Below are positions 1 to 64,000 of a stretch of DNA of 64,000 nucleotides, in pieces. Both the position numbers and the translations under genes were made by a program. Below the pieces are notes generated by a model that was not told the DNA's origin, did not search any database, and was given only the letters and a program-made list of their open reading frames with translations. Origin of the DNA: Candidatus Nitrosocosmicus agrestis (GTDB lineage: Archaea; Thermoproteota; Nitrososphaeria; Nitrososphaerales; Nitrososphaeraceae); contig NZ_VUYS01000001.1 of the NCBI RefSeq assembly GCF_008389435.1, positions 62,001 through 126,000 of the forward strand. The letters run 5' to 3'. How positions within the stretch are numbered: position 1 is the stretch's first letter; every line of letters starts with the position of its first letter.

Positions 1-672
1 GCCAATATCGATGTACTAATAGAATATATTGAAAAATACATCCCCACACCTGAAAGGGTTAAGAGTGAAAAGGGAATAATGCACATACTAAGATCGTTTG
101 ACATCAACAAACCAGGTACCCCCATCAGAAATATTAAAGGAGGCGTACTTGGAGGTGCATTAACTCAAGGCGAGTTTGAAATCGGTAACGAAATAGAAAT
201 ACTACCAGGTATTTTAAATGAAAGAAAGAGCAAATACGAATCAATTTTCTCTGAAATAGGATCCTTGGCTACTGGTGCAGGCCTGGTAGATAAAGTAAGG
301 CCTGGTGGTTTAGTAGCAATTGGTTCGAAGCTTGACCCATCCTTTATCAAAAGTGACTCATTAATTGGGGCAGTGGTAGGAAAGCCAGGTTCCTTACCAC
401 CTGTAGTGGACGAGATCACTATAGACATCAATCTGTTTGATACAGCCGTAGGTACTCAAGATCTGGTAAAGGTAGAACCTATCAGAAATAAAGAAAATCT
501 TAGATTAAATATAGGTACTGCAGTAACTATCGGAAATGTTACAAACTCTAAAAATCAAAGGATTGAGGTAAAAATTAAAAAACCAATCTGTTTGATGCCA
601 AAAAGTAGAGTCGCACTAAGCAGAAGGATTGCAGATAGATGGAGACTAATTGGTGCTGGAATAACAGTTTAA
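1..672 (+). CDS. eif2g: Translation initiation factor aIF2 subunit gamma, C-terminal part (5' truncated by window edge)
   Basis: The reading frame is open from the first base, so the gene starts outside the window; an ATG at 79 is internal. About 223 residues are visible. They match domains 2 and 3 of the gamma subunit of archaeal IF2, the EF-Tu-like GTPase that delivers initiator Met-tRNA to the small ribosomal subunit. Recognisable pieces are the domain-2 start RSFDINKPGT, GGVLGGALTQGEFEIGNEIE, and the C-terminal barrel ending in SRRIADRWRLIGAG. The GTPase domain lies upstream and is not seen. The PIN-domain gene follows after 6 nt, an arrangement known from many archaea, which suggests co-transcription. 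Confidence 0.95.
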   Translation, partial: ANIDVLIEYIEKYIPTPERVKSEKGIMHILRSFDINKPGTPIRNIKGGVLGGALTQGEFEIGNEIEILPGILNERKSKYESIFSEIGSLATGAGLVDKVRPGGLVAIGSKLDPSFIKSDSLIGAVVGKPGSLPPVVDEITIDINLFDTAVGTQDLVKVEPIRNKENLRLNIGTAVTIGNVTNSKNQRIEVKIKKPICLMPKSRVALSRRIADRWRLIGAGITV

Positions 673-678
673 AGAAAT

Positions 679-1143
679 ATGGAGATTGTTTGTGATACTA
701 GTTTTTTGATGGTGTTGTGCTATGATCCCGTCAAGAATCTGGATTCACTAGAGTCAAGGTTTGGAAAGCTAACATGGTTAATTCATCCTGAGACGGTTAA
801 TGAATTATCACAGTTAGAAAGATCAGCAGGGATAAAAAGATCAAAAATCGCAGGTCTTTCTCTAACAATCATAAAAAAACAGATTGAAAATGGAAATTTT
901 AAATTTTTAGATGAAAACCATCTAAAAGGCACATTGAAAAGAAATGAATCAAACCTTACTGTAGACTCAGTTTTATTGAATTTAGCAATAGAAAAGAAAA
1001 ACCCAATGGCTACAATAGATAAGGAATTAATGAGAAGGGCACTAAAAAAAGGGGTAGATGTAATTACACTTAAAAACAATAAAATCATTTATGCACATTC
1101 GCGACCCAGATCAAATTTAAATCAGTCCAAAGCGTCTCCATAA
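679..1143 (+). CDS. PIN-domain protein, FCF1/VapC9-like putative RNase
   Basis: A 154-residue protein with PIN-fold acidic residues in the expected order: D6 (CDTSFLM), E42 (ETVNEL), D96 (TVDSVLL) and D114 (ATIDKEL). PIN domains are Mg/Mn-dependent ribonucleases. Members found next to aIF2-gamma in archaea resemble eukaryotic Fcf1/Utp24, and an rRNA-processing role is inferred from that. The start is 6 nt after the aIF2-gamma stop, and no antitoxin gene is adjacent, which argues against a toxin-antitoxin pair. The C-terminal tail is basic and Ser/Asn rich. Confidence 0.8.
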   Translation: MEIVCDTSFLMVLCYDPVKNLDSLESRFGKLTWLIHPETVNELSQLERSAGIKRSKIAGLSLTIIKKQIENGNFKFLDENHLKGTLKRNESNLTVDSVLLNLAIEKKNPMATIDKELMRRALKKGVDVITLKNNKIIYAHSRPRSNLNQSKASP

Positions 1144-1157
1144 CGGAGCAAATATAC

Positions 1158-1832
1158 ATGATAAACATAGAGGGCATAGAACTAAGGTGGAATGGACATG
1201 ATGGATTCAGAATTTCTTCAACAGATGGCAAGGTAATTTATATCGATCCCTTTAAATTAATCGAAAAATACGATCAAAAAAAAGATGCAGATTATATTTT
1301 AATTTCTCACAATCATTTTGATCATCTAAGTCTGGAAGATATCAATAAAATTATTAGCAAAAGCACAAAAATTTTTTGTGCTAATGAATGCATAGAGGTC
1401 TTGAGAAGAGAATATCCAGATAACATAATTACTCCACTAAAGCCAGGAGATGTTAAATCAATAGATAACATAGCAACTCTAACTGCAGTACCTGCTTACA
1501 ATACTAACAAGGAGTTTCACCCCAAAAAAGACGAAAAAGTTGGATTTTTAATCAAAATGAATAAAGACAATCCATTAACCATTTATCATACGGGAGATTC
1601 AGATATTATTCCTGAAATGAAAGGTATTGTTACGGATGTTTTACTCGTACCAGTTTCTGGCACGTACGTAATGACATCTCAAGAGGCCATCAGAGTAACA
1701 AACGAAATTATCAAACCAAGGAAACTTGCAATACCTATGCATTATAAATCCATAGTGGGTACTGCTAAGGACGCTGAGGAATTTACTAAACAAGTAAATG
1801 TTTGCAAGACTGTAGTTTTGGAAATCGAATAG
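1158..1832 (+). CDS. Metallo-beta-lactamase-fold hydrolase (UPF0173-like)
   Basis: A 224-residue MBL-fold protein. The metal-binding signature HNHFDH is at residues 51-56, preceded by strand and turn IYIDPFK; later metal ligands are plausible in HTGDSD (around 145) and MHYKS (around 195). The length and single-domain form fit the UPF0173/UlaG-like group of metal-dependent hydrolases, whose substrates are mostly unknown. It lies 14 nt after the PIN gene on the same strand and may end that operon. The specific function is not inferable. Confidence 0.8.
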   Translation: MINIEGIELRWNGHDGFRISSTDGKVIYIDPFKLIEKYDQKKDADYILISHNHFDHLSLEDINKIISKSTKIFCANECIEVLRREYPDNIITPLKPGDVKSIDNIATLTAVPAYNTNKEFHPKKDEKVGFLIKMNKDNPLTIYHTGDSDIIPEMKGIVTDVLLVPVSGTYVMTSQEAIRVTNEIIKPRKLAIPMHYKSIVGTAKDAEEFTKQVNVCKTVVLEIE

Positions 1833-1870
1833 CATAAAGAAAAAAAGACAGAGCCTGTCACTGAGAATGA

Positions 1871-1882
1871 TTAAATATTAAA
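1871..1882 (+). promoter_or_regulatory. TATA-like promoter element of aglB
   Basis: An A/T-only stretch (taaatattaaat) lies about 35-45 nt upstream of the aglB ATG, as expected for an archaeal TATA box giving a short leader. Position and composition are the only evidence. Confidence 0.4.
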
Positions 1883-1914
1883 TAAAGTTAAAAAATCACA
1901 CTAAAGTGTAGATA

Positions 1915-4761
1915 ATGGCAGGAGAAGTTTTTTTAAAATCTGAGAAGAGTCGCAAAACGACCAAATATCTTCTCATAATAGCTGTATTGATTCTAGCATT
2001 TTCAATAGCTTTCATTCTTAGAGCTTATCCTATAAAATACGGGTTTTATTTGAATGAATTCGATCCTTTTTTTGATTATAGAGCTACTGAATACATAGTT
2101 AATCATGGAATTGGACCATATTTTGATTGGCACGATTACAAATCATGGTATCCAGAAGGCAGAGACATAGCAGGAACATCGCAGTCAGGATTACATCTGA
2201 CGGCAGCGATACTTTACCAGATATTTGGTTTTAATATGAGTTTGATGGATTTCACTATTTGGTTCCCAGTAGTCATCGGGTCCGCATCAACTGCTATAAT
2301 ATTTTTGGTGGTAAGAGCAATAACTGGAAGCACAGTGCCAGGGTTAATTGCTTCATTATTTTTTGCAGTAAGTCCCGCAATTATTCAGAGAGGAAATTTA
2401 GGATGGTTTAAGTCAGAACCATTGGGACTGTTTTATGGTCTAGGCGGTACCTACCTATTCTTATCAGCATTAAGAGATACAAAATACAAGTACTTAATCC
2501 CAAAAGCAGTCTTTGGAGGTATCCTAGTGGCCCTTGCAGTTACTTCATGGGGAGGGGCTCAGTATTTTGTAATCCCAATTGGGCTCTTTATTATAGTCTT
2601 GGGTTTTGTATCAAAAGATCTTAAGAATAATCTAATTGTAGCTGTTTTATTTACGGTATCTGTTCTCGGAGTAGCAGGTGCTTTCCCAAGACCCGGCATA
2701 TCATTTGTAATGGGACTTCCAGGCATACTGTTAATGACAAGCACGCTCTTTCTCTTCATAACCACCATCGTTAGACTAAAAAGTTCTGAAAAAAGAGCAA
2801 CTCTGAAAACCGCCATAGTATTAGGAATTTTCGTAATGATAGGAATATCAATCGTAGCAGGCGGATTCTACAAAGCTCCTTCATTTAGATATCTAAACGC
2901 CATCAATCCATTCCTTTCTTCAGAAAATAAACTAGTAGAGTCTGTGGCAGAACACTTTACACCCACAATAGTTGACTACTTTAGGCAATTTTCGGTTCTG
3001 ATTATTTTTGCTGGCCTTGGTATATGGCTATCCTTTAAGAACAAAAACAATACGAACATGATTTTTGGGTTGATAATAGGGCTTACGGGTATATACATAA
3101 GCGCCACGTTTGCCAGACTTTTGGTATTTGCATCAATAAGTATTATTATATTATCAAGTATTGGAATCTATCAAGCGATTAGAAGTATAAACTCGATAAG
3201 AACAGAAGCAGAACAAAACTCACCCTCGGCAAATAAGGATGGTGTAAAAGTTAAGAGAGAATCAAGGCTTAAGAGAGAAATTTTACCTTATATGGGATTT
3301 GCCGCGATTTTGATAATCATGTTAACCATACCAATGGTCTACGATAATAACACAAACTGGATTACTTCTGCAGATGTGCCAACCTCTATAGCTAATGGAG
3401 GTACTAATTACCGGCTTACTACTGACGATTGGATAGATACCCTAAATTGGATATCTCAAAATACACCGGCAGGTTCTGTAATTACCTCGTGGTGGGATTA
3501 TGGATATTGGATTACTACCCTAGGAAATCGAACTTCAATAGCAGATAATGCCACTATAAATCAAACAAGAATAGAAACCATTGCAAAGATGTTTATCAGT
3601 CCGGAAGAGGAGGGTTGGAAAATTGCAAATGATTTAAAATCAGACTATATATTGATATATGTAGTTGGACAAAAGCTTCCTTCGTTGGATCCTTCTAATC
3701 CGGCACCCCTCTACGTATTGGGCAGCGGAGGGGATGAAAGTAAGAAACATTGGTTCATCAGAATTGGAGGATTTAATGAATCACAATATGTAGAATCTAA
3801 TGGAGATACACCTAAGCAAAAGTATTGGGATTCCCTTCTTGGGCATATGATGCCATTTGAGACAGTAGGATTCTTCAATCCAACAACTGGTACACTTTCG
3901 CCAACATATCAGCCAAACGCCATCCCATTCTATACAAAGGACATAAAATATCCAAAAGGCAATACAAATGAACCACTATCGTTAGAATACGCATCAAAGA
4001 GCTTTGAAAGTAATGACCCAGGGCTATTTTTTGGCGTATTATTGTACAAGGTGAATCATGACTACAATACATTTGCTAATACTACTACTGCTACCACTAC
4101 TACTTCTCCGATAGTGTCTGGTTCAGCTGGTAGCAACAACGGTAGTATTAGTAGCAATAGCAGCAGCGGAGAGAATTCAACTAATGATAGTGCGTTGTCA
4201 CGCATACAATCTAACCTTTTAAATAATATCGACAATACAACATCTAACAGTAACATGACAAATACCACTTCAAACAATACTGCAACTATTGAGACTACCC
4301 AAGGTCCAATTAAAGTTCAATTTTATCCACAAGAAGCACCAAATCATGTAAAGAACTTTCAAGATTTAGCCCGTAAAGGATTCTACGATGGAATTGTGTT
4401 TCATCGAATAGTCCCAGGCTTTGTAATTCAAGCAGGCGATCCAAATACAAAGAATGATACTGCAAGCAGAAATACATGGGGAACAGGAGGTCCAGGTTAT
4501 ACCATTAATGAAGAATTCAACAGCATACCTCACGAGAGAGGAATTTTGTCCATGGCTAGAACTAACGATCCAAACAGTGCAGGATCGCAGTTTTTCATAG
4601 TGCTTAATGACTCAAAGTTTTTAGATAATCAATATACTGTATTTGGTAAAGTTACAGACGGATTGGAAGTAGTTGACAAGATTGCAAACACTACAACCAA
4701 CGCAATGGATCAACCGGAGGATCCAAATGCTGCACGCATAACCAAAATAACCATAGACTAA
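1915..4761 (+). CDS. aglB: Oligosaccharyltransferase AglB/STT3 fused to a C-terminal cyclophilin domain
   Basis: A 948-residue membrane protein. Residues 1 to about 480 carry about 13 hydrophobic segments of the STT3 type, with an acidic motif near the N-terminus (EFDPFFDY, D50/D54). The OST signature WWDYG is at 526-530. The protein should transfer lipid-linked glycan to Asn-x-Ser/Thr outside the membrane. After the globular domain comes a Ser/Thr/Asn-rich linker (about 720-788) and then a complete cyclophilin domain (about 791-948). That domain keeps R831, F836 and Q839 (equivalent to R55, F60 and Q63 of human CypA) and a GSQFF strand. Tyr and Phe replace the usual H126 and W121. Typical archaeal AglB lacks such a domain. 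The frame is continuous through the linker. Confidence 0.93.
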   Translation: MAGEVFLKSEKSRKTTKYLLIIAVLILAFSIAFILRAYPIKYGFYLNEFDPFFDYRATEYIVNHGIGPYFDWHDYKSWYPEGRDIAGTSQSGLHLTAAILYQIFGFNMSLMDFTIWFPVVIGSASTAIIFLVVRAITGSTVPGLIASLFFAVSPAIIQRGNLGWFKSEPLGLFYGLGGTYLFLSALRDTKYKYLIPKAVFGGILVALAVTSWGGAQYFVIPIGLFIIVLGFVSKDLKNNLIVAVLFTVSVLGVAGAFPRPGISFVMGLPGILLMTSTLFLFITTIVRLKSSEKRATLKTAIVLGIFVMIGISIVAGGFYKAPSFRYLNAINPFLSSENKLVESVAEHFTPTIVDYFRQFSVLIIFAGLGIWLSFKNKNNTNMIFGLIIGLTGIYISATFARLLVFASISIIILSSIGIYQAIRSINSIRTEAEQNSPSANKDGVKVKRESRLKREILPYMGFAAILIIMLTIPMVYDNNTNWITSADVPTSIANGGTNYRLTTDDWIDTLNWISQNTPAGSVITSWWDYGYWITTLGNRTSIADNATINQTRIETIAKMFISPEEEGWKIANDLKSDYILIYVVGQKLPSLDPSNPAPLYVLGSGGDESKKHWFIRIGGFNESQYVESNGDTPKQKYWDSLLGHMMPFETVGFFNPTTGTLSPTYQPNAIPFYTKDIKYPKGNTNEPLSLEYASKSFESNDPGLFFGVLLYKVNHDYNTFANTTTATTTTSPIVSGSAGSNNGSISSNSSSGENSTNDSALSRIQSNLLNNIDNTTSNSNMTNTTSNNTATIETTQGPIKVQFYPQEAPNHVKNFQDLARKGFYDGIVFHRIVPGFVIQAGDPNTKNDTASRNTWGTGGPGYTINEEFNSIPHERGILSMARTNDPNSAGSQFFIVLNDSKFLDNQYTVFGKVTDGLEVVDKIANTTTNAMDQPEDPNAARITKITID

Positions 4762-4770
4762 AATAAACCA

Positions 4771-4790
4771 ATTTTTTTAATATTTTTTAT
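4771..4790 (+). terminator. T-rich terminator of aglB
   Basis: Two T-runs (7 and 6 T) fall just after the aglB stop and reach into the end of the convergent gene. Poly-T tracts on the coding strand are the usual archaeal intrinsic terminator. Confidence 0.5.
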
Positions 4791-5773
4791 TTAGATATCA
4801 ATCCATGGTATATGAAAGGTAGTATAGTGCTCACATCAGCATGGATAGTAATCTGTCTTGCCTGAGTGGTAACTTTACCCCAAGAAATTGCTTCTGCGAC
4901 AGGTGCTCCACTCAGACTCCCATCCCATTCGGAAGCTGTTGTAATATAGACCGCATAATCCAAACCACCACGATATTGATTCCACCACAAAGTATGATGT
5001 TTTGATAATCCGCCACCCATCATAAAAGCTCCAGTCATTTTGGCATCAAATATAATCTCAGATAACAAAGTCTGGTCTTTCAGAATGTCAATCTTGAAAT
5101 CTTTATGTGATTGATTAAAGAGCCAAATTTGATTTCCTACTGCGCCATCTACTATCCCAGGAACGAAAACAGGGATATCATTCTTGGCCGCCCAATACAA
5201 GAATGAGGATTCATTTAATTGACTTCCCATATATTTGAGAACTTCGGATGGTGCTGCTTCCTTTGCTGATTTTGATTTGTCATACATCTTTTGTAGAATG
5301 GCCTGAACCTTATTTTCAATTAGCGGACCATAATTCTTGTTTGGTATCAATATGTTACCCAATCTATGAATATCTTTGTCTAGCAGAAATTTATCATCCA
5401 ATCTAAAATCACCCTCATAGTAAGAAGAAAAAGATTTTGCTATGTCATGATCCAATGCACCACAAGTAGTAATTATACAATCAAACATCTTGTTTTTGAC
5501 CATATCTTTTATAATGCCTCGATTTCCAGTCGACACCAAAGCCCCAACAAATGACAAGAATTTGGTACACTCTTTTTCGCGGTTCATTTTCTTCAAAATT
5601 TCTATTCCATTAGCTAAATGTCTTCCCTCAAATCCTCCAGAATAGGTCATGATCTTTAAAATTTGATTTAATGATGTGTCCTTAGTTATAGAATAATCTT
5701 GTATTTCCTTTGATAAATGGTAGTTATTTTCATTATCATTGCTTAACTGGGATTTCTTTTTTGTCTGTTTCAA
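4787..5773 (-). CDS. dys: Deoxyhypusine synthase
   Basis: A 328-residue member of the deoxyhypusine synthase family, which moves the aminobutyl group of spermidine to a lysine of aIF5A using NAD. The catalytic lysine is K300 in AISWGK (Lys329 of the human enzyme). The spermidine-site motif GGGLSKHH is intact with H259 and H260. NAD-site segments VGALVSTG and DYAVYITTASEWDGSLSGA are conserved. The N-terminal 30 residues are charged and poorly conserved. It is transcribed away from a second family member across a 77-nt gap. Of the two it is the one with all canonical active-site residues. Confidence 0.88.
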   Translation of the reverse strand: MKQTKKKSQLSNDNENNYHLSKEIQDYSITKDTSLNQILKIMTYSGGFEGRHLANGIEILKKMNREKECTKFLSFVGALVSTGNRGIIKDMVKNKMFDCIITTCGALDHDIAKSFSSYYEGDFRLDDKFLLDKDIHRLGNILIPNKNYGPLIENKVQAILQKMYDKSKSAKEAAPSEVLKYMGSQLNESSFLYWAAKNDIPVFVPGIVDGAVGNQIWLFNQSHKDFKIDILKDQTLLSEIIFDAKMTGAFMMGGGLSKHHTLWWNQYRGGLDYAVYITTASEWDGSLSGAPVAEAISWGKVTTQARQITIHADVSTILPFIYHGLISK

Positions 5774-5850
5774 TAAATTGAAATAAATATTTTACTATTA
5801 ATAACTTGCGCGAAAATTATGTTATCTCATAACAGGACGATCATAAATAT

Positions 5851-6963
5851 ATGGGTCAAGATAAGATAAATGAATTGAACGGCGATCGGCATACTTTTTC
5901 GGGTAAAAAGATAGATCCACCCCAAATTTATCCAAACATGAGCATCTCCAATATGATAAACCTATTTAGGAACACAGGATATAATGCACGACGACTAGCA
6001 GAAGCGGCAGACATATTCAAAAAAATGGTCGAGTCTGATGCAACTATCTGTTTAACAATTGCCGGAGCCTTGACTCCAATTGGATTTGGTAAAATGATCG
6101 CAACAATGATAGAAAATGGATTTGTGGATTGGATAGTTACAACAGGAGCCAATGCATATCATGACTTGCACTTTGCATATGATTTGCCAGTTAGACAAGG
6201 TCACTTTGATGTTGATGATGATGTATTATATTCAAAACAGATAGTGCGTATTTATGATGTCTATATTAAAGAATATGGAACCCTACAAGCTCAGGATCTA
6301 ATAGTACAAAAAAATGTACAAGAATTTTACAAGGATGGCAGAATCGATATTGTAAACAGTTCAACCGCCGACTTATCTTATTTAATAGGAAAAGAAGCAG
6401 AAAAGAGATCGAAAGCTCCAGAAAAATCATTTATGGTTGCATCTTTTAAAAATAATGTTCCAGTTTACATACCAGCCCTTAGTGATTCCTCTATCGGTTT
6501 GAACATGTTGCCATTATTGCTTGATGGCAAAAGATCCGTCAACCCAATCAAAGATATTGCTGAGTCAACAGCGATACTATGGAAAAGCAAAGTCTCTGGG
6601 GGATTGGAGTTAGGTGGAGGTGTGCCCAAAAACTTTTTTCAACAGACAGGTCCGGCATTGTACCAAATTTTAAAAATAAAAGAAGGTGGACATGATTTTA
6701 TAGTTCAGCTAACTGATGCTAGGCCAGATACTGGTGGATTATCAGGGGCAACACTTCAGGAAGGCAAGAGCTGGGGGAAAATTAAAACTTCTCATAAGGG
6801 AAATGTTATAGTATATGGCGACTCTTCAGTTTATTTTCCAATGCTCTGTTCGTATATTTTAAGTGAATGCAAGCCTAGAAGAAAAAAGCAACTGTACAAA
6901 AAGAAAGATGTATGGGTTGAGGAGATGAAGAAACATTATCTATCTTCAAAAACCAAAGACTAA
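5851..6963 (+). CDS. Deoxyhypusine synthase-like protein (second, divergent paralogue)
   Basis: A 370-residue homologue of deoxyhypusine synthase. The Lys region is present (K310 in KSWGK) with the NAD-site pieces TIAGALTPIG and VTTGANAYHD. The spermidine-site motif reads GGGVPKNFF (259-263) where true DHS has KHH. The PKNF form is typical of the bacterial DHS-like group, several of which make or use other polyamines, such as homospermidine-type reactions. A basic tail (KPRRKKQLYKKK) follows the core. The natural substrate is unknown; a polyamine aminobutyl transfer other than aIF5A modification is inferred. Divergent placement beside canonical dys suggests joint polyamine metabolism. Confidence 0.8.
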   Translation: MGQDKINELNGDRHTFSGKKIDPPQIYPNMSISNMINLFRNTGYNARRLAEAADIFKKMVESDATICLTIAGALTPIGFGKMIATMIENGFVDWIVTTGANAYHDLHFAYDLPVRQGHFDVDDDVLYSKQIVRIYDVYIKEYGTLQAQDLIVQKNVQEFYKDGRIDIVNSSTADLSYLIGKEAEKRSKAPEKSFMVASFKNNVPVYIPALSDSSIGLNMLPLLLDGKRSVNPIKDIAESTAILWKSKVSGGLELGGGVPKNFFQQTGPALYQILKIKEGGHDFIVQLTDARPDTGGLSGATLQEGKSWGKIKTSHKGNVIVYGDSSVYFPMLCSYILSECKPRRKKQLYKKKDVWVEEMKKHYLSSKTKD

Positions 6964-7177
6964 AAGAAGTGTTTGGATAATCATGCAAGCAAACACTTTT
7001 TGATTTTATGACAAGGGATCAATAATATAGTTGTTGTAATAGTTATGTCTTGTTTTATCTATTGATTTAGAGGATAATATTATTACCAAGAAATATAAAT
7101 AATGGCCGAAAAAAGCTCTGAAACAGCAAGTTAACAGTAATACAAAAAAGTCTATTATAAATATTGTATATCAATAA

Positions 7178-7639
7178 ATGTCTGAATTCAATCAACTTTT
7201 GGTAAGAAGAATTAAGAATGGAACTGTTATTGATCATATTGAATCACCAAGAGCATTATTGGTTCTTCACATATTAAACATAACAGGTCAGGACGGAAAT
7301 GTAATAACAGTGGCACTGAATGTTCCAAGCGTCAAACAAAATAAAAAAGACATTATAAAAGTGGAGAATCGATTTTTGGAGAAAAAAGAGACTGATAAAT
7401 TGGCTCTGATTGCTCCAAATGCTACGATCAATATCATCAAAGACTACAAACTTACCGAAAAAAGAAGAATTCAGCTTCCAGACAAAATAATAGGATATTT
7501 CAAATGCCCAAATCTAAGATGTATTACTAATACTGAAGAGGGTCTAAGTTCAAAAATCGAAATTATAGACAAAAATAACATTTTACTAAAATGTCAGTAC
7601 TGTGCAAGATCTATTACCACTACTGAACTGATAAAGTGA
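7178..7639 (+). CDS. pyrI: Aspartate carbamoyltransferase regulatory chain
   Basis: A 153-residue PyrI. The N-terminal allosteric nucleotide-binding domain (IKNGTVIDHI, ALNVPS) is followed by the zinc domain with Cys110, Cys115, Cys139 and Cys142 (CPNLRC and CQYC), which contacts the catalytic chain. It would regulate the first committed step of pyrimidine synthesis. PyrB usually sits directly upstream of pyrI, but no pyrB is found anywhere in this window. A TATA-like ttataaat lies about 16-23 nt before the ATG, consistent with a transcript of its own. Confidence 0.92.
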   Translation: MSEFNQLLVRRIKNGTVIDHIESPRALLVLHILNITGQDGNVITVALNVPSVKQNKKDIIKVENRFLEKKETDKLALIAPNATINIIKDYKLTEKRRIQLPDKIIGYFKCPNLRCITNTEEGLSSKIEIIDKNNILLKCQYCARSITTTELIK

Positions 7640-7836
7640 CTATCACATCAGGACAACTGACAAAGTAAAATAATAAAAAAAACAAACCTGTTAGTCTTGC
7701 CTCCCAAGGTATAATATCAAAATTGCATTAGGTTAGGTTCAAATCAACCTGCCACCATTTGATCCAAAACACTCTCGAAAGTGAGTTAATTTGAATTCGA
7801 TTAAAGAAGTATATACATTAAATAAAAAGCAACAGA

Positions 7837-8406
7837 TCATTCTCCTCTACAAACTTCACAAGTGTAAGATCCATCAGCGTAAAGTAGGAAATCAGACCAT
7901 TCGCCACATTCATCGCAATATCCAGAAATGTTTCTTGGAGAACGACCAATTTCACCCCTTATAATCAGTGACTTTTCAGAGACTACATCAAATAGTTCAG
8001 GGGTCACAGCAAGTACGTCAGATACTGAGATAATTCCTACCAAATGATCTTTATGGGTAACTCCTAATCGCTTTATCCCGTGTTGTCTCAGTAGTCGAGC
8101 TGCTGATGTAATACTTTCTTCCCCACTGATCGTGATCAAAGGCTGCATTATACTTGATGCCTTTATCTCAGAAGGTATTAATCCATTGGCTATTGCTTTA
8201 GTAACTATATCCCAATCTGTTATGATTCCCAAGGGTTTATCATTATCTAAGACAATAATACTGCCAATCTTAGCGTTGGTCATTAGCTTTGAAATTGCTA
8301 CAAGATCATCGTTAGGACCAGCGTGTACTATAGGACTATTCATAACATCGCTAACAAGAACCCGTGTCGTCATCCCGGTAGTTTCGTCTCTAATATCTTT
8401 AGACAC
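7837..8406 (-). CDS. CBS-domain pair protein with C-terminal zinc ribbon
   Basis: A 189-residue protein with two CBS domains (about 15-75 and 80-137; repeated pattern of SDVM/SSIM followed by GIITDWD and GIISVSD). A zinc ribbon follows, with Cys164, Cys167, Cys183 and Cys186. CBS pairs bind adenosine nucleotides and act as energy sensors. The ribbon suggests interaction with nucleic acid or a protein. The start is GTG; an ATG at residue 12 is an alternative. It is transcribed in the same direction as rqcH upstream, with 76 nt between. The target is unknown. Confidence 0.8.
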   Translation of the reverse strand: MSKDIRDETTGMTTRVLVSDVMNSPIVHAGPNDDLVAISKLMTNAKIGSIIVLDNDKPLGIITDWDIVTKAIANGLIPSEIKASSIMQPLITISGEESITSAARLLRQHGIKRLGVTHKDHLVGIISVSDVLAVTPELFDVVSEKSLIIRGEIGRSPRNISGYCDECGEWSDFLLYADGSYTCEVCRGE

Positions 8407-8482
8407 ATCAAATCTTCATAGTTTGAATTTAATTACTTTTCGATTCAAAGATAAAGAATATCAACCAGATATTCGAATCAGA

Positions 8483-10519
8483 TTAATTATTCTTGACTAT
8501 CCTACCAAATTCATGTTTTAACCCTCCATTCACAATAGGTAAAAGCTTAAACTGTCCAACAGGAAGGATTCTCACTATTTCATCAATTGAGTAGTTCTTT
8601 AGGTAGGTAGTAATGCTTTCAGGAAACTCATTTTTGATAGCAAAATCTACGAAATCAGCCTTTATCTTTTTTGAAGCTTTTACAACATCATATCCAGAAG
8701 GAATTATAGGTCTTAAGCATACAGATCTCTTTGCTATCGCTGATTGAGGTCCAGTTATGAATAATGGCCTCTCTTCGATAAAAGATAAACCTATTGCCAT
8801 TTTGATTTCCAAATTTTTGACAAAGTTTTTCTTTCCCTCTATTATAAACGCCCCCTTTGGTAAATACTGACCTGTAGGTGCCCCCTTCTTAATCTGATAT
8901 GGATAAACCCAATAGGCATCAGCAGAAGACAGACCATCTTTCCACGATCTGCTAAAGGAAACGGTAGCTTGAGATACCTCTTGTATACTTTGTGAAATAT
9001 CTACAGCAGATTTGTTGTTAGCATTCTTTAATATAAAGAATGGCGACCCATGTACCTCGGCATGGAAAACATAATCATTTTCTGTTAAATATTTCCTGAT
9101 GAGGACAGAATTCGAGGATGAATCTCTACCGCCAATAGCAAGCATATCATCCGCAGTCAGAAACCATCTATACTTTTCATACCATTCTTTGTTTGTTAAG
9201 ATCTTAACTTGTGCCCCTGGTTTCTTATCTTTTTGTTTTTGGATTTTTTCCAATTGCTCTAGTAGTTTTGCTCGAGATTCTTCTATTGTGATCAAACCTC
9301 TTTCCATTTCTTTCGCTATATTAAATAACATCGAAGAAATCTTTGGAATATTATGGGATTCGCCATCAATTGGAACCTTTTCACTCATGATCTCCAAATA
9401 TGGCTTACCCTTCAAATCTAGAATCTTGGCATCAAATTCATTTAGTAATGTACACATAGGATGTTCTTTTGGAATCATACTACTCCTAGAAAATATGCCA
9501 AAGTCAAGTATAGACGACTGCTGCATCAGCTTGCTAGCAAAGTTTCTGAGTTTGTTGGATTTTGAAATAACTAGATCTTTGGCTTTTTGTTGTTCTTCTA
9601 GATCGTGCTTTATTGTTTCAATTTGTTTTTCTAGTTCAGAATTTTTAATATTGCTACTATGCAAAATATTATAATTTATTAAATCATCTATCGCGTCGGT
9701 GTATGAGTCGTATCTTTTAATATGATCAGCATCTACATCATTAGGAATTACGGGACTGATATCATACGGATTGTTATTTTCATCTAAAATTATACACGGA
9801 TCTAATCCTACACCCGACGAAATATTCTTAATTAATAGGTTCAATTCTTCAAATACAGTTTTGATTTCCGATTGGCTCAAATCACTTACTTTCTTATTTG
9901 GGATGTCTGCATTATGGACTGCTAACTCGATATATTTTTTTGAGATGGATAGGTTTCTACCTAACCATCTCTTTATGTCAATGTTCTCAAATTCATTTTT
10001 TCGAATTAGTGATATAAAGTCATCAATGTTTATGGTAAGCGGATCTACTCCTCGTGATGGTGGGGGGAAATATTTTAATCCAGTTCTTAGAGTTCTATGT
10101 CTCACATTGATTGGATTCAGAATATTCAATATTTTAAAAGAATCATCACAAAACATTATATTTCCATGTCCGAACAATTCCAGTATTATATAATATTTAG
10201 TTCCACGGATAGTTTGAAATTCGAACTGGATAATACGCTCCCCAGGGATGACGAATGCATCAACTAGTTTGGAACGCTCTAGTTCGATCTTTATTTTCTT
10301 AAGAGCATCATTATCTTCAAGTATTGAATACTTGTATTTTGTAACGCAAATACCATAGGTCGAGATAAGCAACGATATATCATTTTTCTGAGAATGATGA
10401 AATTTTATTATTAAAGAATTTTTTGTTATAAGGGAAATATTGCTAACATAATAGACACTATCAATTAATTGCTTTATATTGTTTACAAGAAACCTTAACT
10501 CTATCTCTGATATGGCCAT
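8483..10519 (-). CDS. rqcH: Ribosome-associated quality control protein RqcH (NEMF/Tae2/NFACT family)
   Basis: A 678-residue NFACT protein. The N-terminal NFACT-N module (about 1-230) includes FPPPSRGVDP. A coiled-coil middle (about 285-440, Lys/Glu/Gln rich) follows, then an NFACT-R domain (about 447-570) with WYEKYRWF, FHAEVHGSPF and YWVYPYQIKKGAPTG. The family binds stalled large ribosomal subunits with peptidyl-tRNA and recruits tRNA-Ala for tailing. At the place where bacterial RqcH has the Asp-Arg pair needed for tRNA binding, this protein appears to read E94-R95 (GERII). The function is well supported by family; tailing activity is inferred. Confidence 0.88.
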   Translation of the reverse strand: MAISEIELRFLVNNIKQLIDSVYYVSNISLITKNSLIIKFHHSQKNDISLLISTYGICVTKYKYSILEDNDALKKIKIELERSKLVDAFVIPGERIIQFEFQTIRGTKYYIILELFGHGNIMFCDDSFKILNILNPINVRHRTLRTGLKYFPPPSRGVDPLTINIDDFISLIRKNEFENIDIKRWLGRNLSISKKYIELAVHNADIPNKKVSDLSQSEIKTVFEELNLLIKNISSGVGLDPCIILDENNNPYDISPVIPNDVDADHIKRYDSYTDAIDDLINYNILHSSNIKNSELEKQIETIKHDLEEQQKAKDLVISKSNKLRNFASKLMQQSSILDFGIFSRSSMIPKEHPMCTLLNEFDAKILDLKGKPYLEIMSEKVPIDGESHNIPKISSMLFNIAKEMERGLITIEESRAKLLEQLEKIQKQKDKKPGAQVKILTNKEWYEKYRWFLTADDMLAIGGRDSSSNSVLIRKYLTENDYVFHAEVHGSPFFILKNANNKSAVDISQSIQEVSQATVSFSRSWKDGLSSADAYWVYPYQIKKGAPTGQYLPKGAFIIEGKKNFVKNLEIKMAIGLSFIEERPLFITGPQSAIAKRSVCLRPIIPSGYDVVKASKKIKADFVDFAIKNEFPESITTYLKNYSIDEIVRILPVGQFKLLPIVNGGLKHEFGRIVKNN

Positions 10520-10673
10520 GAGTGGATAATATTTTTATTGAATATAATAACTTACAAATATTCCTACACTTTAGCAATTAAATTCATCAAAAAATCTGTG
10601 TATGTATTTAGTGTGGAGAAATCGAATTCAAGACCTCCTTTAGAGTTTGTAAAATATTTCTGAAATTGGCTGG

Positions 10674-10698
10674 TTACAAGTCCATCTCGTACTTGTAA
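10674..10698. promoter_or_regulatory. Perfect inverted repeat upstream of the corrin operon
   Basis: Arms TTACAAGT and ACTTGTAA (8 bp, perfect) flank a 9-nt spacer. It lies 53 nt upstream of the first gene of the cbi operon in an otherwise featureless 230-nt gap. It could be an operator or an RNA hairpin. No cobalamin riboswitch features are seen. Confidence 0.4.
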
Positions 10699-10751
10699 AA
10701 ATCAGAGAGTAGAGATTAAATGTGGATGATTAAAACTATTAGAGCATATCA

Positions 10752-11045
10752 TTGGAAATAGAAGACAAAATTTACTATCTAAGAGTAGTGCTTGCAGCAA
10801 TAGCAGGAGCAATTGTTGGTGCCATTGTAAAACCAAATTCTGATCATACTAACACCATAGGATTAATAATTTTAATCGGCATCGTTTTTTATGCCATATC
10901 TCAAATACTTGCATCCCGTATGTCGAAGGGAATTCCAAAGGACAAAAAGAAAAAAGTGATTACTATAGCTATTTTTGGATTCATTTTCATGCTGCTGACA
11001 TTTATGACGTTGACATATACTATACTTAACCAGAATATGTTGTAA
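10752..11045 (+). CDS. Small membrane protein of unknown function preceding cbiT
   Basis: A 97-residue protein starting at TTG. It has three hydrophobic segments (about 8-27, 36-54 and 68-90) separated by short charged loops (MSKGIPKDKKKK). The first segment is Ala/Gly rich. It does not resemble a transporter family I can name. Its stop is 11 nt before cbiT, so it is probably co-transcribed with the corrin genes; a link to cobalt or corrinoid handling is only suggested by position. Confidence 0.65.
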   Translation: MEIEDKIYYLRVVLAAIAGAIVGAIVKPNSDHTNTIGLIILIGIVFYAISQILASRMSKGIPKDKKKKVITIAIFGFIFMLLTFMTLTYTILNQNML

Positions 11046-11056
11046 GATGAAGACAT

Positions 11057-11644
11057 ATGTTATGGGACTTTAAAACGAGTGGGATACCCGATGAGCTATT
11101 TGATAGGACCGAAAGAGTTCCAATTACAAAAGAAGATGTCAGAGCAATAATTGTAAGCAAGCTACGACTAAAAGATGGGTACACTGCAATAGATGTTGGA
11201 TGTGGGAGCGGTAGCATCACAGTGGAACTCGCTCATCAAACAAAGGGAAAAGTTTATGCAATTGATTCTGACCAAGATGCAATAGACCTAACACAAAAAA
11301 ACCTCTCAAAGTTTGGATTTACGAACAATACAGTGGTAATAAAGGGTTGGGCACAAGAAGTTTTGCCAAGTTTGCCAAAGGTAGATGCAATCGTCATCGG
11401 TGGTACGACTGCAGGTACAAAGGAATTAATTAATTCAGCCTTTTCCAAACTAAATATTGGTGGTAGAATAGTTTTGACTTCTATTCTTATTGAAACAATT
11501 TACAACGCCTTAAAAGCTATGGAGGATTTAGACTCAAAAGACGTGGAAATTACACAGGTAACAATTGCAAAGTCTAAAAGGACAAGCACTGGTACTATGA
11601 TGATATCAAGGAATCCAGTCATCATTTTTTCTTGTACCAAATAA
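11057..11644 (+). CDS. cbiT: Cobalt-precorrin-6B (C15)-methyltransferase, decarboxylating
   Basis: A 195-residue class I SAM-dependent methyltransferase. The N-terminus GIPDELFDR...PITKEDVRA is characteristic of CbiT. Motif I reads DVGCGSGSITVE (about 46-57), followed by AIDSDQDAI and the CbiT-type IGGTTAG. CbiT methylates C15 and decarboxylates the acetate side chain during cobalamin ring synthesis. It stands as a separate protein and is not fused to CbiE. cbiL and cbiF lie immediately downstream. Confidence 0.9.
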   Translation: MLWDFKTSGIPDELFDRTERVPITKEDVRAIIVSKLRLKDGYTAIDVGCGSGSITVELAHQTKGKVYAIDSDQDAIDLTQKNLSKFGFTNNTVVIKGWAQEVLPSLPKVDAIVIGGTTAGTKELINSAFSKLNIGGRIVLTSILIETIYNALKAMEDLDSKDVEITQVTIAKSKRTSTGTMMISRNPVIIFSCTK

Positions 11645-11715
11645 AGCATTAGAAAATTATTTTGGATAGTAGAAGAATACAAAGACTTTAATTAAAATAA
11701 TTTAAAATCCCACCT

Positions 11716-12447
11716 ATGCTTAATTCGGTTCTTTATTGTGTTGGTTGCGGTCCAGGAGATCCAGAATTAATTACAATAAAAGCTATTAATTTGATAAAAA
11801 ACGCCGATATCATTTTTACCCCAACTGCAAGGGAAAACAAGCCGAGCGTAGCCCTGTCAATTGTTGGAATGTATATCCCAAAGGAAGCCGAAGTTAGACA
11901 ACTAATATTTCCTATGACAAAAGATGCTGCAAAGTTGAAAGAATCTTGGGAAAAAAATGCCAGGGAGATATCTGAGGAAATAAGGAGTGGAAAAAAAGCA
12001 GTATATCTAACAGTTGGTGATCCATCCTTATACAGCACGTGGATATATATTCATAAGGAAATTCAGTCAAACTACAACGATATAAAAGTCGAGATTGTTC
12101 CCGGTATAACATCTATTTTTTCCTTTTCCGCAGAACTTAAGACTCCCGTGGGAGAAGGAGAGGAAATAATAGGTATAATTCCAGCTTGTTATAATCTAGA
12201 CAGATTGAAGACGGCTGCGGAATGTTGTGACACATTAGTGTTTTTGAAAGATGGAAGATATTTTAACAGTGTTATTGATATTTTGATGGAATCCAATTTT
12301 CCAGATGATTCCGATGTATACATAGCCCAAGATGTATCTACAAAGTCCGGGTCTTTACAGAAAAGGAAACTAGCGGATATTGCAAGAAACAAAAATGAAA
12401 ACAATGATAAGTACTTTTCCATAATGATAGCCAAAAAGAAAAAATGA
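11716..12447 (+). CDS. cbiL: Cobalt-precorrin-2 C20-methyltransferase
   Basis: A 243-residue tetrapyrrole methylase. The N-terminal VGCGPGDPELITIKA motif, TVGDPSLYSTW and VEIVPGITSIFSFSA are typical of CbiL/CobI. It adds the C20 methyl group to (cobalt-)precorrin-2 in the corrin pathway. Its last four bases overlap the start of cbiF (ATGA), which indicates translational coupling. A length near 240 is normal for the family. Confidence 0.92.
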   Translation: MLNSVLYCVGCGPGDPELITIKAINLIKNADIIFTPTARENKPSVALSIVGMYIPKEAEVRQLIFPMTKDAAKLKESWEKNAREISEEIRSGKKAVYLTVGDPSLYSTWIYIHKEIQSNYNDIKVEIVPGITSIFSFSAELKTPVGEGEEIIGIIPACYNLDRLKTAAECCDTLVFLKDGRYFNSVIDILMESNFPDDSDVYIAQDVSTKSGSLQKRKLADIARNKNENNDKYFSIMIAKKKK

Positions 12448-13238
12448 TTCAAAAAAACACGGTATATTTTGTAGGTTCTGGACCAGGGGACCCAGAACTA
12501 ATAACAATAAAAGCCAAAAGCCTTGTTGAAAATGCTGATGTGATAATTTACTCCGGTTCGTTACTAAATCCAGAATTATTAAGGTATGCAAAAAAAGATG
12601 CACAATTGTATGATGCGGCAAAACTGAGTAGGCTCGAAATATATGATATCCTACGAAAAACCACGAAAAGTAACAAACTTGCAATAAGGTATCACGATGG
12701 AGATCCAGGTATTTTTAGTACCATTAGAGAACAGATAGATAAACTGGAGCAAGATAATATCAAATGTGAGGTAGTGCCGGGAATTACGGCTTTTCTAGGA
12801 GCAGCGGCTTCGATGAATCTCGAAATGACTCTACCAGGAATAACACAGACCATCATAATAACTCGAGCAGAATTTAGAACTCCAGTCCCTGACAGAGAAA
12901 GAATCTCCGAATTGGCCAAACATGGAGCTACCATGGCGTTTTATTTAAGCGTTCATCTATTAGACAGGATTGTTGAAGAATTGTTAAAAGGTGGAGCATA
13001 TACAAAAGGAACTCCAGCTGCAATAGTATATCGAGCTACATGGAATGATCAAAAAATACTCAGAGGTACTATTGGGACTATAGCAAGAAAGGTTAAAGAA
13101 GAAAGAATAATTAAAACAGCCTTAATAATAATTGGAGATGTGATCGCCCCAAAATCATATGAATTCTCAAAAGTTTACGATTCACAATTTACTCATGGTT
13201 ACAGAAAAAGCAAGGATGAGGTTAAATCCACTACTTAA
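12444..13238 (+). CDS. cbiF: Cobalt-precorrin-4 C11-methyltransferase
   Basis: A 264-residue tetrapyrrole methylase of the CbiF/CobM branch. It has FVGSGPGDPELITIKA, YSGSLLNPE, RYHDGDPGIFSTIREQ, VEVVPGITAFLGAAA-type segments, and the CbiF-type LPGITQTIIITRAEFRTPVP. It methylates C11 in corrin synthesis. Translation is coupled to cbiL by a 4-nt overlap. The 3' end overlaps the convergent small gene by 8 nt. Other corrin genes (cbiH, cbiE, cbiC, cbiA) are not in the window. Confidence 0.92.
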   Translation: MIQKNTVYFVGSGPGDPELITIKAKSLVENADVIIYSGSLLNPELLRYAKKDAQLYDAAKLSRLEIYDILRKTTKSNKLAIRYHDGDPGIFSTIREQIDKLEQDNIKCEVVPGITAFLGAAASMNLEMTLPGITQTIIITRAEFRTPVPDRERISELAKHGATMAFYLSVHLLDRIVEELLKGGAYTKGTPAAIVYRATWNDQKILRGTIGTIARKVKEERIIKTALIIIGDVIAPKSYEFSKVYDSQFTHGYRKSKDEVKSTT

Positions 13239-13527
13239 GAGAAATGCGTTGTAATTCTTTTTGATTAACAGTGGCCCATGCACCCATTCCCCGGCCATTT
13301 GTGTTATTTAAATCAATAATTTCACTCACGATAATTTCATTAGGACTCATCGGTGGCCACAGCATGGCTACATAGTCCCCTGCATTTCCGGGTTTATTCA
13401 TATCGGCCATTACAAATTGTTCAGCTTTAAATCCCGATGTAACAAGTTTTGACTTTACTGATTCAAACATTTCTTTTTGACCATGCACTATTACGTGAAC
13501 ATTCTTATCTGTATTATAACTTGACAT
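13231..13527 (-). CDS. Conserved-looking small protein of unknown function
   Basis: A 98-residue protein without membrane segment or signal. A first half reading VHVIVHGQKEMFESVKSKLV suggests a small alpha/beta fold. A Trp/Pro/Met patch (MLWPPMSPNEIIVSEIIDL) follows, then NTNGRGMGAWATV. I do not recognise the family. It converges on cbiF with an 8-nt overlap. Codon use looks like its neighbours, so it is probably real. Confidence 0.6.
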   Translation of the reverse strand: MSSYNTDKNVHVIVHGQKEMFESVKSKLVTSGFKAEQFVMADMNKPGNAGDYVAMLWPPMSPNEIIVSEIIDLNNTNGRGMGAWATVNQKELQRISLK

Positions 13528-13972
13528 ATTGCAATAAAAGTGGACATATTTATAAAGAGCTTACTAATTTGTATTTTATTGTTAGATTGATTAAAACATA
13601 GAATCCATAAAATAAAAGGATAATCTCAAGTATTAAATAGTGTAGTTAACTGCAAACTTAATTCAAAAGTAATAGATCACTATCACAAAAGCCTCGAGGT
13701 TTTTAGAATTATAATAAAATATGATATAAATATTAGGCTGACTTAATTAGGCATAACTAACGAGCTCATATCTACAACAGGCATCATTTGATTTAAAAGA
13801 AATTGTTAAAGAGGAGGAAAATATCACGACATATATATGTGAAAATACTGACGGTATTTTAGATCCATTAGATCAGATGACTTTTACCCTCAATGAAATA
13901 GCTATCAAGTATGGTCCTATCGTAGTTCTTAAGAATGCACCTTGATGGAATATAACTCAGGGGGTAAACAAA
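13528..13972. other. Intergenic stretch with a start-less small reading frame
   Basis: This 445-nt gap contains a short palindromic element around cctcgagg flanked by A- and T-runs (13687-13704), and a 63-codon open frame described separately. No tRNA or other RNA gene was recognised. A purine-rich agggggt just before the next gene may serve as its ribosome binding site. Confidence 0.5.
13757..13945 (+). pseudogene. Possible remnant of a small gene lacking a start codon
   Basis: A frame open from just after a TAA to a TGA encodes 62 residues with protein-like composition (DLKEIVKEEENITTYICEN, then TLNEIAIKYGPIVVLKNAP). There is no ATG, GTG or TTG before an internal ATG at codon 40. It may be a decayed gene or start at a rare codon. 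It ends 27 nt before the next gene on the same strand. Confidence 0.3.
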
Positions 13973-14236
13973 ATGGTTACATCTTCACCTGAACCCTCTC
14001 AGGGTAAAAATTCTACAACGGGAAAACACATTATTCAAGAAGACAAGGCCGATGAGGTGAAGGCATTAATAGCGAGGTATGTACTACTCAAAATAGAACA
14101 GAAAAAGATTGAAGCAAACTTGTCTGAAATTGCAAAATATTATGATGATGAATCCCTGAGAACAATATTTGAACCCATAGGAGAGTCAATGATGAGGGTA
14201 ATTGGGTTAGAGTTACCACACAATAGAAAGAAGTAA
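13973..14236 (+). CDS. Small helical protein of unknown function
   Basis: An 87-residue soluble protein. A Ser/Pro/Thr-rich N-terminal 20 residues precede a helical region with heptad-like hydrophobics (ADEVKALIARYVLLKIEQKKIEANLSEI, read in parts). A C-terminal IFEPIGESMMRVIGLELP segment follows. A gggggt sequence about 8 nt upstream of the ATG supports the start. I do not recognise the family. Confidence 0.6.
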   Translation: MVTSSPEPSQGKNSTTGKHIIQEDKADEVKALIARYVLLKIEQKKIEANLSEIAKYYDDESLRTIFEPIGESMMRVIGLELPHNRKK

Positions 14237-14341
14237 ACATTGTCCACTGTATTCAAAAATAATTTAAAAGATTAAATCTCACTCCTCATATGAATAAATC
14301 CTGGCCGCTACTACTAAATTGACAATCAATTCTGTATTGAT

Positions 14342-14581
14342 CTAACGTCCTTGGCGGGTAAATGGTTCCCTGTTTTTTTTGGAAGAGTACATATTCAAAC
14401 GTTTTTTGCTTAATTTCCTCCTATATTTAGTAAGCGGATTTTTTCCCGTATTAGGTAACACTCTTCCTTTTAAGACATTATTCCCACATCCAGTACAAGT
14501 TCCTTGGCTAGCAACCATATTATTGGCCAATTTTACAAATTTTATTTCAGATATTTCTACAAGGGTTTTACAAAAAGTCAA
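14342..14581 (-). CDS. Small basic protein with a single CxxC pair
   Basis: A 79-residue protein. Its C-terminal half is strongly basic (KYRRKLSKKRLNMYSSKKNR). A CTGCG pair lies at about residues 29-32, which could be half of a zinc site or a redox pair. The composition suggests a nucleic-acid binding role, but no family is recognised. An overlapping frame on the other strand is hydrophobic and less convincing. An internal ATG at residue 22 is an alternative start. Confidence 0.45.
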   Translation of the reverse strand: MTFCKTLVEISEIKFVKLANNMVASQGTCTGCGNNVLKGRVLPNTGKNPLTKYRRKLSKKRLNMYSSKKNREPFTRQGR

Positions 14582-15231
14582 AACGTAATCGAATATTTGG
14601 ACATATACTATTGAGCCATGGATTAAATTATTAAATTTAACTTCATTGCTTTCATAAATTTTAAGTAAGCAAAAAGCCCAAACAGACTTTGATAAAGTAA
14701 ATTATTGTTGAGAATCTGTTGCTTTCACCCTATGAAATTATTTTCACATAATGTTATTGACTTAATATCTATATATTATGGTTGTAAAATTTTTTTATTT
14801 TTTTGGATGTCAGATACAAGAGAACTGAATGCGATTTGCTAGGACTATCCTAGACTGTTACCATCATGCCTTGTTAATTGAAGTTATATTATTCATGCAT
14901 CATTAGGATAAGAAGAAAGAAAAAATATAGAAAATAGAGATACCGTTATTTCAAATTAGCATCCAAATAATAGATAAGGGGTTATCTATAAAGCATTAAG
15001 GTATCCAAACAGTTGCATTGTGTCTCATTCAATAAGAAGTACTTGATCGGGAGAACATGTGGTTTTATAGCCAGAAAAAATCAAACACAACAAAAAGAAA
15101 TTTATTCATAGAATTGAACAGCTAAATATTGTAATATAAAAATCTTTTACTATGGGTTTAAGGCATTTATGTGTTTTTGATTAACTAATTAAAAAACATT
15201 TAATACTATCCATAGTTAACTTAGAAGCAAG
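14582..15231. other. Long AT-rich intergenic region
   Basis: About 650 nt with no convincing reading frame or tRNA. The only structure noticed is a perfect inverted repeat, CTAGGA-cta-TCCTAG, at 14839-14853. The last 60 nt contain T/A-rich sequence suited to a promoter for the downstream gene. Confidence 0.6.
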
Positions 15232-15495
15232 ATGACATTACCAAAGGGATTTGGTTCACAATCTAATACTAAAAAGAACAGAACATTCGATGAGTGGTGG
15301 GCAACTGTACCAGGGGATTTGAAAACAAAAGCTCGCAAGGGTGATGAAGCCAATAAGGTTTTGTTGAATCAAGTAAATTATGTACTACTTCATCTTCATC
15401 TTCAAGGTAAACATGATACAAAACCATCTCATGAAGAGCTAAAAGACTGGCTTCACAGTGGTCAAGTAGACGTTATGCGTCAACTTAAAAAATAA
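15232..15495 (+). CDS. Small soluble protein of unknown function
   Basis: An 87-residue protein with a Lys/Trp/His-rich helical composition (FDEWWATVPGDLKTKARKGD, VNYVLLHLHLQGKHD). No cysteine, signal or membrane segment is present. I do not recognise the family. It is followed by an AT-rich 100-nt gap with T-runs that may end transcription. Confidence 0.6.
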   Translation: MTLPKGFGSQSNTKKNRTFDEWWATVPGDLKTKARKGDEANKVLLNQVNYVLLHLHLQGKHDTKPSHEELKDWLHSGQVDVMRQLKK

Positions 15496-15598
15496 TTTTT
15501 TTAGAAAATATCATTTTTTATAAGTATATTAATATTAACATAAAAATAGTAAAAATAAAATATATATAAATATCCAATGAAATAAAATTATTCGAGTT

Positions 15599-16291
15599 TT
15601 GAAGAGAGGTAGCCATATAGCAATTTTTGACACTTTCAAAACGCATCAAGCTAAATCTACTAGAGAGTCAAAAAGACAAAGAGGAATAATTGCTCATATA
15701 GCATTAGAGAAAGACCCTAGTGGAAAAACGAGAACATCCATTGCTCATATTTTGGCGAAAAAGTATGGCATTGCATGGCAAAATATCTATTCAGCTATTT
15801 TTAAAGATCTTGACGAGGTACTAATACCGGCAAAAGTTGTAAAGGAAGGAGGAAGGTTACCCATTAAAAGAGGTCCCAAAGCCCTACAAATTGAAGGTAT
15901 ACCCTACTATGAGCTTACTAACACAGGATTAATCATAGCTTCTACAATCGAAGAAACTGGAGATATAAGATATCGTATGAAATTACTAGAACTATACATA
16001 TCAAATTCTAGTCTACAAAATAGGAATCAAGCTACAAACAATTCGATCATAAATGATGGAATCCTATTATTGTCACGATATGCGCCTTCATTTATTCTAA
16101 AAATTATCAATGAGTACATAATTGCCTATAATCGTGGAGAGATAGAAAGATTGGATACACTAGATCTTGAAAACTTTAAGAAAGTAATATCTAAGCAAAT
16201 AACTATTGAGAAGGAATTAGTAGAGGCTTGCATGGTGCTCTCGAACGATAAAAAAGAAGTTTTAAGAAATTTTATAGATAAAATAAGTTAG
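15599..16291 (+). CDS. Winged-helix-like DNA-binding protein, unassigned
   Basis: A 230-residue protein beginning at TTG. Residues about 45-110 resemble a winged helix: helices SIAHILAKKYGIAWQNIYSA (recognition-helix type) followed by a beta wing (IEGIPYYELTNTGLIIA). A helical C-terminal half (about 130-230) may dimerise or sense a ligand. The N-terminal 30 residues are basic. No metal site is evident. A transcriptional regulator is the most likely role; the target is unknown. Confidence 0.6.
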   Translation: MKRGSHIAIFDTFKTHQAKSTRESKRQRGIIAHIALEKDPSGKTRTSIAHILAKKYGIAWQNIYSAIFKDLDEVLIPAKVVKEGGRLPIKRGPKALQIEGIPYYELTNTGLIIASTIEETGDIRYRMKLLELYISNSSLQNRNQATNNSIINDGILLLSRYAPSFILKIINEYIIAYNRGEIERLDTLDLENFKKVISKQITIEKELVEACMVLSNDKKEVLRNFIDKIS

Positions 16292-16312
16292 AAGTAAGAT
16301 GACAAAATTGAG

Positions 16313-17245
16313 TTAAAGATCATCATAATCTATTTTCAATAATTTGAGATCAAATGCTAATTCGGTGTTCAGCAAAATTGAACGTGCCTCAACAAGAAGG
16401 TCAGTCAAATCCTTGTATCGGCTACTAAAATGAGTCAAACATAATTTGCGAACCGATGCCTCTTTTGCAAGAGTTGCACTTTCAATAGCTGTAGAATGGT
16501 AGCTCTCTCTTGCTTTGTCAATTTCCTTAGATGAGAAAGTAGACTCAAATACAAGTAAATCACAATCTCTGAAAAAATTACAAAGGTTATTTGAAGGACG
16601 GGTATCTCCAGAAATACCAACCTTTCTACCAGAGCGCGGTTTACCAACTATATCCTTTGAATAGATTGTCTGATTTTCAAAAATAATATTCTTTCCTTTT
16701 TGGAGCAACCCATACAATTCGCCTTCTGGTATCCCAAGTGCTTTTACCTTTTTAATATCAAATTTGCCAGGTCTTTCTTTTTCTACCAAACAAAATGCAA
16801 ACGAACAAATTCCAGGACCGTGTTCTGATTTGCAGTAAAGTATCTCATAATCCTTGTCCTTCAGTGCAACACCTTGTGACCCAGAAATTGTGTGAACATG
16901 TAACTCGAAAGTCAATTTGATATTAAGTAATTTCATGTTTTCCATAATAAATTCACGAATTGGACTAGGTCCAAATATGTTAATAGGCAAATTTCTTCCC
17001 TGAAGTGATAAAGTTTGAAGAAATCCGAGTATACCTAAAATATGATCTGAATGCATATGGGTTATAAATAATGTTGTTTTTTTGTTAAACCCCAGTTTGG
17101 CTCTAATAAAATTATATTGCATCCCTTCTCCCGCGTCAAAAACCAATAACGTACCATTTCTATTTATTACAACAGAAGAAAGCGAGCGGTCTGGTGTGGG
17201 CATGGCAGCAGACGTTCCCAAGAATATAACTTCAAGACACACCAT
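16313..17245 (-). CDS. rnz: Ribonuclease Z (tRNA 3'-end endonuclease)
   Basis: A 310-residue short-form RNase Z. FLGTSAAMPTPDRS opens the MBL fold. The zinc motif THMHSDH is at 62-68. An exosite-like insertion (about 150-200) is present, followed by GISGDTRP and the histidine motif LTHFSSRY near the C-terminus. The enzyme cuts tRNA precursors after the discriminator base. This matters here because the tRNA in this window has no encoded CCA. It is probably co-transcribed with prs upstream (19-nt gap). Confidence 0.93.
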   Translation of the reverse strand: MVCLEVIFLGTSAAMPTPDRSLSSVVINRNGTLLVFDAGEGMQYNFIRAKLGFNKKTTLFITHMHSDHILGILGFLQTLSLQGRNLPINIFGPSPIREFIMENMKLLNIKLTFELHVHTISGSQGVALKDKDYEILYCKSEHGPGICSFAFCLVEKERPGKFDIKKVKALGIPEGELYGLLQKGKNIIFENQTIYSKDIVGKPRSGRKVGISGDTRPSNNLCNFFRDCDLLVFESTFSSKEIDKARESYHSTAIESATLAKEASVRKLCLTHFSSRYKDLTDLLVEARSILLNTELAFDLKLLKIDYDDL

Positions 17246-17264
17246 ATTAATATCGAAACAAGTA

Positions 17265-18164
17265 TTATTTCGCTAAGATAGTGCTCAGCTTTTCAGATAT
17301 TTCGTCACTTAAATCAATTTTTGAGCATGATCTTGGTATGCTATTTGTGGATATCAAATCAAATATTCCAGTTTTTCGCAATTTATCTAATGCACTTTCG
17401 TCTGAAAGTGCATGTACACACATAACAATTATTCTTCCGCTTTTATTCTTCTTTAATATCTCTATAGCCTTCATAATTGTTCCGCCGCTCGATATCATGT
17501 CATCAAGAATAATTATATCACTACCGGCAACATCTAGATCAAGATCATCATAGATGGCAATTTGTCCAGTGTTTCTATCTCTTACTTTTCTCATACATAA
17601 GGAGGGCGACTTTATTATATCGGCAAATAACTTTACTCTATCAGATCCACCTTGGTCAGGCGAAACTACCACAGCATTTTTTAATTCCAGATTGTTCAGA
17701 GCATATCTAGCTAACAGTGGAATAGATGTTAAATTAACAATATTTGATTGAAAATAAGACAATGCCTTAAGACTATGTATATCTATTGTAACCAAATCTT
17801 TAATTCCAAAACAGTCGAAGAGTTTTGCGATAAGCGACATTGTGACAACTTCTCCATCTAAAAAACTTCGATCCTGTCTAGCGTATCCCATATAAGGAAT
17901 CACAGGTATAACTTCTGCAGCTCCTGAGCTTTTACAATATGAAACCATCATTAATGTCTGCAAATAATTTGAATCTACTGGTGGAAAAGTGGATTGCACT
18001 ATAATACATTTTTTTTCAGAAAGATCTGCATTAATTCTAATTTTACTTTCCCCGTCAGAAAAGGTTCTCAATTCTACGTTAACCAATTCAACATTTAAAC
18101 AAGATGCAATCGACCTACCCAATTGAGTCGAAGAAGGTCCAGGTAATACCACTATATCTTTCAC
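17265..18164 (-). CDS. prs: Ribose-phosphate pyrophosphokinase
   Basis: A 299-residue PRPP synthase. Visible motifs are LPGPSSTQLG, the ATP-site IPYMGYARQDRSF, DLVTIDIHS, VSPDQGGSDR, the flexible loop around KVRDRNTGQ, and the PRPP-binding loop ILDDMISSGGTI. It makes PRPP from ribose 5-phosphate and ATP for nucleotide, histidine and archaeal nucleoside metabolism. The length and single domain are standard for archaea. Confidence 0.95.
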   Translation of the reverse strand: MKDIVVLPGPSSTQLGRSIASCLNVELVNVELRTFSDGESKIRINADLSEKKCIIVQSTFPPVDSNYLQTLMMVSYCKSSGAAEVIPVIPYMGYARQDRSFLDGEVVTMSLIAKLFDCFGIKDLVTIDIHSLKALSYFQSNIVNLTSIPLLARYALNNLELKNAVVVSPDQGGSDRVKLFADIIKSPSLCMRKVRDRNTGQIAIYDDLDLDVAGSDIIILDDMISSGGTIMKAIEILKKNKSGRIIVMCVHALSDESALDKLRKTGIFDLISTNSIPRSCSKIDLSDEISEKLSTILAK

Positions 18165-18355
18165 AACATGATTGGAATAATATGAGAATCTTAAAAATGT
18201 TAAACTCTCAAACTAGCAACAATCCAATTGTATATGAACTATGAAAAAAATAATGTAAATTAAAAAAACCATATGCCAAATTTGATAGTTAATAAAAGTT
18301 GATCAAGTCATACTTATTTAAAACATACAGATTGTTGTATTGAAAGATGGACTAG

Positions 18356-20467
18356 CTATTGCTTAATTATCAACAAGACCTCCGAGTTTATTTTATCTAA
18401 CTGCTCTCTAATCGCTTGAATAACTTGCTCATTAGCATTTAAGCTTGAAAAGTCCAGTAGTTGAAATCCATCTAGTAATCGAATATTTGGAGAAAGATCG
18501 GAATTTGAAAATTTTGCTATAATTGATGGGAGATCATCACGCAATCGAGAAGCCAATCCATTTATAATTTTGCCATTATCCAATGATAATCGTACCCGTC
18601 CAAATTTGTCCAACACCAATATGGATTGTTTATTTGTGTTGAAGAACAATTTTTTTTGTTTGTAAGAGTTTGTATAAATACAATAATTTCCTAATCTAAA
18701 ATCCAAGGAAATATTCCCAGTTGTCTGAAACAGATCTTTAGCAATCATAAACAACTCGTCATCACGTAGTTCTTTCGAACCGTTACTATTTAGATCAAGT
18801 GTTACGTTACCCATAGCTGTGACCCTCAGTAGTGATCGGTCACTTATATATTCGGATTGGACAGATAAGGAATCTGGCGATGCATTCTTTCGTATAGCTT
18901 CGTCTTTTACTTCTGTAATTAATTGGTTAACATCTTCAGGAGTAGGATTATGTATGGTTCTTTCTTTTTCCTCGTATATCATCCCTGTCGCAACACCTAT
19001 AGATGATATAACATCAGCATAATCAGCCTTCTTATAATCAAAATTAAGTCTTTTTGCAACCAGCGGGACCAAAACAGAAGCTCCCCCTCCACCGCCGATT
19101 ACCACAATTCTATTTTTGGACAGTTTATACTCTTTGATCATGGGAACGATATATTCTGAAATTTTGGAAACGGAAATTTCTAAAACTTGTCTTGCAACCT
19201 GTTCAGGTGTGGCACCAACAAAAGTAGCCAATTTTGAAAATACAATTCTTGCGGAATCACCATTACCATAGGCGTTATCATTTGTTGGTACAAGGTTCAG
19301 AGCGTTTGCTGCACAAGTGTTGGTTATTCCATATTTCTTTCCACTAGGCACCTTTATACAGATATAGTCATCAGGATCATTGTTTAATGGACTGATTGTA
19401 ACAATTTCACCTTTCTTTAGTTCCTCGGGACTACCAAAACAAGAGTATTCCAAGCCAGCAATATGTGATGACCTAGGGCCAACGTCAATAATTTTCCTTT
19501 TTCCTGAAAGTCGTATAAGGGAACCTCCTGCTACTCCACATATTCTTGCATCAAGTGACCTTATACATGTCGGATGCTCCATTATGTTAACATACCTCAT
19601 TTCGGGTTTACCGTCTTTGATGATGCTAATGTTGGTAGATGTACCACCAACTTCGATAAATATTCCCTCCAAAACTTGAAGGAAGAGCAAAGCCCCTACA
19701 ACACTTGCCGCCGGACCAGACAGTACTGTTATGATAGGCTTGTGCAAAAAAGAATCCAAAGTAGTTACGCCTCCATCGCCTTTCATTATCATAACAGGTA
19801 CGTTAATGCCTAATTTGCTAACTGCAGATTTGACGAAGGTAGCTGTGCTAGTAGCTTTTGGGAGAATGCTCGCGTTTATGGTCGCTGTCAAAGTTCTAAT
19901 CTCCAAACCATAAATCCCAGTTAACTCATGTCCTGCAGTACATGGGAGTTTAGAATGTTTCATTACGAATAACTCATTACTAGGATCATCAACTCCAAAG
20001 GCTTCACTAACAACTATTGATTGTGCTCCTTCAGAAACCAGATTTTCAATAGATCTTACAATTCCTGGTTCTTCCAAGTATTTGGAGGTATCCAAAAATG
20101 TATAACAAGTTCGCAAATATTTATTAGAATTCAAAGAGATATCTTTTATATGAGTCCTTTTGACTACGTTAGTTTTTTCCATTCCTACGCCCATCCCAAT
20201 AATACCAACTTTTGAAACATCCCCCTCAAGAAATGCGTTGACAGCCTGGGTCGTGCTGTGAGAAATTAGCTCAATTTCATCATGGTTTATGTTACAGATT
20301 TCAATCAATGATGACAAGGCGGTTATGATTCCTACTGACACACCTCCTTCCGTAGCATGGGTTGTTGGAACAGATTTCTTTCCAAGGATCTTCTTATCGA
20401 TTACATCTATTGCCACGGCCTTCGTAAAGGTTCCCCCCACGTCTATCCCTATCCGTATTCTTTTCAT
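18356..20467 (-). CDS. Hydantoinase/oxoprolinase family protein (HyuA-like)
   Basis: A 703-residue ASKHA-fold protein. The phosphate-binding start GIDVGGTFTKAVAID and the internal GGDGGV and IEVGGTSTNISII segments, with VIGGGGGASVLVPLVA, match HyuA/OplAH N-hydantoinase subunits. These use ATP to open cyclic amides or to activate ketones. No HyuB-type partner is adjacent, although most HyuA proteins work with HyuB. Instead it follows a racemase-like gene (85-nt gap, same strand). The substrate is unknown; a cyclic amide or imide is suggested by the family. Confidence 0.85.
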   Translation of the reverse strand: MKRIRIGIDVGGTFTKAVAIDVIDKKILGKKSVPTTHATEGGVSVGIITALSSLIEICNINHDEIELISHSTTQAVNAFLEGDVSKVGIIGMGVGMEKTNVVKRTHIKDISLNSNKYLRTCYTFLDTSKYLEEPGIVRSIENLVSEGAQSIVVSEAFGVDDPSNELFVMKHSKLPCTAGHELTGIYGLEIRTLTATINASILPKATSTATFVKSAVSKLGINVPVMIMKGDGGVTTLDSFLHKPIITVLSGPAASVVGALLFLQVLEGIFIEVGGTSTNISIIKDGKPEMRYVNIMEHPTCIRSLDARICGVAGGSLIRLSGKRKIIDVGPRSSHIAGLEYSCFGSPEELKKGEIVTISPLNNDPDDYICIKVPSGKKYGITNTCAANALNLVPTNDNAYGNGDSARIVFSKLATFVGATPEQVARQVLEISVSKISEYIVPMIKEYKLSKNRIVVIGGGGGASVLVPLVAKRLNFDYKKADYADVISSIGVATGMIYEEKERTIHNPTPEDVNQLITEVKDEAIRKNASPDSLSVQSEYISDRSLLRVTAMGNVTLDLNSNGSKELRDDELFMIAKDLFQTTGNISLDFRLGNYCIYTNSYKQKKLFFNTNKQSILVLDKFGRVRLSLDNGKIINGLASRLRDDLPSIIAKFSNSDLSPNIRLLDGFQLLDFSSLNANEQVIQAIREQLDKINSEVLLIIKQ

Positions 20468-20552
20468 CTTCTTACCCCCCCTTTTTCATAAAAATCAGAA
20501 AAACAATTAATTCAAAGGATTCATGTAATTTAAACTCTCTCAAAAAAAGGTT

Positions 20553-21350
20553 CTATAATTGAAGCGAAACATCAACTACTTGATCACGGATTCGCATGTA
20601 GCGAAGAATTGACTGAAAATTTTCTTTATCTGCCGATACAAGGATTTCAAGTTTGCCAGTACCACTCTTGTTCAAATCACCCGTATATTTCAGATGGCCT
20701 TTTACAGAACGTGCGACTTCCGTTGAACAATTCACGAATTTTACAGATGGGATGATATCCTCCATGTAGTTTGTAATAAACGGCAGATGTGTGCTGCATA
20801 ATGCTACTACGTCAACAGAGTTATCAATATACGGTTTAATTACTCCCCTGATTCTTTTAATTGCAGATTTCTGATCAAATAGAAAAGTCCCATCCTCTAC
20901 TAAATTGATTATATCTGACGAGTCAATCTTTTCTATGAAAATTTTTTGTGGAACTTCCTTTTTGATAAGATAAGCAAATTCCTTGCTTTCTAGAGTCCCA
21001 TGTGATGCCATAACTGCAATATGGTCCTTTCTACTTAGATCCATTGTACGCTTTAGAGGAAGCTTGGTGGGTATTATATCCATAGAAAAATCGTATTTTA
21101 TTTCTTCATAAATCTGAATTGACGGTGTAACGGATGCCATCACTATTAGCTTCGGCTTATACTTTGCCAAAAAATTTATAGACTTGACTATTAAATTTCT
21201 CAACTCATGTTTTGATTTGTTTCCATATGGAAAATTCATCTTATCGGCAAAGTACAGAATATTTTCGTACGGAAGGGCCTTCCTTAACTCTCTAACAACA
21301 GAAAGAGATCCCAATCCAGAGTCAAAAACTGCAATTGGTCTATATAACAC
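20553..21350 (-). CDS. Glutamate-racemase-like protein with both catalytic cysteines replaced by serine
   Basis: A 265-residue member of the Asp/Glu racemase superfamily. It has FDSGLGSLSVV, YFADKMNFPYGNKS and THLPFI, as in MurI. In MurI the catalytic cysteines lie in ACNTAS and LGCTHYP. Here the first site reads MASVTPS (S73) and the second LCSTHLP (S186, with Cys185 one place earlier). Codons TCC and AGC confirm serine. Archaea lack murein, and an ordinary two-base racemisation seems unlikely. It starts at GTG and precedes hyuA-like, with a TTAGG/CCTAA palindrome at its promoter. A ligand-binding or altered-catalysis role is inferred. Confidence 0.8.
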   Translation of the reverse strand: MLYRPIAVFDSGLGSLSVVRELRKALPYENILYFADKMNFPYGNKSKHELRNLIVKSINFLAKYKPKLIVMASVTPSIQIYEEIKYDFSMDIIPTKLPLKRTMDLSRKDHIAVMASHGTLESKEFAYLIKKEVPQKIFIEKIDSSDIINLVEDGTFLFDQKSAIKRIRGVIKPYIDNSVDVVALCSTHLPFITNYMEDIIPSVKFVNCSTEVARSVKGHLKYTGDLNKSGTGKLEILVSADKENFQSILRYMRIRDQVVDVSLQL

Positions 21351-21384
21351 AACGAATAGAATTCCGTAAAGGTGTAAAAATGTT

Positions 21385-21403
21385 TTAGGTATAATTATCC
21401 TAA
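21385..21403 (-). promoter_or_regulatory. DtxR-type palindrome at the promoter of the racemase-like/HyuA unit
   Basis: A 19-bp element with arms TTAGG and CCTAA separated by 9 nt, the geometry of the outer half-sites of DtxR/IdeR operators. It lies 35-53 nt upstream of the GTG start, overlaps a TATA-like aattata, and covers the stop codon of the DtxR-type gene. Confidence 0.5.
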
Positions 21404-21862
21404 ATTACAGCAGTTTCCCTCAGGAATTCTATATCCATGAGGGCATATCTTAGGATGCTTCAATAAAGTACAGAGTGCATCCGTAAAAATTTCTTTCATA
21501 TGATGTTCAATTCCACATACCATCTCCTCATCCACATCTATTTTAAGAGCATCCTTCATTAGTACCTCCAATAACCGGGTATTACGTATCATTTGTTTTC
21601 CTATCTTTTCGCCCTCTGCAGTTATTGTAACAATGGAACCTTTTTTGTAATCAATCAAATTAGAGTCATTTAATTTATGAAGCATCTGAACTACTGATGG
21701 TTGCGTTACGTTAAGGATCTTGGCTATAGAGCTGACCTTTAACTCTTGCCCGCTTTCCAAAATAGACCACATTGCCTTTAAATACATTTCAACATGCTCG
21801 GCTTCTGCAGTACCTACATACAATTGTTCGGCAACTTCAGAATTCTTTGAATAGGCAGTCAA
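21395..21862 (-). CDS. DtxR/MntR-family metal-dependent transcriptional regulator
   Basis: A 155-residue two-domain regulator. The N-terminal winged helix (about 20-82) has helix-turn-helix SSIAKILNVTQPSVVQMLHKL. The dimerisation and metal domain carries VCGIEHHMKE (C116, E119, H120), the DtxR metal-site pattern, and ends with CPHGYRIP and two further cysteines (C151, C152). The SH3-like third domain of DtxR is missing, as in MntR or many archaeal members. Iron is the likely metal, given TTAGG...CCTAA boxes nearby and at an FTR1 permease. An AT-rich perfect palindrome precedes its start. Confidence 0.88.
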   Translation of the reverse strand: MTAYSKNSEVAEQLYVGTAEAEHVEMYLKAMWSILESGQELKVSSIAKILNVTQPSVVQMLHKLNDSNLIDYKKGSIVTITAEGEKIGKQMIRNTRLLEVLMKDALKIDVDEEMVCGIEHHMKEIFTDALCTLLKHPKICPHGYRIPEGNCCNLG

Positions 21863-21867
21863 CGTTT

Positions 21868-21885
21868 ATAATATTACAATATTAT
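21868..21885 (-). promoter_or_regulatory. Perfect palindrome upstream of the DtxR-type gene
   Basis: ATAATATT-AC-AATATTAT, 8-bp perfect arms with a 2-nt spacer, ends 6 nt before the start codon. It could be an autoregulatory operator; its AT-only composition means chance is also possible. Confidence 0.35.
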
Positions 21886-21983
21886 TTTTTAACTTTATTA
21901 ATCTTTTCAGAATTAATAAACAAACAACCTTTAATAATTCATTTTGGCGATTAAGTTTTAAGGAAAACTCACACTATTAGTTT

Positions 21984-22337
21984 CTATTGAACAATCAGAT
22001 TTCTTTCATTTTTCTTGAACTGCAAAAGAACTTGTTTCTTGTTTAGCATGAGCTCAACTGACTGTATTTTACTTTTGTAAAAAACGACTTTTTTTCCTTT
22101 TTCATTTATCACTATTCTATCTATAAATAACAGGCCAAGATCTTTGAGTTTTTTTATTTTTTTATATGTGGAACTAATGGGAAGGTCATTTTCTTTACAA
22201 ATTTCAAACACGGTTTTTGAATCCTCAATTATTGACATTACGATCTTGTATGAAAAACCATCAAACAGTTCCTTTAGTAATATAGACGCATTTTTGTCTT
22301 CTTGGTTCAATAAATATTTGTGATCAGAGAACATCAT
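21984..22337 (-). CDS. Small winged-helix regulator (ArsR/TrmB-like)
   Basis: A 117-residue protein. Its core (about 27-95) is a winged helix: KIVMSIIEDSKTVFEICKEN, then the recognition part DLPISSTYKKIKKL, then a wing with FIDRIVINEKGKKVVFYKS. No metal-binding cysteines are visible. The promoter carries two tandem TTAGG-N4-CCTAA boxes between a TATA element and the start codon, so the gene is probably controlled by the neighbouring DtxR-type protein. Its own targets are unknown. Confidence 0.7.
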   Translation of the reverse strand: MMFSDHKYLLNQEDKNASILLKELFDGFSYKIVMSIIEDSKTVFEICKENDLPISSTYKKIKKLKDLGLLFIDRIVINEKGKKVVFYKSKIQSVELMLNKKQVLLQFKKNERNLIVQ

Positions 22338-22368
22338 TTAGGCTTACCTAATTATTAGGATAACCTAA
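22338..22368 (-). promoter_or_regulatory. Tandem DtxR-type boxes at the HTH-gene promoter
   Basis: Two 14-bp palindromes of form TTAGG-N4-CCTAA (22338-22351 ttaggcttacctaa, 22355-22368 ttaggataacctaa) are spaced 17 bp apart. The first abuts the start codon. They match the core of the DtxR/IdeR consensus and would occlude the transcription start. Confidence 0.7.
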
Positions 22369-22377
22369 TATTTAAAC
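22369..22377 (-). promoter_or_regulatory. TATA box of the HTH gene
   Basis: On the minus strand the sequence reads gtttaaatat directly upstream of the tandem boxes and 32-40 nt from the start codon, which is the expected position for a short-leader archaeal transcript. Confidence 0.55.
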
Positions 22378-22537
22378 GGTGTTATAATATTCTAAAATAT
22401 CAAAACAAAATTCATCAATTTATATCATTAAATGCCTTACTAACAGTGTTATTTTACATTTTCATTGATTCAGATTAAATCACGTTGAGAGGGACATTAT
22501 GATTGTGGTGCGGACACAATCCTAAATACATCTTACT

Positions 22538-24202
22538 TCATTCTACACTAATCTGTCCTCCCATTGTGGGATGATAGATACAATAATAATCGAATGTACC
22601 TTTGTCATCAAACTTTAGAGAATAAGGTTGTTTTGAAAGTATAGCGTCAGAGTCAAACAATTCACCTTCGTTGGGGTCACTATCTGATCCTGAAGTTACA
22701 GTGTGCGACACAGTATCTGCATTATACCAAGTAATTGTTTCTCCTGATTTGATCTTGATTGGATTTGGCGAGTAAGAGTTTTCACCGTTAATTCCATTTA
22801 TTGTAACCAATATGGAATCCTTTGGTATAATACCCTCATTAGACAAAGGTTTTGGTGAGGGCATAGTACTTTGAGAGGCCGGGACCACTCGATATAAATC
22901 GCCGGTAAAACTCAGCACATACATGTAACCATCTGGCCCTATTTGGATGTCGGTAATTCCTCCAAAACCCTGTCCAAATATGATTGGAATACTTTCTACA
23001 GTACTATCAACTTTTTTATCCGCTAATGCTGATATATCGCCCATGTAGGTATCATTAATTGCAATATCATCACGTTCTGCATTGAGTGTAAATCGATATA
23101 GTAGTCCGTTATTGATATCACCAACAAACATATTATTTTCGTATTTTTTACCCAACTTTTCTGAATTCAAAAATTTTAGCGCTGTTGGACCAACTGGAAT
23201 TTGCCATACGAATTTAGGTTCTGCGTATTTCCCTTTTCCAAAAATTACCAAATCAGACGGAGTCGCTCCATCTCCAAGTGTATCATCAGAAGAAAATCCT
23301 TGAATTAAGGCCCAACCACTGTTGAAACCAGGGAAAACAAGGTTTATCTCATCTCCAGCGGTCGGACCATTTTCGGTATCCCACAAATTACCAGTTACTG
23401 GATCAAAGTCCATGCCAAAACTATTACGTATACCCATTGCATAGTAAATGCTTAAGGGTAATTCGCTACCAAAAATTGGAACTTCGTTTACTATTTGACC
23501 TTCTTGAGTAATCCTAAGGACTCCACCTAATCCGTTGGGTAAGGGTCCATTCTCAATGTTTTGGGCTTGAGTTCTATGACCACCTACTTCACCAATTACG
23601 TAGTATATATTATTGTCTGGACCAACCAAAACTTTCCCTCCATTATGATCTGTTCTATTAATATTATTAGGCAAGGCAGTCAAGTCCAATATCAGAACGG
23701 GATTAATTAATCGGCCATCTGAGTAGTCATATCTATATAACCTATTGCCTAGCGGATCAACGTTCCCTTTCACATCGCTTCCGTCCTGACTGTTTCCGGA
23801 TTCAGTGTATGCCAGAAAGACGTTTGTTTTACCTTCTGAATGCTTTGATACAGCTATTCCCAATAATCCACGTTCGATCTTGGAAGCAACTGATAAATCT
23901 AAGACTGGATTATTTTGAACCTCACCATCTAGAACTCTCATTACTCTACCAGTATTTTTTTCAGTAACTAGTAAATCATTATCTCCTATAAATGTCATAC
24001 CAGTTGGAAACGTTAAACCCGAAGCTACTTTTTCAACAGTAAGATTGTCATCATTAATCGTAGGTCCTGAAGTAGAAGGTAACGCCTTAGAATATGCTCC
24101 ATAAGATAAATTATTCACAATAGTGTTGAGAGAAATAAAAAAAGTTAATGCAATTACTAATATAAAAGTCAACAGTTTAATATTATAAACAATTCTAATC
24201 AA
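22538..24202 (-). CDS. Secreted PQQ-type sugar dehydrogenase-like beta-propeller fused to a cupredoxin
   Basis: A 554-residue exported protein. A signal or anchor helix (about 9-32) precedes a glucose/sorbosone-dehydrogenase-like propeller (about 55-440; RGLLGIAV, RTDHNGGKVLVGPDNNIYY, GIRNSFGMDFDP, DTENGPTAGDEINL). A C-terminal blue-copper domain (about 460-554) carries ligands H500, C541, H544 and M547 (CIYHPTM). The propeller would oxidise a sugar or aldehyde and the cupredoxin could take the electrons directly. The electron acceptor and PQQ dependence are inferred; no pqq genes are in the window. Confidence 0.85.
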   Translation of the reverse strand: MIRIVYNIKLLTFILVIALTFFISLNTIVNNLSYGAYSKALPSTSGPTINDDNLTVEKVASGLTFPTGMTFIGDNDLLVTEKNTGRVMRVLDGEVQNNPVLDLSVASKIERGLLGIAVSKHSEGKTNVFLAYTESGNSQDGSDVKGNVDPLGNRLYRYDYSDGRLINPVLILDLTALPNNINRTDHNGGKVLVGPDNNIYYVIGEVGGHRTQAQNIENGPLPNGLGGVLRITQEGQIVNEVPIFGSELPLSIYYAMGIRNSFGMDFDPVTGNLWDTENGPTAGDEINLVFPGFNSGWALIQGFSSDDTLGDGATPSDLVIFGKGKYAEPKFVWQIPVGPTALKFLNSEKLGKKYENNMFVGDINNGLLYRFTLNAERDDIAINDTYMGDISALADKKVDSTVESIPIIFGQGFGGITDIQIGPDGYMYVLSFTGDLYRVVPASQSTMPSPKPLSNEGIIPKDSILVTINGINGENSYSPNPIKIKSGETITWYNADTVSHTVTSGSDSDPNEGELFDSDAILSKQPYSLKFDDKGTFDYYCIYHPTMGGQISVE

Positions 24203-24394
24203 TGTAAAAAATTATTCTTATTTTGATTAAAAGGTTACGTAGTATTCTTTCTGAAAATTCTATTTTTTTGATCGACTTTAAAAGACCGAACTAATGCGAT
24301 AGTTTACAGATTAGCCGTAGCAATAATAATATAAATAATTTAAATATCAAATAGAGAATATAATTCTAAGTAGCGTACCTTATCAATTTTAATA

Positions 24395-25038
24395 ATGAAT
24401 TAAACATTACGATCAATCTCAAGATTTGATATTAATACTCAAGTTTTTCATAGATCTCCAAACGTCAATTTGTTAAAGTGGTCGAATTTTGAAAGCCATC
24501 AATATGCTTCTTAAACAATCTTTTGTGGTACGCATGTTGGAACCCATATTGATGCCACTTTTCACTTTAACAAAAATGGGATCACAATGAAAAAATATCA
24601 CTTGAAAGACTCGTCATTGACAAGACATAATGGTAATCAAAGGTGACAAAGGAGAAAACGAAAACATAAAAGTTCATGATTTAGATAATTATAGCATCGA
24701 TGCTATTGATACCATTTTGATTAATACTACGTGGTCAAATTACAATAAATTAAAAAATACTTAGACGAATCCAGATCTGTCTGAAGAAGTAGCAACGTAA
24801 TTTGTAGAAAAAAGAATAAACTTCATTGGTATTGACAGTCCACCTATAGATCCAATATACAATTCAGGATTTGACTCACATAAGACACTTAGTAACAAGG
24901 TATCTAATTATAGAAACCCGATGAAATTTATACAAGTTAGTAGATAAAAATCGTATTAAACTAATGGTAACTCCTTTGAGATCAAAAAAAATTACTTTGA
25001 GTTGGGCGAGAATGCTTGCAGTAATTGAGCAATGTTAA
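24395..25038 (+). pseudogene. Decayed cyclase-family gene (kynurenine formamidase/KynB-like)
   Basis: Translated pieces follow a cyclase-family protein from end to end but are broken by stops and frameshifts. In order: FDINTQVFHRSPNVN, a stop, then the metal motif GTHVGTHIDA with FHFNKNG, SLERLVIDKT in a second frame, then VIKGDKGENE, DTILINTTWS, a stop, NPDLSEEVAT, a stop, FVEKRINFIGIDSPPIDP, SHKTLSN, and LMVTPLRSKK...MLAVIEQC at the end. The third codon is also a stop. At least two frameshifts are visible. The metal-binding HxGTHxDA pattern makes the family assignment firm. Confidence 0.85.
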
Positions 25039-25075
25039 GCTTTAGTATCTAGTTAATATTTGCCAAACCTGTTCA

Positions 25076-26233
25076 TCAAGTATTAGAACTCTGATGCAAA
25101 ATGCCACTTTGAGAAATGTTGCTTTTATTCTTTGACTTTGAATTGCTTATCAGTCCCACCAATCTATAACCATATTCAAAATTATGCTTCACATGATTAA
25201 TTCCATGAGTCAAATGCGGTTCGAACTTCTTGTCTAGAATTTGCTCGATATAGAATTGAACCTTTTTAATGGAGATCTGTGAATGTCTAATTTGTTTGTC
25301 TGAAAGAGAACGGCCAAGCTCAGATTCAACTTTGGATTTAAAATCCTTCAATTCAATTAGTTTACCATATCTAAGTACTTTGTTATAGTTATTGGAGATA
25401 TCATAAAGCTTTTGTATATCCTTTCCAGGAAGTTTATTTAATGAATTCTTCACCTGAAGGGGATCCCGCTGAACAATCTGAGCTATTTTGTTAGCCATTT
25501 CCTCAATCATTTTAGAATGATCAAGTCTGCTCGCCTCTGTAGATGGATGTATGTCATTATTAGCAACTAATAATTTTTCCTTTTGCAGTTGAAACTCTCT
25601 GTCGATGGATATTTGTATATTATTTTTATTTTGACCAGCTAATTGTCCTGAATGATCAATATTCGTATTTAAGATTGAAGAAAGATCCTTTTGAGGATAA
25701 GAATATTTTCCATTTACCAAAAGTGATTTTTTGGATTCATAGTAAGGTTTTAGTTGAAATAAGGATACCTTTCGTCCATCAAGGTCCACTTTAAAGAAAA
25801 TGATAGATAAAATATCTACCAGTAAATTGGGAAATTGGACTTTAACATTATCTGAAAATTTATCGTATCTAACTACTAAATCATTGCATATTTCAAATAC
25901 AATATTGTCGTAAGTAGAGAGAGTGAATGGGACAGTGTTATTGCGTTTCTTTATGAGGTGATCTATTAGAAATTTATAAGACATTATGAAAAAGTCATAA
26001 ACGTCATTCTTCTTGAGCAATATATTCCTGTATTGCACAAAAACAGTTATGGACTTTAATAAGATCATAAAAGAATTTGGTTCTTTTAGATCCGGAAACC
26101 AATTCTCAAAGTCTTTCATAATAGATAACAAACGATCATCATCATTCTCGAGATCGTCAAGCCAATTAATCCCAAGTTCTTTGTAGCTCTTTTTAAATAG
26201 AACGTTGAAATCAACATTTGATTCACTATTCAT
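25076..26233 (-). CDS. Soluble protein of unknown function, 385 residues
   Basis: An acidic-to-neutral, helix-rich protein with no signal or membrane segment. The N-terminal half (about 1-190) has Leu/Phe-rich helices. A polar Asn/Gln linker (about 190-235) follows, then a basic helical C-terminal third (KLPGKDIQKLYDISNN, ELGRSLSDKQIRHSQISIKK) that could bind nucleic acid. I do not recognise the family. It stands alone between a decayed cyclase gene and a DedA-family gene. Confidence 0.6.
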   Translation of the reverse strand: MNSESNVDFNVLFKKSYKELGINWLDDLENDDDRLLSIMKDFENWFPDLKEPNSFMILLKSITVFVQYRNILLKKNDVYDFFIMSYKFLIDHLIKKRNNTVPFTLSTYDNIVFEICNDLVVRYDKFSDNVKVQFPNLLVDILSIIFFKVDLDGRKVSLFQLKPYYESKKSLLVNGKYSYPQKDLSSILNTNIDHSGQLAGQNKNNIQISIDREFQLQKEKLLVANNDIHPSTEASRLDHSKMIEEMANKIAQIVQRDPLQVKNSLNKLPGKDIQKLYDISNNYNKVLRYGKLIELKDFKSKVESELGRSLSDKQIRHSQISIKKVQFYIEQILDKKFEPHLTHGINHVKHNFEYGYRLVGLISNSKSKNKSNISQSGILHQSSNT

Positions 26234-26327
26234 CTCAGATAATGTATATTGTAATTTTTTTGTTATTAAACATTAGAAAATAATTTAGGTAAAGAAATTT
26301 ATGTACAAAAAGTAATGAAAAAATTTA

Positions 26328-27002
26328 CTAGGATTTTTTTCTATCATCTCCTTCGCCACCATTGTCCTTTTCTGAACTGTCTAGAGCCCAAGGGAACCAT
26401 TTTCCTATAATTTTTGCCCAATCAAACTTGAAAGTAAAGAATAACACCAATGTCAATAATAAGACAGTCAAAACAGTTATCAATATGGCAGAATACTCGT
26501 TGTTATAATCAGTTCCCACCAAGAAACTTTCCATTATTGGTCTGCCTAAATACACAGTTCCCCAAACTATTATAGCTCCTAGAAAGAACTTGCCAAGAAA
26601 TGTAAATAATGCAAACCTTGTTGGACTATACTTTGCTATTCCGATCGGTATATAGATTAAATCATCTGGAATTGGTGTCAATGCGGCTGCAAATACCCCT
26701 ATTCCGCCGTATTTGCTCAGCAATTTCTGTAATGGAAGCATTCTTGTTTTAGTCTGTTTACTTAAAATATTGCGACCATAATAGCTGGCAATGAAAATTA
26801 TGGTTTTGGCTAGGACAGCACCCAAAGTGCTCAATAAGATGATAAGATTTGGATCTAGACTCTTGTTTAGAGCAGATGTAACTAAAACAGGAAAATAAGG
26901 TACTGGAATAAATGGAATTATACTACCTATAAAGCTGATTAAAAATATACCAATATAACCTGAACCACTATAAAAAGAATATAGGTCTTGAATATCAATC
27001 AA
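26328..27002 (-). CDS. DedA/VTT-domain membrane protein
   Basis: A 224-residue integral membrane protein with about five hydrophobic segments. The family pattern is visible: an early re-entrant region with IPFIPVPYFPVLVTSAL, and later GVFAAALTPIPDDLIYIPIG with the Pro/Asp motif. VTT-domain proteins act as lipid scramblases or flippases and affect envelope homeostasis. The C-terminus is Gly/Glu/Asp/Lys rich. It follows the FTR1 gene by 98 nt on the same strand. Confidence 0.8.
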   Translation of the reverse strand: MIDIQDLYSFYSGSGYIGIFLISFIGSIIPFIPVPYFPVLVTSALNKSLDPNLIILLSTLGAVLAKTIIFIASYYGRNILSKQTKTRMLPLQKLLSKYGGIGVFAAALTPIPDDLIYIPIGIAKYSPTRFALFTFLGKFFLGAIIVWGTVYLGRPIMESFLVGTDYNNEYSAILITVLTVLLLTLVLFFTFKFDWAKIIGKWFPWALDSSEKDNGGEGDDRKKS

Positions 27003-27100
27003 ATAAGATGTATTGGAATTAACAAATATAACTACTTTCTCAATATTATTAAGATTTATCTAAAAAGGTAATAAACACTTGTTACAGTAGATCATTTCAA

Positions 27101-29572
27101 TTAAGATGTGGAGGATTTAGAGGGGCCTCCTTCTTTTTTTTCGCCTCTTCTTCCTTCTCCTTTTTCTATATCCGCTATAGATTTTCTCATCGATGCAATT
27201 TTTTGTTGTCTTCTTGGTTGAATGAACAGGATATATAGCGAACCTAGTAGGTAAATCGTAAGTAAGATAACCTGTCCAAGTACTGTTTCAAATGTCGGAT
27301 GAATACCAGTCATAGTTGCAACGTTAATGTCTAATCTAGGGATAATGCCAAATAGATGAGTAGTTGGGATCCATCCAAGTTCTTGGAACTCACGAAGGGC
27401 ATTACCCAAGAATGTAATTGACATGAACGCGCCTACACCCATGGTGAGTCCAAATAATACTCTTAATGGTAGTTTCTTTCCCAACTTTCGAATTATAAAG
27501 ACAACAGCAGTAATTACACCGAGACCTAATACCAATCCAGCAAGCACGTACAGCTCCATATATTTTGCAAACGAAAATAGAGCTTCGTAAAATAAAACTG
27601 TCTCAAAGCCTTCCCTATAGACAGTAAAGAATGCTAGCAAAATAAATACCATAAAGCTACCAGTAGTTGTGGCTTGCCATACTTTTGCCTTAACAAATTC
27701 AATCCATTTTTTGGTTTCTATCTTGTTAAGCACCCAGAAACTGACCCAGAACAGGACTGCCACAGCAGAAATACCAGCAATTGCCTCGATTAACTCCCTC
27801 TGGGCTCCCGATATATCGATAATAAATTGTGCCACTACCCAGGTAAGTGCGGTTGCACCTATTGCTAAAACAATTCCCCAGTAAACATGTTTTTTATATT
27901 TTTCGTTTCTTGAAGCTTCAAGATAAGTGAGGATTGCCCCTATTATTAGCGCCGATTCTAAACCTTCCCTAAATATGATTGAAAACGATGAGGAAAAGGC
28001 GATCGCAGGAGCAACTACACCAATACCTGAAACAAAGCGTTCAGATTCGTCCAATCCATTTTTTAGCTCAGCAATTTTAGTGACAACCTGATCCTGCGGA
28101 GCATTCGATGTGATCAGGTTACGTAGCTCTGCAAATTTAATTTCCATTTCTAAAGTGAAATCAGGATCAATGGGCCTCAATGGAATTTCTATATTTTCAT
28201 AACTGTCCAAATATGCAGATCTTGCCGTATCGAGTGCTTTGGTGGCATCGTTTTGACTGTACAAATCAACTACTTGATCTAATTTTACTCGGATAGTATC
28301 GATATCATCACGTACCTGTCCCTTAAAATCTTCAGAGGCTTGTCCCATTGCACGCCTCTCACCGGTGTATACACCAAAACCCTGCTTCAGTGAATCAATA
28401 TTTGCAGTATTTGTAACAAAGGCAGAAGGAAGTGTAATATTACTTTGGCCAGTAGAAGATGAGTTACTGTTTGTGCTCAATAGCTGCTTGGATGTCTCGA
28501 GATCTTCCTTAATATTAGCCACATATGCCTCAAGCTCGGGTACTGCAGTTTGATTTTTTATCATGTCACGCAGGTTCTCTCTCATATTTATTTCAATTTT
28601 CTGCATAAGTGTGGAATTGACTTCTTCTATAGGGGCTTCCAGATATTCATAATTATCCAAGTAAGCTGACGATACATTTTTGTCTGCAGCTACCCGATCA
28701 CCATTCTGAAGAGATAATAATGCATTATCCAATAAAGTATCTATGGTATCGTAATAACCCTGAATGGATGGATCAAGACCCACGGGTGTACTCTGCAACT
28801 TAATATTATTGGATTCATTAAGATCATTTTCAATTGCAACAACTAGTCTTGAAAATTCTGTAGTATCCGGACTTTTTGATTCAACAATATCTATCAAGTT
28901 TGACATAAAGTAATTGATTTCTTCAGATTTTGCATTAGTCATATTAGGTTGTAAAATTTTAAATAATGAACTAGATTGATTAAGTAAACCCAGTGTATTC
29001 TCATAGTCAATCATGGCAAAACTAGCTGCCTCCTGATCGGGCAATTTAGAAGTATTTAGGTATATATTATATGAATTCAGTGCATCTCTAAGTAAATATG
29101 ACAGAGTCTGCGATTCAAGAATTGAAAAATCTTGGGATGATAAAGTGTCTTTTAGTTCAGATTCAAAATCTTTAATTATTTTCATGGATTCTTCTATATC
29201 GGTTCTAATAACAGGTGAATCAGGAGAAGCTCTGGATTGTATTCCAACATCAGTAAGGTTAGATTCCAGATTTTCAGTTAAAGTAAGATCAAACGAAATA
29301 GCTACTTGTTTGACGGAGGGAAATATAATCGAATGAGGTATATAGGCATGTTCAAAAAGTAAAGTTTTATTGCTATTGTTGATCTTATCTAGTAAGATAT
29401 TTAGTTGAGTATCAATTCGATTTAGATTCAAATTCAAGAGTAAGATATCTTCATTAGAAATCGAAGATTCGTCGGTACTGGATGAGTTTTGAGCATTAAC
29501 ATTATCAAGGGAAAATACTGCAACATTGAGCAAAAGAAGGCTCATAATAAAAGACATTATAATTTTTACCAT
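27101..29572 (-). CDS. FTR1-type iron permease with a large extracytoplasmic N-terminal domain
   Basis: An 823-residue protein. A signal segment (about 5-27) is followed by some 490 extracytoplasmic residues with two copies of a helical unit (AYLDNYEYLEAPIEEV and AYLDSYENIEIPLRP). The FTR1 membrane domain runs from about 516 to 795. The two REGxE iron motifs are intact: FREGLESALI (about 534) and YREGFETVLFYEAL (about 653). FTR1/EfeU permeases import iron after oxidation by a ferroxidase; cupredoxin-type proteins in this window could help. A TTAGG-N4-CCTAA box at its promoter suggests iron-dependent repression. The C-terminal tail is basic. Confidence 0.88.
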   Translation of the reverse strand: MVKIIMSFIMSLLLLNVAVFSLDNVNAQNSSSTDESSISNEDILLLNLNLNRIDTQLNILLDKINNSNKTLLFEHAYIPHSIIFPSVKQVAISFDLTLTENLESNLTDVGIQSRASPDSPVIRTDIEESMKIIKDFESELKDTLSSQDFSILESQTLSYLLRDALNSYNIYLNTSKLPDQEAASFAMIDYENTLGLLNQSSSLFKILQPNMTNAKSEEINYFMSNLIDIVESKSPDTTEFSRLVVAIENDLNESNNIKLQSTPVGLDPSIQGYYDTIDTLLDNALLSLQNGDRVAADKNVSSAYLDNYEYLEAPIEEVNSTLMQKIEINMRENLRDMIKNQTAVPELEAYVANIKEDLETSKQLLSTNSNSSSTGQSNITLPSAFVTNTANIDSLKQGFGVYTGERRAMGQASEDFKGQVRDDIDTIRVKLDQVVDLYSQNDATKALDTARSAYLDSYENIEIPLRPIDPDFTLEMEIKFAELRNLITSNAPQDQVVTKIAELKNGLDESERFVSGIGVVAPAIAFSSSFSIIFREGLESALIIGAILTYLEASRNEKYKKHVYWGIVLAIGATALTWVVAQFIIDISGAQRELIEAIAGISAVAVLFWVSFWVLNKIETKKWIEFVKAKVWQATTTGSFMVFILLAFFTVYREGFETVLFYEALFSFAKYMELYVLAGLVLGLGVITAVVFIIRKLGKKLPLRVLFGLTMGVGAFMSITFLGNALREFQELGWIPTTHLFGIIPRLDINVATMTGIHPTFETVLGQVILLTIYLLGSLYILFIQPRRQQKIASMRKSIADIEKGEGRRGEKKEGGPSKSSTS

Positions 29573-29657
29573 GGATTAATACCCCTGTAATCAATGAACA
29601 AATGAGAGGAGATTAAACAATTCTCAACGTTATTGCAACGGCTAAATACAAATAACA

Positions 29658-29671
29658 TTAGGCTTTCCTAA
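29658..29671 (-). promoter_or_regulatory. DtxR-type box at the FTR1 promoter
   Basis: The 14-bp sequence ttaggctttcctaa has the same TTAGG-N4-CCTAA form as the boxes at the HTH gene. It sits about 16-30 nt downstream of a TATA-like gtttaaattg (29687-29696, minus strand), where the transcription start is expected. Confidence 0.65.
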
Positions 29672-29832
29672 CTTTGAATAGAATACAATTTAAACATTCT
29701 TAAATAAATTTGACAATAATAAAATAATATTATTATATATATTGTAAATTCAGTCATATATATATCAGATTTATTAAAGTAAATTAAAGAAATTGATAAT
29801 TGATAAATGTAATTAAAAAGTAGTTAAAAAAT

Positions 29833-30294
29833 TTATGGAGTTAGAGATACCTCAGATCCAACTGTATTTGAGAGCGTTTCAGTCTTGTTGAGGTCTGTTA
29901 ACGTTACATTAGTTTTTACACTGGTTAAATTCGGATCTGCAAATGAAGTGGCAAATTGTATTATGCCTGACTCAGTAATTGTGAAACCATTGGGATACGA
30001 AGACGTCTTTATTTGGGTACCGTTAGGAGCATATACATGCATTACACCATTTATTGTGGAATGTACCAAAGAAAGATCTTTAGTTTGATAGTCAACCAAA
30101 AGTTTCACTTGATTAACAGATGGATTAGATGTCAATGGTCCAAAACTGGCAGAATTTAGGCCGATTGTGATTTTTTCCAATGATTGTGCATTTATGCCAT
30201 TAGATGAATAGGTTCCAAAAAGTAATACAGTAGTAGCAAATAAGGCTGCAGAAAACATCACAATTCTCTTATGATTTTTTAGTGTATTGAGCAT
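29833..30294 (-). CDS. Secreted protein of unknown function
   Basis: About 153 residues from the preferred ATG; the frame is open 19 codons further upstream, but that extension ruins the signal-peptide layout. A basic start (MLNTLKNHKRIV) is followed by a hydrophobic core and AQS, a likely signal peptide. The mature part looks like a beta-sandwich (Ser/Thr/Asn/Val rich) with several N-x-S/T sequons. No copper ligands are found. It lies between FTR1 and amt on the same strand; the role is unknown. Confidence 0.6.
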   Translation of the reverse strand: MLNTLKNHKRIVMFSAALFATTVLLFGTYSSNGINAQSLEKITIGLNSASFGPLTSNPSVNQVKLLVDYQTKDLSLVHSTINGVMHVYAPNGTQIKTSSYPNGFTITESGIIQFATSFADPNLTSVKTNVTLTDLNKTETLSNTVGSEVSLTP

Positions 30295-30416
30295 TATCCT
30301 AAAATCAAATATAATACTATAAAAACAATATGTTAAGATTTTGTTGTACATTTTACTGAAATATTTTGAGATAGAAAATAATTGTTTAAAGTAAAAAACC
30401 GGAAAAAAATGGTTGA

Positions 30417-31655
30417 TTATTTGTTTTCATACGCCACCTCCTGGTGATATGATATGTCTAGACCAAGGTCTTCCTCTTCTTCTGAAACTCTAAGGCCCAC
30501 TGTATATTGAATAATTTTCAATATGACTACCGTGCCGACAAGGGCCAAAACAGCACCAACGGCTATACCTAGTGCTTGTATCGGTAATTGCATGGGATTA
30601 CCATAGAACAAGCCATCTGGACCAGCCGCGTTTACTGCAGAAGTTGCAAATAATCCTATCCACAAAGCTCCAGTCATACCGGTTATGCCGTGAACAGAAC
30701 TTACATCTAATGCATCGTCAATCTTTAGTCTTTCCTTGATCAAGACTATTCCGTAGTATGATGCCAGTCCGAGTACGATACCTAAAAAGAATGCTGACTG
30801 TCCTGTAATAAAACCTGCGGCAGGAGTGATTCCAGCCAAGCCAGAAATAGCACCGTTAATAACCGCGCTAACTGTAGGCTTGCCGGTTCGTACCCAGCTT
30901 ATAAGTACCCAAACAAGTGCACAAGTAGCTGCTCCTATTTGAGTAGCCAAAAATGCACTAGCGGCTAGCTGACCAGATGCCAAGGCGCTACCTGCATTGA
31001 AACCAAACCAACCAAGCCACAGTAGTGTGGCACCTATGGCAGCAAGAGGTAGATTATGAGGAACCATAATCTCAGGTCCATAGCCTTTACGTCTACCTAG
31101 GACTAAAGCACAGGCCAAAGACGCCATACCAGCACTGACATGGATAACTATACCGCCTGCAAAGTCATATACACCCAACTGAGCTAACCAGCCGCCACCC
31201 CAAATCCAGTGAGCAAGAGGATAATACACGATCAAGCTCCATAGGATTATGAACATGATAAAACCACTCCATCTAACACGTTCCGCAAATGCTCCAGTAA
31301 TGAGTAACGGCGTGATTACTGCAAACATCATCTGGTATGTTGCAAATGTGATTCCAGGTATTGTGGGTGCCAGCGATACGGAGTCGCTAAAGGGGACGTT
31401 GATATAAAAGAAATTCGACAAATCTCCTATAAGACCGCTTACATCAGGCCCAAATACCAGAGTATATCCTACTATGAACCACAAGGTACATAGCAGGGCC
31501 ATGCCAGTCATCGTCTGCATAATTACAGATAAAGAATTTTTTAACCTGATTAGCCCTGATTCAAAAAAACCTAAAGCAGGGGTCATCAAAAATACTAATC
31601 CAGTGGCGATTAACATCCACGTCGTATCACCAGTATCTATTGCCAACGCTCTCAA
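30417..31655 (-). CDS. amt: Ammonium transporter
   Basis: A 412-residue Amt with about 11 membrane segments. The pore histidines are in IVIHVSAGMASL and SVHGITGMTGALW. Other family segments are GFFESGLIRLKNSLS, the Phe-gate region GAFAERV and WGGGWLA. It imports ammonium, the energy substrate and nitrogen source of ammonia-oxidising archaea. No GlnK gene is adjacent. The frame opens at a TTG; a second TTG three codons on fits better with the TATA element for a leaderless start. The C-terminus is Glu/Asp rich. Confidence 0.95.
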   Translation of the reverse strand: MRALAIDTGDTTWMLIATGLVFLMTPALGFFESGLIRLKNSLSVIMQTMTGMALLCTLWFIVGYTLVFGPDVSGLIGDLSNFFYINVPFSDSVSLAPTIPGITFATYQMMFAVITPLLITGAFAERVRWSGFIMFIILWSLIVYYPLAHWIWGGGWLAQLGVYDFAGGIVIHVSAGMASLACALVLGRRKGYGPEIMVPHNLPLAAIGATLLWLGWFGFNAGSALASGQLAASAFLATQIGAATCALVWVLISWVRTGKPTVSAVINGAISGLAGITPAAGFITGQSAFFLGIVLGLASYYGIVLIKERLKIDDALDVSSVHGITGMTGALWIGLFATSAVNAAGPDGLFYGNPMQLPIQALGIAVGAVLALVGTVVILKIIQYTVGLRVSEEEEDLGLDISYHQEVAYENK

Positions 31656-31670
31656 AAGGTGAGCAGTAGA

Positions 31671-31678
31671 TTATAAAG
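31671..31678 (-). promoter_or_regulatory. TATA box of amt
   Basis: Minus-strand ctttataa, centred about 28 nt upstream of the second in-frame TTG (31646) and only about 20 nt from the first TTG. Archaeal spacing favours the second as the leaderless start. Confidence 0.45.
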
Positions 31679-31905
31679 TTTTTCCTTTTTTACTTAAAAA
31701 TTTTAATTAAATTCATGACATTAGTAAAATTATCATAAAATTATAATTTTTTGTTTAACAGATTAGAAAAGATGAAGATCAAATTATATATAACAGGACA
31801 TCATTTGAGGCAAGTAGGCAATATTTATATTTAATTTTTTCCGAAATTTATCAAAACTCAAATAACATTAATGTAACAAAACTTAATAAAAAGAATAAAG
31901 ATGCG

Positions 31906-32202
31906 TTAATTATCAAAATCTAAGAAATTCTTCCACATTTTGGCAAAGTCTAGTGCTTTTTCATTTATACTGTCCTGATTAGATAGTTGACTAAGAGTAT
32001 TATTAGCAATGTTATTTCTTTCCCCTGTGGTTTGGCAAGATTTATCTTCCTCACAAGTAGTAATTACGCAGGAGTCGTTGTTGCAGCTTTTTTCGTAATA
32101 GCTAAAACTATTATTCTGGCTATTTGAGGAATATCCTACAGGCATATGAATAACTGAAAACCCCATAATAATCGCTAATGTTAGGATACAATAGATTTTC
32201 AT
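31906..32202 (-). CDS. Small secreted cysteine-containing protein
   Basis: A 98-residue protein with a hydrophobic signal segment (residues 2-20) and a short mature part. That part has four cysteines in close spacing (KSCNNDSCVITTCEEDKSC), so two disulfides or a metal site are possible. A helical C-terminus (EKALDFAKMWKNFLDF) follows. The family is unknown. It is transcribed divergently from the MDR oxidoreductase. Confidence 0.5.
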   Translation of the reverse strand: MKIYCILTLAIIMGFSVIHMPVGYSSNSQNNSFSYYEKSCNNDSCVITTCEEDKSCQTTGERNNIANNTLSQLSNQDSINEKALDFAKMWKNFLDFDN

Positions 32203-32326
32203 AAATTAGTCTTTTAAGAATTATATTTTTAAATTTTGAAGAAATCCTTAACATAAACCAATACAATGATTTTTCAATAACAATCAAAAATAAATTATAT
32301 ATGGTAAATTATTACTAATAAATAGT

Positions 32327-33358
32327 ATGAAGGCACTATTATTCTCTCAACCAGGATTACAAAACCTTACGTTCGGCGACTATCAAACACCAGATATACA
32401 TGAAGATGAAGTTTTGGTTGAAACTAAATGTATGGGAGTAAATCCAATTGACTACTATACTGTAACTGGATTACATGGAACAGACGGTCCTAAAATGAAG
32501 ATATTTCCATACCCACACATTCCTGGAACAGAGATCTCTGGAGAAGTCAAGCGAATAGGTTTTAAAACAAAGAGCAATATTTCAGAAGGTGACAGGGTAA
32601 TTATTTATAATCGGCTTTTTGATGGAACCTGTGTATATTGCAGATCCGGATTGCAAAATATGTGTGTCAATGGTGGGATGATAGGCATACAGACAAATGG
32701 AGGATTTTCAGAATATGTAAAGGTTCCATACCAGAATATCATTAAAATCCCAGACGATATGGATTGGGAGCTTGCGTCGGCTCTACCAATAGCTGGACTG
32801 ACTGCTTATAATGCAATAATACAATCAGGCTTAAAACCTAAGGAAAATTTGTTGATATTTGGTGGTTCTGGCAATACAGGGCTTTTTAGCGCCCAAATTG
32901 GCAAATCCTTAGGTTCTATTACAATATCAGTATCTTCAAAAGAATGGTTATCAGACTATGGGGTAGATCATTTTTTTAAAAATGATCAATACCTTGTTGA
33001 GAACATATCTAGGGTTACCAATACTAAAATGATTGACGTGGTAATCAATTCACTTGGTGAGAAGACATGGAAGCAAGGGATGGCTACTGTAGGAAAAATG
33101 GGCAGAGTAATAACATTTGGGGTTCTTACAGGAGGAAAACTAGAAATTGATGGTAGATTGTTGTACAATAACCAAATTACCATTAAAGGTACTACAGGAG
33201 GGACAGTACAAGAATTGATCGATCTAATTGAATTGACAAGGAAAGAAAGTTTTCGAACTAGAATCTGGAAAAAGTTTTCGCTGGAGGATTCAAATCATGC
33301 CATAGAAATGGTATTTGACAAAAAAAGAGAAGGAAGAATTATCATTACAAATTATTGA
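32327..33358 (+). CDS. Zinc-type alcohol dehydrogenase/quinone oxidoreductase family protein (MDR)
   Basis: A 343-residue medium-chain dehydrogenase. The GroES-like half carries GVNPIDYYTV and HIPGTEISGEV. The structural zinc lobe is DGTCVYCRSGLQNMC, where the first of the usual four cysteines is Asp. The Rossmann half has IFGGSGNTGLFSAQIGKSLG, the NAD(P) site. The catalytic zinc Cys is preserved only as CMGVNP-type context, so zinc or non-zinc catalysis is undecided. The substrate is unknown. It is a single gene with its own promoter region. Confidence 0.82.
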   Translation: MKALLFSQPGLQNLTFGDYQTPDIHEDEVLVETKCMGVNPIDYYTVTGLHGTDGPKMKIFPYPHIPGTEISGEVKRIGFKTKSNISEGDRVIIYNRLFDGTCVYCRSGLQNMCVNGGMIGIQTNGGFSEYVKVPYQNIIKIPDDMDWELASALPIAGLTAYNAIIQSGLKPKENLLIFGGSGNTGLFSAQIGKSLGSITISVSSKEWLSDYGVDHFFKNDQYLVENISRVTNTKMIDVVINSLGEKTWKQGMATVGKMGRVITFGVLTGGKLEIDGRLLYNNQITIKGTTGGTVQELIDLIELTRKESFRTRIWKKFSLEDSNHAIEMVFDKKREGRIIITNY

Positions 33359-33510
33359 TTTATGTAGTAGAATAGAAATTTATTTTGTTTATTTGATGGG
33401 TTTACTATTGTAGAAATATAACATTAAATTTATAGTTGAAATAATAACTAGATATTTTATATTACTATCCAAGGTATTACTTTTATAATAAGAAAAAATA
33501 ATGTTAACAT

Positions 33511-33822
33511 ATGAATAATCTAGGCAAAATATCTGTTGTTTTGATAGCTATTTTCGTAGCAGGTAATTCAATGTATCCCATTAGTCAACTCGTACACGCA
33601 CAGTTAGATATTTTAGAAGCCCCAACCAATCCAAATAATACTGCAGCATCTACACCTACACCAACGCCAACAAAAACAGCTGACACACAAAAAAGTGCAA
33701 AGATAAAAGAAGCACTTGCCAATATCTTCGAGATTTACCAAGCTCTTGCTGAGAAAGGTGATGTGGACTCGTTGTTAAAGCTTAATAACGTTGAGAGAAT
33801 TCTGCTCGAATTATTAAGATAA
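33511..33822 (+). CDS. Small secreted protein of unknown function
   Basis: A 103-residue protein with a signal peptide (KISVVLIAIFVAGNSM, cleavage near VHAQ). A Pro/Thr-rich linker (about 45-60) follows, then a helical C-terminal domain (KIKEALANIFEIYQALAEKG). No cysteines are present. It is convergent with nirK. The family is not recognised. Confidence 0.55.
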   Translation: MNNLGKISVVLIAIFVAGNSMYPISQLVHAQLDILEAPTNPNNTAASTPTPTPTKTADTQKSAKIKEALANIFEIYQALAEKGDVDSLLKLNNVERILLELLR

Positions 33823-33908
33823 AATAATCAGTAAAAACCGCCAGATAAGAATATTATTTTTTTGAGAAATTTTTTAGTTTAGTTTGAAATTAAGAATAAA
33901 AAATTAGG

Positions 33909-35114
33909 TTATTGACCATTCCATGCCAAGGGTGTACCTAGCATGTATGGTTTTACTTTCACTGGGATGCTGTTCAAGCCAGTTGGTGGAATTGCGTTTG
34001 ATGGGTTTGCATCGTCAGTCAGTCCTAATACCTTGCTTGTACCATTGTCTGGTCCGTCAACAACAACTAAGCCTGCTTGACCTTTGAACAATTGTGAGTA
34101 GTCATGATTTACAAGTGCAAAGACACCTGGTTGGTCAAATACTACATCAACAATTGCATCATTTGATCCACCTACCATATAGGTTTGTTTACCGATTCCG
34201 CTAACAATGCTTCCGTCGGTGACTCTGTCTAATTGCTCACCTACAATGTGGAAGTTAACAGGCAAATCACCGTGGTTCAATAGGAAGAACCTTACATGAT
34301 CGCCTACTTTGAAGAACAAAGTTGTTGCGTTTGGTGTCTTGGTAATTACTGGGTCATATCCAAAGGGGATACCGTTCATCCATGATGCTGTTGGTGCATG
34401 TGCAAACATTGCTGCTGCATCATATTGACCAGATGGGTCTAAGTAGTACTCGGAAAATTGTAATTCAACCTCTTTTGCATCTGGCTCAACGTCTGTTGTA
34501 GTTAATGCGTTGGTTCCATTCTCTACACCTACACCTTCATAACCTGTATAACCAACTTGTGGATCAACAATTACACCACCAACCATTCCTTGGAATACGT
34601 GTTGGTCCATTGTCAATACTGCGTTACCTTCACAGTGATATTTGAAGAAACCTGGTTGTACTGCTACGAAAGTATATTGCTTTGAATCACTTACATTGAT
34701 TGGACCGAAGTTCGGAACTGCACTGATAACAGATGCATGATGATCTAAACTATGGATTAATGTATTATTAGGATGGTTAATAATATTAACATTCAAAACA
34801 TCACCTTGTGTAACTCTAACTGTTGGACCTGGGATTGTTCCATTCCATGTCAAAGCTGCAATAGTTTGACCACTTGGTAATGTAAGATTCTTTTCAACTG
34901 CTACAAATGTTACATTTTTCACTGGAGCATCGCTTTCTGAAGCTTCTTCTGTTGAAATTTGTTTAAGCCCAGGGGCAACGAAATTCAATTCAGAAAATGC
35001 GAATTTCCCTTGATCATATGGGTTTGCAAATGATTTCATGTTTATGCCAGGAAGTAAAATTAATCCAGACATGAGAACAGCTGACAAAGCAAATATTGCT
35101 AATGTACTCTTCAT
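33909..35114 (-). CDS. nirK: Copper nitrite reductase-type multicopper oxidase
   Basis: A 401-residue two-domain cupredoxin protein with signal peptide. Type 1 copper ligands are H121, C161, H172 and M177; type 2 ligands are H126, H160 and H337. The catalytic pair Asp98/His255 of bacterial NirK corresponds to D124 (HSLDHH) and H289 (NFHIVGE). All are present, so an active enzyme is expected. Thaumarchaeal NirK is abundant in ammonia oxidisers and is thought to supply or consume NO during ammonia oxidation. It has a strong TATA element and a very short leader, in line with high expression. Confidence 0.95.
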   Translation of the reverse strand: MKSTLAIFALSAVLMSGLILLPGINMKSFANPYDQGKFAFSELNFVAPGLKQISTEEASESDAPVKNVTFVAVEKNLTLPSGQTIAALTWNGTIPGPTVRVTQGDVLNVNIINHPNNTLIHSLDHHASVISAVPNFGPINVSDSKQYTFVAVQPGFFKYHCEGNAVLTMDQHVFQGMVGGVIVDPQVGYTGYEGVGVENGTNALTTTDVEPDAKEVELQFSEYYLDPSGQYDAAAMFAHAPTASWMNGIPFGYDPVITKTPNATTLFFKVGDHVRFFLLNHGDLPVNFHIVGEQLDRVTDGSIVSGIGKQTYMVGGSNDAIVDVVFDQPGVFALVNHDYSQLFKGQAGLVVVDGPDNGTSKVLGLTDDANPSNAIPPTGLNSIPVKVKPYMLGTPLAWNGQ

Positions 35115-35646
35115 TGAGCTAAATTAACTATAAGATATTTTTAAACCTTTTGGAGATAAGATTTTTATAGAATAAAGTTACAATTATGAAAATTTGATGA
35201 ATATTTGTAATAAATGAATAATATTTACTAGTCATTGCAAAGAATGTAAATGTTTCACAAAACCTCAAAATATGGTTTGATTATTTAATTTATGCTAGGG
35301 TTTTTTAATTTATTTTGAATCGAAGTAGCCATGAGCCAAATATTTGCAATAATTATTGAAATCCAATGAAATTATCAAAAGGACATTAATCAGTTACTGC
35401 TAAATTGCTCAACAGTTTTGATAATACAATTTGTGAAAAGATAATATCACATATCAAGACATATAAATCACTCTAGGTGTGTGGGATATGTCTTATTATA
35501 TTTAATCGATATAGTTTAATAATTATTTCAGAATTTTTATACAAGTGCTATATACAAGTTAAAGTAACTAGGATCATATTTTTATGGTTCCGGGTTGTAG
35601 GGAAAATCTAAATATTTTTGGCTAATGAATACAGAACTAATTGTTA
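35115..35646. other. AT-rich intergenic region between nirK and the CDF transporter
   Basis: About 530 nt with no reading frame of note. It contains the nirK promoter and a perfect 9-bp inverted repeat, AAGACATAT (35456-35464) and ATATGTCTT (35486-35494), with a 21-nt loop that is more G-rich than its surroundings. A small RNA is possible but unproven. Confidence 0.55.
35135..35147 (-). promoter_or_regulatory. TATA/BRE promoter of nirK
   Basis: Minus-strand ggtttaaaaatat, preceded by A-rich BRE-like sequence, lies 21-33 nt upstream of the ATG, giving a leaderless or near-leaderless mRNA. Confidence 0.6.
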
Positions 35647-36657
35647 TTACGAATCCCCATTTGACGGATGGAATCGCTCTATCTGTATTGTTGAATGAAT
35701 AATGCCAAAGTCTTTTTCTAGGAGGGCATTAACATCATCTAAAATCCGATAGGCGTTTGTATTATCCATTACAACGATGTGAGCCGAAAGCGCATGCAAT
35801 CCCGATGTTATGCTCCATATATGCAAATCAAATACCCCGGTCACTCCCTTGACCTTCAGAAGCGCTTGTTGTATTACTTCGTATGAAATATTTGAGGGAA
35901 CACCTTCCATGAGAATATGAACGGATTTCTTCAATAAGTTAAATATTCTAGGAAGGATGAATATCGCCAATCCGATACTCAACAGCGGATCTATTATTAG
36001 AATATTTGATAGAGAAATTAAAATCCCTCCGGCAATCACACCAATAGAACCAATTGTATCACCAAGTAACTCTAATTTCGCACCTTGGATGTTTAGATCC
36101 TCGTCTTTGGAATCACTAGCTTTGCGATGCGAGAGTAAGTTAATAGAGAAGCGTCTAGAGGTTTTGTTTTCTTTAGAATCCCCATTTGCATTTTTGTGAA
36201 TATCGGAGATTTCTCCATGATTATGAGGGTGTTCTCCTCGTAAGATGTACATGCCTACAATGTTTACAATTAATCCAATTACTGCTACTACTATCATAAT
36301 AGAGCTTTGAATTTCTACTGGCTCATAGAGTCGTCTATAAGATTCATAAACGATCACAATAGCTAATAACGATAAGATGATACTATTGATCAAAGAAGCA
36401 AGAATTTCCGTCCTAAAAAATCCATAAGTATGATTGGGTGTAGCCTCTTTCTTGCTGTAAATGGCGGCTATTAGAGCGATACAAATACCAAAAGTATCTG
36501 TAAGCATGTGCCCTGCGTCAGCCAGTAGAGCAAGACTTCCTGTATAAAAACCAGCAAGAACTTCAACTACTAAATAAGAAGCGAGTAAGATTAGAACGAT
36601 TTTTAATCGCTTTATTTTTAGGTTACTTCTAATGATTTCCACTGAAGCATTATGCAA
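35647..36657 (-). CDS. Cation diffusion facilitator (CDF) metal transporter
   Basis: A 336-residue CDF protein with six hydrophobic segments and a cytoplasmic C-terminal ferredoxin-like domain (GVTGVFDLHIWSITSGLHALSAHI). Transport-site residues in the second helix are H50 and D54 (DAGHMLTD). In the fifth helix the usual HxxxD reads E196-LLG-D200, so one His ligand is Glu. A His-rich loop (HPHNHGEISDIHK) and a long polar insert precede helix five. The family exports Zn, Co, Cd, Mn or Fe. The metal here cannot be named; the His-to-Glu change suggests something other than plain zinc specificity. Confidence 0.88.
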   Translation of the reverse strand: MHNASVEIIRSNLKIKRLKIVLILLASYLVVEVLAGFYTGSLALLADAGHMLTDTFGICIALIAAIYSKKEATPNHTYGFFRTEILASLINSIILSLLAIVIVYESYRRLYEPVEIQSSIMIVVAVIGLIVNIVGMYILRGEHPHNHGEISDIHKNANGDSKENKTSRRFSINLLSHRKASDSKDEDLNIQGAKLELLGDTIGSIGVIAGGILISLSNILIIDPLLSIGLAIFILPRIFNLLKKSVHILMEGVPSNISYEVIQQALLKVKGVTGVFDLHIWSITSGLHALSAHIVVMDNTNAYRILDDVNALLEKDFGIIHSTIQIERFHPSNGDS

Positions 36658-36940
36658 AGCAAGTAAGGTATCGAGAAAGCCAGATTAATAGATTTGTTCC
36701 CTATTAACCGATCGATATATACCAAATCAAAATGCTCCTAGGTTTTTCTATTACCATTCCTTAAGAATCGAAATAAAGTAAATTCAATAGGTGGTAGCTT
36801 GAAATATATCATGATATTAAAAGATATTAACATTGTGCTTCATTGTATTTTTTAATCCTAGATACATCGGTTTAGTGTATTGTTTAATAATACTAAATTC
36901 TCGAACACGTTTATATCTAGAAGATGCATACTTTATTTGA

Positions 36941-38089
36941 TTGGACAGAAGTAATGTTGTTATTTTTCATAATCATAAAAACAGCATAATTGTATTTGCT
37001 TCTCTCCTTTTCGTTTTTTCAATTATATCCATACAATATTTAACAATGGGTGTAGCAGAGGCTCATTTTAGCCATCTTGCTCACTATAATAATGGAGATT
37101 TTGGGGTTGGAAATAAATATCTCGTAATGCAACAGATGGAACCCGAATATACCAAGCCTAATGAAGTATCTCACATTCAGTTTAGTATACAGGATAAAGA
37201 TGGAAAGGACGCTCAGAATATAATAACAATGGTGGAAATATATTCGACTTCTACGGGCGAAAGAGTGGCAGCATTTCCTTGGACTAAAATGCAAATAGGA
37301 GATTTTCAGATACCATATATTTTCCCTAAAATCGGCAATTACCAAATTGTTTTGAGCTTGTTAAACGACAATACTCAGAATGTGAATGAAATAATTAATA
37401 CAGTGCCTCCTGCAAGAGTAATTCTTAGTGATACCTCTAACTGTGAATGTGAAAGAGCGGTATTTAATATCTCTATTGCAGAATCATTTGGATTTATATT
37501 TACTACGGTTGTTTATGGTGCGGCAATTGGCGTTATAGTAATAGTGGGTGCTGTACTAGGTTGGATGTATTTAAGTAGAAGAAATAGTAAGACCAACCCC
37601 ATTTCAAACGATGAATTCATCAAATATTCAGTTCTATTCTTGGCTATCGGTGCGGCAATAATCCATTTGGCGGTATTCTCAGAGCATGCAGCGTTAAGAT
37701 TTGAATACAGTATTTTTCTAATATCAGCTGCAGGGGGTCAATTGTTTTATGGACTATCATATATCCTGTTGATATTTTCGGACGATAAGCTATCCATCAA
37801 GAAAACAGACAAGAAGTATATTTCAAAGAAATATTACAAAAAATCTCTAATTCTAAATTACATCGGACTGGTAGGTTCATTAGTGTTGATTTTCTTATTC
37901 CTGTACTCTGTGATATTTCCACCACCTCTTTCTCCAAACCCACATCCCGAGGATGTAGACCTGGCTGGAATAGTCGACAAAGCATTGGAAATTACTTTGG
38001 TTATAGGAATAATATATCTAATGAAGTCAGAGAAAAGGCGCTACATTTACAGTCAGCACGAATATGAAAGTAAAGATATGAAAGAGTAG
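36941..38089 (+). CDS. Membrane protein with extracytoplasmic beta domain, unknown function
   Basis: A 382-residue protein starting at TTG. A signal anchor (about 13-40) leads to an extracytoplasmic beta-sandwich-like part (about 45-170; His-rich start AHFSHLAHYNN) with a Cys pair (SNCECERA). It is followed by about five membrane segments (about 180-370) and a charged tail. The external domain resembles small immunoglobulin-like sandwiches that bind copper in other proteins, but no clear ligand set is visible. The role is unknown; location near nirK and the CDF transporter hints at metal handling. Confidence 0.6.
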   Translation: MDRSNVVIFHNHKNSIIVFASLLFVFSIISIQYLTMGVAEAHFSHLAHYNNGDFGVGNKYLVMQQMEPEYTKPNEVSHIQFSIQDKDGKDAQNIITMVEIYSTSTGERVAAFPWTKMQIGDFQIPYIFPKIGNYQIVLSLLNDNTQNVNEIINTVPPARVILSDTSNCECERAVFNISIAESFGFIFTTVVYGAAIGVIVIVGAVLGWMYLSRRNSKTNPISNDEFIKYSVLFLAIGAAIIHLAVFSEHAALRFEYSIFLISAAGGQLFYGLSYILLIFSDDKLSIKKTDKKYISKKYYKKSLILNYIGLVGSLVLIFLFLYSVIFPPPLSPNPHPEDVDLAGIVDKALEITLVIGIIYLMKSEKRRYIYSQHEYESKDMKE

Positions 38090-38224
38090 GTAAATACTTG
38101 CTCACAAATCTCTTGGCTCAGGTAATATCAATTATAAAAAATAATGAGTATCTCCTAGTAATTGGCAAGATCAAAATTTCTAAGGTTAGCATATTCAAAT
38201 AAATTGGTAAGTTTACTTTATTAA

Positions 38225-38728
38225 TTAATACGGTTTTTTAATTTTAGTATAATTTTTGTAATAACTACTATCTTTTATTAAACCATTTATATATAATCTA
38301 GCATCTTTAGCAGTCATGTCCATACCTTCCGAGACATAAGACACAATTTTATTCCTTCCCTGTATAGAGCGATTAAGGTCGACAGCTTCCTGAATAACTT
38401 TAATTGGATCAGAACTATTTAAGGATCGCATTATGAGAGTAGCGAAAAACTTTGTCTTTTGTTGCTTTGGAATTATTATATCATTCTCTAACTCCATAAG
38501 TGGCTGTAACATCTTTCCCAATATACTCAAAATAGCCTGATCGGTAGACCAATTATCCTGTGACTCAGATAGTTTTAAAATGTTTGTATCTTTGTTATTT
38601 TTTGATGCCCAGCCAGTAGATACATCATAAATTATAGCTAGTCCGTGGTGAATTTGGTTATTGTGACGCAACGCATTACATTTTCTGCTAAATTTTTTTG
38701 TAAATCCAGTGCAACTATATTCTTGCAC
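38225..38728 (-). CDS. Protein with degenerate C2H2 finger-like N-terminus
   Basis: A 167-residue soluble protein. Residues 4-28 follow the classical zinc-finger spacing Y-x-C-x2-(C)-x3-F...L-x-H-x4-H: C6, F9 in place of the second Cys, F13, L20, H22 and H27. C17 could substitute as a ligand. The rest is helical (DQAILSILGKMLQPLMELE, DAARLYINGLI-like) with no known motif. Possibly a DNA-binding or protein-binding factor; the family is not recognised. Confidence 0.5.
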   Translation of the reverse strand: MQEYSCTGFTKKFSRKCNALRHNNQIHHGLAIIYDVSTGWASKNNKDTNILKLSESQDNWSTDQAILSILGKMLQPLMELENDIIIPKQQKTKFFATLIMRSLNSSDPIKVIQEAVDLNRSIQGRNKIVSYVSEGMDMTAKDARLYINGLIKDSSYYKNYTKIKKPY

Positions 38729-38835
38729 AATACTCCTACACTCATGTGACTATTATATGAGTCGCTAGGAGTGACTCTTGAGTAAAGCAAGATGGGAACA
38801 GGAAGGACATTATATTGGAATAAAATTAAAAGTAA

Positions 38836-39621
38836 CTAAGATAGACCAAAACAAAGGTCATTTCTTTTCTTAAGTAATTTATGAAGATTTGTACCATATT
38901 GCATGGCCTTTTTGGGATGAAGAGCTGATTCTTTTGGGACACCTATTTCTATGGCTATTTGCCTTATGATATGTTTTCTCAGCATATCTTCAGGACCTTT
39001 GATCTTAAATTCAAATGGAATCTCTTTGGCATAATTTACAAAGGAATCAGAGAGAAATGGTTGAAAAGACTGAATATTTAGTAAACCAATAATTACTGAA
39101 ATTTCATTCATCATATGAAGTTCGTTTTCTATTTTTTCATGCATAAAAGATAACAAGCCTGTCTCTCCTTGACTGTAAATAGAGCGATATCGATCATATC
39201 CGCAGAAAAGCTCGTCAATACCGTTAGCCGTCAAAAAAGTAGATCCAAGGTTATTATCCTTGACAATCTTGCTTATTTGATAAAACGCAATACAATTTTC
39301 GATATGAGAGAGTTTGTGGCAGTCAAGTTTAGACATCACGTATTTGCAATCATCAATAAACTCGGCTTCTTTAAGTTCAAAAGCAATATGCGAGGATGAT
39401 AAACCAAGTAGTTTCGAAACAGATTGAGAAAAAAGAATATCATGTGAATTTGCAAAACCAATTGTTACGAGATTTACTGTTTTACCCAGATCTTTGCAAA
39501 TTTTTGCAAGAACAGAACTATCAACTCCACCAGAAAAGGCTATAACAACTTCTTCTGAATCCTTGACAAATTCGTCAACTGTAGAATATAAATGAAGAAT
39601 TAAATCCCCAGATATTGACAA
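38836..39621 (-). CDS. Asparagine-synthase-like PP-loop ATPase without glutaminase domain
   Basis: A 261-residue protein with the ATP pyrophosphatase PP-loop SGGVDSS at 30-36. The AsnB-type second motif GIDELFCGYDRYR is at about 133-145. The C-terminal KESALHPKKAMQYGT segment resembles the AsnB synthetase end. Asparagine synthetases normally carry an N-terminal glutaminase domain, which is absent here. An adenylating amide or thio-type chemistry on an unknown substrate is inferred. It is divergent from a PTPS/QueD-like gene with only 70 nt between starts, so the two probably share a promoter region and a pathway. Confidence 0.8.
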   Translation of the reverse strand: MSISGDLILHLYSTVDEFVKDSEEVVIAFSGGVDSSVLAKICKDLGKTVNLVTIGFANSHDILFSQSVSKLLGLSSSHIAFELKEAEFIDDCKYVMSKLDCHKLSHIENCIAFYQISKIVKDNNLGSTFLTANGIDELFCGYDRYRSIYSQGETGLLSFMHEKIENELHMMNEISVIIGLLNIQSFQPFLSDSFVNYAKEIPFEFKIKGPEDMLRKHIIRQIAIEIGVPKESALHPKKAMQYGTNLHKLLKKRNDLCFGLS

Positions 39622-39691
39622 TAATTTTATTTTAATGGATTAAGATATATTTGTAATAATTATAATAGAGAGATGATAATACACAATAGAC

Positions 39692-40474
39692 TTGGATAAA
39701 GATTTGAAGTTTCTTGGTCAAAAAAAGGACTTGATAGAAAACAGAACAGGATATTCAATATCAAAGCTATTAGATTTTCTTAATATCGACTACAAATATA
39801 AAAATATTATAAATAATTCAGATTTAAAAATAGATTTTAAGGTTGGAGATAAATTTATCAAGATAATAGAAAATGATTCCGATGTAACAGAATTCAGAGA
39901 AATTAAAGAAAAATTCCCGTTAATAGAGATGATCGCAGTTGGAAAATCATCTTACTTGGGGAAAATCAATGAAATGGAGAGCATATTCTTATTTGATAAG
40001 CAGAGTGAACAAATAGGATCAATTTTCATAGAAGACCCTTCTTTGGCTTTTGATTATGCCCATATTCTGCCTTTGGTTGAAAAGTGTTCAATAATTCACG
40101 GACATACATCGACTATCATGGTAGAAATTATCGGAGAAATGAAAAATAACCTAGTAATCGATTTCTCAGAAGCTAAAAAAATCATCAAAGAAGCATTGTA
40201 TCAGATAGATCACAAATTCTTCATTAACAAGAAATATCTCAAGAAGGAAGAGGGCGATCATTTCTTCATAGAGTTTGATGGTCCCAAAGGATATTTTGAT
40301 TTAAAGGTTCCAAAATACACAACCTATCTGCTAGAGGGAGAGGCAACAGTTGAAAATCTCTCAACAGAGATCATTAGAATGTTATCAGACAGAATGCCTA
40401 AAAATGTACAAGCCATTGGTGTGTATATTTATGAAGGAGTTAATAAGGGAGCCCATATTCTTTCTTACATATAG
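39692..40474 (+). CDS. 6-pyruvoyltetrahydropterin synthase/QueD-like protein with a novel N-terminal extension
   Basis: A 260-residue protein beginning at TTG. The PTPS-like domain (about 115-260) has zinc ligands H124 (FDYAHIL), H136 and H138 (HGH). C132 is placed like the catalytic Cys, followed by LVIDFSEAKK, IDHKFF, TVENLSTEI and YEGVNKGA. QueD and PTPS act on dihydroneopterin triphosphate in pterin and deazapurine (archaeosine/queuosine) synthesis. The N-terminal 110 residues (DFLNIDYKYKN, LKIDFKVGDKFIKIIE) form an unassigned alpha/beta domain. Its D...E-x-I pattern only loosely recalls nuclease-like folds. The substrate is uncertain. Confidence 0.75.
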   Translation: MDKDLKFLGQKKDLIENRTGYSISKLLDFLNIDYKYKNIINNSDLKIDFKVGDKFIKIIENDSDVTEFREIKEKFPLIEMIAVGKSSYLGKINEMESIFLFDKQSEQIGSIFIEDPSLAFDYAHILPLVEKCSIIHGHTSTIMVEIIGEMKNNLVIDFSEAKKIIKEALYQIDHKFFINKKYLKKEEGDHFFIEFDGPKGYFDLKVPKYTTYLLEGEATVENLSTEIIRMLSDRMPKNVQAIGVYIYEGVNKGAHILSYI

Positions 40475-40599
40475 AGGGTCTTTTGGATCAGAAAAAGCAA
40501 CTTTTTATCAATCCTGGAATTTGTTTTTGATTTTTTTTATAGACGAAATCTATCGAGGAAGGTTAATAACTAATTAATTAAAGAGTAAACAAATTAAAA

Positions 40600-42972
40600 T
40601 TGAGCTTAAAGATCACCGAAAAGACCTGGTCAGCGGAAACGGAGAAAAGAATCCTGCAAGAATGGAGGATCAACAATATTTACAATTATCCATTGAATGA
40701 TGAAATAAATGAGAAAAACTTTGTAATTGATACTCCTCCCCCTTATCCCTCAGGCAGACCCTGGCATATCGGAGCAGCAGCACATTACTCACAAATTGAT
40801 ATGATTGCAAGGTTTGCTCGTTTAAAGGGTTTGAAAGTTGTATTTCCAATTGGAATAGATAGAAATGGAATTCCTGTAGAAATGCATACTGAAAAGAAAT
40901 ACAAGATTCGAATGAGAAATACAGAAAGAAGAGAATTTTTAAAGCTTTGTAAGATTACATTAGATGAAACTGAAAACGAGTTTATAGAAATACTGGCGAG
41001 CCTTGGTCTTAGTGCTAATTTTGATGAGAAATACCAAACTGATTCTTCAACATATAGAGCGTTTACTCAGTCAACGTTTATTGACATGTGGAACAGGGGC
41101 TTGATATACTTGGGAAACAGGCCTAATAATTATTGTATCGACTGCGGCACTACCATAGCTGATGCGGAAATTAATTATCTAGATATTGAAACCAAATTAG
41201 TTTATCTAAAGTTTTATTCAAAACAAATAGACAATTATATCACTATTGCAACTACCAGACCCGAGCTTCTTTTTGCATGTCAAGCTGTAATAGTAAATCC
41301 CGATGATGAAAGGTATGACAACCTTCAAGATACATTATTAAAAATACCATTATTTGATAGAGAGGTCAAGGTAATTCCCCATTTATCTGTAGATAAAAGC
41401 TTCGGGTCTGGAGCGGTCATGATATGCAGTTATGGTGACCTTAATGACGTTCAATTATTCAGAGAACTAGGTCTGCAGGAAATAGTCTCCATAGATATGA
41501 ACGGGAGAACTACAGAAGCAGCAAGGGAATTTTCAGGACTCAAAATAAAAGATGCAAGAACCAAGATAATTGAGGAACTTACTAATAGAGGACTGGTTGA
41601 AAAAATTGAAACTATTATTCATAGAACGCCGGTTTGTGAAAGAAGTAAAACTCCGATTCAAATAATTTCGCTTGAAGACTATTATCTAAAGCAGGTTGAT
41701 ATGAAGTCAGAACTACTGAACCAATCCCACACCATGAAATTTTATCCTGAAATGCATAGACAAATTCTCACAAATTGGATAAAATCAGTGGCAATAGATT
41801 GGCCAATATCAAGACGTAGATATTATGGAACTGAAATCCCAATATGGTATTGCACAAAATGTCACACACCTAATCTGCCTAAACCCGGAAAGTATTATAG
41901 ACCTTGGGAAGAAAACCCTCCGTTTGAACATTGCAGTTCATGTGGTAATGACAAATTTGAAGGAGAGAAAAGGATTTTTGATACATGGATGGATTCAAGT
42001 GTAACGCCTCTTTTTGTTTCAAAATTTTACAAAGACAAACAGTTTTTTGATAAATCATATCCAGCAGCCTTAAGACCCCAAGGTAAAGACATTGTCAGGA
42101 CTTGGTTGTATTATACTATGTTAAGGTGTGTATATCTTACGGATCAGATACCCTGGGAAGGAGCTTGGATAATGGGATATGGCGTAGATGAGAAAGGTGA
42201 AAAAATGAGCAAGAGTAAAGGCAATGTAATCGATCCGCTTCCTCTAATCAAAAAGTACGGAGCTGATGCCTTTAGATTTTGGTCTGCGAGTGAGACAAAT
42301 GTTGGATATGACTTTAGATGCTCAGAACTTAAGATACAGGGAGCCCAAAAATTCTTGTCAAAGCTATGGAACATTGGAAGGTTTATTTCAAATTTTGAAA
42401 TTATAGAAGAAAACAATAAACCACAAGTGCTCAACCCAACCGACAAGTGGATACTTTCAGAATTATCCAATACCATAAGCAAATGTTTGGAAGGATATGA
42501 AGAGTTCAATTTTTTTATACCTGCCAATACACTTAGAGAGTTTACTTGGAATGTTTTTGCAGCGCACTATATTGAAATGATAAAGGGCAGAGCATACAAT
42601 AAAGAACTTGAAGAGAATAGAAAATCGGCCCTTTATACTATTCACAAGTGTTTTAAAACGATATTGCTACTATTGGAACCATTATGCCCATTTATTTCCT
42701 ATGAACTTTGGATAAAAATTTATGAGAATAAAGAAATAATTACAAATCAAAGAAAAATACCGATGGTAGACAATGAATATGATTCCTTTATCCCTTCAAC
42801 ACAGGACATCATCAAATTCAATTCAGAAATTTGGAACAAGAAAAAAACGACAATTTCTGAAATTACAAAAAAACCACTTTCACTCAAGGATCCAATCCAT
42901 ACAACAATTCCAAGGGAGTTAGAACCATTTAGTGACGATTTGGTAACTATGCATAACATAATTAGAGAATAA
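40600..42972 (+). CDS. valS: Valyl-tRNA synthetase
   Basis: A 790-residue class Ia synthetase. The HIGH-box variant HIGA is at 56-59 within PPPYPSGRPWHIG, a form used by archaeal ValRS. The editing domain includes TIATTRPELL. The catalytic domain has WPISRRRYYGTEIPIWYC and zinc-ribbon cysteines (YCTKC...HCSSC). KMSKS is at 535-539, and an anticodon-binding helical domain follows. A second CxxC pair (YCIDC) sits earlier. It is shorter than bacterial ValRS because the C-terminal coiled coil is missing. The start is TTG. LeuRS and IleRS were considered, but the motif wording favours ValRS. Confidence 0.9.
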   Translation: MSLKITEKTWSAETEKRILQEWRINNIYNYPLNDEINEKNFVIDTPPPYPSGRPWHIGAAAHYSQIDMIARFARLKGLKVVFPIGIDRNGIPVEMHTEKKYKIRMRNTERREFLKLCKITLDETENEFIEILASLGLSANFDEKYQTDSSTYRAFTQSTFIDMWNRGLIYLGNRPNNYCIDCGTTIADAEINYLDIETKLVYLKFYSKQIDNYITIATTRPELLFACQAVIVNPDDERYDNLQDTLLKIPLFDREVKVIPHLSVDKSFGSGAVMICSYGDLNDVQLFRELGLQEIVSIDMNGRTTEAAREFSGLKIKDARTKIIEELTNRGLVEKIETIIHRTPVCERSKTPIQIISLEDYYLKQVDMKSELLNQSHTMKFYPEMHRQILTNWIKSVAIDWPISRRRYYGTEIPIWYCTKCHTPNLPKPGKYYRPWEENPPFEHCSSCGNDKFEGEKRIFDTWMDSSVTPLFVSKFYKDKQFFDKSYPAALRPQGKDIVRTWLYYTMLRCVYLTDQIPWEGAWIMGYGVDEKGEKMSKSKGNVIDPLPLIKKYGADAFRFWSASETNVGYDFRCSELKIQGAQKFLSKLWNIGRFISNFEIIEENNKPQVLNPTDKWILSELSNTISKCLEGYEEFNFFIPANTLREFTWNVFAAHYIEMIKGRAYNKELEENRKSALYTIHKCFKTILLLLEPLCPFISYELWIKIYENKEIITNQRKIPMVDNEYDSFIPSTQDIIKFNSEIWNKKKTTISEITKKPLSLKDPIHTTIPRELEPFSDDLVTMHNIIRE

Positions 42973-43015
42973 TAAAAAAATGATGATGATTTGCAGGTAT
43001 GAAAGGATAATAAAT

Positions 43016-43384
43016 CTAAGATTTATTCCCGCTTACTAAATCTAATATATCCTCTGCTAAATCAATGACATTTTGAGACTCGATATTGGGCTCCAATGTT
43101 ATCAATAACATTTTTTTATCCAAGTAAAAAGTTAACAATGACAGTTTTTCACGTTCTACATATACGAATCGAGCTTTACCCATTGTATCGTCGAATCTTT
43201 CTCGCATTGATTTTCTAAGGGCAGTGTGTGTAAGATACAGCTCTTCACTAGGTTGATCAACAATAGAATCGATGCCATGCCTCATACCTCCAACTACCAA
43301 GGAGCCTGTTTCATCAATTAACCCCGCATATCGAATATCTTTATTCAGTTCGAAAATAGCATCAATTATTTTTTGGTAATCCAT
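43016..43384 (-). CDS. DUF6659-like small protein (roadblock-like fold?)
   Basis: A 122-residue soluble protein. The pattern is an N-terminal helix (YQKIIDAIFELNKDI), strand RYAGLIDETGSLVVGGM, a helix with SEELYLTHTALRKSMRERF, strands ARFVYVEREKLSLLTFYL and MLLITLEP, and a C-terminal helix. This resembles thaumarchaeal DUF6659 proteins and, more loosely, roadblock/LC7 regulators. A related protein is encoded near 52 kb. The function is unknown; protein interaction or signalling is inferred. Confidence 0.6.
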   Translation of the reverse strand: MDYQKIIDAIFELNKDIRYAGLIDETGSLVVGGMRHGIDSIVDQPSEELYLTHTALRKSMRERFDDTMGKARFVYVEREKLSLLTFYLDKKMLLITLEPNIESQNVIDLAEDILDLVSGNKS

Positions 43385-43658
43385 GTGTAATAAAATAGGC
43401 TACTATTTATTGAATGTTGAGATTATTTTAGAAAACTTATTTCAATATAAACCAAAAAACATCTTTATCCTAAGATATAGGAATAACAAGAATTTTGTGA
43501 TGATGAAGATCTTGTTATACGTAAGCTTTCTTAATCTCACTAACCTATAGCGTATGAAAGACACAAATTTTATATCTTTTTTTTGTTAATTAATATATAA
43601 GGAACAATATTATAGGAAAAAGAAATAGAAGAGAAGGGGAGCCAATGGACTTTGCAGG

Positions 43659-45698
43659 TTATTTCACAGATATCTCTCTTACGCTGAGGTTCTTTATATC
43701 AACGTTAGAAGTTCCGTCCCATCGGAAAGTTACAATTGGACCTCCCCATGAAATCAACTCATCAGGGCTACCTCCACATCTATCACCTTCATCACCAAAG
43801 CCGCCACTGTCGGTATAGCCGAATACCTTCTTCCATTGTCCATTATTATTTTCGTCGACCCAATTCTCTAACTTTACAGCAGGTTTTCCATTTACCACAG
43901 TATTAAACATTATTGCTTTATACCCAATCCATTTGTCCTCCAGATTTCCAGCATTCTTTTGTGCAGGAGTAAATGAATAGCCTCCTGAATGCCATTGCTC
44001 TTTAGCAAACCTTGAACGACCATCCTTGAACAATCCTCCTTTGTAAGCAGTACCTTCGCAAGGTTCATCGGAACTATGATGACCACCATGTGCATACCAA
44101 GTTAAATCAAAGTCAGAATCTGAAGCTGAATTTATTTTAACATATCCTGTTATCTCTAAATTCCTCCAGTCATTCACTGCCTCCATGTACCCATTTTTGG
44201 ACATTTGTTTCTGATCATATGTATTGATATCGTCTTGATGATAACCAGTGCTAGTAAAGACATTCATTCGAACTTTGTCGGAAGTAACCTTCCATGATCC
44301 ATCACTATTCTTCTTAAGTGTTGTTTTGGGATCAAATCTATTATCAGAAGAGGGATTGTTCATATTCATGAACCATTTCTCGCCATTTGGTTTGTCAGGA
44401 TAAATCTTCTTTATTCCGAAAACATCTGTTGCATTGCTTGGATTTGGATCTGTGCCAGGGTTAGGATCTGTGCCAGGGTTAGGATCTGTGCCAGGGTTAG
44501 GATCTGTGGAAGATGGTTTGGAATATGCTCTAAGCTCAGATATAGATGCCCAGTCATTTTCAGTATTACCAAATACTGTAACTCTTATGTATTTTGCCTT
44601 GACATCAGAGCCTTGGATTAAGTATCGCTCATAAGAATTAGTTTGACCGCTGCTTTTGCCCGAAAATAGGGTTGTAAAGCTTGATCCATCCTGAGAAGTA
44701 GAAATCGAGAAGTCATTTACTCTAACATCACCTCTGTGCCAGGCAATATCTACAGCGCATAGTAGATCGTTTTTCTCAAGTTCTATCTGTATATAAGATC
44801 CTTTTCCAAAACCAGACCATCTGGTGTTATAGTTATTGTCTAACACATTTTGAGGAACGTTACTACCATCTTGGCCACTTGCACCTATGCGAGTCACTTT
44901 ATCTTCAGAGCAACCCTCTGGAAGCTGTGAACCGGGGTTAGGATCTGTGCCAGGGTTAGGATCTGTGCCAGGGTTAGGATCTGTGCCAGGGTTAGGATCT
45001 GTGGAAGATGGTTTGGAATATGCTCTAAGCTCAGATATAGATGCCCAGTCATTTTCAGTATTACCAAATACTGTAACTCTTATGTATTTTGCCTTGACAT
45101 CAGAGCCTTGGATTAAGTATCGCTCATAAGAATTAGTTTGACCGCTGCTTTTGCCCGAAAATAGGGTTGTAAAGCTTGATCCATCCTGAGAAGTAGAAAT
45201 CGAGAAGTCATTTACTCTAACATCACCTCTGTGCCAGGCAATATCTACAGCGCATAGTAGATCGTTTTTCTCAAGTTCTATCTGTATATAAGATCCTTTT
45301 CCAAAACCAGACCATCTGGTGTTATAGTTATTGTCTAACACATTTTGAGGAACGTTACTACCATCTTGGCCACTTGCACCTATGCGAGTCACTTTATCTT
45401 CAGAGCAACCCTCTGGAAGCTGTGAACCGGGGTTAGGATCTGTGCCAGGGTTAGGATCTGTGCCAGGGTTAGGATCTGTGCCAGGGTTAGGATCTGTGCC
45501 AGGGTCAGGGTTAGGCCAAGGCCAAGGCCATGAATTACCACCATTGCCAGGGTTGGAAACACCGCCTAAGTATCCTCCAATGATATCGCTTAGGCTAATA
45601 CTAGCATACGCATTTAGAGCTAAGTTTGATAAGCCAGGCGTTGAAAGAATTAAAGTTAACGACAAGAATAGATACAAAAAGTTATTATATTTTCTCAT
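43659..45698 (-). CDS. Secreted repeat protein with two identical F5/8C (discoidin) domains
   Basis: A 679-residue exported protein. A signal peptide (about 8-32) is followed by a Gly/Pro/Trp segment and a TDPNPG repeat linker. Then come F5/8 type C domain 1, a linker, an identical F5/8C domain 2, and a third TDPNPG linker. A roughly 240-residue C-terminal beta domain (EKWFMNMNNP, LTWYAHGGHH, FRWDGTSNVDIKNLSV) resembles lyase-like or lectin folds. F5/8C domains bind carbohydrates, so cell-surface polysaccharide binding is likely. The two middle units come from a 495-bp tandem duplication. A Shine-Dalgarno (GGAGGT) lies 10 nt before the ATG. Confidence 0.85.
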   Translation of the reverse strand: MRKYNNFLYLFLSLTLILSTPGLSNLALNAYASISLSDIIGGYLGGVSNPGNGGNSWPWPWPNPDPGTDPNPGTDPNPGTDPNPGTDPNPGSQLPEGCSEDKVTRIGASGQDGSNVPQNVLDNNYNTRWSGFGKGSYIQIELEKNDLLCAVDIAWHRGDVRVNDFSISTSQDGSSFTTLFSGKSSGQTNSYERYLIQGSDVKAKYIRVTVFGNTENDWASISELRAYSKPSSTDPNPGTDPNPGTDPNPGTDPNPGSQLPEGCSEDKVTRIGASGQDGSNVPQNVLDNNYNTRWSGFGKGSYIQIELEKNDLLCAVDIAWHRGDVRVNDFSISTSQDGSSFTTLFSGKSSGQTNSYERYLIQGSDVKAKYIRVTVFGNTENDWASISELRAYSKPSSTDPNPGTDPNPGTDPNPGTDPNPSNATDVFGIKKIYPDKPNGEKWFMNMNNPSSDNRFDPKTTLKKNSDGSWKVTSDKVRMNVFTSTGYHQDDINTYDQKQMSKNGYMEAVNDWRNLEITGYVKINSASDSDFDLTWYAHGGHHSSDEPCEGTAYKGGLFKDGRSRFAKEQWHSGGYSFTPAQKNAGNLEDKWIGYKAIMFNTVVNGKPAVKLENWVDENNNGQWKKVFGYTDSGGFGDEGDRCGGSPDELISWGGPIVTFRWDGTSNVDIKNLSVREISVK
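44446..45498. repeat. 495-bp tandem duplication inside the F5/8C protein gene
   Basis: Bases 44446-45003 recur at 44941-45498, an offset of 495 bp (165 codons). I could find no difference between the copies by reading them side by side. Each unit holds one F5/8C domain and one linker made of 18-bp ggatctgtgccagggtta units (TDPNPG on the coding strand). The homology of the linkers explains how the duplication arose. Confidence 0.9.
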
Positions 45699-45708
45699 TT
45701 ACTTTCAT

Positions 45709-45714
45709 ACCTCC
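45709..45714 (-). promoter_or_regulatory. Shine-Dalgarno of the F5/8C protein gene
   Basis: Minus-strand GGAGGT, 10 nt before the ATG. Most genes here have short or no leaders, so this strong site is unusual and fixes the start. Confidence 0.6.
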
Positions 45715-46016
45715 ATTAAATTGGTTATTTCCTTGTAAACTCAAAACATTTTCAATAACTAAAAGTGCATTAACTATGCTCATTTCAAAAAATAAAGAGA
45801 ATTTAATATTTATGAGACGCTTGTTTTTATTATTAAAAAAACATAATGTACTTAGTCATTGCAGTTTGGTAATTAATAATTTATATCGAAATTATACTCC
45901 CCAAATTTTACTATAATTTATAGCATAAGATAAACTTATTAAATAAAATTATATAAAATTTTATTACAAATTACAACATATTTCATAAATATCAACACCC
46001 GTTATATAAATCAGAG
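45715..46016. other. Divergent intergenic region
   Basis: About 300 nt of very AT-rich sequence between two divergently transcribed secreted-protein genes. Candidate TATA elements (ttatataaaa at about 45949-45958 and tatataaa at 46003-46010) face the plus-strand gene. Short frames here lack coding character. Confidence 0.5.
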
Positions 46017-46946
46017 TTGTTTCAATATCTTAGAATTAATAACGTTGTAATCTTAAGCGCTCTTGTAGTTTTTCTTATGGGTTATGCTGCCATTATTTCG
46101 AATACAACCGGAACAGCATCAGCAGCACCAAATGATATTCCAAAAGTGAGTTTTAATCATAATGGAGGAATTACTGATATGACCCCCATCTTAACTGTAA
46201 AGGATAAGATCTTGACAAAGTTGGGACATCCCGAGGATGAACAGAGTGCCGAATATAAGAGCCTAATCTATGCAGTACACAGAGGTGACAGCTTATCTTT
46301 TAACTTTGACAAAGAACCATCGCAAGTAGATGCTTTTCTAATAGATTATGAAACAGATTATAGTACCCTTTGGGCATTGGCAAAGACTGAAACAGGAGAA
46401 TATAGTGCTAATACACCATCACCAGGGCTTTACAATTTAGAGGTTCATGCGATATACCCTGATGGAGAATATGTTTCCTATTCAAAGCTAATTAATGTAG
46501 TTGATAACGATATAAACTTACTAAGTTTGACTCCAAAGTCGAATTTATGTGGAAATGAACTGTCGATTGATAAATTAACAGCAATGGGAAGTCCCGCCAA
46601 TGGTGTTTTTAATCAGATTATAAACCAGCCTTTGATGAAGGGACTATCTTTTGGTATAGTGGACGAATTGAACATCCAGTTGCCAGATACCAAGAATGTT
46701 TGTGGGTTCCAGCTTGGATTGAAAAATTCACAAAACGATATTAATTTCTTTGCAGTTCAAAGTTCTGACGATGGTTCAATATATTCAGACCCCATAGTCT
46801 TTTCGAATACAGGATTCAGTGGAGAAATGCCAGAGAAGTATATTTACCCATCTTCCGTTGAAGCCAAATTCTTAAAGATTATTCCGCTGGGCAGCACTTT
46901 AGAAAAGGGTCTTGGAGTAACAGGCTTCAAGTTATTTGGACATTAA
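46017..46946 (+). CDS. Secreted two-domain beta protein
   Basis: A 309-residue exported protein starting at TTG. The signal is IINNVVILSALVVFLMGYA-like, with cleavage near ASA-AP. Residues about 45-165 form a first beta-rich domain (SFNFDKEPSQVDAFLIDY, GLYNLEVHAIYPDGEYV). About 175-309 form a second domain (NVCGFQLGLKNSQND, FAVQSSDDGSIYSDPI, AKFLKIIPLGS) that resembles the F5/8C domains of the divergent neighbour, with a Cys pair. A surface carbohydrate-binding or adhesion role is inferred. Confidence 0.65.
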   Translation: MFQYLRINNVVILSALVVFLMGYAAIISNTTGTASAAPNDIPKVSFNHNGGITDMTPILTVKDKILTKLGHPEDEQSAEYKSLIYAVHRGDSLSFNFDKEPSQVDAFLIDYETDYSTLWALAKTETGEYSANTPSPGLYNLEVHAIYPDGEYVSYSKLINVVDNDINLLSLTPKSNLCGNELSIDKLTAMGSPANGVFNQIINQPLMKGLSFGIVDELNIQLPDTKNVCGFQLGLKNSQNDINFFAVQSSDDGSIYSDPIVFSNTGFSGEMPEKYIYPSSVEAKFLKIIPLGSTLEKGLGVTGFKLFGH

Positions 46947-46955
46947 CTCAATCTT

Positions 46956-46980
46956 AAAAAAACCCCATAATTTTTTATTT
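46956..46980. terminator. Bidirectional terminator between convergent genes
   Basis: A run of seven A and a run of six T stand 8 nt apart in the 34-nt gap, giving a T-run to each converging transcript. Confidence 0.55.
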
Positions 46981-47451
46981 TTATATTTCTATTATAAAAT
47001 CAATTTCCACAGGAGAATTCAGTGGTAAGCTATTTACGCCAACTGCTACCCTGGTGTGTCTCCCGATCTCCCCAAAGATTTCATTTAGAAAATCGGACGC
47101 TCCATTCAGTACTTTTGGATGATCAGTAAAACTTTCATCACAATTAACATAGCCAGTTATTTTAACGATCCTTTTTACTTTTTCCAAATCTCCAATCAAA
47201 TTTTTTAGGATTGATAAAGCGTTTACACAACAAACCTTGCAAGCTTTTTGAGCATCTTCGATAGAAAGCTGTGTTCCCACCTTACCCTTGAATTGAAGCT
47301 CATTAGCTGTAGATTCAAGATTGATAGGAATTTGGCCTGAAATAAATACCAGATTGCCAACTCGAACATATGGAATGTATGAACCAAGGGCTTTTGGTTT
47401 TGTATTTGGCATAACAAAGTTTAAGGATTCAATTTTTTCTTCAGGAGTCAT
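46981..47451 (-). CDS. RidA/YjgF/YER057c family protein
   Basis: A 156-residue RidA-family protein. It has VGNLVFISGQIP near residue 35, a central helix (EDAQKACKVCCVNALSILKN), and the C-terminal GRHTRVAVGVNSLPLNSPVEIDFI. R134 there corresponds to the arginine that binds the substrate carboxylate in RidA. The family hydrolyses reactive enamine and imine intermediates from PLP enzymes. It is slightly longer than canonical RidA (about 130), as in the subgroup with an N-terminal extension, so the exact activity is uncertain. Confidence 0.85.
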   Translation of the reverse strand: MTPEEKIESLNFVMPNTKPKALGSYIPYVRVGNLVFISGQIPINLESTANELQFKGKVGTQLSIEDAQKACKVCCVNALSILKNLIGDLEKVKRIVKITGYVNCDESFTDHPKVLNGASDFLNEIFGEIGRHTRVAVGVNSLPLNSPVEIDFIIEI

Positions 47452-47533
47452 AAGTTAATATTAATTAGTTAGAATTAAAATGTAACCTTTAGATTCAGTA
47501 ACCTTTTTAATATCTCTTTATTTTGTTGTAATT

Positions 47534-48244
47534 ATGTCAAAAGAGAATGACCTTCCAAAACTTCCGGGAAAAAAAAGGAAAATAGGTACTATAGGTTACT
47601 CTTTGATAGTAATTGGCTTATCATTGTTAGGCGTTTATATATTGTGGGCCTCATTTGGTCACATAGGCCCTTCTTTTTCCGCTGACGTTTTAAATTTGCA
47701 GCAATCAACGCTACGAGCTCAGTATCATCTACCAGAACAACCAATCATAACCGATCCAACCGAGTTACAAACACCTCCTTCATTGCGTCAATTCTTGGGC
47801 GATAATGCAACAAGCGCATCAAATGCAACAAGCGCATCAAATGCAACAAGCGCATCAAATGCAACAAGCGCATCAAATGCAACAAGCGCATCAAATGCAA
47901 CAAGCGCATCAAATGCAACAAGCGCATCCGGTTCAGGAAATACACAAGTGTCAATAGTTTCAGGAGCTTCAACATTAACAGACACAGCATTCAATCCAAA
48001 TCCTGTTGAGATCAGTGTAGGACAAACGGTTGTTTGGACAAATGATGATGCAGCATTTCATACAGTTACATCCGGTAAGGTTGGCGAAGCTGATGCAGGC
48101 AAGGCATTTGACTCAGGTTTAACAGGAGCCACTGCATTAACAAGCAAAGGAAAAACATTTGAGCATACTTTTGACTCGGCCGGAGAATATCCCTATTTCT
48201 GTACTTTGCACCCAGGAATGGTAGGGACTGTAGTAGTAAGTTAA
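47534..48244 (+). CDS. Membrane-anchored cupredoxin (plastocyanin-like) with NATSAS repeat linker
   Basis: A 236-residue protein. A basic N-terminus and one membrane segment (about 20-45) anchor it outside the cell. A linker with seven NATSAS units (residues 91-132) follows, each an Asn-Ala-Thr glycosylation sequon. The C-terminal blue-copper domain (about 140-236) has ligands H176, C223, H226 and M229 (FCTLHPGM). Such cupredoxins are thought to carry electrons in thaumarchaeal respiration. The linker probably serves as a glycosylated spacer. Confidence 0.88.
   Translation: MSKENDLPKLPGKKRKIGTIGYSLIVIGLSLLGVYILWASFGHIGPSFSADVLNLQQSTLRAQYHLPEQPIITDPTELQTPPSLRQFLGDNATSASNATSASNATSASNATSASNATSASNATSASNATSASGSGNTQVSIVSGASTLTDTAFNPNPVEISVGQTVVWTNDDAAFHTVTSGKVGEADAGKAFDSGLTGATALTSKGKTFEHTFDSAGEYPYFCTLHPGMVGTVVVS
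47804..47929 (+). repeat. 18-bp tandem repeat (7 copies) encoding NATSAS
   Basis: Seven contiguous in-frame copies of aatgcaacaagcgcatca, identical except for the last base of the final copy. The perfect identity points to recent slippage or active homogenisation. Confidence 0.9.
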
Positions 48245-48481
48245 CCAAATCCACATATCTTTTCAAAATAAGTTTTTAAACCAAAGACATTTCTTTGAAA
48301 ATCAATTAGATATACACCTTAACCCACATTCAATAAGAATTCAACATACAGGACTTGTATTTTTGTTCATTTTTTGGGAAACATAATAAAATATAACCCA
48401 TTTCAAAATCAGAAAACTCCAATTCAATCTCAAAAGAATGTACTATAAATACACAGCATATTCAATCTGGTATATATTATT

Positions 48482-50596
48482 ATGAATGGTCACAATAGTG
48501 AAAGAAAACCCAACTCATTATTGAAAGAAAGTAGTCCATATCTATTGCAACATGCTTATAATCCAGTAAAATGGCTTGCGTGGAATGATGATGCTCTCAA
48601 ACTAGCAAAGAAAGAGGACAAACCCATATTTCTGAGTATTGGTTATAGTTCATGCCACTGGTGTCACGTAATGGCACATGAATCGTTTGAAGATGAAGAG
48701 ATAGCCAACATTATGAATGAAAAATTCATTAATATCAAAGTCGATAGAGAAGAAAGACCAGATATTGATGACATATACCAAAGAGCATGCCAGCTAGTGA
48801 ATGGCAATGGAGGTTGGCCTCTCTCCGTATTTCTGACTCCAGATTTAAAGCCATTTTACGTTGGTACATATTTTCCAAAAGAAAGTAGGTATGGTATGCC
48901 AGGTTTTGGACAAATCTTAAATCAGATTTCCCAAGCATATTCGCAGAAAAAAAGTGATATTTCCAAAACCACAAATGAGTTTGTTGAAGCACTAGTAAAA
49001 ACATCTACTGACGTGTCACTTAACAAACAGAATGAAATAGACAAGACTGTTTTGGATGAAGCCGCTCTCAGCTTACTCCAAATGGCAGATTTTGTACACG
49101 GAGGTTTTGGAATGTCACCAAAATTTCCTAATGTTTCTAATCTACTTTTCTTATTACGATATTATCATATTTCTGGAATTGAAAAGTTCAAAGACTTTGT
49201 AACCTTAACCTGTGAAAAAATAATTTTTGGTGGAATTCACGATCATTTAGGAGGGGGATTCTCACGTTACTCAACTGATCAAAAATGGCTGGTACCACAT
49301 TTCGAGAAGATGTTATACGATAACGCACTACTAGTCTTACTATTCTGTGAAATGTACCAAATTTCCAAAGAGGAAATTTTCAAAGAGACAGTAGTAAAGA
49401 CTTTAAACTATATTTTAAGAGATTTAACAAATAATGAATCAGTATTTCTTTCGGCAGAGGATGCAGATTCTGAGGGAGAAGAAGGAAAATTCTACATATG
49501 GTCAAAAAGGGAAATAAATTCAGAGATAAAAATACCATTGCATCGAGAAGTTTTTTGTGAATACTTTGATGTTTCTGAAGCTGGCAATTTTGAAGGTAAA
49601 AACATTCTTAACATAAAGAATTCAGTTCAAAGTTTAGCCAAAAGATATGGGTTGACAATAGAGGAAATAAAAGAAATAATTAACCAGAATTCTGCGAAGC
49701 TTTTTTCAGTAAGGGAGCATAGAGTGAGGCCCCAGAAGGATGATAAAACAATTTTAGCATGGAATGCATTGGCAATATCTGCTTTCATCAAAGGATTCAA
49801 AATAACAGATAAAGAAAATTATCTTGAAGCTGCATCCAATGCAATTGATTTTATTGAAAATAAACTTAAATCAAATAGCAAATATCTTTTCCGAATTTAC
49901 AAAAATGGCCAAGCCAAAATTCCGGCTTATTTAGACGACTATGCTTTTTATGTCAACGCTTTGCTAGATATGTCCGAGGTAAAAACAAGTACACGGTACA
50001 TAGACCTAGCCATGACCTATTCAGATTTTGTACTCGAACATTTTTGGGATAAAGAAGAAAGTAATTTTTATTATACTTCAGATATGCACGAAAGTCTTCT
50101 TCTTAGAACCAAAATATTATACGATCTAGCAATTCCCAGCGGAAATTCATTATTTGTGTCAAATTTGATCCGTCTATATCACATTACTGGAAAAGTAAAC
50201 TACATTGTTGTAGCTGAGAAAATGATAAAGAACTCCATTTCAGCCGCATTGGATAACCCCTTTGGATTTGGTTGGTTATTATCGTCAAGTTATTTGTTTG
50301 TCAAAAAAATGACAGAAATTACTATTTTTTCTAACAAAAATTCGTATCCAAACATTGCTAGAGAATTAAATAAAAAATTCATACCAAACGGGCTATTTGC
50401 AGTGGTAAATGGGAAAGGAGCAAGTGAATTAGAAAAATATAGTCTTTTCAAAGACAAAACTTTGATTAGATCAAAATTGGAGAAAGATTCTGTAATGGTA
50501 TGCAAAGAACTCGTATGTTCTCAACCATTGACAGATTTGAAAAAAATAGAGGAAGTATTATCGTCAGCAAATACGTTAAAAGAAAGAATTAAATAA
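48482..50596 (+). CDS. Thioredoxin-domain protein of the YyaL/SPATA20 (DUF255) family
   Basis: A 704-residue cytoplasmic protein. The N-terminal thioredoxin-like domain has SSCHWCHVMAHESFED with CxxC at 58-61, and a typical VDREERPDID. An (alpha/alpha)6-barrel-like region follows (GGIHDHLGGGFSRYSTD, WLVPHFEKMLYDNA, SAEDADSEGEEGKFYIW, DDKTILAWNALAISA). These match the family throughout. The function is not firmly known; a redox or sugar-epimerase-like role has been suggested from the fold. Length is normal. Confidence 0.92.
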   Translation: MNGHNSERKPNSLLKESSPYLLQHAYNPVKWLAWNDDALKLAKKEDKPIFLSIGYSSCHWCHVMAHESFEDEEIANIMNEKFINIKVDREERPDIDDIYQRACQLVNGNGGWPLSVFLTPDLKPFYVGTYFPKESRYGMPGFGQILNQISQAYSQKKSDISKTTNEFVEALVKTSTDVSLNKQNEIDKTVLDEAALSLLQMADFVHGGFGMSPKFPNVSNLLFLLRYYHISGIEKFKDFVTLTCEKIIFGGIHDHLGGGFSRYSTDQKWLVPHFEKMLYDNALLVLLFCEMYQISKEEIFKETVVKTLNYILRDLTNNESVFLSAEDADSEGEEGKFYIWSKREINSEIKIPLHREVFCEYFDVSEAGNFEGKNILNIKNSVQSLAKRYGLTIEEIKEIINQNSAKLFSVREHRVRPQKDDKTILAWNALAISAFIKGFKITDKENYLEAASNAIDFIENKLKSNSKYLFRIYKNGQAKIPAYLDDYAFYVNALLDMSEVKTSTRYIDLAMTYSDFVLEHFWDKEESNFYYTSDMHESLLLRTKILYDLAIPSGNSLFVSNLIRLYHITGKVNYIVVAEKMIKNSISAALDNPFGFGWLLSSSYLFVKKMTEITIFSNKNSYPNIARELNKKFIPNGLFAVVNGKGASELEKYSLFKDKTLIRSKLEKDSVMVCKELVCSQPLTDLKKIEEVLSSANTLKERIK

Positions 50597-50621
50597 AAAA
50601 ATTTTTCAGTTATATCATCCA

Positions 50622-51473
50622 GTGTTGATTCCTGTAAAATTTGGCTTTTTTTTCATATTTGGACTGAGTTTATTCTTAGCTCCCATGCTTATTGAAAACA
50701 TCTTTGCTCAGTTAGAACAACCTTCAGATAATTATGATGCAGCGAAATCATCCAGTGATGAAGCACTTTCATTAATTGATTCATTGAAAGGAGCGGGCTT
50801 GCTCAATTCAGTAGTTGAAGATATGCAGAATATTTCGTATCCCACATTAAACCAGACATCAAACAATCAAAGTGATGGCGCAGGAACGTTAGACTCATTA
50901 AGTTTTCTGCTTCCACCCAACAATTCATCTAACAATACCAGTGAATTATCAACCACGATTAATTCAACGAGTTTAAATCAGAACCAAACTGATAGCAGCA
51001 ACACTATTAGAAGTAGTAGTAGTAGTAATGCTAATAATAGCAATATTGATAATGATAAGAATGGAAATACAACTAGCAATACGAATTTACAAAATATGCA
51101 ATCAATGATTGTCACACCTTATCCGATGACAATATCATCAGGAGATTATGTACCGCTATATAGTTCGATGCCATTAAAGATTGAGAGCGGTAATATTTTA
51201 GCAAAACTTCCTTGTAATTCAACCAGTCCGTTAGTGCAAATAGTTGGTACATCTGCTGATAACAACATATTTCCCATAAACCTGAATCAGATTGCTAATT
51301 TCTCCAAAACAGGAAGCATGTGTATATATCAGTCAATTATTCCAGATGATTTATCCAATTTACTTTACTCACATACGCTAACCAATATCTATCTATACAA
51401 TCCTCTTGATTTCCCGATCGATGTTCCTACAACAACATCAATTTTTATTGGAATTCATAAACTATCTACTTGA
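50622..51473 (+). CDS. Secreted Asn/Ser-rich protein, heavily sequon-bearing
   Basis: A 283-residue exported protein starting at GTG, 26 nt after the YyaL-family gene. The signal peptide has FGFFFIFGLSLFLAPML, with cleavage near IFAQ. The mid-region (about 75-165) is low complexity, Asn/Ser/Thr rich, and dense in N-x-S/T sites. The C-terminal part (about 170-283) is beta-rich with two cysteines (LPCNSTS and GSMCIYQ). The family is not recognised. The sequon density suggests a target of AglB. Confidence 0.6.
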   Translation: MLIPVKFGFFFIFGLSLFLAPMLIENIFAQLEQPSDNYDAAKSSSDEALSLIDSLKGAGLLNSVVEDMQNISYPTLNQTSNNQSDGAGTLDSLSFLLPPNNSSNNTSELSTTINSTSLNQNQTDSSNTIRSSSSSNANNSNIDNDKNGNTTSNTNLQNMQSMIVTPYPMTISSGDYVPLYSSMPLKIESGNILAKLPCNSTSPLVQIVGTSADNNIFPINLNQIANFSKTGSMCIYQSIIPDDLSNLLYSHTLTNIYLYNPLDFPIDVPTTTSIFIGIHKLST

Positions 51474-51479
51474 TGAACA

Positions 51480-51788
51480 TCATATGGAATACATTATCCC
51501 ACCTGAAACGATAGGAATAGACTCCAAATTTGAAAGTTCTTTAATGCGAGCAATAATTGCATTGAACCACAGACTATCGATGCCCTGACTCCAAATGGTT
51601 ATTTTCTTGTAATCTCGTTCTTTCCCTTCGTGAAAAAAACCCTTACAATCTTCGACAGTCATGTTATTATACTTTTGACTTATTTCTTCAACAGCTAATT
51701 TTGCCTCTGACGGTAAATATAATATAGTCAGTGTTGGATATGGAATTGTATCTGCAGAAGTAGAAGATGATGATGCATCGTTAGCCAT
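51480..51788 (-). CDS. Small soluble protein of unknown function
   Basis: A 102-residue protein. A Ser-rich start (NDASSSSTSADT) is followed by a compact alpha/beta part (TLTILYLPSEAKLAVEEISQKY) with WSQGIDSLWFNAIIARIKEL near the end. One Cys is present. The family is not recognised. It is convergent with the upstream secreted-protein gene and divergent from the DUF6659-like gene. Confidence 0.55.
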   Translation of the reverse strand: MANDASSSSTSADTIPYPTLTILYLPSEAKLAVEEISQKYNNMTVEDCKGFFHEGKERDYKKITIWSQGIDSLWFNAIIARIKELSNLESIPIVSGGIMYSI

Positions 51789-51899
51789 GGTTGTATTTCA
51801 TTTTGGACTTATATGATGATTTCGTTGGGGAATTATGGAATTTGATATTTAAATCGAAAATTCATAAAGCCCATACGTTTATTGAAATAATGTATAAAG

Positions 51900-52277
51900 A
51901 TGAAGGCAGATCAATTCACAAAAAGCATACTTGATTTAAACGAGGGCATTTTATTTAGCGGAATAATTGAAAAATCTGGTCACTTAAATTATAGCCATCA
52001 AAAAGATAATGCTTTAGATAAATATCTAAAGGGAAGAAATGCAGAATTAATTATTTCTGAATCTGCATATGTAACAGATCTTAGAAAGGGATTTTCAAAC
52101 TCATTTGGAAACTTGACATCTATTTGCTATGAATATAGTTCACTTAAAATATTAACCATACCGGTGAAAGACCACATGTTATTCTTAATGATTGAGAAAG
52201 ATACTGATACAAACACCATAACAAAAAAAGTTCAGGAAGTAATCAATTCAACCAAGGAACTTGATTTGTATTCATAG
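51900..52277 (+). CDS. DUF6659-like small protein (paralogue of the one near 43 kb)
   Basis: A 125-residue protein with the same order of elements as the 122-residue protein at 43 kb: helix FTKSILDLNEGILF, strand SGIIEKSGHL, helix NAELIISESAYVTDLRKGF, strands TSICYEYSSLKILTIPV and MLFLMIEKD, and a C-terminal helix. The two are distant paralogues. The function is unknown. It has its own ATG start in an AT-rich region. Confidence 0.6.
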   Translation: MKADQFTKSILDLNEGILFSGIIEKSGHLNYSHQKDNALDKYLKGRNAELIISESAYVTDLRKGFSNSFGNLTSICYEYSSLKILTIPVKDHMLFLMIEKDTDTNTITKKVQEVINSTKELDLYS

Positions 52278-52324
52278 GTATACAGTCAAAAAATAGGAAA
52301 TATTCATACATCAATCAATAGGTA

Positions 52325-52897
52325 TTACTGCTTCTGACTCTTGTACTGTGACCAAAATTCGAGCAGTCGGAAGTATGATGACGCAGCTTCTCTCATTGTA
52401 TGAAGATATGCATCCCTTAATTGTTCCCATATCATATAATAATCAACTTCAACTTCAGCACTCTTTTTGAGATCCGATTCTGTCACTTTGTTGATTGGAA
52501 CAGAGTATTCAGATATTGTTGATTTCTTAGCCTCTGCATCCTGTTTGGCCTTAGCCTCTGCATCCTGTTTGGCCTTAGCCTCTGCATCCTGTTTGGCCTT
52601 AGCCTCTGCATCCTGTTTGGCCTTAGCCTCTGCATCCTGTTTGGCCTTAGCCTCTGCATCCTGTTTGGCCTTAGCCTCTGCATCCTGTTTGGCCTTAGCC
52701 TCTGCATCCTGTTTGGCCTTAGCCTCTGCATCCTGTTTGGCCTTAGCCTCTGCATCCTGTTTGGCCTTAGCCTCTGCATCCTGTTTGGCCTTAGCCTCTG
52801 CATCCTTATTTGGTAGTACATATCCTTTGGGAAGTGTCATAACTAGAGTGATGTAAATGAAGATTAATGTTTTTCTAAGATTCTTAATACTAAGCAA
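52325..52897 (-). CDS. Exported repeat protein with DAEAKAKQ octapeptide array
   Basis: A 190-residue protein. A hydrophobic start ([19 protein letters not shown]) suggests a signal or anchor. It is followed by 11 identical DAEAKAKQ octapeptides plus a partial copy (about 31-125) and a helical C-terminal region (about 126-190) ending in KSQKQ. The octapeptide repeat should form one long charged helix or TolA-like stalk. The C-terminal part has [23 protein letters not shown]. The function is unknown; a spacer or surface stalk is inferred. Confidence 0.7.
52530..52808. repeat. 24-bp tandem repeat (11 full copies) encoding DAEAKAKQ
   Basis: Eleven contiguous copies of gcctctgcatcctgtttggcctta with no difference seen, then a partial copy. 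The array is in frame with the minus-strand gene. All other frames through it are also open because the unit has no stops, so opposite-strand frames here are artefacts. Confidence 0.9.
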
Positions 52898-52902
52898 TTA
52901 CC

Positions 52903-53661
52903 TCAGATCAATGAAATGATTGAATCAAAGTTTTGTCTTGATTTATCATTTTTGTATGTTGTCAATCTATCCATAAAAATACATTTTTTCTTTTCGTAAT
53001 TGAGTAAGCCATTTATCTGTTTTGATATTATACCTCTAAAAAGTAACCCCTGTAGAACAGAGGTTACATTATTGACTTTTCTATTCTTACTTGCGCTCTC
53101 GAAATCTACTATTGTGCATCTTGAACCATCAGAAGAAATTATTACATGATTATCAAGTTTATTTAGCTGTCCATGATCTATACCAATCTTATCCAACGTA
53201 TAACATTGGTTTAGTATATTTACTATTACTTTTCTCAAGTTATTTAAATCAGAATTGAAAGACAAGAACCAATTTCTTGCAGGTAACCCATCAAGACATT
53301 CCATTAATAAAATATTTCTCGTACAATGAAAGACCTTGGGCCCAATGCCATACAGGTTTACGTATTGATAAAGACTAAACTCATTTTTGACGTCTACTCT
53401 ACTTGAATCTGTTCTTCTAATCTTTGCTGCCTTGAATTCATTACAATGATCCTGTACTTTAAGTACTAATCCTTCGCTGCCTTTTCCCAAGACGCATTCG
53501 TTATTTAATTTAGTATTGCCTTCCAATATTACGTATTTTATACCTAATGATCTTAGTTCGTTTAACTTTTCAAAATAATCATAAGGACAATATTTTGGAT
53601 AACAGAACAGATCGGCTAAGATGCAAGATGTAACAACAAATTTGTTAGAATACTCTGTCAT
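52903..53661 (-). CDS. RIO/Bud32-like protein kinase-fold protein (COG2112-like)
   Basis: About 252 residues from the preferred internal ATG; a frame extending nine codons upstream overlaps cca further. Kinase-like motifs are the glycine-rich loop GKGSEGLVLKV, the lysine in AAKIRR, GIGPKVF, and a catalytic loop that reads HGQLNKLDNHVI where HGD is expected, then VDFESAS in place of DFG. This wording matches the archaeal COG2112 group of predicted Ser/Thr kinases. The Asp-to-Gln change may reduce phosphotransfer. It overlaps cca by 17 nt, so translation is probably coupled and a role in RNA metabolism is plausible. Confidence 0.75.
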   Translation of the reverse strand: MTEYSNKFVVTSCILADLFCYPKYCPYDYFEKLNELRSLGIKYVILEGNTKLNNECVLGKGSEGLVLKVQDHCNEFKAAKIRRTDSSRVDVKNEFSLYQYVNLYGIGPKVFHCTRNILLMECLDGLPARNWFLSFNSDLNNLRKVIVNILNQCYTLDKIGIDHGQLNKLDNHVIISSDGSRCTIVDFESASKNRKVNNVTSVLQGLLFRGIISKQINGLLNYEKKKCIFMDRLTTYKNDKSRQNFDSIISLI

Positions 53662-55045
53662 CAGTATACAATAGTTCAGAAACCGCATTTTTTATATGTG
53701 TATCAAAATTCTCGATTTGTGACAAAGTAAATATCGCATAAGATTTTAGAAAATCGGATTTTATCCCCTTCGGAATCCCTATTAAGCCAGGATTACTGTT
53801 AAGGACAGATCTCAAGTACTCTTGAATATTCGTGTGTTTTCTAAGAAGCAGACAATTGGTTTTAGAACTATTATCCAGCCATTTCAATAGGGATGCGTTA
53901 TTAACTTCTAGAAACTTTTTCAGATCAGCGCCTCTAAAAATTTCGGGTCCTTTCTTCAAAAATAATGGCGAGATTACTGTAGATTCTAAGAGTAACGCAA
54001 TAATGCAACTTTTTTCCTCCTGAACTACAGAGCACGCAGATTTTAAAATAGTAAATCCGCATGATTCTGAAAATTTGATGATCGATTTCACAAGTTTTTT
54101 TAGTTGTCCCCAAATAACATCAGATGGCCTATCAGCGTACTGGAATTCGATTATCAAGATGAATGAAGATAACTGATCCGTAAAGCAAGGGTCTATTGGG
54201 TGTTCAATTTCTGATACAAAATATATATCGCTTGGATTGCACAGGAATTTTCTTGAGCCTTGTATAAGAGTTGAAGCTGCACGAATAGATATAGCGCTAC
54301 CTAAGTTTCTATTTGTATCAATTGGATCCAATATTACAATAAAGCTATCAAACCGGTCAAAGTGTTCTCCTGTAGGCGTTAATGATTCGTCTATCCCAAT
54401 CATAATTTTCTCACTCGAGCATTCAGAAAAAAAATGAATAGTGGATAAAAATGAACCAAATTTTAAAATCAGTACCTCGCAAACATATCCACTAAATCCT
54501 TCAGTGGATATCTCTGCACCATATATTTTAATAGATTTCATGAATTTTTTTAATATCCTTACCTCGTTTTTCTGTTTAGGATCAAGTTTGTTAACGATAT
54601 AATTTGTATGATATGGAGAACGATCTGCTGCACTCTTCCATTCTCCAAAAGGTACATCATAACATGGAACTACATTTACCTTGATGCCTTCCACAATTGC
54701 TTCTACATAAGGATGATCAGCATACCTAAGATACGGCGAGAATTCTTGTAAAGCCAGCATACCGATTTGTTTCCCATATTTTTCAAATTGATCATAATCG
54801 ATGGAATCATAGAATTTTATAAATATATCAATATCAGTTTCATTTTTGAGCCATGTTCCTTTAGCAAAGGATCCTCCATAAACGATTTCTTTCACCATTC
54901 CTTTGAGTTTATGTTCCCCAACAAAAGACTCTATCATTTGTTTTACTTTTGTTGCACATTCGGTTATTTCATGTACTTCACTTAGAGTCGGAATACATCT
55001 TTTGGAAATTTCCTCTAATATTGATTGGACAGATAAATTATTCAT
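53645..55045 (-). CDS. cca: CCA tRNA nucleotidyltransferase, archaeal class I
   Basis: A 466-residue enzyme. The nucleotidyltransferase motif GGSFAKGTWLKNETDIDIFI is at 57-76, with metal-binding D71 and D73. The archaeal-type VEAIVEGIKVNVVPCYDV and DRSPYHTNYI segments follow, as does the tail region. It adds CCA to tRNA 3' ends, which is needed because the tRNA in this window has no encoded CCA. It overlaps thpR by 4 nt and the kinase-like gene by 17 nt. Confidence 0.93.
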   Translation of the reverse strand: MNNLSVQSILEEISKRCIPTLSEVHEITECATKVKQMIESFVGEHKLKGMVKEIVYGGSFAKGTWLKNETDIDIFIKFYDSIDYDQFEKYGKQIGMLALQEFSPYLRYADHPYVEAIVEGIKVNVVPCYDVPFGEWKSAADRSPYHTNYIVNKLDPKQKNEVRILKKFMKSIKIYGAEISTEGFSGYVCEVLILKFGSFLSTIHFFSECSSEKIMIGIDESLTPTGEHFDRFDSFIVILDPIDTNRNLGSAISIRAASTLIQGSRKFLCNPSDIYFVSEIEHPIDPCFTDQLSSFILIIEFQYADRPSDVIWGQLKKLVKSIIKFSESCGFTILKSACSVVQEEKSCIIALLLESTVISPLFLKKGPEIFRGADLKKFLEVNNASLLKWLDNSSKTNCLLLRKHTNIQEYLRSVLNSNPGLIGIPKGIKSDFLKSYAIFTLSQIENFDTHIKNAVSELLYTDDRVF

Positions 55046-55626
55046 GTTCTTGAAGTCGCTTCAATAGTAATCAAATCGGAATATATAGGGCCTCCGGATG
55101 TAAGAATACTTTTTTTTAACTTAATCCGGTCAATTTCAGTGCTGTAAGAGATATTATCATGTGCAAAGTTCAGAGGTTTTTCAAACCGTTGACGATGTTT
55201 AACTCTAAAGATTGTAAGATGAGGAGTAAATTCGAACTTTTCATCTGCACCAGAACTTTGTTTTATTTTAATATCTTTGACAGAATTAAGTAATTTAGTG
55301 ACAACGTGGTACAGGCTATCAATTTGCTTTATGCACCGATCATCAAGTTTTAACCATATAATCCTCGGCTCAATAGAATTTGGAAAGCAACCTATATCAA
55401 TAAATCTTGCTTCAAAAGATACAAACCTCAGATTTTGTAGTGTGGTAATAATTTCTTTAACTTGATCATCCGAAACTTCTCCAAGAAACTTTAATGTAAG
55501 ATGTAAGTTATCCTTGTGTATTGGCCTAATGTCTTTTACGTTGAAATTATGTTCTTTTACAATCCTATTTTGAATGTCAACAATTTTTTCGGTGTTATGG
55601 AGATCTATAGCAACAAAGGTTCGCAT
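55042..55626 (-). CDS. thpR: RNA 2',3'-cyclic phosphodiesterase
   Basis: A 194-residue 2H phosphoesterase (LigT/ThpR). The two HxTx motifs are HLTL at 42-45 (NLHLTLKFLGEV) and HLTI at 136-139 (FTPHLTIFRVKH). The enzyme opens 2',3'-cyclic phosphates at RNA ends, as formed in tRNA intron splicing. It heads a translationally coupled unit with cca and the kinase-like gene (4-nt overlap). Confidence 0.92.
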   Translation of the reverse strand: MRTFVAIDLHNTEKIVDIQNRIVKEHNFNVKDIRPIHKDNLHLTLKFLGEVSDDQVKEIITTLQNLRFVSFEARFIDIGCFPNSIEPRIIWLKLDDRCIKQIDSLYHVVTKLLNSVKDIKIKQSSGADEKFEFTPHLTIFRVKHRQRFEKPLNFAHDNISYSTEIDRIKLKKSILTSGGPIYSDLITIEATSRT

Positions 55627-55720
55627 AAATTATTTATTTCTAATTCAAGATATATTAATTCGCCCATAGTATAATCAATAATCAAAAAATAAATAACAAA
55701 AATAATTTATCAATACACAG

Positions 55721-56323
55721 TTGTCGTTTGCCTCAAGTCAATTTGTAATTTGTTTGACCGGCATGCCAGGTGCTGGAAAATCCACGGTCGCTGCTTTCTT
55801 AAAAGAAAAAGGATTCTTCGTAATCACTATGGGAGATGTGATCAGAGAGAAAGCGAAAGAAAAAAACCTTCCTTTGGACGATAAAAGTTTAGGCGAACTG
55901 ATGAAAGACTTTAGAAGAACTCATGGAAATGATATCATAGCAAATCTAACAATGAAAAGAATCAAGGAATTAAAGGATAAATGTTTAGTAGTGGTAGACG
56001 GGATTAGAAGTTACGATGAATTTAAAGTATTAAAAAGCACCGGATTTGTAAAACTGTTAGCTATTCATGCTGCTTCAAATATAAGATATGGACATATAAT
56101 TAATAGAGAAAGATCCGATACCCCCGCAAATCATGAAAGTTTTTTGCAGAGAGATGATAGAGAAATGAACGTAGGAATTAGTAAAGCAATTGCCTTGGCT
56201 GATGAATCGATCTCTAACAACAATCTAACGATAAATGAACTAAAACTACAGGTTGAGACGATCATTGAAAAGTGGTTACATGAATACAATAACTCCAATA
56301 TAAATAACAACGTTTCAAAGTAG
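55721..56323 (+). CDS. UPF0200 P-loop nucleotide kinase-like protein
   Basis: A 200-residue P-loop protein starting at TTG. Walker A is GMPGAGKST (14-22). VVDGIRSYDE and an adenylate-kinase-like lid RERSDTP follow. This is the archaeal UPF0200 group, related to dephospho-CoA and nucleoside monophosphate kinases; the substrate is not known. It lies 7 nt before the UPF0201 gene, a pairing seen in many archaea. Confidence 0.82.
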   Translation: MSFASSQFVICLTGMPGAGKSTVAAFLKEKGFFVITMGDVIREKAKEKNLPLDDKSLGELMKDFRRTHGNDIIANLTMKRIKELKDKCLVVVDGIRSYDEFKVLKSTGFVKLLAIHAASNIRYGHIINRERSDTPANHESFLQRDDREMNVGISKAIALADESISNNNLTINELKLQVETIIEKWLHEYNNSNINNNVSK

Positions 56324-56330
56324 ATCCAGA

Positions 56331-56717
56331 ATGGCCAATATTAATTCAGAGATCACAGTAATAACACCTGTAAAAATGACCGAGGATAAGGTAAAAGTAA
56401 TCTTTGCTGTCAAGAATCTATTTCCCGATGCAGAACTATTGGAAAAAAAGAATAACTTGTATATAACCAACACGGATTTCAAAGTTTTGAAAAAGATTAA
56501 GGATAAGGTAAAAGCAAGAAAATCAATGGCAGTTTTGCAAAGAATTCTTTATAATAACTATAATATGAATAATACATGGTTTCTGTTAAACAAGCAGGCT
56601 GCGTTTTCAGATGTTGTTTCTATAGTAGAGAACGAAGATGAATCTCCTTTAGGCCCAATAAAAGTAACTATTAAAGGATATGATCTGGAAAAAATTAATC
56701 ATTGGTTAGAAAATTGA
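56331..56717 (+). CDS. UPF0201 family RNA-binding-like protein
   Basis: A 128-residue protein with ITVITPVKMTEDKVKVIFAV at the start and SPLGPIKVTIKGYDLEKINHWL at the end, as in UPF0201 (COG1325). The fold is related to ribosomal protein L5-like RNA-binding domains. It is probably co-transcribed with the UPF0200 gene and convergent with the rhodanese gene (15-nt gap). The role is unknown; RNA processing is inferred. Confidence 0.8.
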   Translation: MANINSEITVITPVKMTEDKVKVIFAVKNLFPDAELLEKKNNLYITNTDFKVLKKIKDKVKARKSMAVLQRILYNNYNMNNTWFLLNKQAAFSDVVSIVENEDESPLGPIKVTIKGYDLEKINHWLEN

Positions 56718-56732
56718 TTTATCATGGTATTG

Positions 56733-57605
56733 TTACTCGGCTGAAAGATCCCAATACGTTGCATCTTTAAATTCAGTCTTAGGTTTCCCGAGTGATTTCC
56801 ATTCTTTAAAAGATTTTGGATAAAGCTTTACATTTGAAAGACCGGCGGTTTTTAATGCAAAAAAAGTTAATCCAGACAGCGTTCCAACGCTTCCACAGTA
56901 GGTAATTATTTCATTATTTGAGTCAATACCTCTGTTTTCTATGAATCGTTTTAGTTCCAAAGGACTTCTAAGTATAGAGTTTTCAGAACGTAACATAGTA
57001 TATGGAATGTTCTTTGAATTAGGTATATGTTCTGTGAGGAAATTTAGTCGCTCTCTAGAATCTATTATGATCTTATTTTTATCATTTTGAGCCTTTTCAA
57101 TGTATTCAGCATCCGCAAATATAGAATAATCAACTTTCAGAGGGTGAGATGTTTTAGGATACTTGTTGGATTTTCGTTCAATTTCTAGACCAAGCTTTCT
57201 CCAAGTATCATAAGTTACCTCCAATAATGCAACATTTTCATGACCTACAAATTTAAAAGACCATGCCACTCTTGAAGCAAGGGCACCAAAAGTATCATCA
57301 TATATCACTACAGGAATGTTTTCAGAGATCCCCAGTTTGTTTAGTATGGCAATAATTGATTCAGGATCATCATTTGCCAGCAATTCTGCTAATGGTAGTG
57401 ACACCGCTGTTTTTATGTGTCCTTTCAAGTAATCCTCCTTTTTCCTTACATCTACAATTCTAACTTTATTCTTCTTTATAAGAGTCCTTAAGGTATCAAT
57501 ATCACAAATGTTATTTAGAGGTGGTAACGATGGTTTTTTTGCAGGTTTATTTATAGTCTTTGTCCTATCAATCTTTTGCCTCAAAGGTTTACTCAAGCTG
57601 CACAT
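56733..57605 (-). CDS. Two-domain rhodanese sulfurtransferase
   Basis: A 290-residue protein with a basic N-terminal 25 residues and two rhodanese domains (about 32-145 and 160-288). The second holds the catalytic C237 in ITYCGSVGTLSG. The first has Asp in place of Cys (VIYDDTFGALASR), as usual for the inactive domain of TST/MST enzymes. It moves sulfane sulfur from thiosulfate or mercaptopyruvate. Its start lies inside the end of the siroheme reductase gene (13-nt overlap), tying it to reductive sulfur metabolism. Confidence 0.9.
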   Translation of the reverse strand: MCSLSKPLRQKIDRTKTINKPAKKPSLPPLNNICDIDTLRTLIKKNKVRIVDVRKKEDYLKGHIKTAVSLPLAELLANDDPESIIAILNKLGISENIPVVIYDDTFGALASRVAWSFKFVGHENVALLEVTYDTWRKLGLEIERKSNKYPKTSHPLKVDYSIFADAEYIEKAQNDKNKIIIDSRERLNFLTEHIPNSKNIPYTMLRSENSILRSPLELKRFIENRGIDSNNEIITYCGSVGTLSGLTFFALKTAGLSNVKLYPKSFKEWKSLGKPKTEFKDATYWDLSAE

Positions 57606-59443
57606 TCGCCTCTGGCGGTCTTTGCTACAAAATTAGTGTCGTTACCATAATCTTTGTAAAATTCAGGAGCAGAGGTTAAAGGTGGCAATTCAATTATTGG
57701 CGACAGAATCTTTTTCATATCCTCCATATTTTTGACTCCATTAGTTCCGCTACCTACAGATACTTTATGAATCCACTCATTTAGTTTTTCCCCATTTGTT
57801 TTCTCCTTCTTATAGATTTCAATAATTTTCATCACAACATCTATTACTTTTTTAGATGGAACTCGCATCACAGCCTTTCCCAATTCTCCAGACTCACCTG
57901 TGCTACCAGCGAAAAGCATTGTATAAATTGGAACCATGGAAGTTCCAATCCTAGAAGCACCACCATAAAAGCCGATTGTTGCCACTTCATGTTGTCCACA
58001 AGAATTTGGACATCCGCTTATTTTGATAGTAGAATCTACAAAATCATGATCGGTATCAATATTTAGTTCCAAGAACTTGCTTTGAATTTCCTTAGCAAGC
58101 CTATGTGAATTTGTAATAGCAAGATTACAAGAAGTAGTTCCAGAACAGCCAACAGTAGATACTATAGTATTCGCACCAGGGTTTCCCAAGCCAATTCCAG
58201 AAAGTCGGTTATATATTTTTGGCAATTGATCAGCCTTTATGTAGCGAATTAGAAAGTTCTGTTGAGGAGTGGTTCGAGCTTTCTTTTCCATTGAAAACTC
58301 TCTCAGACACTCTGCTAGGACTCGTAATTGATTTGCTGTAATATCTCCAGCACCGAGTGTAATATACGCACTGTAAAGACCAGGTTGTTTCTGGGCAACA
58401 ACATTCGTATTAAGCCATCTATCATAGGGGGAATTAGAAGAACCAGAGTTAATTACAGGTAATTTTTTTCCCCTACTGTTAAGGGTAGATTGATTGATGG
58501 CAAGATCACCTGCTTTAGATGAGGATCTTAAAAAGCCATCAAATGTAGTTTTTGTAGGAATAGATATTGTTGCCTCCACCAAAATACGTTCCTTTAGTAA
58601 CAATTCCTGGAATTTTTCCCAACCAATTTCGCTAACTAAATAACGCATCCTATTTCTTGCGAGGTTTTCTCTATTTCCGAGTCTATCATAAAGTCTAATA
58701 GTTGCTATGGAGGTAGACAAAAGTCTTGATTCAGGCGTAAATTCTTCCAACAGGTGTCCAATAAAAGAAGCAGCGCCTAAGCCGCCACCCAAATATATAC
58801 GAAAACCTCTTATACCATCCTTAATCGTTGGAACTAAACCTACATCTGCAATCCTGACATACCCATGTTCTGCGCAGCATGAAAAATTAAACTTAAACTT
58901 TCGAGGAAGATTTTGACATATCGGATTTCTCAGGAAGAATCTTGCTATTGCTTTGGCATGTGGAGTGGTGTCAAAAGGCTCATTAGGACACACACCTGCA
59001 AAGTGACTGCACATTACATTTCTAATGGTATTCCCACAGGCCTCTCTTGATGTTAATCCAACTTCTGCTAGGCCTCTAAAAACTTCACTGACATCTTCCA
59101 ACTGAACCCAATGTAACTGAATGTTTTGTCGAGTGGACACATGAGCAGATCCGATTGAAAATGATTCAGATAAACTAGCTATTTTCTCCATTTGGCTTGG
59201 AGTGATATCTCCACCTGGAACCTTGATTCTTATCATGCTGAATTCGCTGTTCAATCTAGAACCATAGGCACCGTTTTGTAACCTAAAGCGCCTAAATTCA
59301 TCAGCATTCAGTTTATCCTGACGATAAAGTTTAACCTTATTAGCAAAATATTCAGATTCTTCTGCTAACCCCCATTTCTCATTTGTATCTTGATCCTTTT
59401 TTTTAGATGAGGAAAGTACATCATATTCAATCGATTTTGCCAA
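57593..59443 (-). CDS. Siroheme-[4Fe-4S] sulfite (or nitrite) reductase, ferredoxin type
   Basis: A 616-residue reductase with duplicated ferredoxin-like half-domains. The cluster/siroheme cysteines are C433, C439, C478 and C482 (CSGTTSC and CPNSC). HVSTRQNIQLHW is the siroheme-side motif. At the substrate-site lysines the protein reads RKFK (181-184), as in sulfite reductases (K-F-K), where plant nitrite reductase has K-W-N. It therefore looks more like an assimilatory sulfite reductase, although annotation as NirA is common. The overlapping rhodanese gene supports a sulfur role. Siroheme derives from the same precorrin-2 used by cbiL. Confidence 0.88.
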   Translation of the reverse strand: MAKSIEYDVLSSSKKKDQDTNEKWGLAEESEYFANKVKLYRQDKLNADEFRRFRLQNGAYGSRLNSEFSMIRIKVPGGDITPSQMEKIASLSESFSIGSAHVSTRQNIQLHWVQLEDVSEVFRGLAEVGLTSREACGNTIRNVMCSHFAGVCPNEPFDTTPHAKAIARFFLRNPICQNLPRKFKFNFSCCAEHGYVRIADVGLVPTIKDGIRGFRIYLGGGLGAASFIGHLLEEFTPESRLLSTSIATIRLYDRLGNRENLARNRMRYLVSEIGWEKFQELLLKERILVEATISIPTKTTFDGFLRSSSKAGDLAINQSTLNSRGKKLPVINSGSSNSPYDRWLNTNVVAQKQPGLYSAYITLGAGDITANQLRVLAECLREFSMEKKARTTPQQNFLIRYIKADQLPKIYNRLSGIGLGNPGANTIVSTVGCSGTTSCNLAITNSHRLAKEIQSKFLELNIDTDHDFVDSTIKISGCPNSCGQHEVATIGFYGGASRIGTSMVPIYTMLFAGSTGESGELGKAVMRVPSKKVIDVVMKIIEIYKKEKTNGEKLNEWIHKVSVGSGTNGVKNMEDMKKILSPIIELPPLTSAPEFYKDYGNDTNFVAKTARGECAA

Positions 59444-59547
59444 TGCTAGTAATATAATGAATTAACAAACCTTATATTTTTTATGGAACGTGCATTTTTA
59501 ACACATCTTAATCAATTTATGCAGTAAATAAAGCCGTTTAATTTAGA

Positions 59548-59556
59548 AAAACTTAT
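59548..59556 (+). promoter_or_regulatory. TATA element of tRNA-Trp
   Basis: An AT-rich gaaaaacttatagttat context about 30-38 nt before the tRNA 5' end suits an archaeal TATA box with upstream BRE. Confidence 0.45.
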
Positions 59557-59623
59557 AGTTATATTCCAAAAAAGAATATGCAGGTGGGGTCGTAGCGAAG
59601 CCAGGCATCGCAACGGGCTCCAG

Positions 59624-59650
59624 ATCAAATAATGGGCAATTATTGAAGAA
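59624..59650 (+). other. tRNA-Trp intron 1 (canonical 37/38 position)
   Basis: 27 nt inserted after G37. Internal TCAAATAAT and ATTATTGA can pair around gggc with one bulged A, giving the central helix of a bulge-helix-bulge splice motif. Confidence 0.8.
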
Positions 59651-59672
59651 ACCCGTGGATCAGGGGTTCAAA

Positions 59673-59700
59673 TAATATATGCGAAATATATTAGAACAGT
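59673..59700 (+). other. tRNA-Trp intron 2 (non-canonical, in the T-loop)
   Basis: 28 nt interrupt the T-loop between A59 and U60. TAATATAT and ATATATTA form a perfect 8-bp stem around gcgaa. Without removal no 7-nt T-loop is possible. Confidence 0.75.
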
Positions 59701-59714
59701 TCCCTTCGGCCCCA

Positions 59715-60357
59715 TCTTTCAATTTAAATACAAAAAATATGCAAGATATCAAAGAAGATAAGAATCGAAAAAGTCAATTACGAACAATTTGCTACGGATT
59801 TACCAATATATCTCTGAACATAACTAGAAACGTTATAGGACATCGTTAGCAAAAATATGCTCAATATATGCTCTAGTAATGCATCGATATCGATCACCTT
59901 TGATAAAAATTGTCATTTATTTTATATTAACAGTGCGATTTGAGAAGAAACTAATTTATTATTATTATTAACATTATTATTATCGCTTAAATTTTAAAAA
60001 TTATAATAAACTAACTTGTACAACAAAAAATCCAATTACATTGTCAAAATGGAAGATCAAAGGAGAAATTATATCGTTAAAATAAGAAAAAACATTAAAT
60101 ACAAATAGCTATGGTGAAATATTTCTAAAAGTAAAGATCTTATCTTTGAGTAACTACAGGCAGTCATCACTTGTCTCGATTCAAGGCATTATACCCACCA
60201 ATAATGCCCTTTGATCCATATTTTAAAAACATTAAATTCCCTGTTGTCAATATTAAATTATTTTATTCAAGTTGACTACAAACTATTAACAACAAATAAT
60301 AGAGGTTCTGACCATAGTAACAATAACAACAAGTTCAAAATTTGTAGTTAAAACTAT
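59715..60357. other. Intergenic region downstream of tRNA-Trp
   Basis: About 640 nt with no convincing gene. It starts with a T-rich tract that may end the tRNA transcript. It contains a TTA microsatellite-like run near 59956-59980, and a stem-loop GGCATTAT-acccacca-ATAATGCC (60185-60208) that could be a terminator or part of a small RNA. Confidence 0.5.
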
Positions 60358-60642
60358 TTAGTTTTTTTTAAAGCTAAAGTAACAAGAATGGCATCTATCC
60401 TTACCATATATTACACCCAAATTCCCACATTCTGAGCACTTTTTTTCATTATCTACGGTAGAATCTAATGATTTTATTTTTTGAATGCATTTATTACATA
60501 ACGGAGCTTCGAGGTTATGACTAGATATGAAAACGTCCCCACACTGTGTGCACTTGAAGCTGTATATCTTCCCTTTAGGCTTCCACTTTCTAAATGGATT
60601 GGAGATAAAAGGAGAAATTATTTTTTTTAAAGGATTAGCCAT
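60358..60642 (-). CDS. Small four-CxxC zinc-ribbon protein
   Basis: About 94 residues from the preferred ATG (MANPLKK); the frame extends ten hydrophobic codons further up. Four CxxC pairs are visible (CTQC, CNKC, CSEC, CHSC), enough for two zinc sites: a ribbon at about 30-55 and another at about 66-88. The N-terminal 25 residues are basic. Nucleic-acid or protein binding is likely; the family is unknown. Confidence 0.6.
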   Translation of the reverse strand: MANPLKKIISPFISNPFRKWKPKGKIYSFKCTQCGDVFISSHNLEAPLCNKCIQKIKSLDSTVDNEKKCSECGNLGVIYGKDRCHSCYFSFKKN

Positions 60643-60728
60643 AAAGTAGATAATAATAAGACAAACAGACATTTTAGTTTAATGGAGTTATATGAAAAAA
60701 TGATTAACGAAGATAAGGTTTCAATAAA

Positions 60729-60998
60729 TCATGGTTTTCTGTAGATTTGTCTATTACCAATTCTAATGAGAAAAACGCCTAGAGATATAAGTATCAAGGA
60801 AACAAAAAGGAATAACGGATTTACAATTCGTTTAAGAAGATCAGGTGCGCCCAATATATAATTACACTTATCATCACAAATTTTTGTAACAGGAAATAAT
60901 AATAGAGTTAAGCCAAATGAAATAATCATTACAACACCTACTGTAGATATAATCGCACCAAGTTTTATAATCCGGCGGTATTTCTGCGAGCTAGTCAT
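60729..60998 (-). CDS. Small two-helix membrane protein
   Basis: An 89-residue protein with two hydrophobic segments (about 12-36 and 57-78). A short external loop between them holds a Cys pair (KICDDKCNY). The ends are basic. The family is not recognised; it may belong to one transcript with the zinc-ribbon gene downstream. Confidence 0.55.
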   Translation of the reverse strand: MTSSQKYRRIIKLGAIISTVGVVMIISFGLTLLLFPVTKICDDKCNYILGAPDLLKRIVNPLFLFVSLILISLGVFLIRIGNRQIYRKP

Positions 60999-61022
60999 AT
61001 TAGATGAGCACTGTAGATAATT

Positions 61023-61643
61023 TTAATATTCGATCTTAGATGTGTCTATAGTGACATATTTGTATTCACTATCTCGTGAAACCCTGTTGAATTGCTTGTT
61101 ATAATACAAAAATGGCATTTCTTCTTTTACATGCATATCCCAAACATTATGCACCTGATCAAAGTATATTTTTCTCTTCTTTCCTTTACGTCTTATAAGT
61201 TCATGACACAAAACGTGAGAAATTTTAGCGCAGTTGTTGTTTGCAAAATATTTTTCATTCTTAAAGTCAGAGGAAAAAGTCTTTGGTCTAAACCATGTTA
61301 CTAGTCCAAAGTTGTTACTGTGATACCCTTCCGTATGACAATCTGACCACCAAGACTTGAAATATGCAAGATAAAAATGAAATATCGAAAGCCCTCTTTC
61401 CTTATGATCCCTCAGTAAATAAGCAAGATTAACTCTATCAAATAGCTTTCCCGGAATTACTGGTAATATATCAACATCCACAGATAAATCCTCGTTAAAT
61501 TCGTGTTTAATCCACCATTTAAAAAATCGGGTCATGGAGGAAACATAATCCCAATCCTCCTGATAACGTTTCTTCCACTCCTCATCTTTTGAAACATAAA
61601 TAAAAAAAAGTTTATCCTGCAATGTAGTTAGGACATAACACAT
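61023..61643 (-). CDS. Protein of unknown function with HEL-type motif
   Basis: About 206 residues from an internal ATG; an upstream start at 61730 would overlap the divergent VOC gene and adds a hydrophobic stretch of doubtful value. The protein is Trp/Phe/His rich. ISHVLCHELIRRKGK and DQVHNVWDMHVKEE contain clustered histidines and a Glu. This recalls a metalloprotease HExxH helix but lacks the second His in place, so peptidase activity is not claimed. The family is not recognised. Confidence 0.55.
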   Translation of the reverse strand: MCYVLTTLQDKLFFIYVSKDEEWKKRYQEDWDYVSSMTRFFKWWIKHEFNEDLSVDVDILPVIPGKLFDRVNLAYLLRDHKERGLSIFHFYLAYFKSWWSDCHTEGYHSNNFGLVTWFRPKTFSSDFKNEKYFANNNCAKISHVLCHELIRRKGKKRKIYFDQVHNVWDMHVKEEMPFLYYNKQFNRVSRDSEYKYVTIDTSKIEY

Positions 61644-61723
61644 ACACAAATAAAATTTTTGACACGGCAAATTCAATGGCAATGCAAAAAGTTCATAATT
61701 TAGAAGCAATATAGTCAAATCAA

Positions 61724-62131
61724 ATGTCATTTAGAAAATTAGGTGCTGTAATACTTTTAGTCTCAGATATGCGCAGATCTATTCAGTTTTACAAGGAAAC
61801 CCTCAATCTACCGATTAAAAAAGAATCTGATGAATGGACTGAATTTTTTAATAAGGAAACAGTATTGGCTTTGCATCCTGCAAAACATAAAGAGAATTTA
61901 AAATCAGGACAACATATTCTCATAGGATTTACTGCTAATGATTTCGATCAAACAGTAAATAGTTTAAAAGAGAAGGGCATAGTCTTTTTTAAGAATGCAA
62001 AAGACGAAGGTTTTGGAAAACATGCAATAATTGAGGATCCTGACGGCCACCTAATTTCAATAGTGAAATTAAAAGAAAATCAAAGCGAAAACGACGGATT
62101 CGATTTCTTAGGTCTTGTAGGAGCAGAATAA
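61724..62131 (+). CDS. VOC (glyoxalase/bleomycin-resistance) family protein
   Basis: A 135-residue single-chain VOC protein with two beta-alpha-beta-beta-beta units. The start LGAVILLVSDMRRSIQFYKETLNL and the end FGKHAIIEDPDGHLISIVK are characteristic. Likely metal positions are limited (H52 in LALHPAK, E in AIIEDPDG), so the chemistry is open. Members act as isomerases, dioxygenases or binding proteins. The substrate is unknown. Confidence 0.82.
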   Translation: MSFRKLGAVILLVSDMRRSIQFYKETLNLPIKKESDEWTEFFNKETVLALHPAKHKENLKSGQHILIGFTANDFDQTVNSLKEKGIVFFKNAKDEGFGKHAIIEDPDGHLISIVKLKENQSENDGFDFLGLVGAE

Positions 62132-62321
62132 ATTTACTTACATATATTCATACATCCATTTCGGAATATTTTGTAATATACTGACCACCTTCAAGTATCT
62201 CATTTAAAATCTATAAGATGATTGGAATTTGGCAATATGCGTCTTGATTTATTAGACAGATTGTCTATTAATCGAACAAATTGACCCATAAACAGAATTG
62301 ATTAGATCGTATATTAAAAAA

Positions 62322-63812
62322 TCACATTACGATTTTACCAGGGTTTAGAATGTTTAATGGATCCAATGAACTTTTTATCTGCCTGAAGCAATTAACTACA
62401 TGTTCATTGTACACATTTTTGATATAGGGGGTTCTAGATATACCATCACCGTGTTCAGCTGTAATTGTTCCTCTAAGATCATAAACCTTAGTGAATAACG
62501 AAAGTGTGAGAGATTCCATTGCCTCATATTGTTTTCTATGCGACCATTTATCTATGAAAATATCATCTCCTGTAATAGGACGGGTATGAAGATTTCCATT
62601 GCCTAAATGACCATAAATAACATATGACAAGTTATGTTCCTTGTATAGTTTCAGAATATGAGTAACATAATCATAGATATAATTTATTGAAACAGCAGTG
62701 TCTTCAAAAAGGGTTAAGGGTTTTCTATTGCCTACCGTATGCTTGATTGCCGTATTTAATGCATTCTTCCTGGAATTCCACAAATTATTTATCGAAATTA
62801 GGTCATGTGCATCATCAATTATCTTACCGCCCAACTGGATTGTATCTGTTAAGGTTCTCTGAAGATTATCTATCTCGCCTTCGGTTTGATAAAAATACTC
62901 TATGAATAAAAGACATCCGTTTTCTGTCGCAATTGTAGACTTTATGTTAGCGTCCATTACGGATTCATCTAAAAGTTCTAAAGCGACTGGATTAGTGCGA
63001 AGTATTTTTTTGGCATACGAACATGCACTTAGGACGTTGGGAAAATGTACCATATATAAGGACCTAAACAAAGGTAGATCTTTGATCTTGAGTTTTATCG
63101 AGTCTAATATAGCTAAGGTGCCCTCTGAAGCCGCAAAGATATTTTGGGAGTCAAATCCACGAGTAAAAACAGCATCTAATCGGTACCCACATGAATTCTT
63201 GCTAACGTCAGGATAAGAGGTTAAGAAATCGCGACTAGATGAAATAAATGACGATAGAGTTCTTCGCAATCGAGGATCACAATCGCGTCCTTCTGCGAAA
63301 CCATCACTTCCGTCCGAATAAACCAAGTCAATACGTTGCAGGTATTCAAGAATACTTCCATATCCCAACCCATAGGGACCAGAAGAATTATTTGACACCA
63401 TTCCACCGATTGTACAATAATTACCACTAGCAGGATTTGGTGGTAAAAACTTGTTATGTTTTTTAAGCTCTTTTTCCAATAATCCCTTAACTAGCCCAGG
63501 CTGAACAAGCACGGTATTCAGTTGCAAATCTAGATCAAGAATTTTATTCATATATTTAGTAAAATCCAATATCAATCCAGCCGATAGACTCTGTCCAAGT
63601 AAACTCGTTCCCGCGCCGCGACTCGATACAGGTAATTTTTTTCTGGAAGCAAGATGAAGTACCTCTTTGATGTCTTCTTTGCATTTTGGAAAGCACACTG
63701 CTTCTGGATAGATTTGATGATGGCTAGAATCAACCGAGTAATATTCTCTAGTCCACGGATCGGTGGTTACTTCACAGCGGTGGTTAAAATCTACTCCGTC
63801 AAAGACGCTCAC
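62322..63812 (-). CDS. FAD-linked oxidoreductase, GlcD/D-lactate dehydrogenase type
   Basis: A 496-residue VAO-family flavoprotein. The FAD-binding PCMH domain (about 35-215) has SSRGAGTSLLGQSL, VQPGLVKG, PPNPASGNYCTIGGMVSNNSSGP and GSDG. The C-terminal cap domain ends with HLGNGNLH, TAEHGDGISR and LDPLNILNPGKI, the signature of D-2-hydroxyacid dehydrogenases such as glycolate oxidase GlcD and D-lactate dehydrogenase. No iron-sulfur partner (GlcF) is adjacent or fused. It probably oxidises a 2-hydroxyacid; the acceptor is unknown. Confidence 0.9.
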   Translation of the reverse strand: MSVFDGVDFNHRCEVTTDPWTREYYSVDSSHHQIYPEAVCFPKCKEDIKEVLHLASRKKLPVSSRGAGTSLLGQSLSAGLILDFTKYMNKILDLDLQLNTVLVQPGLVKGLLEKELKKHNKFLPPNPASGNYCTIGGMVSNNSSGPYGLGYGSILEYLQRIDLVYSDGSDGFAEGRDCDPRLRRTLSSFISSSRDFLTSYPDVSKNSCGYRLDAVFTRGFDSQNIFAASEGTLAILDSIKLKIKDLPLFRSLYMVHFPNVLSACSYAKKILRTNPVALELLDESVMDANIKSTIATENGCLLFIEYFYQTEGEIDNLQRTLTDTIQLGGKIIDDAHDLISINNLWNSRKNALNTAIKHTVGNRKPLTLFEDTAVSINYIYDYVTHILKLYKEHNLSYVIYGHLGNGNLHTRPITGDDIFIDKWSHRKQYEAMESLTLSLFTKVYDLRGTITAEHGDGISRTPYIKNVYNEHVVNCFRQIKSSLDPLNILNPGKIVM

Positions 63813-64000
63813 ATCTAACTGACATATAAAAAGAATATAATGTTTAATGGCTTTGTCAACTTAACGGCATGAAACCAGTAAAATCTGCTATGCTATTTCT
63901 GATATGTTTGATAAAAGAATTAAATATTATGTATATCGAGCCGATGATCAGTATTTGTATTCTGTAGGATTTTCAAAGTAATGCTACTAAGGTATTGCAA

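Follow-up and report, generated by a model that had tools for sequence, protein, structure and literature searches.

A T-loop intron conserved in the two-intron tRNA-Trp gene of Candidatus Nitrosocosmicus agrestis and its family

The window, by which we mean the whole stretch of 64,000 nucleotides that was analysed, contains a real tRNA-Trp gene of this ammonia-oxidising soil archaeon. The gene is single-copy as detected, and two small introns split it, at 37/38 and in the T-loop (Table 1). The T-loop intron is a conserved non-canonical intron of an already known class. We hold it very probable that this gene, the sole tRNA-Trp detected, has a TATA promoter, that splicing of two introns yields a 74-nt tRNA, and that the T-loop intron was acquired on the stem of the family Nitrososphaeraceae.

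Table 1. Features of the tRNA-Trp locus and of two tRNA maturation genes, in window coordinates
Feature	Positions	Strand	Basis or remark
TATA-like promoter element AACTTATAG, upstream of tRNA-Trp	59550-59558	+	Recurrence in family; putative function
tRNA-Trp(CCA) gene, two-intron precursor	59586-59714	+	ARAGORN after splicing, covariance model, family comparison
Exon 1, tRNA positions 1-37, 3' end CTCCAG	59586-59623	+	
Intron 1 at 37/38, 27 nt, ATCAAATAATGGGCAATTATTGAAGAA	59624-59650	+	ARAGORN once intron 2 was removed
Exon 2, tRNA positions 38-58, ACCCGTGGATCAGGGGTTCAA	59651-59671	+	
Intron 2, T-loop, predicted 58/59, 28 nt, ATAATATATGCGAAATATATTAGAACAG	59672-59699	+	Bulge-helix-bulge GTTC/GAAC
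8-bp stem-loop of intron 2, TAATATAT-GCGAA-ATATATTA	59673-59693	+	
Exon 3, tRNA positions 59-73, TTCCCTTCGGCCCCA, CCA not encoded	59700-59714	+	
Archaeal CCA-adding enzyme gene (TIGR03671)	53645-55045	-	In the window, not adjacent to tRNA-Trp
ThpR / RNA 2',3'-cyclic phosphodiesterase gene (TIGR02258)	55042-55626	-	

Gene anatomy and detection

When both introns were excised, ARAGORN called the remaining 74-nt cloverleaf tRNA-Trp(CCA), and when intron 2 alone was removed it reported a tRNA-Trp with a 27-nt anticodon-loop intron and ambiguous ends. A covariance model made from spliced relatives scored the native gene at 79.5 bits with both inserts spanned. An earlier note on this DNA had described a tRNA-Trp with two introns, a normal 74-nt cloverleaf after their removal and a perfect 8-bp stem in the 28-nt T-loop insert; the stem is seen in the sequence, and the rest of that description is borne out. 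The native gene was missed by ARAGORN, which called no tRNA in the window. Rfam reported no tRNA in the window at gathering or relaxed thresholds, and an RF00005 scan of the organism's own genome missed the gene as well; the Rfam and RF00005 misses are presumably due to the introns. An intact second tRNA-Trp, which the earlier note had named as a finding that would speak against its reading, was not detected by the exon-1 pattern, which matches once in this 98.9% complete genome. Since all exons are co-linear within 129 bases, we rejected a permuted or split tRNA, and a group I intron was rejected on anatomy. No TGATGA/CTGA-type C/D boxes were seen by eye in intron 1 of the window. In most Nitrososphaeraceae relatives intron 1 carries a GG(G)C motif, again with no C/D-like boxes by eye.

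Archaeal splicing endonucleases cut in 3-nt bulges that flank a 4-bp helix. At the T-loop intron, G53-C56 (GTTC) pairs with GAAC near the 3' end of the intron as the central helix, the bulges are AAA and AGT, and the inner stem TAATATAT/ATATATTA follows. From this geometry the predicted cleavage points are AA|A and AG|T, which correspond to 58/59 and would give a mature T-loop of TTCAATT. The locus shows two features of an archaeal bulge-helix-bulge intron, a 4-bp helix between 3-nt bulges and a standard tRNA on removal. When the insert was shuffled 200,000 times, the 4/4 central helix and the 8-bp inner stem never occurred together. The mature loop TTCAAAT given by the earlier note, from a cut near 60/61, has to be corrected: the junction is off by two bases, and such a cut would fall within the inner stem. 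The outer helix is weak, also in the AAGGG genera, and competes with the mature T-stem, just as the intron competes with C61 for G53, which forms the pair G53-C61 in the mature tRNA. Because this helix is weak and competing, we read the motif as relaxed. When the whole precursor was folded, the intron-bearing cloverleaf reached -39.5 kcal/mol, whereas the unconstrained minimum-energy structure, which is a different one, reached -40.1 kcal/mol and is better by 0.6 kcal/mol.

A genome-wide search for other T-loop introns of the same form gave 8 pattern matches compared with 14 in a reversed control, and the Trp locus was the only recognisable tRNA among the 8. Many other tRNAs of the genome (L036, L038, L039, L041-L046) apparently have D-arm introns, judged by eye from weak matches, and L040 (G000:C33:60673-60797) is probably a Gly(TCC) tRNA with an apparent 37/38 intron and an insert in the 5' T-stem. 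The significance that the earlier note had attached to the co-location of genes for ThpR, the CCA enzyme and RNase Z is not supported: the first two lie about 4-6 kb from tRNA-Trp with other genes between, and the only RNase Z candidate is a generic metallo-beta-lactamase ORF (16313-17245) some 42 kb off. Beyond the shared pathway, we see no functional link of ThpR or the CCA enzyme to tRNA-Trp.

Conservation and origin of the T-loop intron

The earlier note had proposed to compare tRNA-Trp in related genomes. Nitrososphaeraceae, to which the window's genome belongs, is family 1 in this comparison. With 0-3 mismatches, the exon-1 pattern occurs in 58 of the family's 70 genomes, and the 61 loci comprised 59 complete copies and two that were cut by contig ends. 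Every complete copy (59/59) has both introns, over 12 genera including the window's own, with lengths of 23-33 nt for the T-loop intron and 26-48 nt for the 37/38 intron. The central helix GTTC/GRAY pairs 4/4 in all 59, between bulges AAN and ANH. A match in a Myxococcales record was discarded; it lies in GC-rich sequence and is due to chance.

Covariation was measured on an alignment of 30 distinct sequences. In this alignment 97.1% of cells pair, compared with 86.9% in column shuffles, and slid partners pair in only 31-48%. Two-sided changes occur in 26 cells, against 7.4 in the shuffles. All four pairs tested in the inner stem change on both sides, whereas helix 1 varies on one side only, which locates the covariation in the inner stem.

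Outside the family, tRNA-Trp takes different forms. In family 9, twelve loci were found via the 5' half and are hence unbiased for the T-loop, which was uninterrupted in 12/12. Besides a 37/38 intron that has C/D-like motifs by eye, ten of them (L225-L229, L232-L236) carry a second one on the 5' side of the anticodon stem, and the other two (L230, L231) have no intron. In three loci of family 10, also found via the 5' half, the T-loop is uninterrupted and the 37/38 intron has C/D-like motifs by eye; further family 10 loci were not counted because their search pattern itself demanded an uninterrupted T-loop. Seven loci of family 8 (L239-L245) were found via the anticodon arm, one of them shown without its 3' end. 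In all seven the T-loop is interrupted, the 37/38 intron has C/D-like motifs by eye, and the D-loop apparently holds a further intron; in these genes TTCA pairs with TGAG beside a full T-stem, an arrangement that fits 59/60. Pattern searches for tRNA-Trp in families besides 1, 8, 9 and 10 gave none or other tRNAs. We also observed that tRNA-Trp lies about 4-17 kb from the valyl-tRNA synthetase gene in 4/4 genomes, namely G077, G144 and G187 of family 9 and that of the window, where the pair is at 40600-42972 (synthetase) and 59586-59714 (tRNA-Trp).

In a ValRS tree, families 1 and 9 (100/99 each) are sisters, with family 8 outside. We conclude that the T-loop intron was probably gained on the Nitrososphaeraceae stem and retained thereafter, and the simplest reading of family 8 is a separate gain. 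It is unlikely, though the chance is far from negligible, that the T-loop introns of families 1 and 8 go back to a single ancestral intron, with a shift of one position and a loss in family 9. An intron does interrupt the T-loop of tRNA-Trp in both families, but the predicted position and the helix register differ between them, and in the tree family 9, which lacks this intron, is the sister of family 1 while family 8 lies outside. For the families that lie between, the pattern searches found no tRNA-Trp.

Splice site, excision and the splicing endonuclease

The prediction of 58/59 has to be weighed against splicing at the neighbouring 59/60 or 60/61. Similar bases flank both sites, such that several joins yield a plausible T-loop, and the motif of the family 8 relatives fits 59/60 better. 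In the Nitrosocosmicus gene, however, a 59/60 cut would require a TTCA/AACA central helix, which fails, and a 60/61 cut would break the perfect inner stem. The 4/4 pairing of GTTC/GRAY throughout the family, with T60 invariant next to CCC, also points away from both neighbours, and we consider a shifted site very unlikely.

A product that retains the insert as an extended T-loop is less credible still, and we judge it extremely improbable. The inner stem-loop is stable by itself, but the insert ranges from 23 to 33 nt and is free in sequence outside the splicing motif, and the conserved part is the bulge-helix-bulge, which fits an excised intron; a 35-nt T-loop would, on general grounds, disturb the elbow. 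That the gene has decayed into a pseudogene while some undetected tRNA decodes tryptophan in its place is barely conceivable even though ARAGORN and Rfam miss it, as the exons are nearly invariant over 12 genera, the intron stem covaries, most Nitrososphaeraceae genera have a TATA-like element upstream (ACTTATA or something close to it), and the exon-1 pattern matches no other copy.

Excision of the T-loop intron would call for an endonuclease of relaxed specificity, as the earlier note had argued, and the subunits encoded in the genome fit this need as far as their sequences go. There are two EndA genes, a catalytic alpha (L001) and a structural beta (L002). In an alignment over its length with the solved catalytic subunits of crenarchaea, the alpha subunit retains the Tyr, His and Lys; the beta subunit lacks the His. 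Moreover, the alpha loop SKPKNAEF aligns with EKPRGADF of A. pernix, and the crenarchaea-specific Lys-Pro-Lys/Arg loop is therefore present. The lysine, proline and basic residue of this loop have a reported part in cleavage and in broad specificity (PMC12397907, PMC6379350), and the role of K44, P45 and R46 has been described (PMC12397907). Alpha2beta2 endonucleases are described for Thaumarchaeota (PMC4090602, PMC3218864), and the Nitrosocosmicus EndA is predicted to assemble likewise.

Proposed processing and comparison with known systems

In the processing that we propose, the sole detected tRNA-Trp gene would be transcribed from its own putative TATA-type promoter, and each interrupted arm of the precursor would form a relaxed bulge-helix-bulge. 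An EndA-type endonuclease of alpha2beta2 form would remove the T-loop intron at 58/59 and the other intron at 37/38, with cut sites and order as predicted here. The exons would be ligated, presumably by RtcB, and CCA would then be added to give a normal 74-nt tRNA-Trp. In the precursor, intron GAAC would pair with G53-C56, and the elbow bases would be masked until splicing. Such pairing would stand in the way of elbow folding and T-loop modification, and perhaps of end processing, which raises the idea that the T-loop intron is kept for a function, splicing being an obligatory checkpoint for the sole tRNA-Trp. We offer this idea as speculation that is quite unlikely to be correct; a checkpoint could possibly be tied to loss of a C/D guide from the 37/38 intron.

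Whatever maintains it, the T-loop intron provides a family-wide natural series in an apparently single-copy tRNA, with 59 complete copies and intron lengths of 23-33 nt. Together with family 8, where the intron is differently placed, and sister family 9, where there is none, the series is a useful comparison set for testing the reading of relaxed motifs by the EndA KPK loop and for testing tRNA intron gain. The gene also matters for annotation, as ARAGORN and Rfam miss the only tRNA-Trp detected in the genome.

The intron of archaeal tRNA-Trp at 37/38 can carry a C/D guide RNA. Intron 1 occupies the same position of the same tRNA, and families 8, 9 and 10 show C/D-like motifs there; in contrast, the family 1 intron is shorter and no C/D-like motif was seen in it by eye. 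For the T-loop intron, the nearest set is that of tRNAscan-SE 2.0, for which a Thaumarchaeota-specific intron model was trained and which includes 107 non-canonical introns in that group (PMC8450103). The accessible part of that paper describes likewise small bulge-helix-bulge introns outside 37/38 in the same phylum and singles out neither tRNA-Trp nor a T-loop site. The literature searched yielded no description of this tRNA-Trp intron, which may already be listed in supplements or in GtRNAdb. The intron is not as unusual as the earlier note had implied, as this group has many non-canonical introns.

Joins in the T-loop at 59/60 are known from Thermofilum pendens and Cyanidioschyzon merolae, in permuted tRNAs (PMC3218864). 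These tRNAs resemble the present gene in that an interrupted T-loop is processed via a bulge-helix-bulge, but the Nitrosocosmicus gene is co-linear and its predicted site is 58/59. The multi-intron tRNAs of Thermoproteales (Pyrobaculum), as cited in PMC3218864 and PMC8450103, are similar in having two or three introns per gene and an alpha2beta2 endonuclease, which for Nitrosocosmicus is a prediction. Pyrobaculum belongs to a different phylum, and in the family of the present gene all complete copies checked have the second intron.
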